A model generated the notes under the pieces. That model was not told where the DNA came from. It worked only from the letters and a program-made list of their open reading frames with translations, and made no database searches. From assembly GCA_919902495.1 (NCBI GenBank), contig CAKKRC010000038.1, positions 1-64,000 on the forward strand: a stretch of DNA of 64,000 nucleotides, in the 5' to 3' direction. Numbering within the stretch: the stretch's first letter is position 1; the number at the start of each line of letters is the position of its first letter. The stretch is from Nitrospiria bacterium. Its GTDB lineage: Bacteria > Nitrospirota > UBA9217. A program made the translations under genes and the position numbers. Of the stretch, positions 1-64,000 are shown in pieces.

Positions 1-1
1 G

Positions 2-67
2 GCACGTACGGTGGTGTGGGAGGACGGCGGGGGCGACCCCGCCTCCTACCCGATCCGGATGCTATAA
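2..67 (+). CDS. C-terminal fragment of an unknown protein (cut by window edge)
   Basis: The second frame is open from the window edge to a TAA at 65-67 and would end in ...DPASYPIRML. Only about 21 residues are visible, so no family can be named. The assignment rests on the open frame and the absence of a better alternative; it may be a chance frame. Confidence 0.3.
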   Translation, partial: ARTVVWEDGGGDPASYPIRML

Positions 68-234
68 GGCTTGCGCTGAGATGAGGGGGCAGGATGCGCT
101 GATTCCCGGGCCGGGAAAGGGGATGGATCTCAAATTACACGTTGAACCCGTTACTTCCCTCTGAACTGCGCCAAAGCATTTCCGTCCGACAAACCGCCCA
201 ACTGCGGGACGCGTCGTCACTCATCGTTGATCAC

Positions 235-267
235 AAAAAAAGCGGGGGATCGGTAGATCCCCCGCTT
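235..267 (-). terminator. Rho-independent terminator of the pseudopilin gene
   Basis: A perfect 11-12 bp stem (AGCGGGGGATC with GATCCCCCGCT, loop GGTA) is followed on the minus strand by a run of seven T. It lies about 90 bp beyond the stop of the minus-strand pseudopilin gene and points the right way to end it. Confidence 0.85.
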
Positions 268-356
268 CATGGTCCTATGATATGTGCTTATCTGAACCTG
301 TCGAACTCACTCCTCATCAGATGGCAGCATCACATCGCGGAGTCGGATGTCGTTTT

Positions 357-890
357 CTAACGGATACGGGCACCCACATCGTCTCCGACGATCGTGCTGT
401 TGGTAACACTGGTATCGATGACGCCATCAGGTCCTGCGGAAATTATCCAGACCGCGCCGGACGCGGCGAGGAAATTGTCGGCATTCGTTATATAGGCATT
501 GCCCCAGGGGTCGGCGTTCACGCCGGCCAGGTAGGGTCCCTTCCATTTCACCGGCCAGCATCCGTTGTCATCGACCATGAGGTAGTTGTCATACTGGTCC
601 GGCGTGGTAGTGGTCCAGCCTGTTCCAACGATCGTCGGCAGGGCCCCCTGCCCTTGCAGCAGCGTATTTGCAGTGCCGCAGGTCGCCGTGATCGGCCACT
701 GGCCGGTATCTTTTTTAAGAATGATCAATGCATTTGAGATCGATCGTACATCCGCTGCGGCACGCGAGATCCTTGCTTCATCGATCTCCTTTAGGATCAA
801 CGGCACCAGAATTCCCGCCAGTATCGCAATGATGCCGGCGACCACGATCACTTCTACCAGGGTAAAACCGCTCTGCTTCCTTACTTGCAT
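357..890 (-). CDS. Type II secretion/type IV pilus-like pseudopilin (GspG-like)
   Basis: This 177-residue protein has a short basic leader, a prepilin peptidase site (KQSG then FTLVEV, with Glu at mature position 5) and a 20-residue hydrophobic helix, the signature of pilins and pseudopilins. The C-terminal part has the GspG-like pattern GPYL...DPWGNAY, where the family binds calcium. Two cysteines (about residues 65 and 110) could form a disulfide. It stands alone, about 15 kb from the pilus operon, with its own terminator. It may be a minor or alternative major pseudopilin; the partner machine is inferred. Confidence 0.85.
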   Translation of the reverse strand: MQVRKQSGFTLVEVIVVAGIIAILAGILVPLILKEIDEARISRAAADVRSISNALIILKKDTGQWPITATCGTANTLLQGQGALPTIVGTGWTTTTPDQYDNYLMVDDNGCWPVKWKGPYLAGVNADPWGNAYITNADNFLAASGAVWIISAGPDGVIDTSVTNSTIVGDDVGARIR

Positions 891-1360
891 AATGCCCTCC
901 TTACGATATATGGATTTATACTATGGTCTCGCGCTGCAGGAACTGCGTTCTGAACGGCCTATCTTGACAGGTAACGTCGATCAGTAGTGATAATTATAGC
1001 AAATTTGTGCGAAAAGATAGGGTATACAAAAAAAATATAATAATTGTTTAATAAAAATAGTGATATCGTTAATATCTTAATATTACAATATGTTGCGTAT
1101 TGCTTCTTGAACGAGGAATGGGGAGTTACAATCACACTTCACATGCCACATCAGCGGTCGCGACCTTCAGCAAGGCGAGCCTGGACCAGAGCATAAAGAA
1201 TATTAACCTGTCATCCCGGGCAAGACCATGCTGTTGTTGTGGCCCCGGATCCCGTCCGTGCGCCCGGAGATACGAAAATCAAGAGTGGACAGGACGATGG
1301 ACTGTCCACTTATTTATTTCAGGCGGTCTTATCTCCTCTGCTATACTGTAACCATTGACC
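891..1360. other. Divergent intergenic region with AT-rich core
   Basis: No convincing gene is seen. Positions about 1010-1095 are strikingly AT-rich compared with the flanks and probably contain promoters for the divergent pseudopilin (-) and diguanylate cyclase (+) genes. The rest has no recognisable element. Confidence 0.5.
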
Positions 1361-3970
1361 ATGACCGTGAACAGATATTCCTCTTTGAGGCTCAAGCGCT
1401 ACGCCATTGCCGCCGCGCTGGTCTGGACGGTGTTCGTCGGCGTGTTCCTGTTTTGGGACCTCACGCGGCACCGCTCGGAGACCGCGGACCTCGCGCTCCA
1501 GCAGGCGACGATGGCTTTCGAGAAGGACCTGCTTGCCCGGCGCTGGGCCGCCCAGCATGGAGGCGTCTATGTGCCCGTGACGCCGGCCACCCCGCCCAAT
1601 CCCCTTCCGTCCCATTTGCCCGAGCGGGACATAACCACGCCCTCGGGGAAGCGTCTCACCCTTCTGAACCTCGCCTATGTCACGCGCCAGCTGCATGAAC
1701 TGCAGTCGGAGTTCAGCGGTGTGCGCAGTCACATCACCAGCCGGAACCCCATCAATCCCGGCAATGCGCCCGATGCCTGGGAGACCGGGGCATTGAAAGC
1801 TTTCGAGAACGGGGCGCCGGAGTTCAGCGAGATCACAGCGTTCGACGAACGCTCCTATCTACGCCTTATGCGGCCTCTCAAGACCGACGCGGGATGCCTC
1901 ACGTGCCATGCCGCCCAGGGCTACAAGATCGGAGACATCCGGGGCGGCATCAGCGTCGCCGTCCCGGTGGATCAGTTCCTGGCTTCGAGCCGGGAGGATG
2001 ACCGGCGCAGTGTGATGATCCATGGGGCGACCTGGCTGGTCGTGCTTGTGATGATGGTCCTGGTCACTCGCAGGCTTACGAGCCAGGACCGGGCTCGCGC
2101 ACTGGCCGAACAGGCCCTGCAGAAAGCGAACGAGTCCCTGGAACATCGCATCCGGGAACGGACGGTCGAGCTCGAGTCCGCGATCATGATGATGCAGGGC
2201 GAGATGGACGACCGGCTGGGTACCGAGCGCGAGCTGGAGCAGAGCATCGTGGCGCTGAGCGAGAGCGAACGCAGGCTCCGGGACATCATGGGGAATATGC
2301 CGCTCGTCGCCGTGGGCCTGAACCGGAACGCCGAGATCATCTACTGCAACAGGACTCTCCTGGAGACAACGGGGTGGAAGGCAGAGGAGATCCTCGGCAA
2401 GGACTGGTTCGGCCTTTTTGTAACGGACGGAGCGGCCGTGCGGGAAGCCTTCCGGGCGCTGCTTGACGATCCTGACGCGGAGCGCAGGTTCCGGCATTAC
2501 GAGAATGAGATCCTGACCCGACAGGGAGCGAGACTGTTCATCCGGTGGAGCAATATGCTGATCCAGGGACCTGACGGCGAGGTCATCGGGACCATGAGCA
2601 TGGGCGAGGACATCACCGAGCACCGCAAGGCCGAAGAGCGGTTCCGCGCGCTCATTGAGCATGCGCCGGCGGCCATCAGGATCGGCAGGAACGTGCAGAC
2701 CATCTATGCCAATCCCCGATTCCTTGAGATGTTCGGCTTTGCCTCACTCGAAGAGGTGCTGGGAACGCCCCTGACCGACCAGTACGCGCCGGAAATGCGC
2801 GATGCCATTGCCGACCGCGCCCGGCGGCGCGAACTGGGCATGTATGCGTCGTCGACCTATGAAACCATCGGCATGCGGAAGGACGGGGCGCGGTTCCCGG
2901 TCCATGTGGCGACCACGCGCGTCGTGCTTGAGGACGGCCCTGCCACGGTCGGCTTCTTCGACGATATCACCGAGCGCAGGGAGGCCGAGGAAAAGCTCCG
3001 GTCGAGCGAGGAGCGGTTCCGGGGCATCTTCGACCAGGCGACGGTGGGCGTCATCGCCACCGATCTTCGCGGCAGGCTGCTGACCGTCAATCCCGCGTTC
3101 ACCGCCATAAGCGGTTACAAGGATGAGATGGTTTTCGGCAGGGAATATGCCTCGCTCACCCATCCCGACGACCGGGAGCGCGAAGCCACATTGTTCGGAG
3201 CGTTGCAGGCGCTGGAGCGGGACAGCTACTCCATCGAGAAGCGGTACGTTCACGCCGGCGGCGGGACCGTCTGGATATCCGAGTCCCTGGCCATCCTTCG
3301 CGGTTCCGACGGCCAGCCGCAGGGATTCACCGTCGTGGTCGAGGACATCACGGCGCGCCGCCAGGCCGAGGACTCTCTGCGGGCGCTCAACGCCGAGCTG
3401 GAACATCGCGTCGCCGAGCGGACGTCCGACCTGAAGGAGGCGAACGTCAAGCTCGAAAAGCTCGCCACCGAGGACGGCCTGACCGGCTTGCCCAACCGGC
3501 GGCATCTCGACCAGACGATCGACCGCGAACTGAGCCGGGGCCTTCGGACCGCCGATATGCTGTCCTTTCTGATGTGCGATGTGGACTTCTTCAAGCGCTA
3601 TAACGACCGCTACGGCCACGCGGAGGGCGACGCATGCCTGAAGCGGGTCGGCGCCGCGCTGCGGGCGTCCTTCAAACGGGCCAGCGACCTGCCCGCGCGG
3701 TACGGCGGCGAGGAGTTCTCGGTCATCATTCCAAACACGCCGCCCGAGCATGTCCTGCTGCTCGCCGAGGCGCTGCGGGAGCGCCTGGAGAAGGAAGCCA
3801 TCCCCCATGAGAAATCGGACGTGGCACCCGTTGTCACGATCAGCATCGGCGTGGTGTCCGCTCCGATCACGCGGGACCGCGACCGGGCGTGGTATATCAA
3901 GCACGCGGACGAGGCGCTCTACCGGTCCAAGGCGGAAGGAAGAAACCGCGTGACCCATGTCATTGTCTGA
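1361..3970 (+). CDS. Membrane heme-sensor (DUF3365/Tll0287-like) PAS-PAS-PAS diguanylate cyclase
   Basis: The protein is about 869 residues. A membrane helix (about 14-34) is followed by a periplasmic Tll0287-like domain ending with a c-type heme site CLTCH (about 179-183), a second helix (about 222-237), a coiled coil, three PAS domains (about 305-680) and a C-terminal GGDEF domain. The active-site loop reads GGEEF, and an RxxD inhibitory site (RASD) lies five residues upstream, so it is probably an active, product-inhibited c-di-GMP synthase. The heme domain suggests redox or gas sensing. An in-frame TTG at 1355 is an alternative start; neither has a clear ribosome binding site. Confidence 0.9.
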   Translation: MTVNRYSSLRLKRYAIAAALVWTVFVGVFLFWDLTRHRSETADLALQQATMAFEKDLLARRWAAQHGGVYVPVTPATPPNPLPSHLPERDITTPSGKRLTLLNLAYVTRQLHELQSEFSGVRSHITSRNPINPGNAPDAWETGALKAFENGAPEFSEITAFDERSYLRLMRPLKTDAGCLTCHAAQGYKIGDIRGGISVAVPVDQFLASSREDDRRSVMIHGATWLVVLVMMVLVTRRLTSQDRARALAEQALQKANESLEHRIRERTVELESAIMMMQGEMDDRLGTERELEQSIVALSESERRLRDIMGNMPLVAVGLNRNAEIIYCNRTLLETTGWKAEEILGKDWFGLFVTDGAAVREAFRALLDDPDAERRFRHYENEILTRQGARLFIRWSNMLIQGPDGEVIGTMSMGEDITEHRKAEERFRALIEHAPAAIRIGRNVQTIYANPRFLEMFGFASLEEVLGTPLTDQYAPEMRDAIADRARRRELGMYASSTYETIGMRKDGARFPVHVATTRVVLEDGPATVGFFDDITERREAEEKLRSSEERFRGIFDQATVGVIATDLRGRLLTVNPAFTAISGYKDEMVFGREYASLTHPDDREREATLFGALQALERDSYSIEKRYVHAGGGTVWISESLAILRGSDGQPQGFTVVVEDITARRQAEDSLRALNAELEHRVAERTSDLKEANVKLEKLATEDGLTGLPNRRHLDQTIDRELSRGLRTADMLSFLMCDVDFFKRYNDRYGHAEGDACLKRVGAALRASFKRASDLPARYGGEEFSVIIPNTPPEHVLLLAEALRERLEKEAIPHEKSDVAPVVTISIGVVSAPITRDRDRAWYIKHADEALYRSKAEGRNRVTHVIV

Positions 3971-4368
3971 GCGCGGACAAGCCCCGCTAGAGACGGATGC
4001 CTCTAAAACGGGCAAGCCGGAGCCAATTCCGCCACTCCCGCTCCGTGTCAGATCATTTATTTTAGATGCGGGACGGAGAAAGACGCACAAAAAGCGCAAA
4101 TAAACTCATTCTTATTTTCGGCTTAACAACGCTGTCATCCTCCGATATTGTCATACTCTCCCTACAGACACCACTCCCGCCGCAAGTCATCATATAATTG
4201 TCAGGATATGTTGGATTTTTTTACCAGTCTTATCAGATAGTATCCGCATCCAAATGCTTTTTTCAGGATTAAGCCCTGAAATAACGCGGCAGTTTTGGTA
4301 ACGCCATGATATACTTAAACAATTCAACTGTTCAGCGTTCCTGCGATAGTTGCTAAGAAGAGTATTTA
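3971..4368. other. Intergenic region upstream of the periplasmic-binding/PAS receptor
   Basis: This gap holds no gene. It contains a 56-bp sequence (4148-4203) repeated near 33.6 kb, a short hairpin (TTCAGG...CCTGAA near 4261-4279) and a TATACT hexamer near 4310 that could be a -10 box for the next gene. The string CGGGCAAGCCGGAGCCAA near 4003 resembles one end of the dispersed element found at 35574 and may be a degenerate remnant. Confidence 0.45.
4148..4203 (+). promoter_or_regulatory. 56-bp upstream sequence shared with the 33.6 kb signalling operon
   Basis: The sequence matches 33602-33657 (opposite strand) with five differences in 56, the first 33 bases being identical. In both places it points toward a two-component gene downstream. 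A shared promoter or operator is inferred; a short dispersed repeat is the alternative. Confidence 0.5.
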
Positions 4369-5904
4369 ATGACGAAGCCTGATAAAACTATGTTTCCCCG
4401 ACCTTTCATTCTTTGCTTGGCGCTGTCCGCTCTCCTGCTCCTGTGCCGTCCCGCTGCCTCGGGGCCTTCCGAACATGCTCAAAACGCCCAGACCATTACC
4501 GTTGTATCGGACGACAACTATCCGCCCTACATCTTCCGCGATGTGAAAGGGGACCTGCAGGGCATGCTGGTCGACGAGTGGCGCCTGTGGGAGGACCGGA
4601 CAGGGATCAAGATCGATCTCCGGGGCATGGACTGGGGAAAGGCGCGGAAATTCATGGCCGACGGAAATGCCGATGTCATCGACACGATATTCTTTACCGA
4701 CGAAAGGGCAAAGCGGTATGATTTTTCAAAGCCCTATGCGACCCTGGAAGTCCCGATCTTTTTTCATAAGAATATCAGCGGCATTACCGATATTGCCTCG
4801 TTGCACGGTTTCGTGGTCGGCGTCAAGGACGGCGACGCCTGTATCGACATGCTTCAGCGGAACGGCATATCCACGCTGAAAACCTATCACAATTACAAGC
4901 ATATCGTACAAGCCGCGGCGAACCGGGAGATCAGCGTATTCTGCATGGATAAACCGCCTGCTCTCTATTATCTTTATAAGCTCAACATCGAAAAAGAATA
5001 TCGGCATTCCCTGCCTCTCTATTCCGGCCAATTCCATCGCGCGGTGAAAAAGGGGAGAGCGGACCTGCTTGGCGTTGTTGAAGGAGGCTTTTCGAAGATA
5101 ACCGCCAGGGAGCATGATGAGATCGGAAAGAAATGGATGGGAACGACCCTGCAGGATGATCCGGCTGCCGTACGGAACATCGTCTATTCGCTGGCCGGGA
5201 TAGTTGCCATCGCTCTTCTCCTTGTCCTGTGGAACCTCTTGCTTCGCAAGCGGGTGACTATGAGAACGGCGGAATTGTTGACGACCCTGGCAGAACTGAG
5301 GAAGAAAGAGGAGCGCTACAGGAACCTCTTCGACTCCACCCTTGACGGCGTCTACGAGGTCAATACCGAAGGCATGTTCACTCAAATGAACCCGGCCGGA
5401 GCGAGGATATTCGGGTATTCCTCTCCCGAGGAGATGATCGGCACCAATGCGGTGGACCGCTGGCAGGATGTCCGGGACAGGGAGGCGTTCCGGGCGGAGT
5501 TGAAACTGAAAAAATCGGTCAGCGCGTACTACATGCCATCGAGAAAGAAGGACGGCGAGCCCCTGGACCTTGAGACCACGAGCAGGATCATCGAGGACCG
5601 GGAGGGGAACTTCCTCGGCATCACGGGGATCCTGAGGGACGTCACGGAGCGCAAACTGTCGGAGGCCGAACGCGATAAGTTCATTCAGCAGCTGCGCGCT
5701 GCCCTTGCGGAGGTCCGGACGCTCTCCGGCATGCTGCCGATCTGTTCCTCCTGCAAGAAGATACGCGATGACAAGGGCTACTGGAACCAGATCGAATCCT
5801 ATGTCAGCGAGCATTCGGGAGCGGAGTTCACCCACGGCATCTGCCCGGAGTGCGAAAAAAAGGTGTATGAGGAGTTGGATAAGTTGACGAAGGAAAAGCC
5901 CTGA
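4369..5904 (+). CDS. Periplasmic solute-binding/PAS receptor with C-terminal CxxC-CxxC module
   Basis: The protein has 511 residues: a signal peptide (to about 31), a family 3 solute-binding domain (about 45-265, BvgS-like VFT sensor), a membrane helix (about 270-292), a PAS domain (about 315-435) and a 60-residue tail (452-511) with paired CxxC motifs (Cys459/462 and 492/495). No kinase, GGDEF or HD domain follows. Output therefore must run through the Cys-rich tail, which is repeated at about 86% DNA identity in the next gene. Binding of an amino acid-like ligand is inferred from the family. Confidence 0.85.
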   Translation: MTKPDKTMFPRPFILCLALSALLLLCRPAASGPSEHAQNAQTITVVSDDNYPPYIFRDVKGDLQGMLVDEWRLWEDRTGIKIDLRGMDWGKARKFMADGNADVIDTIFFTDERAKRYDFSKPYATLEVPIFFHKNISGITDIASLHGFVVGVKDGDACIDMLQRNGISTLKTYHNYKHIVQAAANREISVFCMDKPPALYYLYKLNIEKEYRHSLPLYSGQFHRAVKKGRADLLGVVEGGFSKITAREHDEIGKKWMGTTLQDDPAAVRNIVYSLAGIVAIALLLVLWNLLLRKRVTMRTAELLTTLAELRKKEERYRNLFDSTLDGVYEVNTEGMFTQMNPAGARIFGYSSPEEMIGTNAVDRWQDVRDREAFRAELKLKKSVSAYYMPSRKKDGEPLDLETTSRIIEDREGNFLGITGILRDVTERKLSEAERDKFIQQLRAALAEVRTLSGMLPICSSCKKIRDDKGYWNQIESYVSEHSGAEFTHGICPECEKKVYEELDKLTKEKP

Positions 5905-5951
5905 GCGTAGGCAATGGCTGGACCTGGAAGAAAAATGTTAAAGAAAAGACT

Positions 5952-6067
5952 TTGACAGGATAACAGGATCGGCAGGATACGGGCGGATAAGATCAAGAGC
6001 CTCTTTCTTGTATTAAGACAAAGAAAAGCCTTTGACGTTAGCGGATTTTATCCTGTAATCCTGTCAA
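5952..6067. repeat. Intergenic inverted repeat built of CAGGAT units
   Basis: The left arm has tandem units (TTGACAGGATAACAGGAT and a third CAGGAT), and the right arm carries the complement (ATCCTGTAATCCTGTCAA), separated by about 70 bp. A direct repeat (AAAGAAAAGnCTTTGAC) occurs beside each arm. It fills the gap between two co-oriented signalling genes and has no T-tract, so it is not a standard terminator. Confidence 0.65.
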
Positions 6068-6077
6068 GAAAAACTCT

Positions 6078-6719
6078 ATGGAACAGAAGCTGCGCATTCT
6101 CCATCTCGAGGACAGCAGGAACGACGCCGAACTGATCCGGGAAAACCTCGCGGACGAAGGGATCGACTGCGACATCGCGCTGGTTGACACGCGGGAGGGC
6201 TTTGTCGCCGCCATCGAGCGGGGCGGATTCGACCTGATCCTTGCTGACTACAAATTGCCCCTGTTCGACGGATTGTCGGCGCTGGCGATCAGACAGGAAC
6301 AATGCCCGGACGTCCCCTTTGTGTTCGTATCCGGCCAGATCGGGGAGGAACGGGCGATCGAATCCCTGAAAAGCGGGGCGACCGATTACGTGATCAAGGA
6401 CAGGCTTTCCCGCCTCGTGCCGGCGGTGAACAGGGCGCTGGCCGAGGCAAAGGAACGAACGCGCAGGATGCAGGCCGAGAAGGACAGGGAAAAACTCGTT
6501 CATGAACTGCAAGAGGCCCTTGCCCGGGTCAAGACCCTGAGCGGCATGCTGCCGATCTGCGCTTCCTGCAAAAAGATACGCGATGACAAGGGCTACTGGA
6601 GCCAGATCGAATCCTATATCAGCAGGCACTCCGACGCGGAATTCACCCACGGCATGTGCCCCGACTGTGAGAAGAAGGCGTATGAGGAGCTTAAAATAAT
6701 GAAGAGGAATGCAACATGA
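6078..6719 (+). CDS. Response regulator: receiver plus CxxC-CxxC output module
   Basis: This 213-residue protein has an N-terminal receiver domain (about 4-120; acidic ED pair, phosphoacceptor Asp in LILADYKLP, Lys in VIKD), a coiled linker and a 60-residue tail (154-213) with Cys161/164 and Cys194/197. The tail is nearly the same as in the preceding receptor. Its stop overlaps the start of the following kinase (ATGA), so the two are translationally coupled. The receiver is also closely related to the N-terminal receiver of the hybrid kinase at 10649. The role of the Cys module is unknown; zinc binding is inferred. Confidence 0.85.
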   Translation: MEQKLRILHLEDSRNDAELIRENLADEGIDCDIALVDTREGFVAAIERGGFDLILADYKLPLFDGLSALAIRQEQCPDVPFVFVSGQIGEERAIESLKSGATDYVIKDRLSRLVPAVNRALAEAKERTRRMQAEKDREKLVHELQEALARVKTLSGMLPICASCKKIRDDKGYWSQIESYISRHSDAEFTHGMCPDCEKKAYEELKIMKRNAT

Positions 6720-9700
6720 CGGATCGTTACCGGATCTTGTGCCTGATCTGCGCTGTTCTCGTGGCTGCGATCGGGCTTGTCGCTCTTCTCGGATGGGTCA
6801 TTGGCCGTCCTACCTTAGTCAGCCTGGGGTCGGGCATGATACCGGTGGCGCCGAGCACGGCGGTGATGTTCATGCTGTATGGCGCTGCTGTTTTCATCCG
6901 CACGCGTCTTCCGGACAGCCGGTCGGCATATTGGACCGGTCTTTCCATCACTGCCACGGGAGCGCTTGTGGCGGCGCTCCTGCTCAATTCGTCTCTTCGG
7001 GGTATACAACCTGATGCTGAACATCTCGGTTTTACGATCGTGAACAGGCCGGGTGAAACGCCGGTGGGGCATATGTCTCCCGTCACGGCATTCTGCTTCC
7101 TGTTATCGTCTCTATCGTATCTCCTGTCTCTGCCGTCGACGCGCGATCAACGCCTGGCGGCCAACCTCGCATGGTGGTTTGCCTGCTGCACGATCGCGAT
7201 CGGCTTTACGCTCATCCTGGCGTATCTCTACGGAACGCCGATGCTGTACGGCAGCACCTTCATTCCTCCGGCAGCGCTGACCAGTATGGCGTTCATGGCC
7301 CTTGGCACCGCACTGCTTGCTTTGGCAGCTCCCCATGCCTGGACGACCCGTTCGCATGTCGAATCCACCACACGCGCCTCGTACACCTTCGTGCTCGTGT
7401 TCGTCCTTTTGGCGGCGGGTATCGTGATCGCGGGATTCATGTATTTCCGGAGCTACGAATTACGCTACCGTACAGAGGTAGAACGTCAGCTATCCGCCAT
7501 CGCCGATATGAAAGTGGAAGGAATTGTTCATTGGCGAAAAGAACGGCTGGGGGATGCCGCGCTTTTTTATAAGAACGGGAATTTTTCCGGGTTGGTCCGT
7601 AGCTATTTGAAAAGACCGGAGGATGAAGTGACCGGGAGAAGGCTTCGGGCGTGGCTGCAGCATATTCAGAAAAGTTATCAATACGACCGGGTCTTCCTGC
7701 TCGATGGTATCGGCAGGGACCGAATGTCGGCGCCTGAAGCGCGGCGGCCGATATCACGCCATCTGCTACTGCGCGCCGCTGAGGTCCAGCGCACGAAACA
7801 GGTTGTCTTGGAGGATTTCTACCGGAATGAACATGATAAACGTGTCTATCTGGCGGTGCTGATCCCCATCCTCGACGATCGGGGCAATGGCCGCGCAGTG
7901 GGGACCCTTGCGTTGCGCATCGATCCCGAACAGTACCTCTATCCATCTCTCAACCGCTGGCCGACGCCGAGCAAGACCGCCGAAACCCTGCTCGTCCGGC
8001 GGGAAGGAAATGAGGCCCTTTTCCTGAATGAGCTCAGATATCAGAAGAACACGGCCCTCAGTCTGCGAAGCTCGCTGGAAAGAAAAGAACTTCCCGCTGC
8101 TCAGGCGGTCCTGGGCCGGAAGGGCATTATGGAGGGCAGAGACTACGCGGGTGTACCGGTGATCGCCGATGTGCGCGCTGTTCCCGGTTCTCCATGGTTT
8201 CTGGTCTCCCGCATGGATCTCTCTGAGGCTTATGAACCGATGAGAGAAAAACTGTGGATGATGGTCGCGCTGGTCGGCGCTCTGCTCATGGGCGCGGGCG
8301 GGGGCGTGGGGCTGGTCTGGCGGCGGCAGCTCGCACAGTTTTACCGGGTGAAATTTGAGACAACAGCCGAGCTGCGCGCTTCGGAGGTGCGTTACCGCAG
8401 ACTCTTCGAGACGGCCAAAGACGGCATTCTGATCCTCGACGCCGAAACGGGGATGGTGGTGGACGTGAATGCTTTCCTGATCGAGATGCTGGGTTTTTCG
8501 TACGAAGTATTCCTTGGTAAGAAGATATGGGAACTTGGATTCCTTAAGAATATCGTCGCCAACCAAGACAACTTCGCGGAATTGCAACAGAAGGAATACA
8601 TCCGTTATGAAGACATGCCGCTGGAAACTGCCGATGGCCGGCGGATCGAGGTGGAGTTCGTCAGCAATGTCTATCTGGTGAACCACCAAAAGGTCATCCA
8701 GTGCAATATCCGCGACATCACGGATCGCAAACTCGCGGAGAAGAAGCTGAGAGAAAGCGAAGAGTTCATTCGAATAGTTCTGGATAACCTACCTATCGGC
8801 ATAGCGGTGAATTCCGTTGACCCTGCCGTGCAATTTGATTTTATGAACGAAAACTTTGCCGGGTTCTACCGAACAACACGAGAGAAACTTGCCGAGAAGG
8901 ATACTTTCTGGGAGGCGGCGTACGAAGATCCTGACTTCAGAGAGAAAATTAAAAAAAGGGTGCTGGAGGATTGTGCCAGTGGAGACCCGGAGCGAATGTT
9001 GTGGGTAGACGTGCCGATCACCCGCAGGGGAGCAGAGACCACCTTCGTCAGCGCAAAGAACATCCCGCTTCGTGATAAACAGCTGATGATCTCAGCTGTG
9101 TGGGATGTCTCCGACCGCAAGCGGGCTGAGGAACGGATCAAAAGAATGAATGAGGAACTTGAGCAACGCGTCAAGGACCGCACTGCCCAGCTCGAAGTCG
9201 CTAATAAAGAGCTGGAGGCTTTTTCCTACTCCGTGTCCCATGACCTGCGCGCGCCGCTCAGGCATATGTCCGGATTCGTCGAACTGCTGAACAAGCGCAC
9301 GCAGTCACTTGACGATAAGAGCAGGCATTATCTGGATGTCATTTCGAAAGCAGCAACGCAGATGGGCAAACTCGTCGATGACCTGCTGTCGTTCTCCCGG
9401 ATGGGTCGGACCGAGATGATGAGGTCCTCGGTCAGGCTCCGGGACACGCTCAAAGAGGCCGTCGATGATATGAAAAGTGAGGTTGGGGAGAGAAACATCC
9501 GATGGGACATCAGAGACCTGCCGGAGATCTCCGGAGACCGGGCGATGCTCAAGCTTGTCTTTGTTAACCTGCTTTCCAATGCTCTCAAGTTCACGAGACA
9601 GCGTGAGCAGGCCGTGATCGAGGTCGGCTGCGCTCCGTTCGAAACAGCGGATGATGCCATCGTGTATGTGAAAGACAACGGCGTCGGGTTCGACATGAAG

Positions 9701-9886
9701 TACGTGGACAAGCTGTTTAATCTGTTCCAGCGCCTGCACTGCTCCGAGGAATTCGAAGGGACCGGCGTCGGGCTCGCCAATGTACGGCGGATCATCAGCC
9801 GGCATGGAGGAAGGACGTGGGCCGAAGGCGGCATAGACAAGGGCGCGACAATATATTTCTCACTGCCAGGAAAGAAGGAGGCATAA
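6716..9886 (+). CDS. Multi-pass membrane PAS-PAS histidine kinase (phytochrome-type HisKA)
   Basis: The protein has 1056 residues. About seven hydrophobic segments lie in the first 250 residues, followed by a Cache-like extracytoplasmic region (about 255-515), another helix (about 520-540), two PAS domains (about 560-805), a coiled coil, a HisKA domain with the phosphoacceptor in SVSHDLRAPLRHM and an HATPase domain (about 935-1050). The HisKA/HATPase sequence is of the bacteriophytochrome-associated type, although no GAF/PHY chromophore domain is present. The next gene, three bases downstream, encodes an Rcp1-like regulator, its probable partner. The start overlaps the previous stop. Confidence 0.88.
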   Translation: MTDRYRILCLICAVLVAAIGLVALLGWVIGRPTLVSLGSGMIPVAPSTAVMFMLYGAAVFIRTRLPDSRSAYWTGLSITATGALVAALLLNSSLRGIQPDAEHLGFTIVNRPGETPVGHMSPVTAFCFLLSSLSYLLSLPSTRDQRLAANLAWWFACCTIAIGFTLILAYLYGTPMLYGSTFIPPAALTSMAFMALGTALLALAAPHAWTTRSHVESTTRASYTFVLVFVLLAAGIVIAGFMYFRSYELRYRTEVERQLSAIADMKVEGIVHWRKERLGDAALFYKNGNFSGLVRSYLKRPEDEVTGRRLRAWLQHIQKSYQYDRVFLLDGIGRDRMSAPEARRPISRHLLLRAAEVQRTKQVVLEDFYRNEHDKRVYLAVLIPILDDRGNGRAVGTLALRIDPEQYLYPSLNRWPTPSKTAETLLVRREGNEALFLNELRYQKNTALSLRSSLERKELPAAQAVLGRKGIMEGRDYAGVPVIADVRAVPGSPWFLVSRMDLSEAYEPMREKLWMMVALVGALLMGAGGGVGLVWRRQLAQFYRVKFETTAELRASEVRYRRLFETAKDGILILDAETGMVVDVNAFLIEMLGFSYEVFLGKKIWELGFLKNIVANQDNFAELQQKEYIRYEDMPLETADGRRIEVEFVSNVYLVNHQKVIQCNIRDITDRKLAEKKLRESEEFIRIVLDNLPIGIAVNSVDPAVQFDFMNENFAGFYRTTREKLAEKDTFWEAAYEDPDFREKIKKRVLEDCASGDPERMLWVDVPITRRGAETTFVSAKNIPLRDKQLMISAVWDVSDRKRAEERIKRMNEELEQRVKDRTAQLEVANKELEAFSYSVSHDLRAPLRHMSGFVELLNKRTQSLDDKSRHYLDVISKAATQMGKLVDDLLSFSRMGRTEMMRSSVRLRDTLKEAVDDMKSEVGERNIRWDIRDLPEISGDRAMLKLVFVNLLSNALKFTRQREQAVIEVGCAPFETADDAIVYVKDNGVGFDMKYVDKLFNLFQRLHCSEEFEGTGVGLANVRRIISRHGGRTWAEGGIDKGATIYFSLPGKKEA

Positions 9887-9889
9887 CAC

Positions 9890-10345
9890 ATGATCGCCGA
9901 TCTGAAAAAGATACTTCTTGTAGAGGACAACCCCAATGACGTGGAGCTGACGCTGGAAGCGCTTAAAGATCACAATCTTGCCAATGCTGTCGAGGTGGCG
10001 CGCGACGGCGTGGAGGCGCTCGATTACCTCTTTCGACGGGGACCATACGCATCCCGTCCCCAGGGGAATCCGGCGGTCATCCTCTTGGACCTCAAACTGC
10101 CGAAGTTGGACGGACATGAGGTATTGAAACAGGTCAGGGCGGATGAAAGCCTGAAGCTCATTCCGGTCGTTGTGCTGACCTCATCACGCGAGGAAACGGA
10201 CCTGGTGCAGAGCTACCAGAACGGCGCGAACGCCTACGTCGTAAAGCCGGTCGTGTTTCATGACTTTGTCAATGCGGTCAGGGAGCTGGGCCTGTTCTGG
10301 GCGGTCTTCAACGAACCGCCGCCGGGGAGCGTGAAAACGAAGTGA
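9890..10345 (+). CDS. Rcp1-like single-domain response regulator
   Basis: The protein has 151 residues and consists of one receiver domain of the cyanobacterial phytochrome regulator Rcp1 class: acidic pair in LVEDNPND, phosphoacceptor in LLDLKLP, switch Thr/Ser in VVLTSSREE and Lys in VVKPV. A strong AAGGAGG ribosome binding site precedes the ATG, and the gap to the kinase is three bases, so it is the likely phosphorelay partner of that kinase. No output domain is present. Confidence 0.9.
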   Translation: MIADLKKILLVEDNPNDVELTLEALKDHNLANAVEVARDGVEALDYLFRRGPYASRPQGNPAVILLDLKLPKLDGHEVLKQVRADESLKLIPVVVLTSSREETDLVQSYQNGANAYVVKPVVFHDFVNAVRELGLFWAVFNEPPPGSVKTK

Positions 10346-10406
10346 GGGTCCTGAAAGCGGAAACACGGTCAAGCGGAAAGATTGCAGAGCTATGGCGAAC
10401 GGCTGT

Positions 10407-10573
10407 CTCTCGCAAAGCCGCCAAGCGCGCAAAGAACGACAACATCAGAAGAATGAGAAAAGCTGCTATTATTTTAAAGACCTGATGCAAATGTTTTAAC
10501 TGGGTTTTTATGTCAAACCGTTTTTGAGAGATTGTTCCTTGCTTTCCTTTGCGCCTTTGCGGCTTTGCGCGAA
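10407..10573. repeat. Intergenic inverted repeat with GCAAAG units
   Basis: The arms at 10407-10433 and 10547-10573 are imperfect inverted copies made of CGCAAAG-type units. The same unit type recurs at 42.1, 56.4 and 61.0 kb. Flanking bases weakly resemble the conserved ends of the dispersed element listed at 56312 and 60917, so this may be a degenerate member. The 300-bp gap around it holds no gene. Confidence 0.6.
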
Positions 10574-10648
10574 AATGGTTCTTGTTATCAGTGTTTTGAA
10601 TCGCTATTGTTGTTGTCCGAAGTGAACGTTATGTACGAAAGGTAGCGC

Positions 10649-13600
10649 ATGAACAAGAAATTGAACATCCTCCATCTCGAGGACAACAGGAACGACGCCG
10701 AACTGATAAGGGAAACGCTGGCGGCCGGCGGAATAGCGTGCGATATCGTGCTGGTCGTTAACCGCGCTGATTTCACCGCTGCCCTGGGCCGTGAGCAGTT
10801 CGATCTCATCCTTGCCGACTATAATCTCCCGGCATTCGACGGTCTCTCCGCCCTGAAGATCGCATCGGCAAAACACTGTACAGTGCCATTCCTGTTCGTG
10901 ACAGGTACGATGGGCGAGGAGATCGCGGTCGAAAGCCTGAAACACGGGGCGACCGATTATGTCGTGAAGAGCCATCTCGGCCGGCTGGTCCCGTCCGTCA
11001 AGCGGGCGCTGCAGGAAAAGGAAGAGTGCCTCGCCCGGGAGAGCGCCGATGAGAACGTGCGGAAGCAGCAGACCGAGCTGGAGATCCAGAACAACCTGCT
11101 CCAATCGGCCCAGATCGAGATCGAGGAATCGCGGAACAAATATGCGGACCTCTACAACTTCGCCCCGGTAACCTATCTGACGCTGGATGAGAGCGGCTTG
11201 ATCCTCGAGGTGAACACACGCGGGGCGGAGCTGTTCGGCCGGGAACTCCCCCGACTGGTCGGCCGCACCCTGCCGGACCTCATCGATGCTCCGTCCCGGG
11301 ACACCGTAGCCGCCCACCTGGAGGCTGTTTTTTCCTCGTCGGCAAAGAAAGCCTGTGTAGTAAGGATATCCGGCACGGCCGGCCATGGCATCTATGTCTT
11401 GATGGAAAGCCTCGCGGCCCGGGACCGAAAAGGGACGCGCTTCTGCCTATCCGCCCTGACCAACATCACGGAGCGCATCCTGAGCGAGGAGCGGGCTGTG
11501 CTTGCGATCAGGGACTGGCAGACAACGTTCGATGCCATTGCCGATCCGGTCTGCCTGATCGACGCAGAGGGCTTTATCAAGCAGTGCAACCGGTCCATGT
11601 CGGCGTTCCTGCGGAAATCCTCGAGCCAGATCGTGGGCGAACAATGCTGGAGCGTCGTCTACGGCGTGAACGGCCCCCTGGATGCATCTCCGTTGGTGCA
11701 GGCGGGGAAGACCCTGCAACGGGAAAGCATGGAATTGTTCATGGACGGCAGGTGGTTCAACATCACGGTTGATCCGATCATCGACAGCAGCAGTACCGCG
11801 TCAGGGTTCGTGCATGTGATGAGCGATATCACCGAACGGAAGTCCATGGAAAAAGGGTTACGGGATTCGCTGGACAAGTTCAGGAGCGTGGCCGAGCAAT
11901 CGCTGGTCGGCATCTATATTGTCCAGGACGGCGTGTTCAAATACGTGAACAGGACCTTTGCTGCACTCTTCGGCTACTCCGCTGAGGAAGTGATAACCAC
12001 AAAATCGCCGCGGGACCTCACTGTCCCGGAGGATTGGGCCATTGTCGAGGAGCATCGCCGGAGACGGAAAGAGGGAATGACGTTGCCCGGCTCGTACGAG
12101 ATCAGGGGGATGGGAAAGGACGGCGGGGTCATTGCGATCGAGATATACGAGTCGCAGGCGCCCTTTGGGGGCCGTACAGCCAGCATTGGCGCGGTGCTGG
12201 ACGTTTCCCAGCGCAATAAGGCTGAGCAGGCCGTGCGGGACAGCGAAGGTAAACTGCAGGCCATAACCCGGACCGCGCCGGACGCCATCATCCTGCTCGA
12301 CGACGCGGGAAAGATATCTTACTGGAACGCGGCAGCCGAGAAGATGTTCGGCTACCGCGCCGGAGATGTCATGGGAGAGGACATATTGTTCATCATGCCC
12401 GAACGTTTCCGGAACGCGCATGCGCTGGCATTCAAGCGATTCACGGAGAGCGGCGAGGGGCCGAAACTTGGCACGACCATGGAAATGGCCGGGCTCAGAA
12501 GGGACGGGACGGAATTCCCGATCGAACTTTCCCTGGCCGGGTTCCTACTGAACAGCAAGCGCCATGCATCGGGGATCATCAGGGACATCAGCGAACGGAA
12601 GAAACTCGAAGGACAATTGCTTCACGCCCAGAAGATGGAGGCTATCGGGACGCTTGCGGGAGGCATCGCGCACGATTTTAACAATATTCTGAACGTGATA
12701 ATCGGGTACGGGTCCATGGTGCTGGATGGCATGGGAGCGGACCACCCGTCAAGGGACCGCATGCGCGAGGTGCTTTCCGCCGCGGACCGGGCGGCAAATC
12801 TTACGAAGCGATTGCTCATGTTCAGCAGAAAGTCGGACATTGACATTAGACCCGTCAAGGTGAACAGCATCGTTACCGACATGGAGAGATTCGTATCCCG
12901 GATCCTCGGCGAAGACATCGAGCTCACGATCAAACTTGAGGACCGGGAGACGATAGTAATAGCAGATGTCGGACAGATGGAACAGGTGCTGATGAATCTG
13001 GTCACCAACGCCAGGGACGCAATGCCGAAGGGCGGGTCTCTGACCATCACCACCGGATCGATGGAGATCGATGACGACTACATATTCGTTCATGGATACG
13101 GGACACCCGGGAAATACGCGTCCATTTCCGTTGCCGATACCGGGATCGGCATGAACACGGAAACGGTGGGCAAGATATTCGAACCCTTTTATACCACCAA
13201 GGGGGTGGGAGAGGGAACCGGGCTCGGGCTTTCGATCGCCTACGGGATCGTCAAACACCATAAAGGATTCATCCAGGTGTACAGCGAGGTCGGGAGAGGC
13301 AGCCTGTTCAAGATATTGCTGCCGCAGAGCGATAAGCCGGCCGGCGAACAGCTTGTCGCGGATATCTCCTCACCTCGGGGAGGGACCGAGACCATTCTCA
13401 TCGCGGAAGACGAAGCCTCGCTGAGAGATCTGATGAGGATCATCCTTGAGTCCTTCGGTTACACGGTGCTTGTCGCGGAGGACGGCGAGGAGGTGGTCAG
13501 GATGTTCTTGGAACACCGTGACCGAGTCCTACTCGTCATCCTTGATCTGATCATGCCGAAGAAGAGCGGAAAGGCCGCGGCCAATGAGATACAAAAGATA

Positions 13601-13750
13601 CAACCCGGGGTACGGACCCTGTTCATGAGCGGATATTCGGAGGACATGATCAAAAAGCAGGGAGCGATCGAGGAAGGTCTCGTGTTCATCCAGAAGCCGA
13701 TCTCGCCGAAGATGCTGCTGACAAAGGTGAGGGAGCTGCTGGACGCGTAA
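10649..13750 (+). CDS. Hybrid histidine kinase REC-PAS4-HisKA-HATPase-REC
   Basis: This 1033-residue protein appears soluble. It has a receiver (about 5-120), coiled coil, four PAS domains (about 165-660), a HisKA box with phosphoacceptor in [10 protein letters not shown], an HATPase domain (about 770-885, GTGLGL motif) and a C-terminal receiver (about 905-1020, Asp in VILDLIMP). The N-terminal receiver makes it a probable relay intermediate acting below another kinase in the cluster. Its C-terminal half is closely similar in design to the minus-strand kinase at 24049. Confidence 0.9.
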   Translation: MNKKLNILHLEDNRNDAELIRETLAAGGIACDIVLVVNRADFTAALGREQFDLILADYNLPAFDGLSALKIASAKHCTVPFLFVTGTMGEEIAVESLKHGATDYVVKSHLGRLVPSVKRALQEKEECLARESADENVRKQQTELEIQNNLLQSAQIEIEESRNKYADLYNFAPVTYLTLDESGLILEVNTRGAELFGRELPRLVGRTLPDLIDAPSRDTVAAHLEAVFSSSAKKACVVRISGTAGHGIYVLMESLAARDRKGTRFCLSALTNITERILSEERAVLAIRDWQTTFDAIADPVCLIDAEGFIKQCNRSMSAFLRKSSSQIVGEQCWSVVYGVNGPLDASPLVQAGKTLQRESMELFMDGRWFNITVDPIIDSSSTASGFVHVMSDITERKSMEKGLRDSLDKFRSVAEQSLVGIYIVQDGVFKYVNRTFAALFGYSAEEVITTKSPRDLTVPEDWAIVEEHRRRRKEGMTLPGSYEIRGMGKDGGVIAIEIYESQAPFGGRTASIGAVLDVSQRNKAEQAVRDSEGKLQAITRTAPDAIILLDDAGKISYWNAAAEKMFGYRAGDVMGEDILFIMPERFRNAHALAFKRFTESGEGPKLGTTMEMAGLRRDGTEFPIELSLAGFLLNSKRHASGIIRDISERKKLEGQLLHAQKMEAIGTLAGGIAHDFNNILNVIIGYGSMVLDGMGADHPSRDRMREVLSAADRAANLTKRLLMFSRKSDIDIRPVKVNSIVTDMERFVSRILGEDIELTIKLEDRETIVIADVGQMEQVLMNLVTNARDAMPKGGSLTITTGSMEIDDDYIFVHGYGTPGKYASISVADTGIGMNTETVGKIFEPFYTTKGVGEGTGLGLSIAYGIVKHHKGFIQVYSEVGRGSLFKILLPQSDKPAGEQLVADISSPRGGTETILIAEDEASLRDLMRIILESFGYTVLVAEDGEEVVRMFLEHRDRVLLVILDLIMPKKSGKAAANEIQKIQPGVRTLFMSGYSEDMIKKQGAIEEGLVFIQKPISPKMLLTKVRELLDA

Positions 13751-13765
13751 AAGTCCCGTGGAGTG

Positions 13766-13862
13766 CCCTCCCCCTTGATGGGGGAGGTTAGGTGGGGGTG
13801 ATGAGTGTGAACGCCCGATACTTCACCCTCCCCTTAGTCCCCTCCCATCGCAGGGAGGGGAT
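13766..13862. repeat. Intergenic CCTCCCCC/GGGGGAGG double hairpin repeat
   Basis: Two G/C hairpins (CCTCCCCCttgatGGGGGAGG and CCCCTCCCatcgcaGGGAGGGG) flank a spacer. The same type of repeat appears at 45.6 kb and, inside genes, near 39.1 and 58.6 kb. It occupies the gap between the hybrid kinase and the HD-GYP gene. Confidence 0.65.
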
Positions 13863-13978
13863 AATTAAAAGACAAGACACCGCGCAGCTTGCCGCGGGGA
13901 TCTTTAATCTTTGTGCTATATTTGTTTCAGGTTCCGCGGAGACGCTTTTCAGGAGTCCGTTGTTACAGGGGGCTGGCC

Positions 13979-15049
13979 ATGGCAAACGAAAAGATCCTGC
14001 TGGTGGACGACGAGGAGAACAATCTCAAGCTTCTGAGCCACTGGCTGATAGCTTTGGGATATGATATCGAACTTGCTTCCAACGGGCGGGAAGGAGTGCG
14101 GAAATGCGCCGCCGCCAGGCCGGACCTCGTCATTCTGGATATCATGATGCCGGTTATGGACGGATACGAGGCATGCCGGCTGATCAAAGCGGGCCCGGAG
14201 ACAAAGAACATACCGGTGGTCCTGGTGACGGCGCTCCAGGACCGCGAGTCAAAATTGAAAGGATTGTCCGCCGGCGCCAACGAGTTCCTGTCAAAGCCCA
14301 TCGACCAGGCGGAGTTGACGATGCGGGTGCAGAACCTCTTGAGGATCAAGGCTTTCGAGGACACGCTCCTCCGGTATAACGAGAGGCTGGAAGAGGACGT
14401 GCGCAAGAGAACGCTTCAGCTTGACATCGCCTATGAACAGCTCGAGGAGATGAGCCATGAGATGGTGCAGAAACTGACGGCAGCGGCTGAATTCCGCGAT
14501 ACCGACACGGGCGTGCATATCTCAAGGATCGGGTTCTATTCGAGCAAGATGGCCGAGGCAATGGACCTGCCCGATGAGTTCGTTGGTGAGATCAGCTTTG
14601 CCAGCCTGCTCCACGACATCGGGAAGATCGGGACGCCGGACAGCATCCTGTTGAAGCCCGGGACGCTCACCAAAGAGGAATTTGAGATCATGAAGTCCCA
14701 TACGTCCATCGGCGAGAAGATCCTGTCGGGTTCGACCTATCCGAGGATCAAGTTGGCCGCATCCATCGCCTTGAACCATCACGAGCGGTGGGACGGCAAG
14801 GGGTATCCCCGGGGGCTCCGGGGCGAGGATATCCCGATAGAGGGAAGGATCGTCAATATCGTGGACCAGTATGACGCCCTGAGATGCCATCGCCCCTACA
14901 AACCGGCTTTCGACCATGAGAAGGCCGTCAAGATCATCGCCGAGGGGGACGGAAGGACCATGCCGGAGCACTTCGATCCCGTTGTCCTCGAGGCGTTCAA
15001 GAAGATCGCGCCCCTGATGGACGAGATCTATAACCAGCACCAGGACTAA
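13979..15049 (+). CDS. Response regulator with HD-GYP c-di-GMP phosphodiesterase domain
   Basis: The protein has 356 residues from the ATG at 13979, preceded by a G-rich ribosome binding site; an earlier in-frame start at 13889 adds a non-conserved leader. The receiver (about 3-120, Asp in VILDIMMP) is joined by a coil to an HD-GYP domain (about 160-345) with HDIGK and [14 protein letters not shown]. The family hydrolyses c-di-GMP, and the conserved metal-binding residues are present. It is a likely counter-enzyme to the diguanylate cyclase at 1361. Confidence 0.92.
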
Positions 15050-15133
15050 CGGAAGAGGCGGGGCAAGCATCACGGCAGGGCAGTACCGCGGCGTGAGGTC
15101 GGCGAGATCAAGGCACATCGAGGGAGAAACTCC

Positions 15134-15868
15134 ATGAACGAAAAGAAGAAGGTCCTCGTAATCTGCCGGTCATCGGTGGGCCAGATGTATCTGGGCGTCG
15201 TGCTCAACCGCATCTGGTATGCGCCGGTCCTGGCGAAGACCGTCGGTGAGGGGATCCTGCTGGCGCAGAAGGAGGAATTCTCGCTGGTGCTGTTCGATGC
15301 CGACCTGCCTGACGATGAGCGGATCGCAGCGGCAACTGCCATGAGGGCCGATCCGTCCCTCGCGGAGCTTCCCCGGGTGGCGCTCATGACCACCAATAAC
15401 TATACCCTGCCGGAGTCGCTGCTTCCCGAGGGGTGGGCTGCTGTCGTGAGCAAGCCGATCGTGGACATTGCGCAGCTCTACGACGTCCTGAGGCAACTAA
15501 GCGAGGAGCCGAGGAAGACACCGCGGGTGCCGGTCCGCATGCGCGTTGAGATCCAGGAACGGGTCCCCCAGCAATATTTGAGCGCCGTCAACATATCCGA
15601 GGGCGGAATGTACCTCCGGACGCATGAACCTTTGTCGGAAAATACAGTGTTGCATCTTTTGTTCACGCTACCCCTTGATCCCGATATTATCCAGGTCGCC
15701 GGTACGGTGGTCCGGGCGGCCCGCCTCGGCGCGATCCTGGAAACGGAACCCGGCATGGGCCTTCGTTTTGTCGATATCCCCGAGGATACGAAGAACAGGA
15801 TACGGAACTTTGTCCAGTGGTCGCTGATCGGCGACCTGGAATGGGATACTGCCGTGGATGCGATGTAG
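15134..15868 (+). CDS. Degenerate receiver-PilZ protein
   Basis: The protein has 244 residues. The N-terminal half folds like a receiver (about 5-115), with a candidate Asp in LFDADLP and the Lys in VSKPI, but the acidic metal-binding pair after strand 1 is missing (LVICRSS). The C-terminal half is a PilZ domain with the RxxxR motif (TPRVPVRMRV) and NISEGGMYL, so c-di-GMP binding is likely. A GAGGGAGA ribosome binding site precedes it. It ends the signalling block and faces the pilus operon, a plausible target. Confidence 0.87.
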   Translation: MNEKKKVLVICRSSVGQMYLGVVLNRIWYAPVLAKTVGEGILLAQKEEFSLVLFDADLPDDERIAAATAMRADPSLAELPRVALMTTNNYTLPESLLPEGWAAVVSKPIVDIAQLYDVLRQLSEEPRKTPRVPVRMRVEIQERVPQQYLSAVNISEGGMYLRTHEPLSENTVLHLLFTLPLDPDIIQVAGTVVRAARLGAILETEPGMGLRFVDIPEDTKNRIRNFVQWSLIGDLEWDTAVDAM

Positions 15869-15925
15869 GAGGGGGTTGCTGCAAGGAACAGCACAACGGT
15901 TGAGCGACTTTCAGGATGGAAACAA

Positions 15926-15957
15926 CGAGAGCGAACGGCACATGCCGCTCGCTCTCG
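15926..15957 (-). terminator. Hairpin between convergent genes
   Basis: A long near-perfect stem (CGAGAGCGAACGGCA with TGCCGCTCGCTCTCG) sits between the PilZ gene and the secretin gene stop. On the minus strand it is followed by TTGTTT, a weak T-tract, so it probably ends the pilus operon and may act in both directions. Confidence 0.6.
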
Positions 15958-15984
15958 GTCGCTTACCAGTCCCTCGCTTGCCGC

Positions 15985-17631
15985 TTACCGGGTCAGCGGG
16001 GTGGCCGAAAAATCACGACCGGCCTTCTTTAATCGTTCCTCATGCTCCTTCCTGATCTCGGCGATCGTCTTTTCCGTAAGCAGGTAGGGCGTGATGAGAA
16101 TGACGAGCTCGGTCTTTTTCTTTTCCTGGAATGTATAACGGAAGAGCGCGCCGAGATACGGGATGTCTCCCAGGAAGGGGACGCTTCTCCTCGTTTCGAT
16201 GATCTTGTCGACGATGAGGCCCGCGATCACGACCGTTTCCCCGTTCCTCACCTCGATCATGGTATCGACCTCGCGGATGTCGATGATCGGTTTGCTGCTG
16301 GTCCCGTCGGGAGAGGTTGAGGTCTTCGATTTTTCCGAGATGCTCGGATGGATCTGCATGGAAACGGTGCCTTTTTCATTGATCTGCGGCGTCACATCAA
16401 GAAAGATCCCGACCTCATCGACCTGCGGTGTGGAATATTTGAAGGAAACCTGTCCCTGTGCGTTGTAGACGGCGTTCGAAAGCCAGGACACCTCTTTCGT
16501 GGTGAGCTTGATGACCGCCTTCTGGTTGTTCATGGTGGATATCTTCGGGCTGGAAAGGGTGTTTACCTGGCCAACCTCCTTCATGGCATCGAGGAGCGCG
16601 GAGACCTTGCTGTTGGCGATATTGAGCTGAAAGACCTGGGACGGAACGGGCGGCATGAGGCCCTGGGACAGCTTCACCGTCGTCGGATTGCTGCCGTCGA
16701 TCGTTCTCAGATAGCTCCAGTCAATGCCGTAGGCGAAGGAGTCGTTCAGCGACACCTCCACGATGTGCGCCTGGATAAGCACCTGCCGTTTTACCGATCG
16801 TTCCACATCTTCCAGATAGGTCTTGATCCGTTCCATATTGTCGGAATAATCACTGATAAAGACCAGCCCGGCGAGATCGTTCACCACGAGCTTTCTGCCG
16901 GTCTTGTCGGCCCTGCTGCCGCCGCTGTGGACAGTTCCGCCTCCCGAGTCCCCAAAGACCATGATCTCGAGCCCCCGGATCATTTCAGACCAGAAATCCG
17001 ATTCTCCCGATGTCCTTACCGATACGCTGCCTTGCTGGCCCGACGAGGAACCGGACGATCCGGTCGACCCGCCGCTTCCCCCGGTGCCGGTGGACAGATT
17101 AAGATTGATGCTCCCTCCCGCCGATGCGTACCCTGAGGAACCTCCTTCGGACACCGACGCGTTCATCGTGCTCGTTGAGGACCGTTTGCCCTTGTTATAG
17201 TTGACGTTGAAGGTCCGGGTGATCAGGCGCGGTTTGCTGACATGGATAACGTTTTTTTCCACATAGGCCGAGTAGCCTGACGGTTTCAAGAGGGCATAGA
17301 GGATATCCCGAAGTGTCTTGTCCTGAAAATCGGTCGTCACCCTGCCGGACACATCTTTGTCGGCAATGATCGTATACCCGGTCTGTCGCGAGAGGAGAAG
17401 GAGCGTGTCCTTGATCTCCGCGTTCTTCACGGTCAGCGAATACGTTTTGCCCGTGTCAAGCCCTGCGAACTCATCCTGCAGTTTCACCTGCTCGGTGGGA
17501 GGCGCGACTTCCTCCGGCGGCATATTGTACAGTGCCATGGTATCGGGTATCTTCGCAGGTCGCGGCGCCGCGCACGAAAAGAACAGCAGGCATGTTACGG
17601 TCAACAGCAGCAAGGGTGTCTTTGTCCGCAT
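15985..17631 (-). CDS. mshL: MshL-like lipoprotein secretin
   Basis: The protein has 548 residues: a lipoprotein signal (LLFFSC, Cys20), an STN domain (about 62-135), a Gly/Ser-rich linker (about 165-205) and a secretin channel domain to about residue 525 with the typical VPFLGDIPYLGALFR. It forms the outer-membrane pore for a pilus or pseudopilus. Order and the short linker favour the MSHA-type MshL over GspD or PilQ. It is the last gene of the operon, four bases after the PilP-like gene. Confidence 0.85.
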   Translation of the reverse strand: MRTKTPLLLLTVTCLLFFSCAAPRPAKIPDTMALYNMPPEEVAPPTEQVKLQDEFAGLDTGKTYSLTVKNAEIKDTLLLLSRQTGYTIIADKDVSGRVTTDFQDKTLRDILYALLKPSGYSAYVEKNVIHVSKPRLITRTFNVNYNKGKRSSTSTMNASVSEGGSSGYASAGGSINLNLSTGTGGSGGSTGSSGSSSGQQGSVSVRTSGESDFWSEMIRGLEIMVFGDSGGGTVHSGGSRADKTGRKLVVNDLAGLVFISDYSDNMERIKTYLEDVERSVKRQVLIQAHIVEVSLNDSFAYGIDWSYLRTIDGSNPTTVKLSQGLMPPVPSQVFQLNIANSKVSALLDAMKEVGQVNTLSSPKISTMNNQKAVIKLTTKEVSWLSNAVYNAQGQVSFKYSTPQVDEVGIFLDVTPQINEKGTVSMQIHPSISEKSKTSTSPDGTSSKPIIDIREVDTMIEVRNGETVVIAGLIVDKIIETRRSVPFLGDIPYLGALFRYTFQEKKKTELVILITPYLLTEKTIAEIRKEHEERLKKAGRDFSATPLTR

Positions 17632-17635
17632 GGTG

Positions 17636-18097
17636 TTACTCCTTCTCGGTCGGGTCGCCCGTAAGTTTCAGGGTCTTTGTTCCGCCGGGGCCTTTGAGTT
17701 TGACGAACTGGTCGCCGATCTCTGTAACGATATAACCATGGAACCGCTCGCCGATCCCCACGATATCGCCGTTGATGATGGCATAGGCCTTTCCGCCCTT
17801 GGCCATGGTGGCTTCGAGGTGAAGCCCCGGCGTCTTCTTTCCGGCCTGCGGCGCGCCGCGCGATCTGCCGCCGGGATACCAGAACGGGTCGCGACGCCAT
17901 TCCCCGGCCACGCTGCTTTCCGGAAACTTTGCGGGGACCGGTGAGGTGCTGTCGCCGCCGCCTTGTACGGTGGTCCCGGGAGCCGCGGAAGGGCGATCGA
18001 TGCCCTTCTTGCGCCCGGAGAAGAAGGTGATGTTGTAGACAAGCACGAGAAACAGAACAGCACCGAGGCCCGCAATAACATATTTATTACGCAGCAT
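17636..18097 (-). CDS. PilP/GspC-like pilus alignment protein
   Basis: The protein has 153 residues with one N-terminal membrane helix (about 7-26), a Pro/Gly-rich linker and a small beta domain (about 95-150, INGDIVGIGERFHGYIV) like the secretin-binding domains of PilP and GspB/C. It overlaps the PilO-like gene by 11 bp and precedes the secretin, the position expected for a periplasmic link between inner-membrane PilNO and the secretin. The function is inferred from position and fold pattern. Confidence 0.65.
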   Translation of the reverse strand: MLRNKYVIAGLGAVLFLVLVYNITFFSGRKKGIDRPSAAPGTTVQGGGDSTSPVPAKFPESSVAGEWRRDPFWYPGGRSRGAPQAGKKTPGLHLEATMAKGGKAYAIINGDIVGIGERFHGYIVTEIGDQFVKLKGPGGTKTLKLTGDPTEKE

Positions 18098-18620
18098 GAG
18101 CCACCTCGTATGCCATGAGCTCGATGGTCATGATGGTCTTTACTGTGGATTTCAACGGCTTCATTTCCATTTGAACGATGCGTTTGTATCGCTCCAGTTT
18201 CTGGATCTCACGGACGAACTGGGCAACTGCCCGGTAGTCCCCTTCGAAGGTCACCTTGACCGGATAGGCCGTCAGTACGAACGCCGGGGCAGCATCGGGC
18301 GACGAGGTCTTCCGGACCGGTTTCTGTTTGGAGACGGCCTGGGTGACGATGTCCATGTTCTCCAGCCCGGCCCTCCGGCCGAGAATGTAGATGCTCTCAA
18401 CGAACGAAGATACGTCGGCCTTCTCGGGGAAATGCTTCCGAAGCATCGCGAGGGCCGCGACGTTCTCCGGAGACTCCGCCTCCTTCTGCTTTTGCTCCAG
18501 CTCCGCGACGCGTTTTTGCATCGCCGATATTCCCCGGAACCGCCCGCCGGCATAGAAGGCGACAGCGGCGACCAGGATGATGCAGGCTGCAAGAAAGATG
18601 ATAGTCCCGTATTTTTTCAT
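18087..18620 (-). CDS. PilO-like inner-membrane pilus assembly protein
   Basis: The protein has 177 residues from the ATG at 18620, which overlaps the upstream stop as ATGA and has a GAGGTG site. It has one membrane helix (about 7-25), a coiled coil (about 30-50) and a ferredoxin-like periplasmic domain, the PilO/MshJ plan. A GTG 18 bases earlier is a less likely start. It is expected to pair with the PilN part of the upstream fused protein. Confidence 0.75.
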   Translation of the reverse strand: MKKYGTIIFLAACIILVAAVAFYAGGRFRGISAMQKRVAELEQKQKEAESPENVAALAMLRKHFPEKADVSSFVESIYILGRRAGLENMDIVTQAVSKQKPVRKTSSPDAAPAFVLTAYPVKVTFEGDYRAVAQFVREIQKLERYKRIVQMEMKPLKSTVKTIMTIELMAYEVAHAA

Positions 18621-20041
18621 AAAGGGGTCACCTCGCACGCGACTTTAAAGTGCAGAAGCTTGTCCCCGCCCTGGCCGATGATGGAGATCGACGGTTCACC
18701 GCGCCGCCGCAAGCCGCTGAATCCGTCGATCATGGCGATGATGCGCGTCAGCAGCTTGTTGGTCCCGACCTGGGAAGGATAGGGGGTCACGAAGTCGATC
18801 TCGAGCGACGGGATTTCCTGCCGGACCTGGAACGTCAGACCGCCGATATACACGCCGTCGGGCGTCTTTTCCGCGAGATAGCCGAGCATCGGGTACCAGG
18901 CGGTCTGTGAGGACATGAGGCGCGTCAGATACTGCCGGTTACGCAGATAGGGGTCTGTTCCCTTGCCCGGCTGCTCGCGGGCGGTCGATTCACGGAGCCT
19001 GGTCTCCAGGAGGGCCTTTGTTCTGCCGTATTGCGTTTCCATTGCGAAAGCGGTAACGATGAGGACCAGGCCGATCGCACCGGCCGTCGCCATGCGGGCG
19101 GTCTTTCCCAGCGGGAGCTGCCAGGAAAGGTCCCGGGGAAGGTAATTGACCGCGGTCCCGTCGAGCAGGCCCAGGGCCAGGCCGTGGAGCGCGGTGTAGA
19201 GATAGCCGTCCTCGACCGATTCCCCGAAGGTGTTCAGCTGCGAGACGTCGAAGCCCGTTGATTCCTTGACCACATCGCTGATGCCGGAGAGCGTGCTGCC
19301 CGACCCGGCGATCCACAATTTAGCAAGCGGTGTGTCCGGGTGGTCGTGCTGGTACGCAGCATGCGCGGTATAGACCAGTTCGGCCGTCCGGTAGACCTGC
19401 AGCTTCGCGATCCGTTCGGGCGTTTTGCCTTCTTCGAGCTCCTTTTCCCGGTCGACGGGGGGGATGGACATCTTATGATAGAAGAGGACCTGGGCTCCCA
19501 TCAGTGCGGTCAGTTCGATGTAGTCTTTCGTGATCTCCAGGAGTGCGATGGCGTGAAGGGCCTCGCCCTGGATCTGGTGCAGCGCTTTCAGGTTCGAAGG
19601 GAGGGCAGTTGAGGCGGTCTGTATCCGGATACCGAGGTCCCCGAAAAATCCGACCAGTGAGGAAAGCGGATCGCGCTTGACGGTCTCCACGATGAATGCC
19701 TGGCGGTCGCCTCCGCCCGAAACTGCCGGATACACGCCGAGGATCGGCGACGCGTCCCCGGTCTCCTTGACCATTCTTCTCCGGATGACCTTTTCGGCGT
19801 CCGCACCGGACATGAGCGGCGTCCGCTGGATGGAGACCGCCACATCTTCGGCAGGAAGGATGAGATGCGCCTTGTCGAGCTTGACGCCCGATTCACTGCC
19901 GATGTCCGCAAGGACCTTTCCGGCAAGGGCCTTGTCCTGAAGGGAAAAGCGTTCGCAGCTTTTCCGGTACTGGACGGTCTTCCCGTCGGTGATCAGCACG
20001 TTCAGCCCCTGTCCTCTCAGATCGAACAATATATTCTTCAT
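18617..20041 (-). CDS. Fused PilM-PilN-like pilus assembly protein
   Basis: The 474-residue protein joins an actin-like PilM domain (about 1-285; phosphate-binding loop region IAGSGSTLSG) to a PilN-like part with one membrane helix (about 311-330), a coiled coil and a periplasmic domain. PilM and PilN are usually separate and interact through the PilN N-terminal peptide; here they are one chain, as in GspL. It precedes PilO in the expected order. A dispersed repeat element separates it from the pseudopilin gene upstream. Confidence 0.78.
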   Translation of the reverse strand: MKNILFDLRGQGLNVLITDGKTVQYRKSCERFSLQDKALAGKVLADIGSESGVKLDKAHLILPAEDVAVSIQRTPLMSGADAEKVIRRRMVKETGDASPILGVYPAVSGGGDRQAFIVETVKRDPLSSLVGFFGDLGIRIQTASTALPSNLKALHQIQGEALHAIALLEITKDYIELTALMGAQVLFYHKMSIPPVDREKELEEGKTPERIAKLQVYRTAELVYTAHAAYQHDHPDTPLAKLWIAGSGSTLSGISDVVKESTGFDVSQLNTFGESVEDGYLYTALHGLALGLLDGTAVNYLPRDLSWQLPLGKTARMATAGAIGLVLIVTAFAMETQYGRTKALLETRLRESTAREQPGKGTDPYLRNRQYLTRLMSSQTAWYPMLGYLAEKTPDGVYIGGLTFQVRQEIPSLEIDFVTPYPSQVGTNKLLTRIIAMIDGFSGLRRRGEPSISIIGQGGDKLLHFKVACEVTPL

Positions 20042-20055
20042 GCCGGTCCCTTCGC

Positions 20056-20232
20056 TAGTTACTAAAGAATCAAATTCTACTCAAAATGGCCAGAAGAATT
20101 TTACCACAGAGAACACAGAGGGCACAGAGAAGACCTTGAAAGTAGTTATAAATCCAGCCTGGTTTTCGTTTTCCTCTGTGTTCTCTATGAACTCGGTGGC
20201 CAATAATCTTTTCCGGCTTGTCCGGGTTAGGG
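20056..20232. repeat. Dispersed two-ended element, copy 1 (CACAGAG interior)
   Basis: This 177-bp sequence has one end TAGTTACTAAAGAATCAAAT and the other, as complement, CCCTAACCCGGACAAGCC. Both ends recur at 35.6, 56.3-56.5 and 60.9-61.1 kb. The interior is an inverted repeat of CACAGAG units. It lies inside the pilus operon and its CCCTAA end supplies the stop codon of the pseudopilin gene. No target duplication was seen. Confidence 0.75.
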
Positions 20233-21087
20233 GCTTACTGACTGGATCTGCAGATTTACGAACAACGTGCCGCCGCTTGCGCTCACTGCCAATTCGAGCG
20301 GAGTTCCTCCCAAAGAGACGGTGCAGGAACTGTCCGAGAAGACGCCGGGTGAAACAAAAACGAACCCGACCGGAAGCGCCTCGGGAGGCGCGCAGGAGAA
20401 ATCCTGGGTATAGTTGACCTGCGCATTCCCGGCGGACCCCGTAATGACCTTGACGGCGCTGTCGCAGCAGGTCCTCGTGACCGCAACGCCGGAGCCGTTC
20501 CGGTATCGTGCAAGGACCCCGAGGTAAAGGCTCCGGGGCGCCTGAGGGGCCGTTTGAAAGGTCATGCTTATGTTCCCGAGCAGTGAGGACACGGGAGTGA
20601 CCTCCAGGAGGGAGACCTGTACATCGGGATCGCCGATGTCATCGGCGGTGGCCGCGGCGCCGTCCGCGCCGTAGCTCGTCAGGGCCGCGGCGATCCGTCT
20701 GCCGGATGCGTCCGTCGTCGTACCATACGCGATGACCCGGTCCCAGGCGTCCTTGTCGAAGGTGGTCGTATCAAATCCGGCGGGCAAATACGGACCGTTC
20801 CAGTTCGCTACGCCCGGGTCTGTGATAAGGTCGGTCAGCGACGCGGGCAGCTGCCCCAGATCGCCTGTGTATCCGAAATGGGTCCTGACGCCATTCTGCA
20901 CGATCCTGCGGTCGCCGACCAGGGCGATCTTCAGGTCCCGCATGCGCGTCCGGGTCAGTTCCTCATCGTTGCTTTCCCATACACGATAGACCATGGGGAT
21001 CATGATCCCGGCCAGGATCGAGATGATGGCCATGACGACGATGACCTCGATCAGCGTGAAGCCTTTTTCCCTGCGCGCGCGGATCAT
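20227..21087 (-). CDS. Type II/IV pseudopilin
   Basis: The protein has 286 residues with a basic leader, cleavage site KG then FTLIEV and an N-terminal hydrophobic helix, followed by a long C-terminal domain with two cysteines near residue 203 (TRTCCDSAVKV). It is longer than typical GspG (about 140), so it may be a MshO/GspJ-like minor pseudopilin or a large major pilin. Its ATG overlaps the GspF stop. Its last codons fall in a dispersed element, so the natural C-terminus may have been altered. Confidence 0.82.
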   Translation of the reverse strand: MIRARREKGFTLIEVIVVMAIISILAGIMIPMVYRVWESNDEELTRTRMRDLKIALVGDRRIVQNGVRTHFGYTGDLGQLPASLTDLITDPGVANWNGPYLPAGFDTTTFDKDAWDRVIAYGTTTDASGRRIAAALTSYGADGAAATADDIGDPDVQVSLLEVTPVSSLLGNISMTFQTAPQAPRSLYLGVLARYRNGSGVAVTRTCCDSAVKVITGSAGNAQVNYTQDFSCAPPEALPVGFVFVSPGVFSDSSCTVSLGGTPLELAVSASGGTLFVNLQIQSVSP

Positions 21088-22295
21088 CGGACGCGGACCC
21101 CTCCCGCGATCTTGTAGATAGGCAGGAACACCGACAGCAGGACCCCCAGCACCAGGACCCCGAGCAGAACGATGATGAGCGGTTCGAAGTAGCTGAACAC
21201 CTTTTTAAGGGTGTCCGGCACTTCCTTGTCGAACATGTCGCTGACCCGCTGTACGGCGGTGTCCAGGTTCCCCGTTTTCTCACCGATGGAGACCATCTCG
21301 ATGACGAGTGACGGGAATATCCCTGTTTTCATCATTGACGGCCCGATCCCTTCACCGTTGACCACTGATTCGGTGACCGTGGCCAGTCCTTCGGAAAGGA
21401 CGACATTGCGCACGACGGAGGCGGAGATCAGGAAGGTCTTCTCCACGTTCAGACCGGCCGCGTGCAGCGTCGCCAGTGTCTTGCAGTAGCGGGACAGGTC
21501 GATCTTCCGGATGAGCTGGCCGATAAGCGGGATCGACAGCAGGAATGAATCAAAGGCCCTGCGGCCTCCATAGGTCTTGAGCCAGAGCTTGAAGAGCACC
21601 GCGGCTGCGGCGATGCCGAGAACGATGAAGACGAAATAGCCGCTAACGAACCCGGCGACGGCGATAATGACCCTGGTGGGAAGCGGCAGCTCTACCCGAA
21701 GGCCGATCAGGATGGTTACCAGTCTCGGGAAGACGAAGACAAAGAGCGCGATGATCAGGAGGGTAATGGCGCTCAGGACCATGGCCGGATAGACGAGCGC
21801 CGAACGGACCGTCTTTCTGAAGGTCATCTGCCATTCGAGATACCGCATGAGGTCCGTCAGCATTTTTTCAAGTTTGCCCGAGGCCTCGCCGGCCGCGATC
21901 ATCTGGACATAATAGTCGGGGAAGACCGCCGGATATTCCTGCATGGCCTCGGACAGCGACATGCCGGCCTCAACTTTGGCGTAGACCAGACCGGCCACCT
22001 GCGCGATCTTCCCGTTCTCCTCGTTTTCCATGAGGTCGCCCAGGCCGTTCATGATGGACATGCCCGAGGTGATGATCATGTGAAGGAAATAGCTGAAATT
22101 GACGAGGTCCTGCTGATCGAACCGTACGGCGCCGCCGGCAAGATCGAGCAGGCCGGCCTTGACGGCTTCGATGAGGGTCAGGCCCTGCCGGATGAGCTTT
22201 TGCTCAAGGTCGGCTTCATCCCGGGCCTGCAGTTTGCCGGCGAGGATGTTGGCGTTGGCGTCGATCGCGCGATAGGTATAGGTCGCCATCGTCAC
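21084..22295 (-). CDS. PilC/GspF/MshG-type inner-membrane platform protein
   Basis: The protein has 403 residues with two T2SSF domains (about 65-190 and 265-390) and three main membrane segments (about 165-190, 215-240 and 370-395). It is the platform that couples the ATPase to pilin movement. A GTG start at 22295 overlaps the ATPase stop (GTGA); an ATG two codons later, giving MATYTYRAID, is equally possible and matches the family N-terminus better. Confidence 0.92.
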   Translation of the reverse strand: MTMATYTYRAIDANANILAGKLQARDEADLEQKLIRQGLTLIEAVKAGLLDLAGGAVRFDQQDLVNFSYFLHMIITSGMSIMNGLGDLMENEENGKIAQVAGLVYAKVEAGMSLSEAMQEYPAVFPDYYVQMIAAGEASGKLEKMLTDLMRYLEWQMTFRKTVRSALVYPAMVLSAITLLIIALFVFVFPRLVTILIGLRVELPLPTRVIIAVAGFVSGYFVFIVLGIAAAAVLFKLWLKTYGGRRAFDSFLLSIPLIGQLIRKIDLSRYCKTLATLHAAGLNVEKTFLISASVVRNVVLSEGLATVTESVVNGEGIGPSMMKTGIFPSLVIEMVSIGEKTGNLDTAVQRVSDMFDKEVPDTLKKVFSYFEPLIIVLLGVLVLGVLLSVFLPIYKIAGGVRVR

Positions 22296-23758
22296 GTACC
22301 CGTCCGGGTCACGGTGCTTATCTCCTCGATGGTCGTGGACCCCGACCTGACCCTGTCCAGTCCATTCTCGTACATGTCCTTGAATCCCTGCTCGACCGCC
22401 AGCCGCTTGATGTCGTCGAGTCCCACCCGCCGGTTGATCAGATCGCGGATCCCCGCGGTGACCTTGAGGATCTCATAGATGACCGACCTGCCCCGGTAGC
22501 CGGTGCCCCGGCACTCATCGCAGCCTTTCGCCCGGTAGAGGGGTGTTTGCCGGGGATCCACAGCCAGCGTTCCGTAGAGGACATGCTGCGCCGGCAGCGC
22601 CTCCCGGCACGCGGGGCAAAGGTTGCGCACCAGACGCTGGGCGATGACCGTGTCCAGCGTGGACGAAATGAGGAACGGCTCGATGCCCATGTCGACCAGC
22701 CGGACCAGGCTCGAAGCGGCATCGTTCGTGTGGAGCGTGCTGAAGACGAGATGGCCGGTCAGGGCCGCCCGCACCGCGAGTTCCGCCGTTTCCAGGTCCC
22801 GCATCTCGCCGACGAGAATGATGTCCGGGTCCTGCCGGAGAATGGAGCGGAGGCCCGTCGCGAAGGTAAGGCCCGCCTTGACATTCACCTGGGACTGCCT
22901 GACCAGAGGGATCTGGTACTCTACAGGGTCTTCCACGGTAAAGATGTTTCTGCTCACGGTATTGATGATGCTGAGGCAGGAGTAGAGCGTCGTGGTCTTG
23001 CCCGATCCGGTCGGGCCGGTGACGAGGATCATGCCGAACGGAAGTTTCAGCGTCTCGTTGATAAGCTGTATGTCGGCTTCCTTGAACCCCAGCGTGTCCA
23101 GCCCGAGCTTCAGGTGCGATTTGTCGAGGATCCGCGCGACGATATTCTCTCCGTTGATCAGGGGGAAGGTCGAGATCCGGAGGTCGAGCTTCTTGTCCTT
23201 ATGGAGGAACTCGGCGCTTCCGTCCTGCGGGACCCTGCTTTCGGCGATGTTCATATGGCCGAGGATCTTGAACCTTGAGATGATCGGATTAAGCAGGTTC
23301 CGCGGGAGGAGCATGCCGTGATGGAGCGCGCCGTCGACGCGGTAGCGGACCCGGGTCCCCCGGGCGTCCGGCCCGACGTGGACGTCGGTGGCGTTCTGCT
23401 TGATGCCCGTGATGATGATCTTGTCTACCAGGCGGACGAGCGGGGACTGGGCCGAATCGACGTGTTTGCGCTCCAGCCCGCTGTCCGTCTGGAACACGAT
23501 GCTGCTCTGCTTGACGAGCGACTCGATCTCCTCCGGGACCTCGAGGGAATCATCCTGGGTCTTCGGCGTGCCGGTGTCGGTATGGGTCAGGGAAAGGACG
23601 CGGAACAGGTCCTGCTGGGTGATGAATCCGTGGCTGAACAGTATCGCCCCCAGGAGCTCTCCGGTCTTTTTCTGCTCCTGGAGGGCGATCTGGATCTGCT
23701 CTTCCGTTACGCGGCCTTCTTCACGGAGGATGTCGCCTATGCGCTTGCGTTGTATCAA
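22292..23758 (-). CDS. PilB/GspE/MshE-type assembly ATPase with MshEN domain
   Basis: The protein has 488 residues. An N-terminal MshEN-like domain (about 4-60) with two copies of the RIGDILREEG...LQEQ pattern suggests direct c-di-GMP binding. Walker A (GPTGSGKTTT, 248-257), the GEMRDLETAE Walker B/Asp box, FSTLHTND His box and a four-Cys zinc site (CPAC...CDEC) are intact. The start is TTG (no upstream ATG stays open). It is the first gene of the pilus operon and the likely point of c-di-GMP control. Confidence 0.92.
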   Translation of the reverse strand: MIQRKRIGDILREEGRVTEEQIQIALQEQKKTGELLGAILFSHGFITQQDLFRVLSLTHTDTGTPKTQDDSLEVPEEIESLVKQSSIVFQTDSGLERKHVDSAQSPLVRLVDKIIITGIKQNATDVHVGPDARGTRVRYRVDGALHHGMLLPRNLLNPIISRFKILGHMNIAESRVPQDGSAEFLHKDKKLDLRISTFPLINGENIVARILDKSHLKLGLDTLGFKEADIQLINETLKLPFGMILVTGPTGSGKTTTLYSCLSIINTVSRNIFTVEDPVEYQIPLVRQSQVNVKAGLTFATGLRSILRQDPDIILVGEMRDLETAELAVRAALTGHLVFSTLHTNDAASSLVRLVDMGIEPFLISSTLDTVIAQRLVRNLCPACREALPAQHVLYGTLAVDPRQTPLYRAKGCDECRGTGYRGRSVIYEILKVTAGIRDLINRRVGLDDIKRLAVEQGFKDMYENGLDRVRSGSTTIEEISTVTRTGT

Positions 23759-24048
23759 GGGCTATTTCATCCTTTCGGTTTTAGTACTGGTCAAGACACT
23801 TATTTACCGGCAGGATCGCGTGATGAACTGCATTGGATCAGGGGTGTTGCTGATCATAACTCACTGTTATTATGGCAAAAAACGCGGCATCAGCTTTTTG
23901 GGGCCTATTGGAGCAGTGCGCCATTCCTTGTGTAAAGCTTAGGCAACAGTAAATTGCTGCGCAACGATTAAGATTATAGCATAAGATACAGAATATTTAC
24001 TGGAGCGTGCATTTTAGATTCCCTGCTTTACTGGCAAGTTCGCGAGCA
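23759..24048 (-). promoter_or_regulatory. Upstream region of the pilus operon
   Basis: No gene is seen here. The gap lies between the minus-strand hybrid kinase 3' end and the pilus ATPase start, and must contain the promoter for the pilus operon unless it is read through from the kinase. The stretch near 23965-24000 is AT-rich. No box could be assigned with confidence. Confidence 0.35.
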
Positions 24049-27000
24049 TCATCGATCAAGGACCTCTCTCACTTTATGGAGAAACGCGGCGGGCGTTATC
24101 GGTTTCGAAATGAATTCCACGGCGTCCAGAAGGGCACCGTTCTTGGTAAAAACATCTTCCGCGTATCCGCTCATGAAGATGCACCGCACCCCGGGAACAA
24201 GGGCCGTTATCTCACGATGGGCTTCTTTTCCGTTCATCTTGGGCATGATGCCGTCCAGGATGACCAGTCGTACGACATCCTTGTTCTCGATGAACTTATC
24301 GACCGCTTCCCGCCCGTTTTCCGCCTCGATGACCGTGTAACCCATATGCCGGAGGACCGTGGTGGTCATCTTGCGCAGACTGGCGTCATCTTCAGCCAGC
24401 AGGATCGTCTCGACGCCGCCTTTCAGCGGGACCGGCGTCTGCCCGGCAGGCCTCTCTGCCCGTTCCGATGATCGCACGCGCGGCAGATAGATATGAAACG
24501 CGGTCCCCTTGCCGGGTTCGGAATAAACGCTGATGAAGCCGTCATGGGTCTTGACAATGCCGTACACCGTTGCCAGACCAAGGCCGGTCCCTTTCCCCTG
24601 CTCCTTCGTGGTGAAGAAGGGCTCAAATATCCTGCGCTTCGTCTCCTCGTTCATCCCCATGCCCGTGTCCGAGGCGGAGAACATGACATACTCGCCCGGC
24701 TTGCCGTAGCCGTGGGCGTGCATAAAAGATTCATCCAGCGTGACCGGCTTCGTTTCCAGGGTCAGCGCGCCTTTATTCGGCATGGCGTCCCGCGCGTTCG
24801 TGACGAGGTTCATGACCACCTGCTCGATCTGCCCCCGGTCAGCGTTGATCAGCAGCTCGTCGCCTGAGAGGCGCGTTGTCATCTCGATGTCCTCCCGGAG
24901 CAGCCTCAGAAGGAACTTTTCGAACGTGCCGATCACGGCGTTCAAATCCAGCAATTCCTTTTTGACGGGCTGTCTTCTGCTGAACGTCAGGAGGCTCTGG
25001 GTCAGGGTCGTCGCGCGGGCCGCCGACTGGTGTATTTGCTCGAGGTCCAATCTGACCGGATGGTCTTCCGGGAGCTTCATTTCGGCAAGACTGCCGTAGC
25101 CGATGATCGCCGATAGAATATTGTTGAAGTCGTGGGCCACGCCGCCGGCAAGCTGTCCGACCGCCTCCATCTTCTGCGCCTGGCGGAGCTGGTCTTCAAG
25201 TTTCCGGTGTTCGGTGAGGTCCCTGATGATGCCGAGGAACAGGACTTGTTTTTGAGTAACCCAGGAGGTCACGGAAAGCTCCAGCGGGAATTCGCTTCCA
25301 TCTTTTCTCAGCCCGTGGAAATCCATGATCCTGCCCAGATACTGTGATGTCCCCGATGTGCTCACCCGCTCCAGACCTTTGAGGTGCTCCTTCCGGTAGC
25401 GCTCCGGCATCAGCATGGTCAGCGGTTTGCCGAGCGCCTCCTTGTTCGTGTATCCGAATATTATCTCCGCGCCGATGTTCCAGGTCATAATAGCGCCGGC
25501 GGCGTCCGACATGATGACGCCGTCGCTTGCCGTCTGCATCAGAGAACTGAACCTGAGCTCGGACTCCTTGAGCGCTTCCTCGGCGCGCTTCCGTTCGGTG
25601 ATGTCGCGTATAATCACCATGTCCGCGGGTTTGCCGTCGTACAAGATGACTCCCGCGCTCAGTTCAGACGGCGCGGGGCTGCCGTCCTTTCGCAGAAGAA
25701 TTGTTTCGTAGGTGCTTGGCAGCGCTTCTCCGGCCATGCGCCGTCGATACATGTCCGTGACACGCGGCATTTCCGAAGGATGGACGTGGGCCGTGTAGGG
25801 CGTTCCGAGAAGCTCCTCCACGCTGCTGCCGTCCAGTTCAGCCATGCGCGTATTGGCAAACTTGATGATGCCGTCCTTAACAATAATGATCCCGTCGTGC
25901 GCCAGTTCCACAAGGCTCCGGTACTTTTCCTCGCTCAGCCTCAATAGATCCTGCGCCCGCTTGGCCTCGGTGATGTCGCGAAGAATGGCCAGCGTATACA
26001 TCTCTCCACCGAGCAGGTAGTTTGTCACATGCACATCCATATTGAATGTTGTGCCGTCCTTCCGCAGGCCTCGTGTTACATCATAAGTGGGAACGGCCAG
26101 CCCTTGCTTGCGTTTCTGCTTGAACTCCCGGACCCGCTCCCGCTCCTCCGGCGCTATCGTGTTCACGATCTGCATGCCGATCAGTTCCTCGATCGAGTCG
26201 TATCCGAACAGTTTGACGTACGCGGGGTTTGCAAATACATGCTTATCGTCCCGGGATACGACGATCGCATCGAGGGAATTTTCAAAAATGGTCCTAAACT
26301 TCGCCTCGCTCTCCTGGAGCGCTTTTTCCGCAAGCTTGCGCTCGGTGATGTCATTTGACACGCCGATAACACCGACGATGTTGCCTGACTTGTCCCGCCA
26401 GGGCGTCTTATGAGCGAGAAAGACGCGTGTCTTGCCTTCGATAACACCGACCTCTTCGCGTTTGTAGGCCTGACCGCTTGACATCACCTGTTCATCCGTC
26501 TTGCGGAATTCATAGGCCGTTTCAGCAGGCAGCAGATCCCTGTCCGTCCGGCCTATCACGTCTGGTGCTCTATAGCCCAGCATGCCCGCCCCGGCTATGT
26601 TAATGGTGTGGTATCGCCCGGTTGTATCTTTAGCGAAAATAGCTTCTGTAGTACTCTCAATGATGGTGCTGAACAAACCCTTTTGCCGGAGCAATTCCTC
26701 CTCTGCCAACTTCTGCTCGGTAATGTCCTGAACAGTGCCGACCATTCGGACCGGTTTATTCTCAGCGTCCCGCTCCAGTCCGCCGCGGCCGTTGATGAAA
26801 CGGAGAGTGCCGTCCGGCAGAAGCGCACGAACCGTCAGGTCAGCCGGGTTGTTCCCGGCCAGGCAGGCGCTGATCCAGTCCTGCATCGCCGGCCGGTCGT
26901 CGGGATGGAGCAGACCGAGAAATGATTCGGGGGACAGAACAAAGGTCTCCGGCGAGCGTCCATAGATGCGGTATGTTTCCTCTGTCCAGGTCATAGTTCT

Positions 27001-27303
27001 GGCCTCTATTTCCCATGCCCAGCTCCCGATATGGGCGATCCGCTGGGATTCGGACAGGAGCTTTTCCTTTTCGCGCAGGTCCGCTTCCGCTTTCTTTTCT
27101 CGCATACTAAGGAGAACGACATATGACGTTATTGCAAGCAGGGTGATAATGATCAAGCGCGTACCGATCTCATGTGGAGAAGAAGTAAATACCAGGGACC
27201 GGAATGTCCCTTCATGGAAGATAAATGCGTCCATGGCGGAATCAAAAAGCCAGTATGCAACGCCGCCAAGGAGCAAACCCGATATCAGTTTTATGTGTGT
27301 CAT
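24049..27303 (-). CDS. Membrane hybrid histidine kinase PAS5-HisKA-HATPase-REC
   Basis: The protein has 1084 residues with two membrane helices (about 7-25 and 48-66) enclosing a short external loop, five PAS domains (about 80-700), HisKA with [10 protein letters not shown], an HATPase domain (GTGLGL) and a C-terminal receiver (Asp in VILDGIMP). It is 24 bases downstream of the HD-GYP regulator and probably co-transcribed with it. The external loop is too small for a classic sensor, so signals are probably read by the PAS domains. Confidence 0.9.
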
Positions 27304-27327
27304 GCCTGCTCCGCCAAACCGATCGCG

Positions 27328-28407
27328 TCAGTCCGCATTTCGGTCGAAGATCTCCTCGAAGAGCTGCCGGGACTCGGAAAACGCGGCAAGCACCGCGGGA
27401 TCGAAATGCTCCGGCTTCGTCCGCCCATCACCCTCGGTGATGATCCTGCATGCGGTCTCATGGTCGAACGGCCCCTTGTAGGGCCTTCGACTCCTGAGCG
27501 CGTCGTACTGATCGACGATGTTCACGATCCGGCCCTCGACCGGGATCTCCTCGCCCCGCAGGCCTTGCGGATAACCGCCCCCCTCCCACCGTTCGTGGTG
27601 CGTCAGGGCGATGCGCTCGGCCATCTCGAGCAGTTCCGAGTCGCCTCCCTTCAGGATCCTTGCACCGATCGTCGCGTGCGTCTTCATCAGGGCGAACTCC
27701 TCGGTGTTGAGCCGCCCGGGTTTCAGGATGATGTCGGAGGGGATCCCCACCTTGCCGATGTCGTGCATGGGGCTCGCGTAGGTGATCATGCCGATCCGGT
27801 CGTCGGACCAGCCAAGGTCCTTCGCCATGACTGCGCAGTAGTGGGATATTCTCTTGATGTGCGAGCCCGTGTCCTCGTCCTTGAACTCGGCGACCACGGT
27901 CAGGCGCTGGATGGTGTCGATGTAGCTTTTTTTCAGGGCTTCATGGGTCCGGGTAAGGTCTTCCGTCCGCTTCCGGACGGTGGCGTCAAGGATCTCTGCA
28001 TGCTGCTTCAGAAAGTCCTCATACTCCATGACCTTCATGAGGTTCTTGGTCCTGACGAGGAGTTCCGAAGTATCGACCGGCTTGGTGATGAAGTCGTTCG
28101 CCCCGGCCTCCAGGCACCGGAGGCGCGTCTCCCGGTCCGCCATGGCTGTTACCATAACGACCGGGATATGATGTGTCTCCGGATCGCTTTTGAGCCTGCG
28201 GCATGTCTCGAATCCGTCCATTTCGGGCATCATAATGTCGAGAAAGATCATATCCGGCATATACACCAGCGCCTTTTCAAGACATTCCTTACCATTCACC
28301 GCGGTTTCATAGGCATATCCGTAATTGTCGAGCATGAACGAAAGGACCTTGCGGTTCAGCTCTTCATCGTCGACGATCAGGACCTTGCGTTTGGTTGCTT
28401 CCTGCAT
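27328..28407 (-). CDS. Response regulator with HD-GYP phosphodiesterase domain
   Basis: The protein has 359 residues. The receiver (about 7-125; phosphoacceptor in [11 protein letters not shown]) is linked by a coil to HD-GYP (about 165-350), with HDIGK and [14 protein letters not shown]. It is a paralogue of the protein at 13979 (same order and length). Metal and GYP residues are conserved, so c-di-GMP hydrolysis is likely. The gene upstream is the seven-PAS kinase, from which it is separated by a 157-bp gap filled by an inverted repeat. Confidence 0.92.
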
Positions 28408-28449
28408 GGCGCTTCTCCTTATACAGTAACGCGGCTTTCAGCCGCTGTC

Positions 28450-28548
28450 ATTGCAAAATGCAAAGTGTAAATTGCAAAGTTGTGGTATGGCCCGCGGCCA
28501 TGGTGTGATTCAACTCATTTTGCACTTTACAATTTGCAATCTGCAATT
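28450..28548. repeat. Intergenic inverted repeat of TTGCAAA units
   Basis: Arms 28450-28479 and 28518-28548 are imperfect inverted copies made of ATTGCAAAATGCAAAG-type units around a 38-bp core. It fills the gap between two co-oriented signalling genes. Confidence 0.65.
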
Positions 28549-28563
28549 GTTCTTTGCCATACT

Positions 28564-31500
28564 CTACGGCCGCTTGACCGGTATGATGAAGCTGAACGTG
28601 CTGCCTTTGCCCGGTTCGCTTTCGACCCGGATACTGCCGCCGTGAAGCTCGACGAACCTCCTGCAGAGGCTCAACCCCAGCCCGGTGCCCGTATGTTTCC
28701 TGCTCAGGCTGGAGTCGATCTGTACGAAAGGTTGAAAGAGCTTCTTCTGGTGTTCCGGTGAGATGCCGACACCGGTGTCGGAGACGCTGATCTCGATCAG
28801 ATCAGTGGGAGTTGGGAGGTTGAGAGGTTGAGAAGTCATGTTTTTATTCTCATCTTCCCATTTTCCTACCTTCTCACCTTCTATCCGTCGCGCGGCAACG
28901 GTCACGGAGCCCCCATCCGGCGTGAACTTGAACGCATTGGAAAGGAGATTTACCAGCACCTGTTTCAGCTTTCTCCGGTCTCCGAAGAGGTCCGCGACGG
29001 AAGGCTCAATGAATGTGTCCAGCTTGATGGCATGCTTCAACGCCTTTTCCTTGAACATCATGAGCGAACCGCCGATAAGCTCCCCAACAATGACCGGTTC
29101 CGGCTCGAGTTCCATTTTGCCGGCCTCAACCTTGGAAAGGTCCAGGATGTCGTTGATCAGGCTGAGCAAATGATTGCCGCTTTTCGAAATGTCGTTCAGG
29201 AACTCGCGCTGCTTGTCCGTGGTCGGACCGGCCATGCCCATGAGCATGATCTCAGAGAACCCCATGATGGCATTGAGCGGCGTTCTGAGCTCATGGGACA
29301 TGTTGGCCAGGAAGTCCGTCTTCGAGCGGCTCGCCGCGTCCGCTTCCTCCCGTCGCAGGACCAGCTCCCTGTTCACGGTCTGGAGCTCCGAATTGGTGTC
29401 CTCCAGCGCCCGGGTCCGGTCGAATACCTTGGTTTCCAACCCCACAACGAGCCGGGCGTTCTCGATCGCGATCGCCGCCTGGTTCGCGAATATCTGCATA
29501 AGCTGCACGCTGTCCGCTGGAAATGCTTCTTCGCCGCCGTAGAAGGTCAGTGCTCCAATACAGACGCCGCTTGTTGACATAAGCGGTATGGCCATGATCG
29601 ATACATAGCCCCGTTTTTCCGCTTCGTTCCTCCAGGGGGCGAATTCGGGGTCGGTCACACGGGTAAGGACGGCCTTTCCTGTTTTGATCGCATTTCCCGC
29701 GGGTCCCCGGCCTGTTGGCGCATCGTCCCATGTTACTGTTATCGAATCAAGATAGCCGTCCTCCTGACCGGCATGCGCTACGGGATGCACAGTAGCATCG
29801 GATGGGTCCACGATGCCGAGCCAAACCATTTTCATGCCGAAAACGGAATACATGATATCGCATATCTTCTGATAGATGTCGGCGAGGCTCGTGCTTATCA
29901 TGAGGCTGTTGGAGGCCGTACTCAGGGCGGTGAGCTGCTTGTTGTAGTATTCGATCGCCTCTTCCGCTTTCTTTCTCTCCGTGATGTCCCGGACCACATG
30001 GATCAGGCCGATCAGGTTCCCGTTGCTGTCGAAGCGAGGGATCGCCCGGATCTCGATGAACATGTTCAGGTGCGGCTCGAAGAGCTCGAACGACGCGGAA
30101 GCGCCGGTCTGGAGACACCCGCAGCTCGGACACCCCTCGGGAGCGTGGTCGGTCCCGTGATAGTAGGAGAAGCACTTCCGGTCCTTCATCTTCTCCAGAA
30201 GCGGCAGGCCGAGTATCTTCTCCGCAGCTTTGTTGGCCAGGATAATGTTGTAGTCCTTGTCATGCACCGTGACCATGTCCGTGATGCTGTTGAAGGTGTG
30301 CTCCCAGTCCTGCTTGCTACTGTAAAGCTGTTCCTCAAGCTTTTTCCTCTCCGTGATGTCCTGTAGCGTTTCTATGGCGGCGATGACGGTCCCGGCACTG
30401 TTGCGGATGGGCGCGGCATCGAAGACGACATAGCGATCCCTGCCGTTCAAGTTTTCAAACCAGTCTTCGGCGTGCAGGCCTTCCGGCAGGAGTTCAGATG
30501 CCGAGACGTCTGCGTAGAGAAACGCAAGCCTTTCCGGCTGCTTGCCCAGTACGATGTCCGCCAGGACCGGCCGATCATAGTCGTAGAATGGCTTCCACTG
30601 GTTGCTTGTTCCGACCATTTCGGCCGCCGGAACGCCCGTCAGTTCCTCGCACGCCTTGTTCCAGATCAGGACCTTATGCTCGGCATCGAGGACGAATGTT
30701 GCGATGGCCGAGCCCATGATCATATTTTCGGTGATACGCTGCTGCTCGCGCAGACGGTTCTCCGTCTTCTTGCGGTCCGTGATATTATGCACGATCTCAA
30801 TACCCGCGATGATATCCCCCTTTGAATCCCGCAAGGGAGACGCGGTGATCTCAGCATACACTAAGCCTTTGTCCGTGGGCGCTGACCTTTCCACGACATG
30901 CGTGCCGCCGTCCTTGAAGACCTGCGCCACTCCGCACCCCTCACACCGCTCCTCCTTCTGTTCATACGCCATGTAGCACAGCTCGCCGACATGGTCTCCG
31001 ACCATCTTCTTCTGGGCCTCATTTTCATACAGTATCCTGAAATTCATGTCCTGTATGCTGATGCCGTCTCCAATGGCCGCAATAATGCTGTCCGATCTGG
31101 CCTTTTCATCCTCTGTCCGGATCACCGCGGCCTTGAGCGCGTCCTCCATCTGCTTCCGCTCCGTGATGTCCTGCGCCGTCCCTCTGAGCAGGACCGGTCT
31201 GCCCGCCTCATTGCATACCACCTCTCCCTGCGAATGAATGACCGCCGTCGTTCCATCCGGCTTCACAATGCGGAAGTCAGAACTGTACGGCTTCTTTGAT
31301 TGTATTGCCTCCTGAACGCTCTTTTTTTGGCTTTCCCGGTCTTCCGGTTGAATGAGGTCCTGCAGGATCTCGTAGCTCGGCGCCACCCGTTCAGGATCCA
31401 ATCCGAAAATGCGGAAGAGCTCTTTGGACCATAAGACGGAATTCGTGGCAAGGTCCCGCTCCCAGCTTCCGATTCCGGCGATCCTCTGTGATTCCGCAAG

Positions 31501-33129
31501 CTGCAATTCGCGCTTCCGCAGCATCTCCTCGGATCTTTTTCTCTCCGTGATGTCCCTGATGACGCTCAGGACCGCCTTCCTGCCTTCATATTCGATGATC
31601 CTCGAATTGATCTCCACCGGCATGATGGCGCCGCTTCTTTTTATGTGCGCGGACTCGAACACTGCCTGGCCGTATTTGGCTATCTGCGCGATCCGTTCCG
31701 GGACTCTGGCGGCAAATTCCGGCGGGTCAAGCTGTGCAACGCGCTTTGCCAGCATTTCCTCCTTGGTATACCCGAGGCGTTCATAGCCGGTCCTGTTGAT
31801 GTCGATGAATTTCCCTTCCATGTCGAGAATGAACACGGAGTCGCTGGCAGATTCGAAAAAGTTCCTGAATTTACTTTCACTCTCTCTGAGCGCGTCTTCC
31901 AGCTGTTTGCGGCTGGTGATGTCCTGCAGGATGTGCACCGCCCCCTGCAGGGTTCCGGCTCCGTCCACGATCGGGTCCGCCGAGGCCTCGAACCATTGCT
32001 CTCCCTGTTTGAACACGACGGTCTCCCGCTTCAGGGTCCTCTGGCTCTTGAGGAACGGGCATCCCTCCCTTTGACCGCCGACGCAGTTGCACCGTTCCTC
32101 GCACGCGTGTCCGATGATTTCGGAGAATGGCCTATTTGCAAGCGCCGCCATGGACTTGTTGCACCGCAGTATTCTGCCGTCCGCGTCCAGCAGCGCGACA
32201 GCGTCGGTCATCGCGTCGAACGTGGCGCGCCATTCGTCCGATGCGTGCCGGATGGCTTTTTCCAGCCGCGTCCTCTCCGTGACATCGTTTGCCAGGACCA
32301 GCTCCGCCTTCCTGCCCAGGAACGGCAGGGTGTGCGACGTGATCTCTACGTCGATGATGGTCCCGTCCTTTTTCCGGTGCTTCCATGTACCGGCCTCATC
32401 AAAACCCTCGTGCGTTCCGGCCAGGTGTTCGAGCAGCGCCGGCACGTCCTCAGGCGGCCGGATGTCCTTGATGGTCATGCCGAGGAACTCCTGCCGCGAG
32501 AAGCTGTACTTCCGCACCGCCGCGTCGTTCACCGCGCGGAACGCAAGGTTTTCCAGGTCGTAGACCCACATGGGCTGCGGGCTGTTCTCGAACAGACCGC
32601 GGTAGATGGCCTCGCTTTCCCGGAGGTCCTCCTGCGTCCGCTCCAGTTCGGCCGTGGTGGACTCCAACTGCCGCACCTTTTCCTCGAGCAGGGTCGCAAC
32701 GATCCGGGAATATTCTTCGGCCAATTTTGCCGATCCTCCGGCAACGCCGGGCGCGGTCGCAGGCGGTTTCGCCGTTGCCGCGCGGACCGCCTCCAAGATC
32801 ACCGCCGGCTTCTGAGGCTTGACAAGGAACGCATCGGCGCCCAGGGAGCGCGCAAGTTCCAGTTCGCGCTGGCCCGTGAAGACCGCCGAAAGAAAGATGA
32901 ACGGGATGTTCGAGAGGCCGGCGTCCGCTTTCAACGCCTGGAGGAACTGAAATCCGTCCATGACGGGCATAAGCCCGTCGCTGATGATCAGACCGGGCCT
33001 GTGCTCCCGTGCCCGCGCAAGACCTTCCTGCCCGTTGGCGGCTTCCACTACAGCATGCCCCTGTTCACTGAGGAGCAGCATCAGGAATGTGCGGACGTTC
33101 TCATCATCTTCCACGATCAGAATGTTCAT
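28564..33129 (-). CDS. Very large sensor kinase REC-PAS7-GAF-HisKA-HATPase
   Basis: The protein has 1521 residues and no membrane helix. It has a receiver (about 1-120, Asp in IISDGLMP), seven PAS domains (about 175-1055), a GAF domain (about 1065-1220), HisKA with MSHELRTPLNAI and HATPase (GTGLGL). Three of the PAS domains carry Cys clusters (CEERCNCVGG, CEGCGV, CPSCGC). It is an integrating cytoplasmic sensor whose own receiver may allow input from another kinase. Its ATG overlaps the stop of the small receiver gene (ATGA). Confidence 0.9.
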   Translation of the reverse strand: MNILIVEDDENVRTFLMLLLSEQGHAVVEAANGQEGLARAREHRPGLIISDGLMPVMDGFQFLQALKADAGLSNIPFIFLSAVFTGQRELELARSLGADAFLVKPQKPAVILEAVRAATAKPPATAPGVAGGSAKLAEEYSRIVATLLEEKVRQLESTTAELERTQEDLRESEAIYRGLFENSPQPMWVYDLENLAFRAVNDAAVRKYSFSRQEFLGMTIKDIRPPEDVPALLEHLAGTHEGFDEAGTWKHRKKDGTIIDVEITSHTLPFLGRKAELVLANDVTERTRLEKAIRHASDEWRATFDAMTDAVALLDADGRILRCNKSMAALANRPFSEIIGHACEERCNCVGGQREGCPFLKSQRTLKRETVVFKQGEQWFEASADPIVDGAGTLQGAVHILQDITSRKQLEDALRESESKFRNFFESASDSVFILDMEGKFIDINRTGYERLGYTKEEMLAKRVAQLDPPEFAARVPERIAQIAKYGQAVFESAHIKRSGAIMPVEINSRIIEYEGRKAVLSVIRDITERKRSEEMLRKRELQLAESQRIAGIGSWERDLATNSVLWSKELFRIFGLDPERVAPSYEILQDLIQPEDRESQKKSVQEAIQSKKPYSSDFRIVKPDGTTAVIHSQGEVVCNEAGRPVLLRGTAQDITERKQMEDALKAAVIRTEDEKARSDSIIAAIGDGISIQDMNFRILYENEAQKKMVGDHVGELCYMAYEQKEERCEGCGVAQVFKDGGTHVVERSAPTDKGLVYAEITASPLRDSKGDIIAGIEIVHNITDRKKTENRLREQQRITENMIMGSAIATFVLDAEHKVLIWNKACEELTGVPAAEMVGTSNQWKPFYDYDRPVLADIVLGKQPERLAFLYADVSASELLPEGLHAEDWFENLNGRDRYVVFDAAPIRNSAGTVIAAIETLQDITERKKLEEQLYSSKQDWEHTFNSITDMVTVHDKDYNIILANKAAEKILGLPLLEKMKDRKCFSYYHGTDHAPEGCPSCGCLQTGASASFELFEPHLNMFIEIRAIPRFDSNGNLIGLIHVVRDITERKKAEEAIEYYNKQLTALSTASNSLMISTSLADIYQKICDIMYSVFGMKMVWLGIVDPSDATVHPVAHAGQEDGYLDSITVTWDDAPTGRGPAGNAIKTGKAVLTRVTDPEFAPWRNEAEKRGYVSIMAIPLMSTSGVCIGALTFYGGEEAFPADSVQLMQIFANQAAIAIENARLVVGLETKVFDRTRALEDTNSELQTVNRELVLRREEADAASRSKTDFLANMSHELRTPLNAIMGFSEIMLMGMAGPTTDKQREFLNDISKSGNHLLSLINDILDLSKVEAGKMELEPEPVIVGELIGGSLMMFKEKALKHAIKLDTFIEPSVADLFGDRRKLKQVLVNLLSNAFKFTPDGGSVTVAARRIEGEKVGKWEDENKNMTSQPLNLPTPTDLIEISVSDTGVGISPEHQKKLFQPFVQIDSSLSRKHTGTGLGLSLCRRFVELHGGSIRVESEPGKGSTFSFIIPVKRP

Positions 33130-33557
33130 AGTAAGACTCCCTGTTCGTCCTCATGGCCGCTTTTTGTATCGGCATTCGGCGCTGCGATCTTAATTGCATC
33201 GAGCTGTTCCCGGATCGACGGCAGCAGCATGTCCTGGAGCTGTCGCTTCGGCACGTACGCGTGTGCGCCGGCAGTCGCGGCTTCCCGACGATATTGTTCC
33301 TCTTCATGGATGGACAACATGACGACCCGGAGCCGCGGATACCGCGCGGTCAGGGTCCGGGCGGTTTCAATGCCGTTCATGCCGGGCAGCCCGATGTCCA
33401 TCACGGCGATGGAAATCGGGACCGATCCGGCGCGTTTCAGGGCCTCCTCTCCGGAGGCGGCTTCGAGAATGCGGCAGTCCGGAAACTCCGGGGAAAGCCA
33501 CTCATGCAACAGCGCACGGAGACGGGCATTGTCATCGACGATCAGGATGGTTTCCAT
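33126..33557 (-). CDS. Single-domain response regulator (receiver)
   Basis: The protein has 143 residues from the ATG at 33557; an in-frame start six codons earlier is less likely. The receiver resembles the NarL/FixJ class (acidic DD in IVDDNARL, phosphoacceptor in VMDIGLPG, Lys in VPKRQ) but no HTH follows; a charged tail ends the protein. Translational coupling to the seven-PAS kinase points to a dedicated relay pair. Confidence 0.85.
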   Translation of the reverse strand: METILIVDDNARLRALLHEWLSPEFPDCRILEAASGEEALKRAGSVPISIAVMDIGLPGMNGIETARTLTARYPRLRVVMLSIHEEEQYRREAATAGAHAYVPKRQLQDMLLPSIREQLDAIKIAAPNADTKSGHEDEQGVLL

Positions 33558-33601
33558 GAATTGACCCCTGCACAACCCCTTATCCGGTCTTGTTCAGTGC
33601 T

Positions 33602-33657
33602 TGACGATCATATGATGACACGCTGCGGGAGTGGTGTCTGTAGGGAGAGTATGACAA
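33602..33657 (-). promoter_or_regulatory. 56-bp upstream sequence shared with 4.1 kb
   Basis: This is the second copy of the sequence at 4148-4203 (51 of 56 identical), oriented toward the receiver gene whose start is about 45 bases downstream. It separates the NarL-type pair from the receiver/kinase pair and may carry the promoter of the latter. The regulatory role is inferred. Confidence 0.5.
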
Positions 33658-33701
33658 AAAGGAAGGGGCAGGTGCTTAGGCTGAAGGCTGACGACTGAAG
33701 G

Positions 33702-34349
33702 CTATTCTTCCCCGGTCACGCCGTGCTGAAGGGCGAACTTGACGAGCCCGGCGACATCATGCACATCGAGCTTCTGCATGATGCGGCTGCGGTAGGTCTC
33801 CACGGTCTTGGGGGAAAGGTTGATGGCGGAAGCGATCTCCGCACTGGACCTGCCTTCGACAACAAGCTGGAGCACTTCGCGCTCCCGCTCGCTCAGGCGC
33901 TCCAGCGGGCTCCGGGCGCGGGAAAGGGCCGGGCCGCCGGCAACGCTGCCCGCATCGCCGATCTTTTCGCTCAGATAACGTCTCCCCGCGTGAACGGCCC
34001 TGACCGCCTTCACCACTTCGGATCCCGCGGATTCCTTGAGGAGGTATCCGGCCGCGCCTGCCTGGAGGGAGCGGAAGACGTGCTCGGACGTCGCGTGCAT
34101 GGAAAGCATGATGGTGCGCGTCCGCGGGGAGGCCTCCCGGATCCTGAGCGCGGCCTCGATGCCGTTCAGTTCGGGCATGGCAATGTCCAGGACGGCAACA
34201 TCAGGAGAGAGCTTTTGTACGAGTTTGACCGCCTCGCGTCCGTTCGACGCCAGACCGACAACCGTGATGTCCCGCTGACCTTCGAGCAGAAGCTTGAGCC
34301 CGTCACGCACCACGGCATGGTCATCAGCGAGCACGACCGAAATGCTCAT
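33702..34349 (-). CDS. NarL/FixJ-type response regulator with LuxR HTH
   Basis: The protein has 215 residues from the ATG at 34349, which overlaps the stop of the kinase gene (ATGA). The receiver (about 3-118; Asp in AVLDIAMPE, Lys in LLKES) is followed by a LuxR-type HTH (about 148-205, LSEREREVLQLVVEG and NLSPKTVETY). It is a DNA-binding transcription factor and the only classic DNA-binding response regulator in the window; the coupled kinase is its likely partner. Confidence 0.93.
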   Translation of the reverse strand: MSISVVLADDHAVVRDGLKLLLEGQRDITVVGLASNGREAVKLVQKLSPDVAVLDIAMPELNGIEAALRIREASPRTRTIMLSMHATSEHVFRSLQAGAAGYLLKESAGSEVVKAVRAVHAGRRYLSEKIGDAGSVAGGPALSRARSPLERLSEREREVLQLVVEGRSSAEIASAINLSPKTVETYRSRIMQKLDVHDVAGLVKFALQHGVTGEE

Positions 34350-35551
34350 GCAGCTACCTCCGCGACCACCTGCGTGCCCTGTCCGGGCGCGCTTTCGACG
34401 CGGCAGGTGCCGCCGATCATACGGGCCCGCTCCGCCATGTTCTGGAGGCCCCACGTCGGATCCTGCGCCGTGACCTGAACGCCGGGGTCGAATCCTCTGC
34501 CGTCATCCCGCACGGTCATGCGGACCAGGGAGCCTTCGTCCTCCAGCCGCACCTGGACGCGGGAGGCCGAGGCGTGCTTCGCCACGTTCGTCAGCGCTTC
34601 CTGCAGGATGCGGAACAGCGTGATCTCTATGGCCGGGTCCATGCGTCGCTGCCCGCGCGGAGCGGTCACCTCGACAACAAGGTCCGCGCGTGCGCCGAAC
34701 TCCTTCGCGTACCATTCCACGGCGGCGGCGAGTCCATAATCATCAAGAAGCGGAGGTCTGAGCTCGATCATGAGCTCCCGGACGCGGGCGGTCGTCTCCT
34801 CAAGAAGTTTGAGCGAGTCGTCGATGCGCCCATGGAGGGGTACTGTGCCTGACGGGGGCAATTGCGTGCGAAGAATGTTGAGGCTGATGCCGAGGGCCGT
34901 GAGGTTCTGTCCCACCTGGTCATGCAGCTCCCGCGCGATGCGGCGGCGCTCCTGCTCCTCGGCATCGGCGAGCCTGGCCGAAAGCGCGCGGAGCTCCTCG
35001 TGCTGCCGGCGGACGGTTTTCTCGGCCGACCGCCGCTCGGCGATCTCGCGTTCCAGGTCGATGACCTTCTCCTCCAGCTTCGACGCGACGACCGCGCTGT
35101 ACTGCTTCAGGAAGGAGTCGTCGTCCATGACGGCAGCGGGCTGCTCTGCGGTCGACCGGGGCGTCCGTGACCTGATCTGCGATATCCTTTCCCAGAGGAC
35201 CGGCGCGCTCAGCGGCTTTACCAGAAAATCCTCGGCGCCCAAAGAAGCGGCGAGCTGGCTCTCTTTTCCACCCGTGTAGACCGCCGTATAAAAAACAAAG
35301 GGAATGGCGCGGAGCCGGCTGTCCTCCTTCAGGCTCTTGAGGAACTGGTAGCCGTCCATGCGGGGCATCAACGCATCGGAGATGATGAGGTCGGGCATGC
35401 TGTGGAGTGCGCGAGCGAGCCCCTCCTGCCCGTCCGCCGCCTCGACGACCGCGCAGCCATAATGTTCGAAGATGCTCCGGAGGATCAACCGGTCCGTTGC
35501 GTTGTCGTCAACCAGGAGGATCGTCGTCTTCATGTCGTTTTTGTCGTCCAT
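34346..35551 (-). CDS. Receiver-HisKA_3 histidine kinase (NarX/DegS type)
   Basis: The protein has 401 residues: an N-terminal receiver (about 8-125), coiled coil (about 150-200), HisKA_3 dimerisation domain with phosphoacceptor in ARELHDQVGQNL, and HATPase (about 305-400, DDGRGF). It is cytoplasmic. The kinase and its LuxR-type regulator are translationally coupled. Having a receiver in front of a NarX-type kinase suggests that it is itself controlled by phosphorylation. MKTTILL, six codons in, is an alternative start. Confidence 0.88.
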   Translation of the reverse strand: MDDKNDMKTTILLVDDNATDRLILRSIFEHYGCAVVEAADGQEGLARALHSMPDLIISDALMPRMDGYQFLKSLKEDSRLRAIPFVFYTAVYTGGKESQLAASLGAEDFLVKPLSAPVLWERISQIRSRTPRSTAEQPAAVMDDDSFLKQYSAVVASKLEEKVIDLEREIAERRSAEKTVRRQHEELRALSARLADAEEQERRRIARELHDQVGQNLTALGISLNILRTQLPPSGTVPLHGRIDDSLKLLEETTARVRELMIELRPPLLDDYGLAAAVEWYAKEFGARADLVVEVTAPRGQRRMDPAIEITLFRILQEALTNVAKHASASRVQVRLEDEGSLVRMTVRDDGRGFDPGVQVTAQDPTWGLQNMAERARMIGGTCRVESAPGQGTQVVAEVAA

Positions 35552-35573
35552 CGGTCTTATTTGTCCAATCAGT

Positions 35574-35758
35574 CCCTAACCCGGACAAGCCGGAACCAAA
35601 ATATGCCACGAAGACACAAAGGCACGAAGAAAGCAAAATCTCTTAGCCGCAAAAAGGCACAAAATACACAAAGAAACCCTTCCTGTTTGCGTCTCTTGCG
35701 CTTTTTTGCGGAAAATATTCTTGCCATTTTGAGTAGAATTTAATTCCTTAGTTACTAA
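35574..35758. repeat. Dispersed two-ended element, copy 2 (CACGAAG/CACAAAG interior)
   Basis: The left end is CCCTAACCCGGACAAGCC and the right end, as complement, TAGTAACTAAGGAATTAAAT with TCTACTCAAAATGGCAAG following. The ends match those of copy 1, but the interior tandem units differ. It lies 22 bp upstream of the NarX-type kinase start and next to the orphan restriction-gene tail. Confidence 0.75.
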
Positions 35759-35788
35759 TTGCTCTATTCTCCCGCAGTCCCTTCCACG

Positions 35789-35882
35789 ATCTTGATCTCT
35801 TCCTCCGTCAAACCGTACAACTCATATACCAACTGATCGATCTGCCGGTCGGTGGCGTCGATCCGCGCTGGAGGGCGGTCTT
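35789..35882 (-). repeat. Orphan 3' tail of the restriction-modification gene, copy C (decayed)
   Basis: This matches the last coding part of the restriction-modification gene (37311-37407), encoding the IDQLVYELYGLTEEEIKIVE region on the minus strand, with small deletions that break the frame. It then ends in its own TAG. It shares several base states with copy B against the live gene. It marks the far border of the DUF433/DUF5615 cassette. Confidence 0.85.
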
Positions 35883-35945
35883 CGTGAACGTGACTGAGAT
35901 AAAATGCATCAAGATTATTGCTTCCGAAGTCGAACGCTATGACGT

Positions 35946-36317
35946 CTATTCCTTGGCGAACGGAAAACGACGAATACGATGGCGGGCTTCTTCCACGACT
36001 ATGATAGCGCCGGTCTCAAGGGATGACTGCGAACCTTCCAGCACTGTTTTCAGCCGGTCGATGACATGCGGCGTTCGAGCGTTGTGCAGTCTGAACAGTA
36101 TAACGCTGACTGACCGCCCACCGGCAAGCGCCACGATCTCACCAAAGTCGAGATCAAAGGTAATGATAATGCGGCGCTCGGCGGCGGCTTTTTCAAAGAT
36201 GTCTCCGTTCGGCATGCGCTGCAATCCTTCGTCGCGAAGGTGCATCGCATCATGCCCCCCGGAGCGAAGCCACTGAACAACCCTCAGGGAGACGCCCATA
36301 TCCGCCAGAAATCTCAT
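35946..36317 (-). CDS. DUF5615 PIN-like putative toxin
   Basis: The protein has 123 residues of the DUF5615/Mut7-C-like PIN family: the N-terminal RFLADMGVS and the central IITFDLDFGEI carry the acidic residues that bind metal in PIN ribonucleases. It is nine bases downstream of a DUF433 gene; DUF433-DUF5615 pairs are a recognised toxin-antitoxin arrangement. RNase activity is inferred. It sits in a cassette bounded by restriction-gene tail repeats. Confidence 0.82.
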   Translation of the reverse strand: MRFLADMGVSLRVVQWLRSGGHDAMHLRDEGLQRMPNGDIFEKAAAERRIIITFDLDFGEIVALAGGRSVSVILFRLHNARTPHVIDRLKTVLEGSQSSLETGAIIVVEEARHRIRRFPFAKE

Positions 36318-36326
36318 AGGTGTACT

Positions 36327-36542
36327 CTATACGGTGGAAACTTCTTCCTGGGTCAACCATGCGGCGTATTCCAGGGCCTGTTGGACGTCGGCGCGTTCCA
36401 GATCAGGGTAATCGGCCAGCACCTCTTCCACGGTCGCGCCATGGGCGATCTGGCCCATGATGACGGAAACCGGGATGCGCATCCCGCGAATGCAGGCTCG
36501 CCCCCCCATGATCTTAGTGTCGAATGTTATTCTCTCGAACAT
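36327..36542 (-). CDS. DUF433 putative antitoxin
   Basis: The protein has 71 residues and contains the DUF433 core GRACIRGMRIPVSVIM and a compact HTH-like helical part (TVEEVLADYPDL). DUF433 proteins are usually antitoxins paired with DUF5615 toxins, as here. The antitoxin is first and the toxin follows nine bases later, both on the same strand as the restriction gene upstream. Confidence 0.85.
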   Translation of the reverse strand: MFERITFDTKIMGGRACIRGMRIPVSVIMGQIAHGATVEEVLADYPDLERADVQQALEYAAWLTQEEVSTV

Positions 36543-36621
36543 ATCCTATACCTCTCTTGCCGCCAAGGTACGAACATCTTACCACATAAAATCTCATTTT
36601 TGCACTGCCTATCCCGCCACG

Positions 36622-36718
36622 ATCCTGATCTCCTCCTCCGTCAAACCGTACAACTCATACACCAACTGATCGATCTGCCGGTCGGTGGCGTCGATCTGGC
36701 GCTGGAGGGCGGTCTTTT
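36622..36718 (-). repeat. Orphan 3' tail of the restriction-modification gene, copy B
   Basis: A 97-bp copy of 37311-37407 with five differences and no gaps. It still encodes KTALQRQIDATDRQIDQLV and on through EEEIR to its own stop, but an in-frame TAA lies immediately before it, so it is not translated as part of a gene. It separates the two cassettes. Confidence 0.9.
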
Positions 36719-36786
36719 ATCGACGTCGGGGGATAAAAAAGTCCCGCTTGTTCATCCAAACGGAGTTTGCCTGCTGATATCATCAC

Positions 36787-36996
36787 CTATGCCGGAATAA
36801 GATCAGCGATCAACGGTTTTTCCTTCGTCAAACGGCTTACGCCCATGACAGTGAAGCCAAGCACATTGCCCTGCTCGTCCACACGCTCCATCACTGCTTC
36901 GTTATTCGTTTCCTTCATATAGCCGGCCTTTTCAGAGAACTGGACTTCCAGGAAATCCCCCTCTGGATCAAACCAAACCTTTATTTGCTGGGCCAT
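36787..36996 (-). CDS. DUF2283 family protein (putative antitoxin)
   Basis: The protein has 69 residues and matches the DUF2283 pattern (VWFDPEGDFLEVQFSEKAG and DEQGNVLGFTVMGVS). The gene overlaps the end of the preceding small gene by 16 bp. DUF2283 genes are often next to small nuclease-like genes, so an antitoxin or immunity role is inferred, not shown. Confidence 0.72.
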   Translation of the reverse strand: MAQQIKVWFDPEGDFLEVQFSEKAGYMKETNNEAVMERVDEQGNVLGFTVMGVSRLTKEKPLIADLIPA

Positions 36997-37292
36997 AGTT
37001 GTACCCCCTTTTTCGGCTTATCAGTCAGATACGCGGTAAGCACAAATGCATCCTCTGCTTCATACTTTACCACAGCACATAACCACTTGTCACCAACCAA
37101 GGTACCATAATAGTAGCGATAGTTCAGGTTCGCCGACGTATCGGCTCCGGATCGTATGACCAGATGAGGTTTGAGCAATGTTTCCTCAAGTGCAGCTTCC
37201 ATATCGACCATTTCAGGGTGCTCCTTGATGTGTGCTAATCGTTCATCGGTCAATCGGACAGACTTGCCTTGATAATCCCTGAGCACCTTCAT
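36981..37292 (-). CDS. PBECR/DUF4258-like putative toxin nuclease
   Basis: The protein has 103 residues with the pattern TDERLAHIKEHPEM at the N-terminus and NYRYYYGTLVGDKWLCAVVKY then VLTAYLTD, which resembles the small barnase/EndoU/RelE-fold nucleases found beside DUF2283. Its ATG overlaps the stop of the restriction-modification gene (ATGA), so its translation is tied to that gene. The family call is from pattern memory and moderately sure. Confidence 0.6.
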   Translation of the reverse strand: MKVLRDYQGKSVRLTDERLAHIKEHPEMVDMEAALEETLLKPHLVIRSGADTSANLNYRYYYGTLVGDKWLCAVVKYEAEDAFVLTAYLTDKPKKGVQLWPSK

Positions 37293-40200
37293 TGATGAGA
37301 CGCCTCCACTATCTTAATCTCCTCCTCTGTCAACCCGTACAACTCATACACCAACTGATCGATCTGCCGGTCGGTCGCGTCGATCTGGCGCTGGAGGGCG
37401 GTCTTTTCGTGGTCGGTCTTGGCGGTGGGCAGTTGCTTGTTGAGCGAAAGCATCTGGTCGACGAGGGAAACTAGTTTATCATGAGGAACTGCGTCCACGT
37501 CAGGTAACGGAAACTGCATAATGTCACGGATCATTATCTGCGGGAATGTATCGTCAGCAGAGATTTGGAACTTTTTCCTAAAGTACCAGCCGATAAACCT
37601 TGAGTTTAAAATCCCCAGCATAAATTGATATTGCAGATTAGTGTGTGGCTTGATTTTAAGTACGTGTAACAACGTATTACAATATGAAGTCTCTGGGATT
37701 TGAGTGGCTATAAGTGTTTCTCCGACTATTTTGCGTATCAGTATTTTCCCATCTTCAAAGTTTTCCGGGTCTCTTGGAGCCGCAAGCCACGCTCCATATT
37801 TTAACCAATTATTTTTATCCCATAGCAGACTATATCTTCCAATATGCTTGCCATCGAAAAAAGGCTGAAATGATTTGTTTTCCTTTCGCTCTGACGTAAA
37901 TGGTTTTGTATCTCGAATATGCGTCGTTTGCGGCGGATCGCCTTTTCCGACTTCATAGACCTTGATGCCAGAAAACATATCAGCAACATCTTCAATCGTA
38001 CTCTTGCGATTTTCGATTTTATTAATCAGCAATGCCTCGGAATTGTCACTGCTGACATTAAAAGCCTTTTGCTTATGCCATGCCTCGGTCGAAACACTGA
38101 ACATGCGATCGGGTCGCGATACAGATGATATAATCTTCTTCTTCGTAAATGACTTCACGAGAACAGAATACTTGTGATACGAAAGCGACCGTTCTGCTTT
38201 TTCAGCGAACAAGAGGGTAGTATCGACCGTCGCGCCAGAGAAAACCTTTGAAGGCAGTGAAATGACCTCTCTCAACTTTGTATTTTGTAGAAGATAATCA
38301 CGTAATGGCTGAGTGAATCCGAGGTTTAGATATGTATCTGGAACGATGTACCCAAGCTGTCCGCCTTTTCTTAGTAGAATTATAGCTTTTTCAATAAAAA
38401 CCAAATAGCTTTCACCGCGCAAAACAAAGGTTGCAAATCTGTTCTTCATATATGTATTCGTTGATTCAGGAAACTCCGCGCCATATGGCGGATTGCCAAT
38501 CACAGCATCGAACCCACCAGCCTTCATGATCTCAGCAAACTCTTTATCCCAATCAAAGACATTGACGCGCAGGCGTTCTTCGTCGTCAATCGTAGGGGCA
38601 ACCCCATGTGGTTGCCCTGAAACCGGGCGGCCACGCAGGGCCGCCCCTACAAATAAATCATTCTGATAAAAATCCGGTCCGATGAGCGAATTGCCGCACT
38701 TGATGTTATCTCCGAGATCGGGGAGGGCGCGTTCGTGAATAAAGGTGCTTTGTAATGTCTGGCTGTTCTCGCCTTCGAGGACTTTGAGGAGAAGCGAGAG
38801 TTTGGTCACTTCCACGGCCTGTGTGTCGATATCCACGCCGTAGATGTTGTTCAGCAGGATGCGCTTGCGTTCAGCGGTCGTCAGACGATAATCCCCGCCC
38901 TGCACCTGGTAGAGCGTCGGGTTCTTGCTGGTCGCCCACTTCTTCGGATCGTCCTTCACATACCATTCCTGGTGCCAGTCGAGAAGATATTGATATGCGC
39001 CGAGCAGGAACGAGCCGGACCCGCAGGCGGGATCAAGGATGCGGCGCTTTGATGCTTCTTTCGGGGTTAGACCCTTCGACCCCCCATGTCCCCCCTTAGT
39101 AAGGGGGGAATTAAGAGGGGTGATTCCCTCCTTAGGAAGGTGGGTGTTGAGAGAGATTTCTCCCCCCTTGGCAAGGGGGGAATTTAAGGGGGGTGTGGCG
39201 CTGTCCCCATTCAGCAAAGTTCCCACCGTGTTCTTCACGATGTAATCGACGATATACTTCGGCGTATAGTAAACGCCGCCGGCTTTCCTGACCTCGGGCT
39301 TCTCCTCCACCTTTGCCTGGTGCCCGGCGGTGAGGCGGATGACCTTGCCGAGGAACTGCTCGTACACCTGGCCGAGGATGTCTGCGGAGAGGACGGAGAA
39401 CTCATACGGGCTTTCGGGATAGTAAAGCCGCTTGATGATGTCCTTTAAGGGTTTGTCGTCGATCTCGATCTTTGTGGTGAGGGTGTCGGGCTCTTCGTGG
39501 CGGTCTTTTTCCTTCTGGAAGTGGAACAGGCCGGAGTTATACCGGTCGTCTGCCTGGGAGAAGAGCTGAACGAGGCGCTTATAGGAATTGGTCCCGTTCT
39601 GGAGGGCCTGGAGCCGGCCGTATTCCTCGATGCCGCGGTCCTCGCAGATGCGCAGGAATACGATTCTGTCGATCGTGCGCTGGACGCTGAAGTTCAGTTC
39701 CCGCGTGGTAAGATCGGCATTCCGGAGGGCAATGTTCTTGGCAAGCATGTCACGCCAATCCTCGATCTCCGTCAGAAATGCGTCATCGACCGTTGCTGTG
39801 CCTTTCTTGAGCCGCGTCGTTTCGGCGTATTTGTCGAAGGAGCCCCTGAGAACCGCGTCCTTGGAGAAGACGGAGACGATCTCGCCCCATTTCTCGGCAT
39901 AGTCCTTGTAATTGAGATAGAGGATGCGGGCGGTCGAGGCCTTGTCGTTTCGGTCGGGCTTGATGCGGGTGTCGTAGACCGCGAACTCCTCGAAGTCGCA
40001 AAGGATGCTTAAAGGCAGCTTGGCTGACCAGGCGTATCTGCGCAGCTGGAAAGCGGCGGGGATGTCCTCTTTTATGAAAACCGACGGCTTCTTTGCTTCG
40101 AGAAAGAACTTGCGGGCGCCGCCGATGCGGAAGCAGTAGTCAGGGGCCTTGGTCTCCTTGCCGATCTTGATCGCGTCTTCGTGGATAACATCCTTGTACG

Positions 40201-40393
40201 CCTCGGCATTGCCCGCCCTGTTGGACATGTCCCAGCCGAGGGCCTCGAACATTGGATTGAGGAATTGAAGCCTCAGCTGGGCTTCGTTGTACTGGCCGGA
40301 TCTGTATTCGTCGCGGTTTCGCTCGAAATGTTCAACGAGGGTGAGGACCTCGGGTGGGCAGGGGATGCCGGGCTGGGCAGCAGGTTTGTTCAT
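37289..40393 (-). CDS. Type IIG-like restriction-modification enzyme (Eco57I family)
   Basis: The protein has 1034 residues from the ATG at 40393 (a longer frame to 40522 is not conserved-looking). It has an N-terminal PD-(D/E)xK nuclease (Asp85, Glu99-Ala-Lys101 in FLEAKKP), a helical linker, an N6-adenine methyltransferase (motif I DPACGSG at about 454, motif IV NPPY at about 634) and a C-terminal TaqI-like specificity domain. It therefore cleaves and methylates with one chain. Two repeat-derived segments are inserted in frame (about residues 399-442 and 581-600), just outside catalytic motifs. Its 3' end has received two toxin-antitoxin-like cassettes. Confidence 0.88.
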   Translation of the reverse strand: MNKPAAQPGIPCPPEVLTLVEHFERNRDEYRSGQYNEAQLRLQFLNPMFEALGWDMSNRAGNAEAYKDVIHEDAIKIGKETKAPDYCFRIGGARKFFLEAKKPSVFIKEDIPAAFQLRRYAWSAKLPLSILCDFEEFAVYDTRIKPDRNDKASTARILYLNYKDYAEKWGEIVSVFSKDAVLRGSFDKYAETTRLKKGTATVDDAFLTEIEDWRDMLAKNIALRNADLTTRELNFSVQRTIDRIVFLRICEDRGIEEYGRLQALQNGTNSYKRLVQLFSQADDRYNSGLFHFQKEKDRHEEPDTLTTKIEIDDKPLKDIIKRLYYPESPYEFSVLSADILGQVYEQFLGKVIRLTAGHQAKVEEKPEVRKAGGVYYTPKYIVDYIVKNTVGTLLNGDSATPPLNSPLAKGGEISLNTHLPKEGITPLNSPLTKGGHGGSKGLTPKEASKRRILDPACGSGSFLLGAYQYLLDWHQEWYVKDDPKKWATSKNPTLYQVQGGDYRLTTAERKRILLNNIYGVDIDTQAVEVTKLSLLLKVLEGENSQTLQSTFIHERALPDLGDNIKCGNSLIGPDFYQNDLFVGAALRGRPVSGQPHGVAPTIDDEERLRVNVFDWDKEFAEIMKAGGFDAVIGNPPYGAEFPESTNTYMKNRFATFVLRGESYLVFIEKAIILLRKGGQLGYIVPDTYLNLGFTQPLRDYLLQNTKLREVISLPSKVFSGATVDTTLLFAEKAERSLSYHKYSVLVKSFTKKKIISSVSRPDRMFSVSTEAWHKQKAFNVSSDNSEALLINKIENRKSTIEDVADMFSGIKVYEVGKGDPPQTTHIRDTKPFTSERKENKSFQPFFDGKHIGRYSLLWDKNNWLKYGAWLAAPRDPENFEDGKILIRKIVGETLIATQIPETSYCNTLLHVLKIKPHTNLQYQFMLGILNSRFIGWYFRKKFQISADDTFPQIMIRDIMQFPLPDVDAVPHDKLVSLVDQMLSLNKQLPTAKTDHEKTALQRQIDATDRQIDQLVYELYGLTEEEIKIVEASHQ
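37311..37407 (-). repeat. Live 3' tail of the restriction-modification gene, copy A
   Basis: This is the in-gene member of the three-copy 94-97 bp direct repeat (copies B and C at 36622 and 35789). It encodes the coiled C-terminal tail of the enzyme and is followed at once by the first cassette. Confidence 0.9.
38592..38651. repeat. In-frame GTAGGGGC...GCCCCTAC element inside the restriction gene
   Basis: A 60-bp sequence bounded by GTAGGGGC and GCCCCTAC with internal GGTTGCCCTGA, nearly identical to the trpD-trpC intergenic element at 43934-43997. Within the gene it encodes GAALRGRPVSGQPHGVAPT without breaking the frame. Confidence 0.88.
39067..39200. repeat. In-frame CCCCCTT/AAGGGGG repeats inside the restriction gene
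   Basis: Three related units of the type CCCCCCTT...AAGGGGGGA lie in tandem and encode the low-complexity series TPPLNSPLAKGG...LNSPLTKGG, about a dozen residues before methyltransferase motif I. The same unit occurs in frame in the FeS protein near 58.6 kb and between genes at 13.8 and 45.6 kb. Confidence 0.85.
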
Positions 40394-40473
40394 GCAGAAA
40401 AGAGTATTACAATTGCTGAAAAATGGCAAGCGAGGAATCAAAATACGGCTTGTTTCATGTCCGGTTTTTCTGA

Positions 40474-40502
40474 TTGCAGTCCTATCGCCCTTTTGGTATA
40501 GT
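40474..40502 (+). promoter_or_regulatory. Putative sigma-70-type promoter of the trp block
   Basis: TTGCAG, a 17-base spacer and TATAGT lie 28 bases before the trpE ATG. The leader would be only about 20 nt, leaving no room for a leader peptide or attenuator. The 137-bp gap also holds the start region of the divergent restriction gene. The -35 box is only a partial match. Confidence 0.45.
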
Positions 40503-40530
40503 AAAAACTCTTTTATTAGCAAGGGCTTTT

Positions 40531-42015
<1,485 letters not shown>

Positions 42016-42090
42016 ATCAGTTCGGAGTGTGGAGCGCGGAGTGCGGAATTGAGGAAAGACACAGCACAGCAAGGCAAGACAGGGCTTGTT

Positions 42091-42227
42091 TCTCGCAAAG
42101 GCGCAAAGGCGCAAAGAAAGACGATTCGAATAAGGTGGATTAAAGAAGCAAGACGATATTTCTTATAAAAATTTCAAACGTGACCTGGTGTTCTTCAAAC
42201 TTGGCGTCTTTGCGGCTTTGCGCGAGA
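42091..42227. repeat. trpE-trpG intergenic inverted repeat (GCAAAGGC units)
   Basis: The left arm 42091-42117 (TCTCGCAAAGGCGCAAAGGC and one more unit) and the right arm 42200-42227 (complementary, CTTTGCGGCTTTGCGCGAGA) enclose an 80-bp AT-richer core. It separates two genes that are normally adjacent or overlapping; the trpG ribosome binding site follows directly. Confidence 0.75.
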
Positions 42228-42245
42228 CGATTCTGAGGTTCTCTT

Positions 42246-42809
42246 ATGTTACTGATGCTCGATAATTACGATTCCTTCACCTACAACCTGGTCCAGTACC
42301 TGGGTGAACTGGGTCAGGACCTGAAGGTGTACCGGAACGACAAGATCACGATCAGCGAGATCGAGGACCTGCGGCCGGAGCGCATCGTGATCTCGCCCGG
42401 TCCCTGCACACCGAAAGAGGCGGGGATCTCCATCGACGTGATCAAGCACTTCGCGGGAAAGGTGCCGGTCCTCGGCGTCTGCCTGGGACACCAGTCCATC
42501 GGCGAGGCCTTCGGAGGCGACGTCATCCGCGCGCCCTATCTGATGCACGGCAAGACCTCGATGATCCACCACGACAACAGGACGATATTCGCGGGCCTGC
42601 CGAATCCCTTCGAGGCAACGCGGTACCATTCGCTCATCATCAAGCGGGAGACCCTGCCGGCCGTGCTCGAAATATCGGCATGGACCGACGACGGCATCAT
42701 CATGGGCGTACGGCACAAGGAGTTCAAGGTGGAAGGCGTCCAGTTCCACCCCGAGTCCATCCTGACCGGCGCGGGGAAGGACCTGCTGAGAAATTTTTTG
42801 AAACTGTAA
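42246..42809 (+). CDS. trpG: Anthranilate synthase component II (glutamine amidotransferase)
   Basis: The protein has 187 residues of the class I amidotransferase TrpG/PabA family: nucleophile Cys in [15 protein letters not shown], His and Glu in VQFHPESIL, and the oxyanion region ISPGPCTP. It supplies ammonia to TrpE and may also serve 4-aminobenzoate synthesis. A TGAGG site precedes the ATG. Confidence 0.96.
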
Positions 42810-42818
42810 ACCCAATCT

Positions 42819-42877
42819 TGCCACAAAGGCACGAAGGCACGAAGAATTTCTTGGAGTCTTAGTGTCTTCGTGGCGGA
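42819..42877. repeat. trpG-trpD intergenic inverted repeat (GGCACGAA units)
   Basis: The left arm 42819-42844 has tandem CAAAGGCACGAAGGCACGAA, and the right arm 42858-42877 reads CTTAGTGTCTTCGTGGCGGA. The ends of this repeat differ from those of the neighbouring trp gaps. Confidence 0.75.
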
Positions 42878-42896
42878 TGTTGTTTAAGAGGTCAAT

Positions 42897-43910
42897 ATGA
42901 TCAAAGAAGCCATTTCCAAAGTAGTGACCGGCACGAGCCTCTCCGAGGCCGAGGCCGAAGGCGTGATGCGCGAGATCATGCAGGGCGAAGCGACGGACGC
43001 CCAGATCGCCGCGTACATCACCAGCCTCCGCATGAAGGGCGAGACCGTCGAGGAGATCACCGGCTCGGCGCGGGTCATGCGCGAAAAAGCCGTCCATATC
43101 AAGCTCGACGCCCCGTACCAGGTGGATACCTGCGGCACCGGCGGCGATATGTCGAACACGTTCAACATCTCGACCACCGTCGCCTTCGTGGTCGCCGGGG
43201 CGGGCGTCGCCGTCGCAAAGCACGGGAACCGGTCGGTCTCGAGCAAGAGCGGAAGCGCCGATGTGCTCCAGGCACTCGGCATCAACATCGAGATGCCCGC
43301 GCACCGGGTGGAGGAATGCCTGAATGAGGTCGGCATCGCGTTCCTGTTCGCGCCGATGATGCATCAGGCCATGAAGTTCGCCATCGGGCCGCGGCGCGAG
43401 ATCGGCATCAGGACCATCTTCAATGTGCTCGGGCCGCTCACGAACCCCGCGGGCGTGAAGGCCCAGATCATGGGCGCATACTCTGCCGACCTGACCACCA
43501 TCCTTGCCCGCGCCCTGGGCAACCTGGGGCTGACCCGCGCCTTCGTCGTGCACGGCATGGACGGCCTCGACGAGATCACGATCACCGACAGGACCAAGGT
43601 GTCGGAGTTCAAGGATGGTTCAGTGAACGAGTACTATATCCATCCGTCGGACTTCGATCTCCCCGCGGGAAAGGCAGAGGACCTGAAGGGCGGCGACGCC
43701 AAAGTGAACGCCGCTATCACGCTTGAGGTCCTGAAGGGGCAGCTCGGGCCGCGCCGCGACATTGTGCTGCTGAACGCGGCAGCCGGTCTTACGGCCTCGG
43801 GCAAGGCAAAGGATCTCCGGGACGGCATCAGCATCGCCGTCGAGTCCATCAATTCCGGCGCAGCGATGAAGAAGCTGGAAGAGCTCAAGAAATTCACGAA
43901 TAGACCATAG
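42897..43910 (+). CDS. trpD: Anthranilate phosphoribosyltransferase
   Basis: The protein has 337 residues and transfers phosphoribosyl from PRPP to anthranilate. It retains the GTGGD motif (DTCGTGGDMSNTFNIST), KHGNRSVSSKSGSAD, and the metal-binding DxLDE-like segment (HGMDGLDEITI). An AAGAGGT site precedes the ATG. Confidence 0.96.
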   Translation: MIKEAISKVVTGTSLSEAEAEGVMREIMQGEATDAQIAAYITSLRMKGETVEEITGSARVMREKAVHIKLDAPYQVDTCGTGGDMSNTFNISTTVAFVVAGAGVAVAKHGNRSVSSKSGSADVLQALGINIEMPAHRVEECLNEVGIAFLFAPMMHQAMKFAIGPRREIGIRTIFNVLGPLTNPAGVKAQIMGAYSADLTTILARALGNLGLTRAFVVHGMDGLDEITITDRTKVSEFKDGSVNEYYIHPSDFDLPAGKAEDLKGGDAKVNAAITLEVLKGQLGPRRDIVLLNAAAGLTASGKAKDLRDGISIAVESINSGAAMKKLEELKKFTNRP

Positions 43911-43933
43911 AAACAGTGCGGAGTGCGGAATGT

Positions 43934-43997
43934 TGTAGGGGCAACCCTATGTGGTTGCCCTGACAGACAAGGGCGGCCACGCAGGGCCGCCCCTACA
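43934..43997. repeat. trpD-trpC intergenic GTAGGGGC element
   Basis: A 64-bp element with outer inverted repeat TGTAGGGGC/GCCCCTACA and inner complementary blocks, almost the same as the in-frame copy at 38592-38651. Only nine bases separate its end from the trpC ATG, and no ribosome binding site is visible there, so it may have displaced the original. Confidence 0.88.
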
Positions 43998-44006
43998 ACA
44001 GCATCC

Positions 44007-44801
44007 ATGGCGAAAGATTCTATGATCCTTGACGAGATCGTCGCATATAAGAAAAAGGAACTGCTGGAAACCAGGCGCGCGATCCCGCTCGCTGATCAGA
44101 AACAGCGGGCTACGAATGCCGGGCCTACGCGGGGATTCGGAAAGGCCCTGGCAGCCGGCACGGGCATCAGGCTCATCGCCGAGGTGAAAAAGGCCTCGCC
44201 TTCAAAGGGCGTGATCCGTGAGGATTTCGATCCGGTCACAATCGCCCGGACCTACGAGGAGTCCGGCGCGGCCTGCCTTTCGGTCCTGACAGAGAAGAAC
44301 TACTTTCAAGGCGACCTCGCGTATCTGGGCGCCATCAGAAAGGTTGTCGGGCTTCCGCTGCTGCGGAAGGACTTCATCATCGACGAATACCAGATATTCG
44401 AGGCGAGGGCCGCGGGGGCGGATGCCATTCTGCTGATCGCGGCCTGTCTCGACAAGCGCCAGATGGAGGACTTTCTCGGAACGGCGGAAGGGATCGGGCT
44501 CGACGTCCTGGTGGAATCCCATACGTTGAAGGAACTGGACAAGTCGCTTGTCGCCGGCGCGCGGATCGTGGGGATCAACAACCGGGACCTCACGAGCTTC
44601 ACCGTGAGCCTGCAGACGACCTTCGACCTGCTCAAGGACATCCCCGACGACCGCACTGTGGTGAGCGAGAGCGGGATCAAGTCCCGTGACGACGTAGTGA
44701 AGCTCGAGAAGGCCGGCGTGGACGCTATCCTGGTGGGCGAGAGCCTGATGCGGGAGAAGGACATAGGGAAGAAAGTTAGGGAGCTACTCGGAAAGGAGTA
44801 G
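44007..44801 (+). CDS. trpC: Indole-3-glycerol phosphate synthase
   Basis: The protein has 264 residues from the ATG at 44007. The beta/alpha barrel keeps the catalytic Lys in IAEVKKASPSKG, Glu in CLSVLTEKNYFQG, LLRKDFI and the phosphate-binding GINNRDL and VSESGI. MILDEIVAYK (44022) is an alternative start. It lacks a clear ribosome binding site because a repeat element abuts it. Confidence 0.95.
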   Translation: MAKDSMILDEIVAYKKKELLETRRAIPLADQKQRATNAGPTRGFGKALAAGTGIRLIAEVKKASPSKGVIREDFDPVTIARTYEESGAACLSVLTEKNYFQGDLAYLGAIRKVVGLPLLRKDFIIDEYQIFEARAAGADAILLIAACLDKRQMEDFLGTAEGIGLDVLVESHTLKELDKSLVAGARIVGINNRDLTSFTVSLQTTFDLLKDIPDDRTVVSESGIKSRDDVVKLEKAGVDAILVGESLMREKDIGKKVRELLGKE

Positions 44802-44805
44802 AATT

Positions 44806-44882
44806 ACCGCTGAGATCGCGGCGCGCGCGGAGAAGATCTTAAGAAAACAGATCACCTCTGCGTTCCCTGCGTACTCTGCGGT
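44806..44882. repeat. trpC-trpF intergenic inverted repeat (CGCGGAG units)
   Basis: The left arm 44806-44833 (ACCGCTGAGATCGCG then GCGCGCGCGGAGA) and right arm 44856-44882 (CTCTGCGTTCCCTGCG then TACTCTGCGGT) are imperfect inverted copies around a short AT-rich core. It fills the gap up to 12 bases before trpF. Confidence 0.75.
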
Positions 44883-44894
44883 GAAAAAAATCTT

Positions 44895-45515
44895 ATGGTT
44901 AAAATCAAGATCTGCGGTATCACCAACATCGACGACGCCATGGCGGCGGTGGACTACGGAGCGGATGCCCTGGGGTTCAACTTCTTCAAGAAGAGCCCCC
45001 GGTATATCGACCCGCACAAGGCGGCCGAGATCATCGCCCAGCTTCCGCCCTTCATCGTGCCCGTGGCCATCTTCGTGAACGAGCGCGAGGAGCGGATCCG
45101 GGAAATTTTACAGTCGGCCTGCATCCACGGCGTCCAGTTCCACGGCGACGAGACGCCGGAGTTCTGCCAGCGCTTCGGCAATAACGTCATCAAGGCGTTC
45201 CAGATAAAGGACAAGGAAAGCATCAAGCACATGGCGCACTACCGCGTCAGCGCGTACCTGCTCGACAGCTACCGGGAGGGCGTGCGGGGAGGCACCGGCG
45301 CGACCTTCGACTGGCACCTTGCCGTTGTCGCGAAGACCTTCGGCAGGATCATCCTGGCAGGCGGACTGAACCCGGACAACGTGGCCGAAGCCGTGAAGCT
45401 CGTGCAGCCCTACGGTGTGGATGTTGCCGGGGGCGTGGAGCGGGAAAAAGGGATCAAGGACCATGCCAGACTCAAGAAGTTCATTGTCGAGGTCCGGAGG
45501 GCATCGAGACCGTAA
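44895..45515 (+). CDS. trpF: Phosphoribosylanthranilate isomerase
   Basis: The protein has 206 residues with the catalytic Cys in KICGITNIDDA, the Asp in YLLDSYREGVRGGTGATFDW and the phosphate-binding ILAGGLNPDNV and VDVAGGVE. It converts PRA to CdRP. The bases before the ATG are A-rich and hold no good ribosome binding site. Confidence 0.95.
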   Translation: MVKIKICGITNIDDAMAAVDYGADALGFNFFKKSPRYIDPHKAAEIIAQLPPFIVPVAIFVNEREERIREILQSACIHGVQFHGDETPEFCQRFGNNVIKAFQIKDKESIKHMAHYRVSAYLLDSYREGVRGGTGATFDWHLAVVAKTFGRIILAGGLNPDNVAEAVKLVQPYGVDVAGGVEREKGIKDHARLKKFIVEVRRASRP

Positions 45516-45594
45516 GTATCCCCCGCAGCTTATCGAGCGCAGGATGACGACCGGAGTTTTTTCGGCATCCCGTTCATCACCCCCACCTTCCGTT

Positions 45595-45615
45595 CCTCCC
45601 CCATCAAAGGGGAGG
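45595..45615. repeat. trpF-trpB intergenic CCTCCCCC hairpin
   Basis: CCTCCCCC atcaa AGGGGAGG forms a strong short hairpin and belongs to the same C/G-rich family as 13766-13862. The GGAGG strings in its right arm and just after it may serve as the trpB ribosome binding site. Confidence 0.65.
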
Positions 45616-45645
45616 AGGTAAGGAGAAAGGCGTTATCAATTGACC

Positions 45646-46830
45646 ATGCCCGATAAAAAGGGTCACTTCGGCATCTACGGCGGCAAGTTCGCCCCCGAAA
45701 CGCTCATGCCGGCCCTGGATGAGCTGGAGAAAGCATATCTCGCTGCGAAGAAGGACAAGGCGTTCCAGGCCGAACTTGAATATTATTTCAAGGAATTCAT
45801 CGGCAGGCCTACGCCGCTCTATTTCGCGAAGCGGTTGACCGATCACCTGGGCGGGGCGAAGATCTACCTGAAGCGTGAGGACCTCTGCCACACGGGCGCC
45901 CACAAGATCAACAACTCCCTGGCCCAGGTCCTGCTCGCGAAGCGCATGGGCAAGACCCGCGTGGTCGCCGAGACCGGCGCGGGACAGCACGGCGTGGCGA
46001 CTGCCACTGCCGCGGCGATGTTCGGCCTCGATTGCGAGGTCTACATGGGCACCGACGACGTGGCGCGCCAGTCCCTGAACGTGTTCCGCATGAAGCTCCT
46101 CGGGACGATCGTCCGGCCCGTTGACAGCGGCAGCAAGACCCTGAAGGACGCCATCAACGAGGCCATGCGCGACTGGATCACGAACGTCGCGAGCACCCAT
46201 TACGTTCTCGGCACGGTCTACGGCCCCCATCCCTTCCCCATGATGGTGCGGGACTTTCAGTCCGTCATCGGACGGGAGGCGAAGAAGCAGATCATGAAGA
46301 TGGAAGGCGGGCTGCCGGACTGCCTCGTCGCCTGCGTGGGCGGCGGTTCGAACGCCATGGGGCTGTTCACCGAGTTCCTCGATGACGCGTCCGTCAAGAT
46401 GTACGGGATCGAGGCGGGAGGGCTCGGCATCGAGCGGGGCAAGCACGCTGCGCGGTTCGCCGGCGGGTCCCTCGGCGTGCTGCAGGGCTGCAAGACCTTC
46501 GTGCTCCAGGACGATGACGGCCAGATCGAGATGACCCACTCGGTCTCAGCGGGACTTGATTACGCCGCGGTCGGCCCTGAACACGCGTTCTACCACGATA
46601 CGGGACGCATCGAATACACCTACGCCATCGACGAAGAGGCCATGGAGGCCTTTGATCTCCTGTCCCGCCTCGAAGGCATCATTCCGGCCCTTGAGAGCGC
46701 CCACGCCGTTGCGTACTGCCTGAAACTCGCGCCGACGCTCGGCAAGGACAAGGTGATCATCTGCAACCTCTCCGGCCGCGGCGACAAGGACGTGATGCAG
46801 GTGGCGAAGATCAAGGGCGTGGAACTGTAG
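45646..46830 (+). CDS. trpB: Tryptophan synthase beta subunit
   Basis: The protein has 394 residues (ATG 45646; an in-frame TTG is at 45640). The PLP lysine lies in [13 protein letters not shown], and GGGSNAMG binds phosphate; the gene is complete. The last 55 bp (46773-46827) are repeated at 47368-47422 beyond a toxin-antitoxin pair. In the second copy the frame continues for nine residues after GVEL, so the present C-terminus probably replaced an older, slightly longer one. Confidence 0.96.
46773..46827 (+). repeat. trpB 3'-end direct repeat, live copy
   Basis: Fifty-five bases encoding [18 protein letters not shown], identical to 47368-47422 except one base (A at 46824, G at 47419). It is followed directly by TAG and the BrnT ribosome binding site. 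Confidence 0.95.
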
Positions 46831-46846
46831 GCAAAAGGAGCATTCT

Positions 46847-47137
46847 GTGCCGATAGTCATTAAAGACATTATATGGCTGGAAACCATCGTTGAAAAACTT
46901 GCCTGGAAGCACCGGATCGTTCCACATGAGGTTGAGGATGTGTTGTCGGGTAAATGTCGTATTTTCAAACGGGAGAGCGGCGATGTTGAAGGGGAACATC
47001 TTTACAATGCGCTTGGGAGAACAGAAGATGGGCGTTATCTGTCGGTTTTTTTCATCAGGAAGCTGACCGATAAGGCGCTTATCGTAACAGCACGGGACAT
47101 GAATGACCGTGAGCGGAGGAAATATGAAAAAAAGTAA
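46847..47137 (+). CDS. BrnT-like (DUF497) toxin
   Basis: The protein has 96 residues with a GTG start after a good AGGAG site, 16 bases beyond the trpB stop. The C-terminal TARDMNDRERRKYEK is typical of BrnT, a RelE-like ribosome-associated RNase fold, and the core NALGRTEDGRYLSVFF fits. It overlaps the next gene by 14 bp, as toxin-first BrnTA pairs often do. It sits in a cassette bounded by trpB tail repeats. Confidence 0.82.
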   Translation: MPIVIKDIIWLETIVEKLAWKHRIVPHEVEDVLSGKCRIFKRESGDVEGEHLYNALGRTEDGRYLSVFFIRKLTDKALIVTARDMNDRERRKYEKK

Positions 47138-47363
47138 ATCAAAAAGCATGACGATCCTGGAAGCGAGCGATTATTTTGATGAACACGATCTGTTCGAACG
47201 TGAAGAAGCGGTGGAAGTTAAAAACATAAAGTTCGACGTATCTAAAAAACAGTACGTTGGCGTGGATTCGGCGCTGTTTGAGAAAATAAGGAGCAAAGCG
47301 AAGAAACTTCATATGAACGAGGATGCATTGATCAATGCATGGTTGAAAGAAAAAGCCGGATGA
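47124..47363 (+). CDS. CopG/BrnA-like antitoxin
   Basis: The protein has 79 residues from the ATG at 47124 (GGAGG site). The second half (YVGVDSALFEKIRSKAKKL then NEDALINAWLKEK) looks like a ribbon-helix-helix DNA-binding domain, and the first half would bind the toxin. Pairing with BrnT and the overlap support an antitoxin and autorepressor role. Confidence 0.8.
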   Translation: MKKSKSKSMTILEASDYFDEHDLFEREEAVEVKNIKFDVSKKQYVGVDSALFEKIRSKAKKLHMNEDALINAWLKEKAG

Positions 47364-47367
47364 CGCG

Positions 47368-47455
47368 CGGCCGCGGCGACAAGGACGTGATGCAGGTGGC
47401 GAAGATCAAGGGCGTGGAGCTGGAAGACGTGCGGCATGGCGGGAGCGGGCGATGA
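47368..47455 (+). pseudogene. Displaced old 3' end of trpB
   Basis: Positions 47368-47422 duplicate the last 55 bp of trpB. The frame then runs on through EDVRHGGSGR to TGA at 47453-47455, which is probably the original trpB end. It has no start of its own. The following 100 bp up to the caspase gene hold nothing recognisable. Confidence 0.9.
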
Positions 47456-47561
47456 CGGGGAAAGATTTCATGATGAATGATCAATGCGCTGTCCCTAAGA
47501 TGGTTGCAGGAGAATAAACCCCTGCGATAGACCGAGCCGGTAGGATTTCAGGAGATGCATT

Positions 47562-48953
47562 ATGAAAAGAATATCGGGATTGATCTTATTGTTTCCGATG
47601 CTTATTTTGTTGGCTGGATGCGGGACCGCATTGACACGGGCTGCAAGAGATGGAGACATCGCTGCCATCCAGAAACTGCTCGATCAGGGGGCAAATATAA
47701 ATGAAAACGCTATAGTAGGAGGTAGTATGAATGGATCGCTTTTAAGCCAAGCTGCATACTACTGCCGTATTGAGGCGATAAAGTATTTAATACATAAAGG
47801 AGCTGATATAAATAATGCAACAGGTTGGACAGATTATGGTGCTAGTGGTGGAGGGTTGAGACCTTTGCATATGGCTGCAAGATCTGGTTGCACAGAGGCA
47901 ATAAAACTCTTGCTCGATGCAGGCGCTGACATTGATGTAAGAGCAAATGAGCTCTTCGGGACTGCTCTGGCAATAGCCGCATATCATGGTAATATTAAGA
48001 GCGTAAAATATTTACTTGAAAGAGGGGCTGACGTTGATGATGCAAGCCAAGTTCTTGAAGCGCTTGACGGACTGAGAGAGAGAGGTGGTAAAGAAGGTCT
48101 GGCATTGCTCCAGAAGTTTGAAAAGCAGAAAATTGCGGTCCGGCTTCCTGAAAATACACCTTCTTCCATTGTTGCCAAATCCGATGTTGACGAACTTCCT
48201 GCAATAAAAGCAAAACTAAATAAAAACTCCTACGCTATCGTTATCGGCATTGAGAATTATCGCCAGAAACTTCCAAAGGCTGATTATGCGGTGGCTGATG
48301 CAAAGACAATGACAGAATATCTCACAAAGGTGATGGGCTATCCTGATGAGAATGTTATTGCACTCACGAACGACCGCGCGTCCTTGACGGATTTTATAAA
48401 ATACTTTGAAAAGTGGCTGCCGAACAATGTTGCGAAAGATAGTTCCGTCTTTATCTATTTCTCAGGCCACGGAGCCCCAAATCCCAAGACCGGTGACGCC
48501 TACTTGGTCCCTTATGATGGAGATCCATCTTTTATAGACGAGACCGGATATTCCCTCAAGCGGATGTATGATGCTCTCGGCAAAATGCCTGCTAAGGAAG
48601 TGATCATTGCGCTCGATTCCTGCTTCTCCGGTGCCGGCGGCAGGTCGGTGATCGCCAAGGGAGCACGACCCATCGTCCTGTCGACCGAGAATCCCGCGAT
48701 GCTGAGCAAGAACATGACCGTGCTGTCAGCGTCAGCAAGCGATCAGATCAGTTCCACGTACGACGAGAAGGGGCACGGACTATTCACCTACTTCATGTTG
48801 AAGGGCATCAAGAACGAGGACGTGGTGAAGCAGGACGGCTCGATCGATATCGCATCGCTATTCGATTACATAAAGCCGCAGGTGTCGAGCATCGCCCGGA
48901 AGAAATACAACAACGAGCAGACGCCGCAACTGGTTGGGGCGCAGAAGAACTGA
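47562..48953 (+). CDS. Ankyrin-caspase (peptidase C14) lipoprotein
   Basis: The protein has 463 residues: a lipoprotein signal (LILLAGC), three to four ankyrin repeats (about 23-165), a linker and a C14 caspase-like domain (about 220-460) with the catalytic His in YFSGHGAPN and Cys in LDSCFSGAG. It would be an envelope-anchored metacaspase-like protease with a protein-binding domain. The 5' half is more AT-rich than the trp genes around it, hinting at transfer. It lies on the coding strand between trpB and trpA, so it is likely read with them. Confidence 0.85.
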   Translation: MKRISGLILLFPMLILLAGCGTALTRAARDGDIAAIQKLLDQGANINENAIVGGSMNGSLLSQAAYYCRIEAIKYLIHKGADINNATGWTDYGASGGGLRPLHMAARSGCTEAIKLLLDAGADIDVRANELFGTALAIAAYHGNIKSVKYLLERGADVDDASQVLEALDGLRERGGKEGLALLQKFEKQKIAVRLPENTPSSIVAKSDVDELPAIKAKLNKNSYAIVIGIENYRQKLPKADYAVADAKTMTEYLTKVMGYPDENVIALTNDRASLTDFIKYFEKWLPNNVAKDSSVFIYFSGHGAPNPKTGDAYLVPYDGDPSFIDETGYSLKRMYDALGKMPAKEVIIALDSCFSGAGGRSVIAKGARPIVLSTENPAMLSKNMTVLSASASDQISSTYDEKGHGLFTYFMLKGIKNEDVVKQDGSIDIASLFDYIKPQVSSIARKKYNNEQTPQLVGAQKN

Positions 48954-48981
48954 AAGAATACAACGCACGAGACGAGGCGCC

Positions 48982-49794
48982 ATGTCACGCATCAAGAACA
49001 CCTTTAACCGGCTGAAGAAGAAGAACGAGAAGGCGCTGATCCCCTATATCATGGCGGGGGACCCCGATCTCGCCACGACGAAGTCGATCATCCTCGCGAT
49101 GGAAAAGGCGGGCTGTGATATAATCGAGCTGGGCGCGCCGTTCTCCGATCCGCTGGCGGACGGCCCCACGATCCAGAAGGCAGCTCTCCGCTCGCTCACG
49201 CACCACACGAGCATCAAGGACGTGCTCGGGCTCGTGGCCGATGTCAGGAAAGAAAGCAAGATACCGCTCATCATTATGACCTACTACAACCTCATTTTCC
49301 ATTACGGAGAGGAGCGGTTCGTGAACGACGCGGTGGCCGCGGGCCTGGACGGCGTCATCCTGCCGGACCTCCCCCCCGAGGAGGCTGGTGCGCTCATCGC
49401 CCTGGCGAAGCAGGCGGGGCTCGATACGATCTTCCTGCTGGCGCCCACGAGCACCGACGACCGGATCAAGGCGGTCAGCAAGGTATCCCAGGGCTTCATC
49501 TACTATGTTTCGCTCACCGGCGTGACCGGTTCCCACCTCGGCCTCCAACAGGCGGCCATCAAGGATTCCCTCGCCCGGATCAAGGCGCAGACGGACAAGC
49601 CCGTCGCCGTGGGATTCGGCATCGCGACGGCGGACCAGGCGGCGCAGGTGGCGGGGTCGGGCGCTGACGGGGTGATCGTGGGGAGCGCCCTGGTGAAGGT
49701 GATCGAGGAGAACAGCGGTTCACCGGACCTGGTGGCAAAGGCGGCCGCGTTCGTGAAGGCCCTGAAGCAGGGCGTCCTTACGGTCACGCAGTAA
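48982..49794 (+). CDS. trpA: Tryptophan synthase alpha subunit
   Basis: The protein has 270 residues from ATG 48982 (GAGG site). The catalytic Glu is in IIELGAPFSDPLADGPTIQ and Asp in GVILPDLPPEE; GVTG, VGFGIATADQA and VIVGSALV bind phosphate. It is separated from trpB by 2.1 kb of inserted toxin-antitoxin and caspase genes although the two subunits act as one complex. Confidence 0.96.
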   Translation: MSRIKNTFNRLKKKNEKALIPYIMAGDPDLATTKSIILAMEKAGCDIIELGAPFSDPLADGPTIQKAALRSLTHHTSIKDVLGLVADVRKESKIPLIIMTYYNLIFHYGEERFVNDAVAAGLDGVILPDLPPEEAGALIALAKQAGLDTIFLLAPTSTDDRIKAVSKVSQGFIYYVSLTGVTGSHLGLQQAAIKDSLARIKAQTDKPVAVGFGIATADQAAQVAGSGADGVIVGSALVKVIEENSGSPDLVAKAAAFVKALKQGVLTVTQ

Positions 49795-49821
49795 GGCCTG
49801 CCGGAAGGAGGTGCTTGTCCC

Positions 49822-51555
49822 ATGAGGAAAGCGGCAACGAAAAAACCTGCAACGGCCAAAAAAGCAGCCGCACCGAAGCGGCCGGCAGCGCAGAAGCAGG
49901 CCACTGATACCCTGCGCATCCAGGCGCAGGCGCTGAAGGAACTGGTCTCGCTCGAAAAGATCAAGCAGGAATTCCTGCACGACAACGTGACCGGGGCCGC
50001 GGAGCTCGACACGCTCCTCGGCGACTACCTCAAAGTGATCCTGAAGCTCACCCGCACCCAGGCAGGGTCCATTATGCTCAGGGAGGGCGACCACTTGGTG
50101 TTCCGTGCCAGCCGGGGCCCCAAATCCGCATCGCTCCTCGGGCGGAGCATACCGCTCGACGAAGGGATCGCCGGATGGGTGGCGCGGTCGGGGAAGGCCT
50201 ACCTAAGCTCCGATGTGGCGAAAGACACGCTGTGGAGCAGCAAGATCAGCGCCGAACTTCGCTTTGCCACGAAGAACATCCTTGCCGCTCCCCTGAAGAC
50301 CGCGGACAGCGTCACCGGCGTCGTGGAGGTGATCAACAAGGTCAACGGCATGCCCTTCGACAAGGACGACAAGGACATGCTCGAGGTCCTGTCGGGGCAG
50401 CTCGCCCTCGACGTCGCCTATGTCCAGTTCCTGGGGAGCAGCCGCAAAGAGGCCGCACGGAAGGCCATGCAGACCCAGTTCTCCATGGTGCTGAATTCCA
50501 CGCTGGACCAGCGCGAGATCCGGAAACGGGCCATGGAGGCCGCGACGAGCCTCCTGGACGCCGAGGTCGGATCGCTCCTGCTGGTGGACGAGAGAACGAA
50601 CGAGCTGTTCTTCGAGGTCGCGCTCGGCAAACAGGGAGAGCAGCTGAAGCAGGTGCGGCTCCGCATGGGCGAGGGGATCGCCGGCTGGGTGGCCGCGAAC
50701 GATCAGGCCGCCCTCGTGAACGACGTGGCGAACGATCCCCGCTATTACAAGAAGGCGCAGCACATCACCCAGTTCGTGACCCGGAACATGGTCTGCGTGC
50801 CGGTCCGCTCCCGCGGGAAGGTCATCGGCGTGCTTCAGGCAATCAACAAGAAGGACAACGGCCTGTTCACCGAGCAGGACCTGGATGACGTTTGGACGCT
50901 GGCGAACCAGGTGGCGGTAGCGCTCGAGAACGCAAACCTCTACGCCGAGCTGCAGGATACCTTTCTGAACACGGCAGAGGCCCTCGCCGCCGCGGTGGAA
51001 AAAAAGGACCCGTACACCGGCGGCCATATCATGCGGGTGGTGGAATACAGCATGGCGATCGCCAAACATATGTCGCGGACGATCAGCGACATGGCCCAGC
51101 TCAGGCTTGCCGCGGTCCTGCACGACATCGGCAAGATCGGGATCAAGGACAGCGTGCTCCTGAAGCAGGGGAGGCTCACGGACGACGAGATGGCCCACAT
51201 GCGCGAGCACCCGCTCGTGGGCGACGACATCATGGGGCATATCGAGCAGATGAAGACCGTGCGGAAGGTGATGCGCGCCCACCATGAGAAATGGGACGGC
51301 AGCGGCTATCCCGACGGCCTCAAGGGCGAATCCATACCGCTGCACGCGAGGATCATCCTGGTGGCGGACACCCTGGACGCCATGACCACGGACCGGCCCT
51401 ACCGGAAGGCCGCCGACCTTCCGGCCGCCGTGGAGGAGGTCAAGCGGTTCATGGGCAAGGAGTTCGATCCCGTGGTGGCAGAGGCATTCTTCAAGGCCTG
51501 CGAATGCGGGGACATTATCGTGCGCAAAGGGACGACGGAAAACCGGGAGACGTAG
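49822..51555 (+). CDS. GAF-GAF-HD-GYP phosphodiesterase
   Basis: The protein has 577 residues with a Lys/Ala-rich N-terminus (1-28), two GAF domains (about 55-195 and 225-365) and an HD-GYP domain (about 375-555) with HDIGK and HHEKWDGSGYPDGLKG. GAF domains often bind cyclic nucleotides or other small ligands, which here would adjust c-di-GMP breakdown. It is 27 bases after trpA and upstream of the Crp-cyclase group, so a link between the two second messengers is possible. Confidence 0.92.
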   Translation: MRKAATKKPATAKKAAAPKRPAAQKQATDTLRIQAQALKELVSLEKIKQEFLHDNVTGAAELDTLLGDYLKVILKLTRTQAGSIMLREGDHLVFRASRGPKSASLLGRSIPLDEGIAGWVARSGKAYLSSDVAKDTLWSSKISAELRFATKNILAAPLKTADSVTGVVEVINKVNGMPFDKDDKDMLEVLSGQLALDVAYVQFLGSSRKEAARKAMQTQFSMVLNSTLDQREIRKRAMEAATSLLDAEVGSLLLVDERTNELFFEVALGKQGEQLKQVRLRMGEGIAGWVAANDQAALVNDVANDPRYYKKAQHITQFVTRNMVCVPVRSRGKVIGVLQAINKKDNGLFTEQDLDDVWTLANQVAVALENANLYAELQDTFLNTAEALAAAVEKKDPYTGGHIMRVVEYSMAIAKHMSRTISDMAQLRLAAVLHDIGKIGIKDSVLLKQGRLTDDEMAHMREHPLVGDDIMGHIEQMKTVRKVMRAHHEKWDGSGYPDGLKGESIPLHARIILVADTLDAMTTDRPYRKAADLPAAVEEVKRFMGKEFDPVVAEAFFKACECGDIIVRKGTTENRET

Positions 51556-51559
51556 TTCA

Positions 51560-51653
51560 ATTGCGGATTGCGAATTGCGGATTGCGGATTGCGGATTGAT
51601 GACCGGTAGAACTTAATAAAATCCGCAATCCGAAATCCGAAATCCGCAATTCG
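51560..51653. repeat. Intergenic inverted repeat of GCGGATT units
   Basis: The left arm 51560-51599 has tandem TTGCGGATTGCGAATTGCGG units, and the right arm 51620-51653 carries the complement (AATCCGCAATCCGAAATCCG). It fills nearly the whole gap between the HD-GYP and Crp-like genes. Confidence 0.75.
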
Positions 51654-51668
51654 ATAAGGGGGTAGGAT

Positions 51669-52310
51669 ATGGCAGAAGCGCAGTCACCAATGTTCGCAAA
51701 GTTCGGGAAAAGCTTTCCCGCAGGTACCGTCCTTTTCCGAGAGGGCGACAAGGGCGAGGAGATGTTCATCCTGCAGTCCGGGAAAGTAAAGATCAGCAAG
51801 AAGATCAGGGGTGTGGAAAAGACCCTCGCCACGCTCGAGAAGGGCGAGTTCTTCGGGGAAATGGCGATCCTGAACGACAAGCCGCGCTCCGCGTCGGCCG
51901 AAACGATCGAGGACTGCGACATGCTCGTCATCGACCGCAAGACCTTCGAGACCCTGCTTCGGAGCAATGTGGAGATCGCCATCCGTTTCATCAAGCGGCT
52001 CGCGGACCGGCTTCGCGAGACGAACGATCAGATGGAGGCCCTGATGATCAGGGACAATACCAGCCGGCTGGTCAATATCCTTGCCAAGCTGGTGCGGGAG
52101 AAGAAGGGCGCGATCTCCATCTCGATCGATGAGCTTGCAGGGATGGCAGGCATAGAAGGCGAACAGGCCAAGATGATCCTGGAGAAGCTCGCCAGCGTCC
52201 GCATCCTGACGCTCGGCGCGGACGAACATGTGTCAATCGCGAACCAGGAGCAGGTGGACCGGCTGCTCCGGTATCTTGAGATGCGTGAGATCTTCGGAGA
52301 AATGGTTTAA
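51669..52310 (+). CDS. Crp/Fnr-family cyclic nucleotide-binding regulator
   Basis: The protein has 213 residues: a cyclic nucleotide-binding domain (about 8-125) with the phosphate-binding cassette GEFFGEMAILNDKPRSASAE (conserved Glu and Arg), a dimer helix and a C-terminal winged-helix-like part (about 150-205). The Arg/Glu pattern suits cAMP. It is followed by an adenylate cyclase and a phosphodiesterase, so it is probably the receiver of that signal. Confidence 0.88.
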   Translation: MAEAQSPMFAKFGKSFPAGTVLFREGDKGEEMFILQSGKVKISKKIRGVEKTLATLEKGEFFGEMAILNDKPRSASAETIEDCDMLVIDRKTFETLLRSNVEIAIRFIKRLADRLRETNDQMEALMIRDNTSRLVNILAKLVREKKGAISISIDELAGMAGIEGEQAKMILEKLASVRILTLGADEHVSIANQEQVDRLLRYLEMREIFGEMV

Positions 52311-52398
52311 CAGACGATAGGCGTCAGGCGATAGGGCGGGTAACGATCCGGTAATCCCTTTACGCCTAACCCCTTACGGTAATGAACGGGAGCCATAC

Positions 52399-54309
52399 AT
52401 GCATTTACCCAATATCAAGAGGACCGGCATTTACATCGCCCTGATCGTTGCGGTCACGCTTTCCCTGCTGCACACGATGAACTTCAACTTCTTCGAGGTC
52501 CTGGAGGCCAAGACCCTCGACGTCCAGTTCAAGTTGCGGGGGCCGGTCAAGCCGGGCCCCGAGACGGTGATCGCGACGATCGACGAACGAAGCATCAAGA
52601 ACCTCGGGAGGTTCCCCTGGCCCCGTTCCACCTGGGGCCGCGTGGTGGACCGGTTGACCGAGGAGGGCGCAAAGGTCATCGTGTTTGACGTGTTCTTTGC
52701 AGAGCCTGAGACGGTCGCTTCCGACGATCTGTTCCAGCGCGCCATTATGCAGAGCGGGCGGGTTGTCCTGCCGGTCGTCTTCGATTTCGTAGAGGGCGGC
52801 GACAAGGAGACGGGTTTCACCGACCAGAAACTGGACTTTCTCCTCCCGTCGGCGTACATGGCGATGAAGAACACCGAATCCCCCTTCGGCGCCCCCCCGG
52901 CAAAGATGGTCCTGCCGACGCTCCTCCGGTTCTCGACCTTCGCCAGGACCCTCGCGCATATCAACATGAGCCCCGACATCGACGGGACCCTTCGCTGGGA
53001 GATGCTTGCCGTCGAGTACCAGGGCGATTACTACGCCCCCATCGGCCTGCAGGCGGCGCGGTTGTACCTCGACGTCCCGCCGGAGAAGATGACGCTCGAT
53101 TTCTCCGGTTCCGTCCAGGTCGGCAATACGGTCATCCCCACCGATGAGTTCGGCAGGATGCTGATCAATTACCGCGGTCCGAACAAGACCTTTCCGATGT
53201 ATCCCATCTCGGACCTTCTCGACCGGAGGCTTCCGGCAGGCGCGTTCAAGGACAAGATCGTCCTGATCGGCGCGACGGCCATCGGGATCTATGACCTGCG
53301 CGTGACGCCGTTCTCGACGAACATGGCGGGGATCGAAAAACACGCCAGCGTGGTGGACAACATCCTCCGGGGGGATTTCCTGCGCAGGGCGCTGGACCTC
53401 GATATCCCGCTCATCTTCGTCTTTACGCTCATCCTCGGCATCCTGATCCCGCGTCTCGGCGCAAAGGCCGGCGTCGCCCTGTTCCTCCTGCTGTTCGCCG
53501 GGTACTCGGTCTTTGTCTATTACCTGTTCGCGTCAAAGGGCATCTGGTTCAGCTACATCTACCCCGCATCGGCGCTCTTTTTCGGCTATACGAGCCAGAC
53601 GGCCTACCGTTTCTTTACCGAGGAGCGCCGCGCACGGGACATCCGGAAGATGTTCTCCAGCTACGTGTCGAAACGCATTGTGGACGAACTGATCCGGGAC
53701 CCGAGCAAGGCAAAGCTCGGCGGCGACCGCAAGGAGATCTCGGTGCTGTTTTCCGACATCCGGGGATTCACCTCCTTCTCCGAGAAGCATCGGCCGGAAG
53801 AGGTCGTAACGCAGCTGAACGAGTATCTCGGGGCCATGACGAGCGTCGTCTTCGAATATGACGGCACGCTCGACAAGTTCGTGGGCGACGCGGTGATGGC
53901 CTTCTGGGGGGCGCCGCTCGACCAGGCCGACCACGCCGAGCGGGCGTGCAGGTGCGCGCTGTCCATGATCGGAAAACTGCAGGAGCTCCAGAAGAAGTGG
54001 GAGTCCGAGGGGAGATACGTGATCGACATCGGGGTCGGCATCAACACCGGCGACATGATCGTCGGGAACATGGGCGCCGAGGGCAAGAAGATGGACTTCA
54101 CCGTCATCGGCGACAACGTGAACCTGGGCGCCCGGTTAGAGAGCTTGACAAGAAAGTATAATAATCATATTATCATATCGGAATTTACCTATAGCAGGGT
54201 AAAGGACCTCGTGAAGGTGAACGAACTCGGCTCGGTGACCGTCAAGGGCAAGGAGCAGCCCGTCGTGATCTATGACCTGGTGGGGATCAAGGACGAAAGC
54301 ACCAAATAA
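52399..54309 (+). CDS. CHASE2-domain class III adenylate cyclase
   Basis: The protein has 636 residues: an N-terminal membrane segment, an extracytoplasmic CHASE2 domain (about 30-325), three membrane helices (about 330-410) and a class III cyclase domain (about 440-625). Both metal-binding Asp residues are present (VLFSDIRGFTSF and FVGDAVMAFWGAP), and MDFTVIGDNVNLGARLE has the purine-recognition Asp usual for ATP. It senses an external signal and makes cAMP. It lies between the cAMP receptor and the phosphodiesterase. Confidence 0.92.
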   Translation: MHLPNIKRTGIYIALIVAVTLSLLHTMNFNFFEVLEAKTLDVQFKLRGPVKPGPETVIATIDERSIKNLGRFPWPRSTWGRVVDRLTEEGAKVIVFDVFFAEPETVASDDLFQRAIMQSGRVVLPVVFDFVEGGDKETGFTDQKLDFLLPSAYMAMKNTESPFGAPPAKMVLPTLLRFSTFARTLAHINMSPDIDGTLRWEMLAVEYQGDYYAPIGLQAARLYLDVPPEKMTLDFSGSVQVGNTVIPTDEFGRMLINYRGPNKTFPMYPISDLLDRRLPAGAFKDKIVLIGATAIGIYDLRVTPFSTNMAGIEKHASVVDNILRGDFLRRALDLDIPLIFVFTLILGILIPRLGAKAGVALFLLLFAGYSVFVYYLFASKGIWFSYIYPASALFFGYTSQTAYRFFTEERRARDIRKMFSSYVSKRIVDELIRDPSKAKLGGDRKEISVLFSDIRGFTSFSEKHRPEEVVTQLNEYLGAMTSVVFEYDGTLDKFVGDAVMAFWGAPLDQADHAERACRCALSMIGKLQELQKKWESEGRYVIDIGVGINTGDMIVGNMGAEGKKMDFTVIGDNVNLGARLESLTRKYNNHIIISEFTYSRVKDLVKVNELGSVTVKGKEQPVVIYDLVGIKDESTK

Positions 54310-54426
54310 CAATATTCAAATCACAAATAAATTTCAAAGTCCAATGAAGCAAATTTCAAACGTTTCGGACATTGGAGTTTTAATTTTGGATATTATTTGA
54401 AATTTGTCGTTTGGGGTTTGAAATTT
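54310..54426. repeat. Intergenic inverted repeat of TTTCAAA units
   Basis: AT-rich tandem ATTCAAATCACAAATAAATT-type units on the left are matched by complementary GAAATTTGTCGTTTGGGG on the right. It fills the gap between the cyclase and the phosphodiesterase genes. Confidence 0.6.
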
Positions 54427-54446
54427 TCTTTCCCCGAGGAGACTGA

Positions 54447-55214
54447 ATGAAGGTAAAAGTACTGGGGTGCTCAGGATCGGAAACGATCGGGCATATGCCC
54501 CCCGGCTTCCTCGTGAACGACCGGGTGATGCTGGATGCGGGCACCATCAGCGCGGCGCTCAGTATCGGGGCGCAGAGCAGGATCACCGACATCTTCATCA
54601 GCCATACCCACCTGGACCACATCAAGGGGGTCCTGTTCCTGGCGGACAACATCATCGGCCGGAACAAACAGCCCGTCAACATCCGGGCGATCCCGAAGGT
54701 CATCGATGCCATCAAAAAACACCTGATGAACGACCTGATCTGGCCGGACTTCACGAAGATACCCACGCCGAAGGACCCGGTGCTTGCCTATAAACCGTTC
54801 CCCGCCGGCAAGTTCATCAAGGTGGCGGGCCTCACGGTCAAGGCGATCCCCATGACCCATCCCGTGCCCGCGGTCGGCTTCCTGGTGAGCGACGGGAAGT
54901 CCTCGTTCATCTATAGCGCGGATACGGGCCCCAACGAGGGTCTGTGGGCCGAGGCGAAGAAGGTAAAGAACCTGAAGGGCATCATTGTCGATACGTCCTT
55001 TCCGAACAGCATGGATTTTGTCGCCGGCTTGAGCGGTCACTTCACCCCTGCCCAGCTTCACGAGGACCTCACGAAGGCCAGGGTTGCGAACAGCGTGCCG
55101 ATCTTCGTTTATCACATCAAACCCGTGCATAAGAATCGGGTGATCAAGGAACTTCGCGCCCTGGGGAGAAAGAATGTCAAGATCCTTCAGGAAGGGAAGA
55201 CCTATACGTTCTAG
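54447..55214 (+). CDS. Class II-like 3',5'-cyclic nucleotide phosphodiesterase (MBL fold)
   Basis: The protein has 255 residues of the metallo-beta-lactamase fold with SHTHLDHIKG, MTHPVP and YSADTGPNE metal motifs, in the layout of class II cAMP phosphodiesterases (PDE1/CpdP type). Next to an adenylate cyclase and Crp-like protein, cAMP hydrolysis is the likely job. A GAGGAG site precedes the ATG. Confidence 0.85.
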   Translation: MKVKVLGCSGSETIGHMPPGFLVNDRVMLDAGTISAALSIGAQSRITDIFISHTHLDHIKGVLFLADNIIGRNKQPVNIRAIPKVIDAIKKHLMNDLIWPDFTKIPTPKDPVLAYKPFPAGKFIKVAGLTVKAIPMTHPVPAVGFLVSDGKSSFIYSADTGPNEGLWAEAKKVKNLKGIIVDTSFPNSMDFVAGLSGHFTPAQLHEDLTKARVANSVPIFVYHIKPVHKNRVIKELRALGRKNVKILQEGKTYTF

Positions 55215-55221
55215 GAAATGC

Positions 55222-55325
55222 TAGATCCGAAGTACGAAGTCCGGGACCATGGCAGCGTTCGATGACACCGCTTTGAATGTCGGCGATCTGCATTGTTCCG
55301 GACCGTTCGCTTCGGATTTCGTATT
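55222..55325. repeat. Intergenic inverted repeat of CGAAGT units
   Basis: The left arm AGATCCGAAGTACGAAGTCC and the right arm with CTTCGGATTTCGTATT are imperfect complements around about 55 bp. It precedes the accD ribosome binding site. Confidence 0.6.
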
Positions 55326-55337
55326 TGCGGGAGAGAT

Positions 55338-56183
55338 ATGGCCTGGTTCAAAAAAGAACGACCGGAGAAACTGAGCTCCGAGACGCCGGCGAAGAAGGTC
55401 AAGATCCCGGAAGGTCTCTGGGTCAAGTGCGATAACTGCAAGGAGATCATCTACCGCAAAGAGGTTGAGAAGAACTTCAAGGTGTGCCCGAAGTGCGACT
55501 ACCACTTCCGCATCACGGCATCGGAGCGGCTTCCCTATCTCGTAGACGAGGGCACCTTCCTTGAGGTGGAGGACGGGCTTTCCCCCCGGGACGTCCTGGG
55601 TTTCAAGGACTACAGGGACAAGCTCAAGAGCAGCCGCAAGAAGACCGGCCTCAAGGACGCTATCATCTCCGGCGAGGCCAAGATCGGCGGCCATCCCGTG
55701 CAGCTCGTGGTCATGGACTTCAACTTCATGGGCGGCAGCATGGGCTCCGTCGTGGGCGAGAAGATCGCCCGGGCAGTTGAGCGGGCCATCGATACGAAGA
55801 CACCGTTCATCTCGGTAGCATGCTCGGGCGGCGCCAGGATGCAGGAGGGGATCCTCTCGCTTATGCAGATGGCCAAGACCTCCGCCGCCACAGCGCGTTT
55901 GGCCGAGGCCGGCCTTCCGTTCATCTCCATCCTGACGGACCCGACCTTCGGCGGTGTGACGGCGAGCTTCGCCATGCTGGGCGACCTTATCCTCGCCGAG
56001 CCGAAGAGCCTCATCGGTTTCGCCGGTCCCCGGGTCATTGAACAGACCATCAAACAGCAGCTCCCGCCCGGTTTCCAGCGCGCGGAGTTCCTCAGGGAAC
56101 ACGGCATGATCGACATGATCGTGAACCGGAAGGACCTGCACGCTACGCTTGCCCGGATCCTTGAATTCTTTGCCAGCGAGTGA
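55338..56183 (+). CDS. accD: Acetyl-CoA carboxylase carboxyltransferase subunit beta
   Basis: The protein has 281 residues (ATG 55338 after GGGAGA). The N-terminal four-Cys zinc ribbon (CDNC...CPKC) and the CoA/biotin oxyanion segments ([34 protein letters not shown]) are intact. It forms the transcarboxylase with AccA for fatty acid synthesis. In related bacteria accD often follows trpA; here four signalling genes intervene. No folC follows. Confidence 0.96.
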
Positions 56184-56311
56184 GATCGCCAAAGACATCA
56201 TCCTGTCCCCGTTCAACCCACGGCGCTGACCAACCGTACAATTCTTGACTTCCCTTTCGAACCTCGATATATTGGAGTAACAATTTTCTTACGGTTATTC
56301 CTTCGATATAT

Positions 56312-56530
56312 CCCTGACCCAGAAAAGCCGGAACCAACAACAGAGGCAGGCATCTCTCGCAAAGCCGCAAAGAGCGCAAAGGGAACCATGAGTCAAATGC
56401 TTTTTGATTGGTTCAAATCCAAATGCAATTGCCTTTCTTTGCGAGCTTGGCGTCTCGCTTAGAAGCGCCTACTTTCGGTTGCGAGAAAAATTCTTGCCGT
56501 TTTGAGAATATTTTGATTCTTTCGTAACTG
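56312..56530. repeat. Dispersed two-ended element, copy 3 (CGCAAAG interior)
   Basis: The left end CCCTGACCCAGAAAAGCCGG and the right end, as complement, CAGTTACGAAAGAATCAAAA match copies 1 and 2. The interior has CTCGCAAAGCCGCAAAG units with a partial complement near 56437-56490. It fills most of the 356-bp accD-DUF362 gap and ends nine bases before the next ATG. Confidence 0.7.
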
Positions 56531-56539
56531 AGGTGTTCC

Positions 56540-57436
56540 ATGGACCGCAGAAAATTCCTGAAGACCGCAGCTGTAGGTAGCATCGGACTTTCCCTTCCCG
56601 CAATCGATCCCTTTGACGCGCTCGCCGCATCCTCTCATCCCGACCTGGCTGTTGTGCAGGGTCAGTCACCGGAGAAGATCGTACGCGCCGCCATCGACGC
56701 GCTGGGAGGCATCAAACGGTTCATCAGCCGCGGCGATGTCGTGGTCGTCAAGCCGAACATCGCCTGGGACCGCGTTCCCGAGCAGGCGGGCAACACGAAC
56801 CCCGAGGTCGTCGCGGCCGTGGTGAGGCTCTGCTATGAGGCAGGGGCGAAGAAGGTGAAGGTCTTTGACCGGCCGGTGAACGATCCCCGGCGGTGCTATG
56901 TCCAGAGCGGGATCGAGGCCGCTGCCCGGCAGGCCGGGGCCGAGGTGAGCTTCATGGACGACCGCAAGTTCAAGGACATGGCCATCAACGGCCTGGCGCT
57001 CAAGACGTGGCCGCTGTATGCGGAAATATTCGAGGCCGACAAGGTCATCAATGTCCCCATCGCCAAGCACCACGGACTTGCCAAGCTCACAATGTCCATG
57101 AAGAACTGGATGGGCATGATGGGCGGCTCCCGCCGGATGATCCACCAGAAGCTGGACGAGAGCCTCGTGGACCTCGCCATGAAGGCCAAACCCTGCCTCA
57201 CCATCCTCGACGCGGTCCGCATCCTGACCGACAACGGGCCGCAGGGCGGAGACCTCAAGGACGTGAAGAAGCTCGACATCGTGATCGCCGGAGTGGACCA
57301 GGTGGCCATCGACGCCTACGGTGCCACGCTCTTCGGCATGAAGGGGAGCGACCTTGGCTATGTGCGGCTCGCGGCGGAGCACAAGTTCGGCGTGATGGAC
57401 CTGAACAGGCTGAGCATCAAGAAGATCAGCGTTTAA
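56540..57436 (+). CDS. DUF362 protein with Tat-like leader
   Basis: The protein has 298 residues. The N-terminus MDRRKFLKTAAVGSIGLSLP looks like a Tat signal, suggesting export as a folded cofactor protein. The DUF362 domain covers about 45-290 (KPNIAW, NVPIAKHHGLAKLTMSMKNW). In other genomes DUF362 proteins often neighbour NapH-like FeS membrane proteins, as here, though a nucleotidyltransferase pair now lies between. The reaction is unknown; a redox role is inferred. Confidence 0.85.
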   Translation: MDRRKFLKTAAVGSIGLSLPAIDPFDALAASSHPDLAVVQGQSPEKIVRAAIDALGGIKRFISRGDVVVVKPNIAWDRVPEQAGNTNPEVVAAVVRLCYEAGAKKVKVFDRPVNDPRRCYVQSGIEAAARQAGAEVSFMDDRKFKDMAINGLALKTWPLYAEIFEADKVINVPIAKHHGLAKLTMSMKNWMGMMGGSRRMIHQKLDESLVDLAMKAKPCLTILDAVRILTDNGPQGGDLKDVKKLDIVIAGVDQVAIDAYGATLFGMKGSDLGYVRLAAEHKFGVMDLNRLSIKKISV

Positions 57437-57531
57437 ATTGCAATTCCCTGGAGCTTGCGCCTGAAATTCCGTTGATAGAACGTCATTAATGTGCTAAAGT
57501 TCCATAGAAGTCCGCAGGGAGGAATATCCAC

Positions 57532-57744
57532 ATGAAGGCAGTGAGCAGCCTGAAAATAGACAAATCTTTTGTCACCGTTTCCCGGCTGACCGATATTCCG
57601 GATGATAAAACATACTGGCTTTCTAAAACCCCCTACGAGCGAATGCAGGCAGTCGACACCCTCCGGCGACTCAATTATGGCGAACGTCAATCTACCGCCC
57701 GACTTCAAAGAATTCTTGAGATTACTCAACGCGAATCGCGTTGA
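57532..57744 (+). CDS. Small antitoxin-like partner of nucleotidyltransferase
   Basis: The protein has 70 residues with the pattern YWLSKTPYERMQAVDTLRRL then RLQRILEIT, as seen in small proteins encoded just before AbiEii/MNT-like nucleotidyltransferases. It overlaps the next gene by 68 bp. An antitoxin role is inferred from this pairing. A ribosome binding site (GGGAGGAA) precedes the ATG. Confidence 0.7.
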   Translation: MKAVSSLKIDKSFVTVSRLTDIPDDKTYWLSKTPYERMQAVDTLRRLNYGERQSTARLQRILEITQRESR

Positions 57745-58126
57745 GTATCTGCTCATCGGCGGCTACGCGGTGGCCTATCATGGCTACCCACGCGCAACCG
57801 CCGACATGGATCTCTGGATCGCCTTACACCCCCGCAACGCAGAGACAGTTGTTTCCGTTCTAAAGAAATTCGGCTTCAACACTCCCCAGCTTACTCCAGG
57901 CCTGTTTATGCAGGAAGATCAGATCATTCGGATGGGTTTGCCGCCGGTCCGGATCGGGATAGCGACGTCGATCTCCGGCGTAAACTTCGATGAGTGCTGG
58001 TCCGCGCGGATCGTCGATGTCCTGGATGATGTGGAAGTCAATGTCATCAGTCTCGACGATCTCAAACGAAATAAAAAGTCCGCGGGACGGCACAAGGACC
58101 TTGACGACCTGGAGAACTTGCCGTAA
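57677..58126 (+). CDS. MNT/AbiEii-like nucleotidyltransferase (putative toxin)
   Basis: The protein has 149 residues from ATG 57677. The nucleotidyltransferase core LLIGGYAVAYHGYPRATADM with the following DLW holds the catalytic Asp pair. It is a small stand-alone enzyme of the toxin-antitoxin type that probably modifies tRNA or protein. With the preceding gene it forms a pair placed between the DUF362 and FeS genes. No flanking tail repeat was found for this pair. Confidence 0.78.
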   Translation: MANVNLPPDFKEFLRLLNANRVEYLLIGGYAVAYHGYPRATADMDLWIALHPRNAETVVSVLKKFGFNTPQLTPGLFMQEDQIIRMGLPPVRIGIATSISGVNFDECWSARIVDVLDDVEVNVISLDDLKRNKKSAGRHKDLDDLENLP

Positions 58127-58245
58127 AGCTTCATATGAAAGTGTTCAGGCGAATACGCATCATCACTCCCCGTGACTTTGAAATGCTTTTTGGTAGTTGA
58201 GAAAATAATATTTCAACAAAGAGAAAATGGAGCCAGGTAGTACTC

Positions 58246-59892
58246 ATGCGCATTGTTACTATTCAAAACCTTCGCAGGATAACCCAGGGCCTCTTCTTGC
58301 TTCTTTTTCTCTTCCTCTTCATTCAGACGGAATCGAAGGGGAATGACGAACTGGGCTATCCGGTGCGGCTCTTTCTCGACTTCGACCCGCTCATCCTCGT
58401 CACGACGCTTCTTTCCGCCCATGCCGTCGCAAAGGCATTTCTTTTGTCTCTCATCGTAATTGTCCTGACGCTGCTGCTGGGCAGGATCTTCTGCGGGTGG
58501 GTCTGCCCGCTCGGCACGCTGAACAATCTGGTCGGCATGCTCAACAAGCGCAGATCATCGAAGACGACCCCCCTTTCTCCCCCCTTACCAAGGGGGGACT
58601 TAAGGGGGGTGAGTGCAAGGGGGAAGGGAAGCGGGGTGGGTTCTCGTGGTGGGCAGCTGCCGAACTGGCACCGCGTGAAGTACTTTATCCTCATCGGCAT
58701 GCTCGCCTCCGCCGTGTTCACGCTCCAGCCCGTCGGCATCATGGACCCCATCTCGCTGCTGATCAGGTCGTTCTCCCTGAGCATCTATCCTCTGTTCAAT
58801 TACGCGGTCCGGTCGACATTCGACACGATCTATGCGGTCAACCCCTCCGGGATCGCGGCAGCCACGGAGCCGGTCTATACGGTGCTCAAGAAGAGCGTCT
58901 TGTCTTTCAATCAGGCGTTCTACAATCAGAGCGTATTCATCGGGGTGCTCTTCCTCACGGTCCTTGGCCTCAATCTCGTGGAGAAGCGGTTCTGGTGCCG
59001 GTACCTCTGCCCGCTCGGCGCGCTGCTGGGGCTGTTGTCCCGCTTCTCGTTCCTGAAGCGGAGCGTGAGCGAAGGGTGCACGGAATGCGGTGCCTGCGCA
59101 GGAGTTTGCCAGGGTGCATCGACACCGGATGTGAAGGGACAGTGGAAGGACGCGGAGTGCTACTATTGCTGGAACTGCGATGACGTATGTCCAAACAACG
59201 CAGTCTCCTTCGGGTTCTCGGGAAAGAAGATGACACCCGCCATGGACCTCGGCAGGCGACGGCTGGTCGTTTCGGCGCTGTCGGGCATCGCTGCGGTCCC
59301 CTTGCTCAGGATAACGCCTCTCGGCATGGCGAACGCGAAAGATCCTATCCTGCTCCGGCCGCCGGGATCGCTTGAAGAAAAGGAATTCCTCGCCCGGTGC
59401 GTCAAGTGCGGCGAGTGTATGAAGGTCTGCATCACGAACGGACTCCAGCCGACTTTGATGGAGGCCGGGCTAGAAGGGATCTGGTCGCCGACGCTTGTGC
59501 CGCGCATAGGCTACTGCGAGTACCGCTGCACGCTTTGCGGACAGGTCTGTCCCACGGGCGCCATCAAGAAGCTCACCCTCAAGGAGAAGGCGAAGGTCAA
59601 GATAGGGCTGGCTTTTATCGAAAAAGGGAGGTGCCTTCCCTGGGCGCACGCGATACCGTGCATCATGTGCGAGGAGGTCTGTCCCACGCCGAAGAAGGCT
59701 ATCTGGTTCGATAAGGTACAGGTGCGCGACCGGAAGGGGAAGATGATCTCACTCCAGCAGCCGCGCGTGGACCTCGAGCTCTGCATCGGCTGCGGCATCT
59801 GCGAGACGAAGTGCCCGGTGCTCGGACGGCCGGCGATCTACGTTTCGAACGTGGGAGAGAGCAGGTCGAAGGAGAACCAGCTGCTGCTTTAG
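58246..59892 (+). CDS. NapH/NosR-like membrane protein with multiple 4Fe-4S sites
   Basis: The protein has 548 residues. Five to six membrane helices in the first 260 residues carry the NapH/NosR CxxxCP motifs (FCGWVCPLG and WCRYLCPLG). Then follow ferredoxin clusters (CTECGACAGVC, CYYCWNCDDVCP), a short hydrophobic segment after a twin-Arg (RRRLVVSAL), and three more clusters (CVKCGECMKVC, CTLCGQVCP, CIGCGICETKCP). It likely moves electrons across or along the membrane, perhaps to the DUF362 protein. A repeat-derived segment (about residues 108-136) is inserted in frame. Confidence 0.88.
   Translation: MRIVTIQNLRRITQGLFLLLFLFLFIQTESKGNDELGYPVRLFLDFDPLILVTTLLSAHAVAKAFLLSLIVIVLTLLLGRIFCGWVCPLGTLNNLVGMLNKRRSSKTTPLSPPLPRGDLRGVSARGKGSGVGSRGGQLPNWHRVKYFILIGMLASAVFTLQPVGIMDPISLLIRSFSLSIYPLFNYAVRSTFDTIYAVNPSGIAAATEPVYTVLKKSVLSFNQAFYNQSVFIGVLFLTVLGLNLVEKRFWCRYLCPLGALLGLLSRFSFLKRSVSEGCTECGACAGVCQGASTPDVKGQWKDAECYYCWNCDDVCPNNAVSFGFSGKKMTPAMDLGRRRLVVSALSGIAAVPLLRITPLGMANAKDPILLRPPGSLEEKEFLARCVKCGECMKVCITNGLQPTLMEAGLEGIWSPTLVPRIGYCEYRCTLCGQVCPTGAIKKLTLKEKAKVKIGLAFIEKGRCLPWAHAIPCIMCEEVCPTPKKAIWFDKVQVRDRKGKMISLQQPRVDLELCIGCGICETKCPVLGRPAIYVSNVGESRSKENQLLL
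58568..58626. repeat. In-frame CCCCCTT/AAGGGGG repeat inside the FeS protein gene
   Basis: CTCCCCCCTTACCAAGGGGG followed by TTAAGGGGGGT, the same unit as in the restriction gene (39067-39200). It codes for LSPPLPRGDLRGV in a cytoplasmic loop and keeps the frame. Confidence 0.85.
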
Positions 59893-59948
59893 TCCTTTCT
59901 TCGTGAAGGTGAAAAGTATTTTGAAGGTATTGTCACGAAAGCCCCACC

Positions 59949-60086
59949 TCAGATGTTCATTGCGCTCCTCTCTTCTTCGCGGTAAGATACCATCAGGTCC
60001 ATATAGTAATTGGTGAACACGGTGAGAGCGACTGCCGCGTTCCGGCTCCACTTGTTCAGTCCATGAATAAAGGTGCGCTTCAGCAT
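59949..60086 (-). CDS. Possible 45-residue small protein
   Basis: A minus-strand frame starts MLKRTFIHGLNKWSRNAAVA and ends ...EEERSAMNI, with protein-like codon use in the gap between two plus-strand genes. It overlaps the start of the FeS-DUF3786 gene by two bases. No family is recognised and the ribosome binding site is weak, so it may be spurious. Confidence 0.3.
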   Translation of the reverse strand: MLKRTFIHGLNKWSRNAAVALTVFTNYYMDLMVSYREEERSAMNI

Positions 60087-60906
60087 GTCCAGGATCACCA
60101 CCCCGATTCAGATTTATAAATTTCTGCCGAAGACCAATTGCGGAGAATGCGGGATCGTCACCTGTCTGGCCTTTGCCGTATCGGTCATCAAGCAGGAAAA
60201 ACGGCTTTCCGACTGCCCGTACCTGGATAAAGACACTGTCGCACAATATGAAGGAAAGATCGACAGGCCGGTAAATATGGAGGGCATTAGGGAAGAACAG
60301 CTGAAAGAGCTCAAGAAGGCGATCTCACAGATCGACCTGCCTTCGCGGGCAGAGCTGTTGGGAGGCAGGAGCACCGGCGAGACGCTGGTCATCCGGTGCC
60401 TCGGCAAGGATTTTGAGATCGACCGATACGGCAATGTCCTTTCGCAATGCCATACCCATGCATGGTTCTCGCTCCCCCTGCTCGATTATGTTCTTCACAG
60501 CAGGGGAGAGGAGATCTCCGGCAGGTGGGTCCCTTTCAGGGAACTGGAAAAGGGAGCGACGTGGAGCGGTCTGTTCGAACAGCGATGCGAGAAACCGCTG
60601 AAACAGATCGCCGACGCCTATAGCGACCTTTTCGAGGACCTGGTGCGCATGTTCAGCGGCACGTCAGCGTTCAATAAGTTCAACGCCGATATCTCCGTGG
60701 TCCTCTACCCCCTTCCGAAAGTGCCGGTCCTGATATGCTATTGGAAATCTGAGGATGATATCGAATCCAAGCTTCACGTTTTCTTCGATGATACCGCGGA
60801 AAAGAACCTCCCTGTTGATTCGCTCTTCACGCTCGGGACCGGAATTGTTCGTATGCTCGAAAAGATCATGCATAGACACACTGACGGGAAGAGTGAATTG
60901 TCGTAA
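60085..60906 (+). CDS. 4Fe-4S domain plus DUF3786 protein
   Basis: The protein has 273 residues from ATG 60085 (AAAGGTG site). The N-terminal four-Cys FeS motif (KTNCGECGIVTCLAFA and a fourth Cys in SDCPYL) is that of corrinoid/acetyl-CoA synthase-associated proteins; DUF3786 covers about 75-265. DUF3786 proteins occur in anaerobes, often near corrinoid or redox genes. The reaction is unknown. Its position beside DUF362 and NapH-like genes suggests a shared redox job. Confidence 0.82.
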   Translation: MSRITTPIQIYKFLPKTNCGECGIVTCLAFAVSVIKQEKRLSDCPYLDKDTVAQYEGKIDRPVNMEGIREEQLKELKKAISQIDLPSRAELLGGRSTGETLVIRCLGKDFEIDRYGNVLSQCHTHAWFSLPLLDYVLHSRGEEISGRWVPFRELEKGATWSGLFEQRCEKPLKQIADAYSDLFEDLVRMFSGTSAFNKFNADISVVLYPLPKVPVLICYWKSEDDIESKLHVFFDDTAEKNLPVDSLFTLGTGIVRMLEKIMHRHTDGKSELS

Positions 60907-60916
60907 CGGATGTTCA

Positions 60917-61123
60917 TTAGTTACTAAAGAAGCAAATTCTACTTAAAACGGCAAGATTTTTTCTCGCAAAGGCGCAAACCAGACGCAAAGACACCAAGGT
61001 CGCAAAGAAAGTCAATGTCCATTGGTTTAAGAACAAGGATTTAAGGATTTCCTTTGCGTCCTTTGCGGCTTTGCGAGAGATGCTTTTTGCTTCTGTTTAT
61101 GGGTCTGGCTTGTTCGTGTTAAG
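60917..61123. repeat. Dispersed two-ended element, copy 4 (CGCAAAG interior)
   Basis: The left end TTAGTTACTAAAGAAGCAAA and the right end GGTCTGGCTTGTTCG with GTTAAG after it match the two conserved ends, the latter with several changes. The interior has TCTCGCAAAGGCGCAAA and its complement GCGGCTTTGCGAGAGA. It lies just upstream of yaeQ. Confidence 0.7.
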
Positions 61124-61169
61124 TTTGTTGTTGAAATGCACAAATAGCTTCAACAGGGGAACGTACTTT

Positions 61170-61718
61170 ATGGCGTTGAAATCCACGATCTTCAAAGCGG
61201 ACCTGCAGATCTCCGATCTGGGCCGCAACTATTACCATGACCACAGCCTTACCATCGCGCGCCATCCGTCGGAGAACGACGAGCGCCTGATGGTCCGCGT
61301 GCTGGCCTTTGCCCTGCACGCCGACGAAGCGCTGGTCTTTGCCAACGGAATGGGGACCGATGACGAGCCCGCTCTCTGGCAGAAGGACCTCACCGGCTCC
61401 ATCGAGCTCTGGATCGAGGTGGGTCAGCCTGACGAGAAACGCGTCCGCAGGGCCTGCGGACGCGCGCGGCAGGTGATCATCTACAGCTACGGAGGCCATG
61501 GGGCCGACGTGTGGCTGGACCGGATGAACAGCGACCGCGATCGAGCCAGGAACTTGACGGTGGTATCGCTGCCGGGGTCCTCCACCAAGGCGCTGGCAGC
61601 GCTTGTTCAGCGCAGCATGCGTCTGCAGATCACCATCCAGGACGGACAGGTCTGGATGGGCGACGGCAAGGAAACCGTGCATATTGAAATGCCCGCCGCA
61701 ACAGTCCCGCGAGACTAA
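61170..61718 (+). CDS. yaeQ: YaeQ family protein
   Basis: The protein has 182 residues, the normal YaeQ length, starting MALKSTIFKADLQISDLGR and ending with the IQDGQVWMGDG region. YaeQ has a PD-(D/E)xK-like fold; its function is not settled (originally linked to transcription elongation defects). The last 89 bp are repeated beyond hicBA at 62614-62702. The ATG at 61170 follows AGGGGA; the longer upstream frame is non-conserved element DNA. Confidence 0.92.
   Translation: MALKSTIFKADLQISDLGRNYYHDHSLTIARHPSENDERLMVRVLAFALHADEALVFANGMGTDDEPALWQKDLTGSIELWIEVGQPDEKRVRRACGRARQVIIYSYGGHGADVWLDRMNSDRDRARNLTVVSLPGSSTKALAALVQRSMRLQITIQDGQVWMGDGKETVHIEMPAATVPRD
61630..61718 (+). repeat. yaeQ 3'-end direct repeat, live copy
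   Basis: Eighty-nine bases including the stop codon match 62614-62702 with nine substitutions and no gaps. The changes give only a few conservative replacements, so the copies diverged largely as coding DNA. Confidence 0.93.
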
Positions 61719-61812
61719 AGGCGCCCTTACGGGAAGAACGCTTTTACGGATTCCGCCCTAGTTCCCTAGTTCCTGCGCACCGTCCCGAAAGTTCGTCTTA
61801 CTTACTGTTTTT

Positions 61813-61836
61813 AATCCCCTCGAATTCGAGGGGATT
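61813..61836. repeat. Perfect 24-bp palindrome in the hicBA cassette
   Basis: AATCCCCTCGAA and its exact complement form a perfect palindrome upstream of hicB. It could be an operator for the HicB antitoxin or a simple structural repeat. No T-tract follows on either strand. The remainder of 61719-61981 shows no gene. Confidence 0.5.
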
Positions 61837-61981
61837 ACATTGAAGTCATTCAACCCGACCTACCGGCTCAATCCGCTTTACCGGCCATAGGCTTGTGTAA
61901 GTTACCTCTTGCGTTTTCCGGATGATTGTCATAATCTGTAAATAACGGGCTGCTGAAAATAATTGCGGAGAGGTGGCGCGA

Positions 61982-62194
61982 ATGCGAAGCGAATTTACAG
62001 CTATCGTGAAGCAGGATGGCGAGTGGTGGATCGGATGGATCGAGGAACTCACCGGCGTAAATTGCCAGGAACATACCAGAGATGAACTCATGGAGAGCCT
62101 CAGGGTAACGCTAAAAGAAGCTCTGGAATTAAACAAACAAGAGGCGCTTGCGGCTGCCGGGGCCGGCTTCCTTGAAGAAACAATTGCGGTATGA
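61982..62194 (+). CDS. hicB: HicB-like antitoxin
   Basis: The protein has 70 residues from ATG 61982 (GGAGAGG site). It has the partial RNase H-like HicB fold (FTAIVKQDGEWWIGWIEEL then GVNCQEHTRDELMESLRVTL). It overlaps hicA by four bases (ATGA), the usual HicBA coupling. No HTH or RHH tail is visible, so it may not bind DNA itself. Confidence 0.88.
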   Translation: MRSEFTAIVKQDGEWWIGWIEELTGVNCQEHTRDELMESLRVTLKEALELNKQEALAAAGAGFLEETIAV

Positions 62195-62379
62195 AGAGAG
62201 AAAACCTGCCGAGGCATCTGCGCTCGCATGGGTGCGAGCTGCTGCGGGAAGGCGGCAGGCACTCATGGTGGGTAAACCAGAGACTCAATAAGCGTTCAGC
62301 GGTGCCTCGTCATCGTGAAATCAGCGATATTCTTGCAAATAAGATATGCAAAGATCTCGGAATTGATCCGGCCAAGTAA
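62191..62379 (+). CDS. hicA: HicA toxin
   Basis: The protein has 62 residues of the HicA double-stranded RNA-binding-like fold: HLRSHGCELLREGGRHSWWV holds the catalytic His, followed by VPRHREI and KICKDLGI. HicA cleaves mRNA. It pairs with hicB; both lie in a cassette bounded by yaeQ 3'-end repeats. The next 234 bp hold no convincing gene. Confidence 0.9.
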   Translation: MKRENLPRHLRSHGCELLREGGRHSWWVNQRLNKRSAVPRHREISDILANKICKDLGIDPAK

Positions 62380-62613
62380 TCATTGATTCAAACCCCTTCA
62401 CAGCTTATCACGACAGCATAATTCTAAAAATACGTAAATCACCCTGCCCTTCCAAATCATTTTACACACATTGAAATGATCAAATTTAATCCGCAATGGC
62501 CATGGTGATGCCGGGTTTCGCGCAAGGAAGCTCTACCCGACCTACGCACTATTTGCCAGGTATCATCGCCTATTCGGACGCGGTCCGGAAGGCAAGGCCG
62601 GACAAGAAGGTTC

Positions 62614-62702
62614 TCACCATCCAGGATGGACAGGTCTGGATGGGCGACGGTAAGGATACCGTGCATTTTGAAATGTCTGCTGCAGTAGTCCCGCGAGACT
62701 AA
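62614..62702 (+). pseudogene. Displaced 3' end of yaeQ
   Basis: An 89-bp copy of the yaeQ end, stop codon included, without the rest of the gene. The frame upstream (from 62496) has no YaeQ similarity. It marks the far border of the hicBA cassette. Confidence 0.92.
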
Positions 62703-62703
62703 C

Positions 62704-62969
62704 AGGTTGTTGAAAAAGAGATCGAAGGGCTGAAAACGCACACTAAAGGGTGCGGCTATCTTGCGAAAAGCAATGCGTTAGGATTTGGTAGCCGTCCCGC
62801 TTTGCGGGGCGATATTGGTTTTGAACTGTCTCCTAGCGTCATCCCCCGTCCCCGCGTCACCCTGTCTCCGTGTCCCCGTGTCGGTTTTCTTCCCGATCCC
62901 CCCTCGTACCCGACCAGCCATATCTATTTTTTGCCACGATGGATAGTTTATGGTACTCTTTCAACAACG
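62704..62969. repeat. Intergenic segment bounded by GTTGTTGAAA inverted repeats
   Basis: GTTGTTGAAAAAGAG at the left and CTCTTTCAACAAC at the right form short terminal inverted repeats about 265 bp apart. Between them are a CCCGC/GCGGG hairpin and C-rich CCCCGTGTC-like units. It resembles a small non-autonomous element. No gene is seen in 62703-63030. Confidence 0.6.
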
Positions 62970-63030
62970 GAATTCTCCCGGACAGTGACACAATAAATCC
63001 ATTCTGTTTCATACCAGGAAAGGTCCATCA

Positions 63031-64000
63031 ATGAAGACTGACAAGGGATCGTCGGACAAAAACCAGCATTTTGATCTTGGGCTGAAGCACAAGTATCTTT
63101 ATTTCAGGCGGACCAAGATCATCGCCACCATCGGGCCTGCCTCATCGTCGCCGGACATGATCAGAGGGCTGATCCTCAAAGGCCTCAATGTCGCGCGCAT
63201 CAATTTCTCTCACGGCAAACCGGAGGAGCATCTCCGCACGATCCGGACGATCCGGAAGATATCCGCGCACCTGCGCATGCCCGTAGCGATCCTCGGCGAT
63301 CTTTGCGGTCCCAAGATACGGGTAGGCAGGTTCAGGGGCGACGCGGTCACGCTGAGGACAGGTTCCGCCGTCACGATCACGGTCGAGCCGGTCATCGGCC
63401 ATGAAACGCTCATTCCTTGCCAGTACAAACGACTGATCGCGGAAGTGTCCCTCAACGATCAGATCCTGCTCGATGACGGCAACCTCGAGCTGAAGGTCAC
63501 GGGGAAGGCTGGCGGCAGGGTCCAGGCGCGGGTGGTGCGGGGCGGCGTCCTCAAGAACAATAAAGGCATGAACCTGCCCGATACGATGATGAACCTGCCG
63601 GCGCTGACCGCGAAGGACCGGAAGGACGCGGCCTATTGCATCAAGGGCGGCGTCGACTATATCGCGCTCTCCTTCGTGCGGAAGGCCCGGGACATTGTGG
63701 CGTTGAAAAGCCTGCTGGCCCGCAAGAAGGCCGACATCGCCGTGATCGCGAAGATCGAAAAGCCCGAGGCCCTCAGGAATATCGAGGACATCATTGCAGC
63801 CGCCGACGGCATCATGATCGCCCGGGGGGACCTGGGTGTCGAACTGCCGGCCAAGAAGATACCTTTCATCCAGGACAAGCTGATCGAGACCTGCATCGCG
63901 TATCGGAAACCGGTCATCGTCGCCACCCAGATGCTCGAGAGCATGATCGAGCATTCGCGGCCGACGCGCGCCGAGGTCACCGATGTTTCGGCGGCCTGCC
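63031..64000 (+). CDS. pyk: Pyruvate kinase (N-terminal part; runs off the window)
   Basis: From the ATG at 63031 (AGGAAAGG site) the frame is open to the window end, 323 codons. It has the ATIGPAS and [10 protein letters not shown] segments, catalytic [10 protein letters not shown] and the metal/substrate motif [12 protein letters not shown], then ATQMLESMI. The N-terminus has about 27 extra residues before the usual [11 protein letters not shown]. It converts phosphoenolpyruvate and ADP to pyruvate and ATP in glycolysis. Confidence 0.95.

Follow-up and report, generated by a model that had tools for sequence, protein, structure and literature searches.

A predicted ankyrin-caspase lipoprotein gene in a trpB-trpA insertion hotspot of a Nitrospiria bacterium, beside a toxin-antitoxin-like pair bounded by gene-end repeats

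The window analyzed here is a 64,000-nt stretch (positions 1 to 64,000, forward strand) of contig CAKKRC010000038.1 from a Nitrospiria bacterium (assembly GCA_919902495.1). In it, a gene for a caspase-like protein with ankyrin repeats lies between the two tryptophan synthase genes, trpB upstream and trpA downstream, where the first-pass annotation had placed it. The features of the locus are as follows:

45640..46830, + strand: trpB, tryptophan synthase beta chain (PF00291, 8.5e-42; 87-96% identity to trpB of full-length relatives)
46773..46827, + strand: trpB 3' end, proximal copy of a 55-nt repeat
46847..47137, + strand: BrnT-like toxin candidate (PF04365, 30.6 bits, below the cut-off of 34.5)
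47127..47363, + strand: CopG/BrnA-like antitoxin candidate (PF12441, 21.4 bits, below the cut-off of 28; weak BrnA model match)
47368..47422, + strand: trpB 3' end, distal copy of the repeat (54/55 nt identical, 98%)
47562..48953, + strand: predicted ankyrin-caspase lipoprotein gene (463 aa, open from ATG to stop)
47562..47621, + strand: predicted signal peptide and lipobox (LAGC, Cys20), from sequence and Cys20 conservation
47625..48047, + strand: putative ankyrin-repeat sensor module, residues ~22-162 (profile match)
48231..48935, + strand: caspase domain, residues 224-458 (profile match, dyad conservation)
48342..48440, no strand: putative recombination breakpoint zone (best estimate 48432, residue 290)
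48468-48470 and 48621-48623, + strand: codons of the dyad residues His303 and Cys354
48982..49794, + strand: trpA, tryptophan synthase alpha chain (PF00290, 7.6e-93)

The two small genes behind trpB overlap each other, and by profile similarity they resemble a divergent BrnT toxin paired with a CopG/BrnA antitoxin. Because neither protein reaches its Pfam cut-off for a BrnT/BrnA type II toxin-antitoxin (TA) system, the pair at 46847-47363 is named BrnT/CopG-like only. Of the TA cassette that had been reported ahead of the caspase, the overlapping small pair stands and its class is relaxed to TA-like. The caspase stop codon is 28 nt from trpA. Given this tight spacing and that between trpB and the BrnT-like gene, and with no promoter or terminator signals beyond chance around trpB-BrnT-caspase-trpA, the caspase gene is probably co-transcribed with the trp genes. 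No Rfam element reached gathering score in the window, and no relevant literature on a caspase within a trp operon was found. Positions 57701-57880 of the window have a weak match (35%) to the nucleotidyltransferase encoded in the trp slots of relatives.

Prokaryotic metacaspases and orthocaspases are abundant in Nitrospirae, and surveyed orthocaspases have a C14 domain with a His-Cys dyad, varied partner domains, and frequent operon location (PMC3501461). The 463-aa protein likewise has a Peptidase_C14 domain (PF00656, 63.8 bits against a cut-off of 21.4) and this dyad, with no variation at His303 or Cys354 in 106 and in 90 homologues. That survey mentions neither ankyrin nor DUF4384 in its main text, and it describes neither a lipoprotein family with exchangeable sensors nor a trp-operon slot. 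Ahead of the caspase domain are an ankyrin match (Ank, PF12796, 9e-22) and a lipoprotein-type N-terminus (MKRISGLILLFPMLILLAGC) with the lipobox LAGC, whose Cys20 is at least 90% conserved in 36 relatives. The annotation had described a lipid-anchored caspase-like protein with ankyrin repeats and had proposed a check of its signal peptide and lipidation; the description holds for a predicted lipoprotein, and the sequence side of the check, signal peptide and lipobox, came out in its favor. Among homologous ORFs, a crude lipobox pattern was matched in 89 of 130, partly because start sites are uncertain. The AF2 model (mean pLDDT 81, pTM 0.57; pLDDT <50 at residues 355-376) contains an ankyrin domain and a caspase domain. 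In Foldseek searches, the ankyrin domain matched designed ankyrins, and the nearest solved folds in the PDB for the caspase domain were those of the MALT1 paracaspase (3v4o, TMt 0.71) and Geobacter GSU0716 (3bij, TMt 0.62), although identity to these is 17-19%. As modeled, the protein has a caspase fold. Comparison with relatives gave a dN well below dS, as in a gene under purifying constraint.

The order to which the window belongs is represented by one family with 14 genomes, and the trpB-trpA junction was measured in 13. Spacing is 866-6009 nt in seven of the 13 and 47-153 nt in five; G006 has a sequencing gap. All other trp junctions surveyed (trpC-trpF, trpF-trpB, and trpA-next gene) are 345 nt or shorter (p ~3e-5). 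Among the trp junctions of this order, trpB-trpA is a hotspot for insertion. Junctions without an insert, each with one trpB end (G007-G009, G012, and G013), belong to other genera and not to near-identical strains. Six other genomes carry related slots, and the contents vary, with differing TA pairs, one to three caspases, and a DUF4384 protein:

Window: BrnT/CopG-like pair, then the ankyrin-caspase; DUF4384 absent
G001 (same genus as the window): small ORF, DUF4160 and DUF2442, then a truncated DUF4384 gene
G003: nucleotidyltransferase and 61-aa protein, two ankyrin-caspases, one DUF2846-caspase, FlgT_N-DUF4384 protein
G010: nucleotidyltransferase/small-protein kind of pair, one caspase, DUF4384
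G004: nucleotidyltransferase/small-protein pair, apparent remnants of a DUF5615 gene and of the 3' end of a caspase gene (NEQTPQLIEAKK), DUF4384
G005: small protein, caspase with a different N-terminus, DUF4384, DUF5615, DUF433
G011: nucleotidyltransferase/small-protein-type TA-like pair, no caspase

Since caspases recur in this slot in three further genera of the order, the arrangement in the window is neither a chance reading frame nor a one-off. The TA type beside similar caspases changes, being BrnT-like, DUF4160/DUF2442, or nucleotidyltransferase. The slot caspase appears to be dispensable, because it has been lost from the slot in some relatives (G001 and G004). The suggestion of a growing island of growth-control genes is supported by this hotspot, in which TA pairs and caspases differ by genus, and from the TA enrichment near homologues described below. 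One ancient, vertically inherited insertion is unsupported because the caspases of the trp slot fall into more than one clade in the caspase tree, where starred branches force at least two changes; bootstrap values of this tree are not fully settled, and chimeric genes blur it. The remnants in the G004 slot (L048:8432-8616) look like scars, as if a caspase had been deleted. In a deltaproteobacterial MAG, a different signal-bearing ORF of 167 aa lies between trpB and trpA (L133:12529-13032), with a caspase ~4 kb upstream of the trp genes.

Restriction-modification genes can insert into operons (PMC4615327), and insertion with long, variable target duplications is described for such systems in PMC3031569 and PMC2654758, citing Nobusato 2000. 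In the window, the insert is bounded by duplicated host sequence, the two 55-nt copies of the trpB 3' end bracketing the TA-like pair. Copies of the trpB 3' end (47-63 nt) are also present in the slots of G001, G003, G005, and G010, the G005 copy being less sure as it spans a scaffold gap. A 29-nt core of the repeat (at most two mismatches) occurs twice per genome in these four and in the window genome, at the trp locus only, and the trpB end differs too little between genera for the repeat to be dated by its proximal versus distal copy.

At other TA loci, the repeats are also host gene ends, differing from locus to locus:

L167: 3' end of a caspase gene, present three times (8458-8518, 9265-9325, and 11405-11459), bracketing an RHH/PIN pair
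L106: end copies of a TPR lipoprotein gene, bounding a DUF433/DUF5615 pair
L202 (1070-1234 and 1846-2011; G005, contig C195): purL tail copy, 166 nt, bounding a BrnT pair
L239 (1375-1551 and 2323-2498; G005, contig C195): purL head copy, 177 nt, bounding a BrnT pair
L223: end copy of a DUF2339 gene
L253: end copy of hisB
L252: end copy of a pyridine-nucleotide reductase gene
L232: end copy of a 568-aa gene
L246: end copy of a siroheme-synthesis-type gene; TA RelE-like by reading

Tail copies keep the frame of the host gene as far as its end or nearly so. Of 70 BrnT loci, 12 are flanked by direct repeats of 40-400 nt, compared with 1 of 38 control stretches taken from many of the same genomes (p 0.02). 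By analogy, the gene-end copies resemble the products of insertion with long target duplication. As with restriction-modification systems, a small addiction-type gene set is associated with a long, variable duplication of host sequence; unlike there, TA-like pairs are the cargo here, and what is duplicated is often the end of a neighboring gene, which stays intact. The repeats may have arisen either by one mechanism or through homology-assisted illegitimate recombination, with selection retaining the events that left the host gene intact. Two loci have further elements near the repeats. L167 has a broken caspase fused to HEPN-like sequence beside its RHH/PIN pair, and in G001 (contig C76, L216:315-2014) a BrnT pair and a REP-type-transposase-like ORF lie between the copies of a 49-nt direct repeat.

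The caspase gene of the window appears to be a chimera, its front sensor half apparently swapped in from a distant bacterium. It was compared with L111, which belongs to a caspase array in another Nitrospirota MAG: DNA identity is ~92% across residues 20-290 and falls to 65% beyond them, and the best-placed break, at residue 290 (nt 48432), gains 76.7 lnL units. The 3' part has its closest matches (up to 82%) among caspases in the trp slots of the same family. GC content is 0.44 in the TA-like pair and in the ankyrin part, 0.45 in the first half of the caspase domain, and 0.56 in the second half, compared with 0.63-0.64 in trpB and trpA. This break in identity and GC inside the caspase domain is as expected if recombination replaced the sensor together with the first half of the domain. 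Similarly, L093 (Desulfobacterales) shares 89-91% identity with the ankyrin module of the window gene but only 58% with its caspase domain. Across all homologues, 26 inter-locus segment matches of at least 85% cover only part of the gene; several are sensor-only and several caspase-only, ending near the domain border. This sharing suggests that sensor and executioner have been exchanged as modules across phyla, and the caspase tree agrees with such exchange, as phyla are interleaved and the trp-slot copies do not group together. If true, a readily swapped sensor suggests recognition of something variable.

Homologues of the caspase elsewhere were compared at 78 loci in MAGs labelled Nitrospirota, Deltaproteobacteria and related groups, Nitrospinota, Elusimicrobiota, and one Nitrosomonadales; two of the 78 are trp slots of relatives again. 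Two or more caspases are present at 33 of these loci, a DUF4384 gene lies at most 1 kb downstream at 25, and a nucleotidyltransferase/small-protein pair lies at most 600 nt away at 11. TA-type families (PIN, nucleotidyltransferase, HEPN, and RHH) account for at least 19 of 150 short neighbors within 1 kb of homologous caspases and ~4 of 150 at 3.5 kb or more (p ~0.001; counts were summed by family, and some proteins were possibly counted twice). A few neighbors are DegP-like (trypsin plus PDZ). The N-terminal modules vary among relatives while the caspase domain stays conserved: 46 of 90 relatives have ankyrin, and the rest have DUF2846, PDZ, S41, laminin-G, DsbA/thioredoxin, PEGA, or Sel1. 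The cytoplasm is the more familiar setting for ankyrin repeats. A place outside the cytoplasm fits the predicted lipoprotein because several of the modules in these 90 relatives are of extracytoplasmic type. Such modules and the few DegP-like neighbors do not prove the link to envelope stress that the first-pass annotation had also raised.

Taken at about even confidence, the ankyrin-caspase may be a sensor-triggered cysteine protease of the cell envelope, of orthocaspase type, with a recombined sensor and a place in a TA-associated trp hotspot. The lipidated protein, expressed with trpB and trpA, would face the periplasm; its variable N-terminal module would bind a ligand or partner, this binding would activate the caspase domain, and the activated domain would cleave an envelope substrate. 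The FlgT_N/DUF4384 protein encoded beside many relatives, and missing from the slot of the window genome, is a candidate partner or substrate. TA pairs may make deletions costly, so that the slot persists. If this is true, caspase-type proteases in these bacteria include exported receptors, beyond cytoplasmic enzymes.

Mobile cargo offers a rival account, which we consider doubtful but a serious contender. Caspase and TA genes would be unrelated passengers in a permissive junction, the TA pair spreading through insertion that duplicates a gene end and the caspase being functionally tied neither to it nor to tryptophan metabolism. The differing contents of the slot between genera, its decay in G001 and G004, the TA-like pair without a caspase in G011, and the existence of TA pairs with gene-end repeats far from caspases all argue for this account, whereas the enrichment of TA families beside lipoprotein caspases at many unrelated sites argues against it. 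Purifying constraint counters useless cargo, but not independence of the caspase from the TA pair. A direct tie to the TA pair would exist if the caspase cleaved the neighboring antitoxin and so freed the toxin to halt growth. In Microcystis aeruginosa, the orthocaspase MaOC1 is encoded next to a ParE/ParD-like TA module fenced by repeats and cleaves its antitoxin (PMC7935541). The window is alike in having a caspase-type protease gene adjacent to a small TA-like pair with flanking direct repeats (46773-46827 and 47368-47422). However, the MaOC1 TA pair is downstream and the pair here upstream of the caspase, and the MaOC1 repeats are 152 bp and lie beside the MaOC1 stop codon, whereas the repeat here is the trpB 3' end. 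The window caspase also differs in its export and lipidation signals, which predict a protease outside the cytoplasm, apart from the antitoxin; TA type, moreover, varies freely beside similar caspases. Such a switch is therefore unlikely.

Some bacterial caspase-like proteases function in defence, and the PADLOC general caspase model matches the protein. An anti-phage or abortive-infection effector within a small defence island is nevertheless very unlikely, as export is predicted and the curated EACC1-associated caspase model (NF047832) was not reached (82 versus 140 bits). Among 121 larger neighbors of homologues at 70-odd loci, PADLOC matches were only scattered, and a defence island was rejected on neighbor content. 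The link to abortive defence raised in the first-pass annotation thus finds no backing, homologues being enriched beside TA genes and not defence genes. Least probable of all is an artefact of assembly or contamination, with low-GC DNA from elsewhere spliced into the trp contig. The genome is a 110-contig draft, and 46847-48432 is lower in GC than its flanks, but both ends of the stretch join the host's own trp genes in correct order, and six other genomes have related slot contents.

Beyond the envelope-protease reading of this one gene, we tentatively propose that lipoprotein caspases form a polymorphic envelope system built around a conserved executioner domain, with sensors exchanged as cassettes across phyla and slots founded and held by end-duplicating TA pairs. 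A TA insertion that duplicates the end of its neighbor would leave the host gene intact and the slot refillable, and the gene-end duplications suggest a route by which small TA pairs could enter essential operons without breakage. The trpB-trpA slot is a natural experiment, since among several genera it is seen empty, with TA genes only, with both TA and caspase genes, and decayed. Two features deserve a specialist's attention: the exchange of sensors between phyla in lipoprotein caspases, and the host gene-end duplicates that bound TA pairs.

A nucleotidyltransferase (DUF6036/AbiEii-like) with a ~60-aa partner recurs beside lipoprotein caspases. The partner had no family match in profile searches, and the two genes are a candidate for an unnamed TA pair. 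They are found at L045:7136-7814, L048:7772-8432, L050, and L082, and at the caspase loci L090, L104, L118, L125, L129, and L167.

Follow-up and report, generated by a model that had tools for sequence, protein, structure and literature searches.

We describe a four-gene locus in a Nitrospiria bacterium that is probably a cAMP module wired to c-di-GMP, in which, judging from sequence, cAMP would gate c-di-GMP breakdown through a GAF domain and a class II phosphodiesterase would reset the gate. The window, by which we mean the whole stretch of DNA analyzed, consists of the first 64,000 nucleotides of contig CAKKRC010000038.1 (GenBank assembly GCA_919902495.1). A check of its open reading frames places four consecutive + strand ORFs at 49822-55214, sited between trpA and accD, with the following features:

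trpA, ending at 49794, + strand: 5′ of the GAF-GAF-HD-GYP gene; NCBIfam-confirmed
49822-51555, + strand: GAF-GAF-HD-GYP protein, 577 aa (Pfam two GAF and HD_5); predicted c-di-GMP (or related cyclic dinucleotide) phosphodiesterase
50476-50943, + strand: GAF2, predicted cAMP-binding GAF (N342 K343, F349, D353; D305, R307; T320)
51556-51668, + strand: intergenic palindromic repeat (hairpin) between the HD-GYP and Crp-like genes
51669-52310, + strand: Crp-like cNMP-binding protein, 213 aa (Pfam cNMP_binding), with a divergent winged-helix domain
52399-54309, + strand: predicted CHASE2-transmembrane-class III adenylate cyclase, 636 aa (Pfam CHASE2 and Guanylate_cyc)
54447-55214, + strand: predicted class II cyclic-nucleotide phosphodiesterase of the metallo-beta-lactamase fold, 255 aa (Pfam PDEase_II)
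accD, starting at TTG 55293 or probable ATG 55338 and ending at 56183, + strand: 3′ of the phosphodiesterase gene; NCBIfam-confirmed

The original prediction had named these four consecutive genes, and their identities are upheld by ORFs at these coordinates, by Pfam matches, and by the presence of the catalytic or ligand residues; domains and residues likewise bear out its placing of a predicted maker, reader, and breaker of cAMP next to an HD-GYP gene. It had further pointed out that the four genes split trpA from accD, which they do, but other genomes share this trait: in many further Nitrospirota loci the phosphodiesterase gene already stands between trpA and accD, whether HD-GYP is present or not. 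The four genes lie 113, 88, and 137 bp apart, so the four-base gene overlap found at other loci (below) is absent in the window. The repeat at 51556-51668 forms a predicted hairpin (−47.3 kcal/mol, z −5.4), and its 17-base core occurs in 42 copies genome-wide, against 0 for a reversed-pattern control, marking it as a dispersed repeat. The host draft genome (3.67 Mb, 97% complete) has, this locus included, 6 class III cyclase, 13 cNMP_binding, and 14 HD_5 matches, and the circuit therefore need not be closed; with 30 GGDEF matches, the host probably also synthesizes c-di-GMP.

The candidate maker of cAMP matches Pfam CHASE2 at 206 bits and Guanylate_cyc, over its cut-off, at 95 bits; the solved structures nearest to it are the bacterial class III adenylate cyclases 6fht, 2w01, and 3r5g. 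Its catalytic residues are present, namely D453 and D497, K493/D566, and N575 and R579, which we take to be the metal aspartates, the adenine-type purine pair, and the transition-state pair, respectively; we predict that it makes cAMP. The candidate breaker scores 72 bits against PDEase_II (cut-off 23.7) and is the sole PF02112 match in the genome. Its best solved relative is yeast Pde1 (4ojv), with which it has the stretch NDLIWPD in common; its metal-site residues (H53 H55 D57 H58, H138, D159, H198, and H223) are invariant in a 24-row alignment, and the H-x-H-x-D-H site is found in all 139 extracted relatives. It is predicted to hydrolyse cAMP. The NCBIfam model NF041851 for cyclic nucleotide-degrading phosphodiesterase, which covers another group, gave 37 bits against a cut-off of 400. 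Assignment as a generic metallo-beta-lactamase or RNase Z was rejected: the NCBIfam RNase Z model gave 44 bits against a cut-off of 293, and PDEase_II is over its cut-off. Across the phylum, 187 of 295 genomes match the class II phosphodiesterase at E 0.001 or better, the weakest of which may be other metallo-beta-lactamase proteins.

One of the two candidate readers, the Crp-like protein, matches cNMP_binding at 97 bits (cut-off 27.5), and E64, R73, and S74, presumably the GE and RS of the phosphate cassette in the cAMP pocket, are kept and are invariant in 19 aligned homologues. No Pfam helix-turn-helix family matches it, so the sequence backs “receptor” but not “transcription factor”. At a lax threshold of E ≤ 0.1, HTH_Crp_2 was detected in 14 of the 19 aligned rows, a set that includes two non-orthologues, L098 and L158. 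The recognition helix reads EGEQAKM in the window protein versus SRETLSR in L158, by comparison with which its basic residues are missing, and by sequence it looks degenerate. The structure model, a weak one (mean pLDDT 66, low in the N-terminal half), shows winged-helix elements and a long last helix in the C-terminal half and was aligned full-length by Foldseek to Crp proteins, best to 4ev0. DNA binding by this protein may follow another mode or be absent altogether.

The second candidate reader is also the putative output enzyme. Its 577 residues comprise GAF1 (approximately residues 55-205), GAF2 (approximately 206-375), and HD-GYP (approximately 387-565), and its AlphaFold model (mean pLDDT 84.9), in which long helices link the tandem GAFs to HD-GYP, matches the HD-GYP enzymes 4mcw and 4r8z, CyaB2 (1ykd), PDE2/5/6, and Lcd1 (5w10) in structure comparison. 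The HD-GYP site has both the HD pair and HHExxDGxGYP, comprising H402, H434 D435, H463, H487 H488 E489, G495 Y496 P497, and D516, all invariant in a 30-row alignment; HHExxDGxGYP recurs in 42 of 48 extracted homologues, and three of the six misses (L040, L057, and L090) are truncated ORFs. These residues indicate that the domain most likely breaks down c-di-GMP. Tyr398 lies at the position of a Glu in the trinuclear enzyme 4mcw, and our guess is therefore that the site holds two metals.

The original suggestion that cAMP could be read by the GAF domains finds support in sequence and structure comparisons with proven cNMP-binding GAFs. In phmmer searches of the PDB, the best match of GAF2 is the cAMP-bound GAF of Lcd1 (5w10, 3.2e-26), with CyaB2 (1ykd) at 1.6e-23, PDE5 at 3.1e-20, and PDE10 at 2.7e-18; among solved structures GAF1 matches PDE6C (4.3e-15) and PDE2A (5.5e-12). 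The NKFDE motif, with the core NKx(n)Fx3D, is a signature of cNMP-binding GAF domains. Both GAFs of the window protein carry the core. Genome-wide it occurs in 4 of 29 GAF_2 matches, these two included, and at least one GAF with it is present in 44 of 48 extracted HD-GYP homologues. With the core in both domains and GAF2 near proven cNMP-binding GAFs, we do not find the lack of nucleotide-binding residues that the original prediction had considered as evidence against it. The final E is missing from both window GAFs (DK in GAF1, DL in GAF2); the cAMP-bound Lcd1 GAF likewise shows DL without the final E. Control GAFs from two other HD-GYP genes of the genome, run as Pfam-delimited queries of 140 and 135 aa (156 aa for GAF2), reached 5w10 at just 1.4e-6 and 0.0068, and CyaB2 was absent from the PDB match lists of both. 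These two weak controls, together with the rarity of the motif, rule out a resemblance shared by any GAF.

GAFs with other ligands (DosS, PtsP, and fRMsr) also score high against the model in structure comparison, and fold alone therefore does not name the ligand. The GAFs of PDE5, PDE6, and PDE2, which bind cGMP, are among the matches: we read the ligand of GAF2 as cAMP, but it could be cGMP instead. We nonetheless judge it very unlikely that cGMP or another cyclic nucleotide is the ligand shared through the locus, with the wiring unchanged, given that GAF2 finds its best match in the cAMP-bound Lcd1 and that the cyclase has the presumed adenine-type pair K493/D566.

Conservation of the four-gene order, a check suggested by the original prediction, holds throughout the window's own family, f1. 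Fourteen genomes are listed for it, 13 of which match the phosphodiesterase, the exception being G073 (74% complete). All 12 loci besides the window agree on the order as far as their contigs reach, and none contradicts it. Five (L037, L042, L043, L044, and L046) have the full order HD-GYP, Crp-like, cyclase, phosphodiesterase, L043 giving no accD match downstream; two are near-complete, with the HD-GYP gene cut at the contig end in L041 and shortened to 216 aa in L040. The remaining five are limited by contig edges, L045 beginning at the Crp-like gene and L038, L039, L047, and L048 stopping at or inside the cyclase gene.

To place the locus in the phylum, 140 phosphodiesterase regions were fetched from 29 Nitrospirota families. 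A GAF-HD-GYP homologue (at least 42% identity) lies upstream of the phosphodiesterase gene within 4.5 kb in 53 of the 140 loci and 12 of the 29 families, or in 51 loci once L040 (shortened) and L057 (GAF only) are set aside; in rows aligned from outside f1 and f4, the homology spans GAF2 and HD-GYP only. The HD-GYP gene ends no more than 300 bp from the phosphodiesterase gene in at least 36 of the 140 loci, and in 22 loci (GAF-only L057 included) the two genes share 4 bases at their stop and start (18 ATGA, 2 GTGA, and 2 TTGA). The form trpA, HD-GYP, phosphodiesterase, accD occurs in f5 (9/9 loci), f21 (7/10), f13 (1/4), and f30 (1/1). The remaining partners are arranged variously: a Crp-like gene sits between HD-GYP and phosphodiesterase in four of the five f3 loci; two of three f6 loci have trpA and a Crp-like gene without HD-GYP, the third being cut at a contig end; the sole f4 locus carries genes for Crp-like, FecR, and cyclase proteins; and a cyclase gene lies downstream in 6 of 8 f16 loci. 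No HD-GYP, Crp-like, or cyclase match was found within 4.5 kb of the phosphodiesterase gene in 58 of the 140 loci, 5 of which have less than 1.5 kb upstream. Thirty of the 58 come from f9, where the other three of 33 loci have weak HD-GYP matches only or an opposite-strand cyclase. The phosphodiesterase can therefore do without these partners. By gene order, HD-GYP plus class II phosphodiesterase looks like an older core to which Crp-like and cyclase genes contribute variably by lineage.

Over the 140 loci, the density of matches to the window's HD-GYP protein is 124 per Mb at less than 1.5 kb from the phosphodiesterase gene versus 9-22 at 4.5-8 kb, and falls likewise from 82 to 3-8 per Mb for cyclase matches and from 52 to 0-8 for Crp-like matches; these figures count related genomes separately and give a contrast, not a significance test. 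Chance adjacency of the four genes is ruled out by this fall-off and by the f1 order. In a tree, 54 linked HD-GYP rows (among them a Halobacteriovorax gene and two entries of the window gene) stand apart from 16 unlinked rows, a non-systematic sample, with support of 82/74, which is below the strong threshold. At distances over 330 bp the “linked” label additionally called for 45% identity, so the tree is partly circular there, and its 4 changes stem from L228 (the window gene), L179, and L171, which were labelled “other” though linked.

Outside the phylum, in a cross-phylum sample of at least 51 loci, the only non-Nitrospirota case among the matches listed of HD-GYP directly upstream of the phosphodiesterase gene is L186 (Halobacteriovorax, Bdellovibrionota), with accD after it; in L181 (Bacteriovorax) a methylase gene takes the place of HD-GYP. 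Betaproteobacteria (e.g. L190, L195, and L205) have in common with the window locus a CHASE2 cyclase gene directly upstream of the class II phosphodiesterase gene, but, among the matches listed, they have neither a trpA/accD match nor HD-GYP directly upstream of the phosphodiesterase gene. This recurrence bears on whether the neighbourhood reflects inheritance only, an old trp-acc cluster in which each signalling protein serves a separate pathway. Such a reading would account for the many loci where the arrangement trpA-phosphodiesterase-accD or phosphodiesterase-accD is retained with no signalling partner beside it, and it accords with the many signalling paralogues in the genome. We consider it unlikely, since in f11, f16, and f27 the HD-GYP and phosphodiesterase genes remain paired even where trpA/accD are not their neighbours, the neighbours of the phosphodiesterase gene are enriched for cyclic-nucleotide genes, and cyclase and phosphodiesterase genes adjoin again in Betaproteobacteria.

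The 4-base overlaps raise another question, whether the main task of the GAF protein is to control the phosphodiesterase, within a cAMP-sensing complex of the two that adjusts cAMP breakdown, with HD-GYP as a second output. L057, which keeps just a 185-aa GAF protein still overlapping the phosphodiesterase start, leaves room for the GAF protein also acting on the phosphodiesterase; but it is a single genome whose GAF is without the NKx(n)Fx3D pattern, and, with two genes parting HD-GYP from phosphodiesterase in f1 and the HD-GYP residues invariant in 30 aligned rows, we think a main role of this kind improbable.

In the reading that we prefer, cAMP gating of c-di-GMP breakdown, a signal acting on CHASE2 would cause the membrane cyclase to produce cAMP, which would have two readers, the Crp-like protein and, in the GAF-GAF-HD-GYP protein, GAF2. 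Binding to GAF2 would most likely turn on HD-GYP breakdown of c-di-GMP, as suggested by the class of GAF and by the precedent of Tlr0485 (below), and the class II phosphodiesterase would then destroy cAMP, resetting both readers. Since a likely reader of cAMP recurs beside a likely eraser of cAMP, the gate would seem to be self-limiting. More speculatively, a co-translated reader-eraser pair may operate across much of the phylum, converting a cAMP pulse into a time-limited fall in c-di-GMP, and some lineages may have added the Crp-like reader and CHASE2 cyclase, completing a possibly local circuit; this broader picture is tentative. Because maker, readers, breaker, and output stand together in f1, the circuit could be rebuilt from four genes and is directly testable. 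The locus also hints at what a class II phosphodiesterase widespread in the phylum may do.

Cross-talk between cAMP and c-di-GMP has so far been known from a few single proteins, and here it is gene order across a dozen families that points to it. The conserved gene pair and the complete circuit appear to be new, and we found no description of either in titles or abstracts (subscription papers and most preprints being outside this scope); cAMP-responsive GAF enzymes of c-di-GMP metabolism are already known. Bd1971 of Bdellovibrio, in passages of PMC6717892 and PMC8846402, couples a cNMP-binding domain to EAL for cAMP-gated c-di-GMP breakdown. The same gating is predicted for the window protein, whose sensor and catalytic fold differ, and the PMC6717892 passage on Bd1971 names no cAMP phosphodiesterase. 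Lcd1 of Leptospira, the closest solved relative of window GAF2 (PDB 5w10), is described in a passage of PMC8846402 as a cAMP-activated GAF and GGDEF protein that synthesizes c-di-GMP, whereas the window output domain should break it. Tlr0485 of Thermosynechococcus is a cAMP-activated GAF-HD-GYP c-di-GMP phosphodiesterase according to the passage of PMC8846402 that cites Enomoto 2020. Likened to it by this description, not by sequence, the window protein also joins GAF to HD-GYP, with a predicted cAMP effect on c-di-GMP hydrolysis; unlike Tlr0485 as described there, the window family has two GAFs, and genes to make, read, and break cAMP lie alongside.

The gap between trpB and trpA, occupied in the window by a gene encoding ankyrin repeats and a caspase domain (Peptidase_C14; 47562-48950), looks like a variable site, because its content differs among five loci of the window's family (L037, L040, L043, L044, and L046). 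Within the gap, caspase matches were found in L043 and L046, and DUF6036-like nucleotidyltransferase matches in L040, L044, and L046; the L037 gap yielded neither. The window also encodes a small DUF6036-type nucleotidyltransferase at 57602-58126, with a DUF362 gene upstream of it. Between the HD-GYP and Crp-like genes lies a strong palindrome (51556-51668), whose 17-base core has 42 copies genome-wide, compared to 0 for the reversed control; this palindrome is a dispersed intergenic repeat.

In L057, a locus fetched around a class II phosphodiesterase homologue, a gene for a 185-aa GAF-only protein (9046-9603) overlaps the phosphodiesterase gene. It is an HD-GYP gene whose catalytic half was either lost or never present. 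In L052, a gene for a FecR-domain protein (6248-7570) separates the Crp-like gene from that of the CHASE2 cyclase. In L195, a betaproteobacterial locus, a single protein combining cNMP_binding and rhodanese domains (8771-9838) is encoded next to the cyclase–phosphodiesterase pair. Outside Nitrospirota, the Halobacteriovorax locus (Bdellovibrionota; L186, 5392-8392) carries consecutive GAF-HD-GYP, class II phosphodiesterase, and accD genes.
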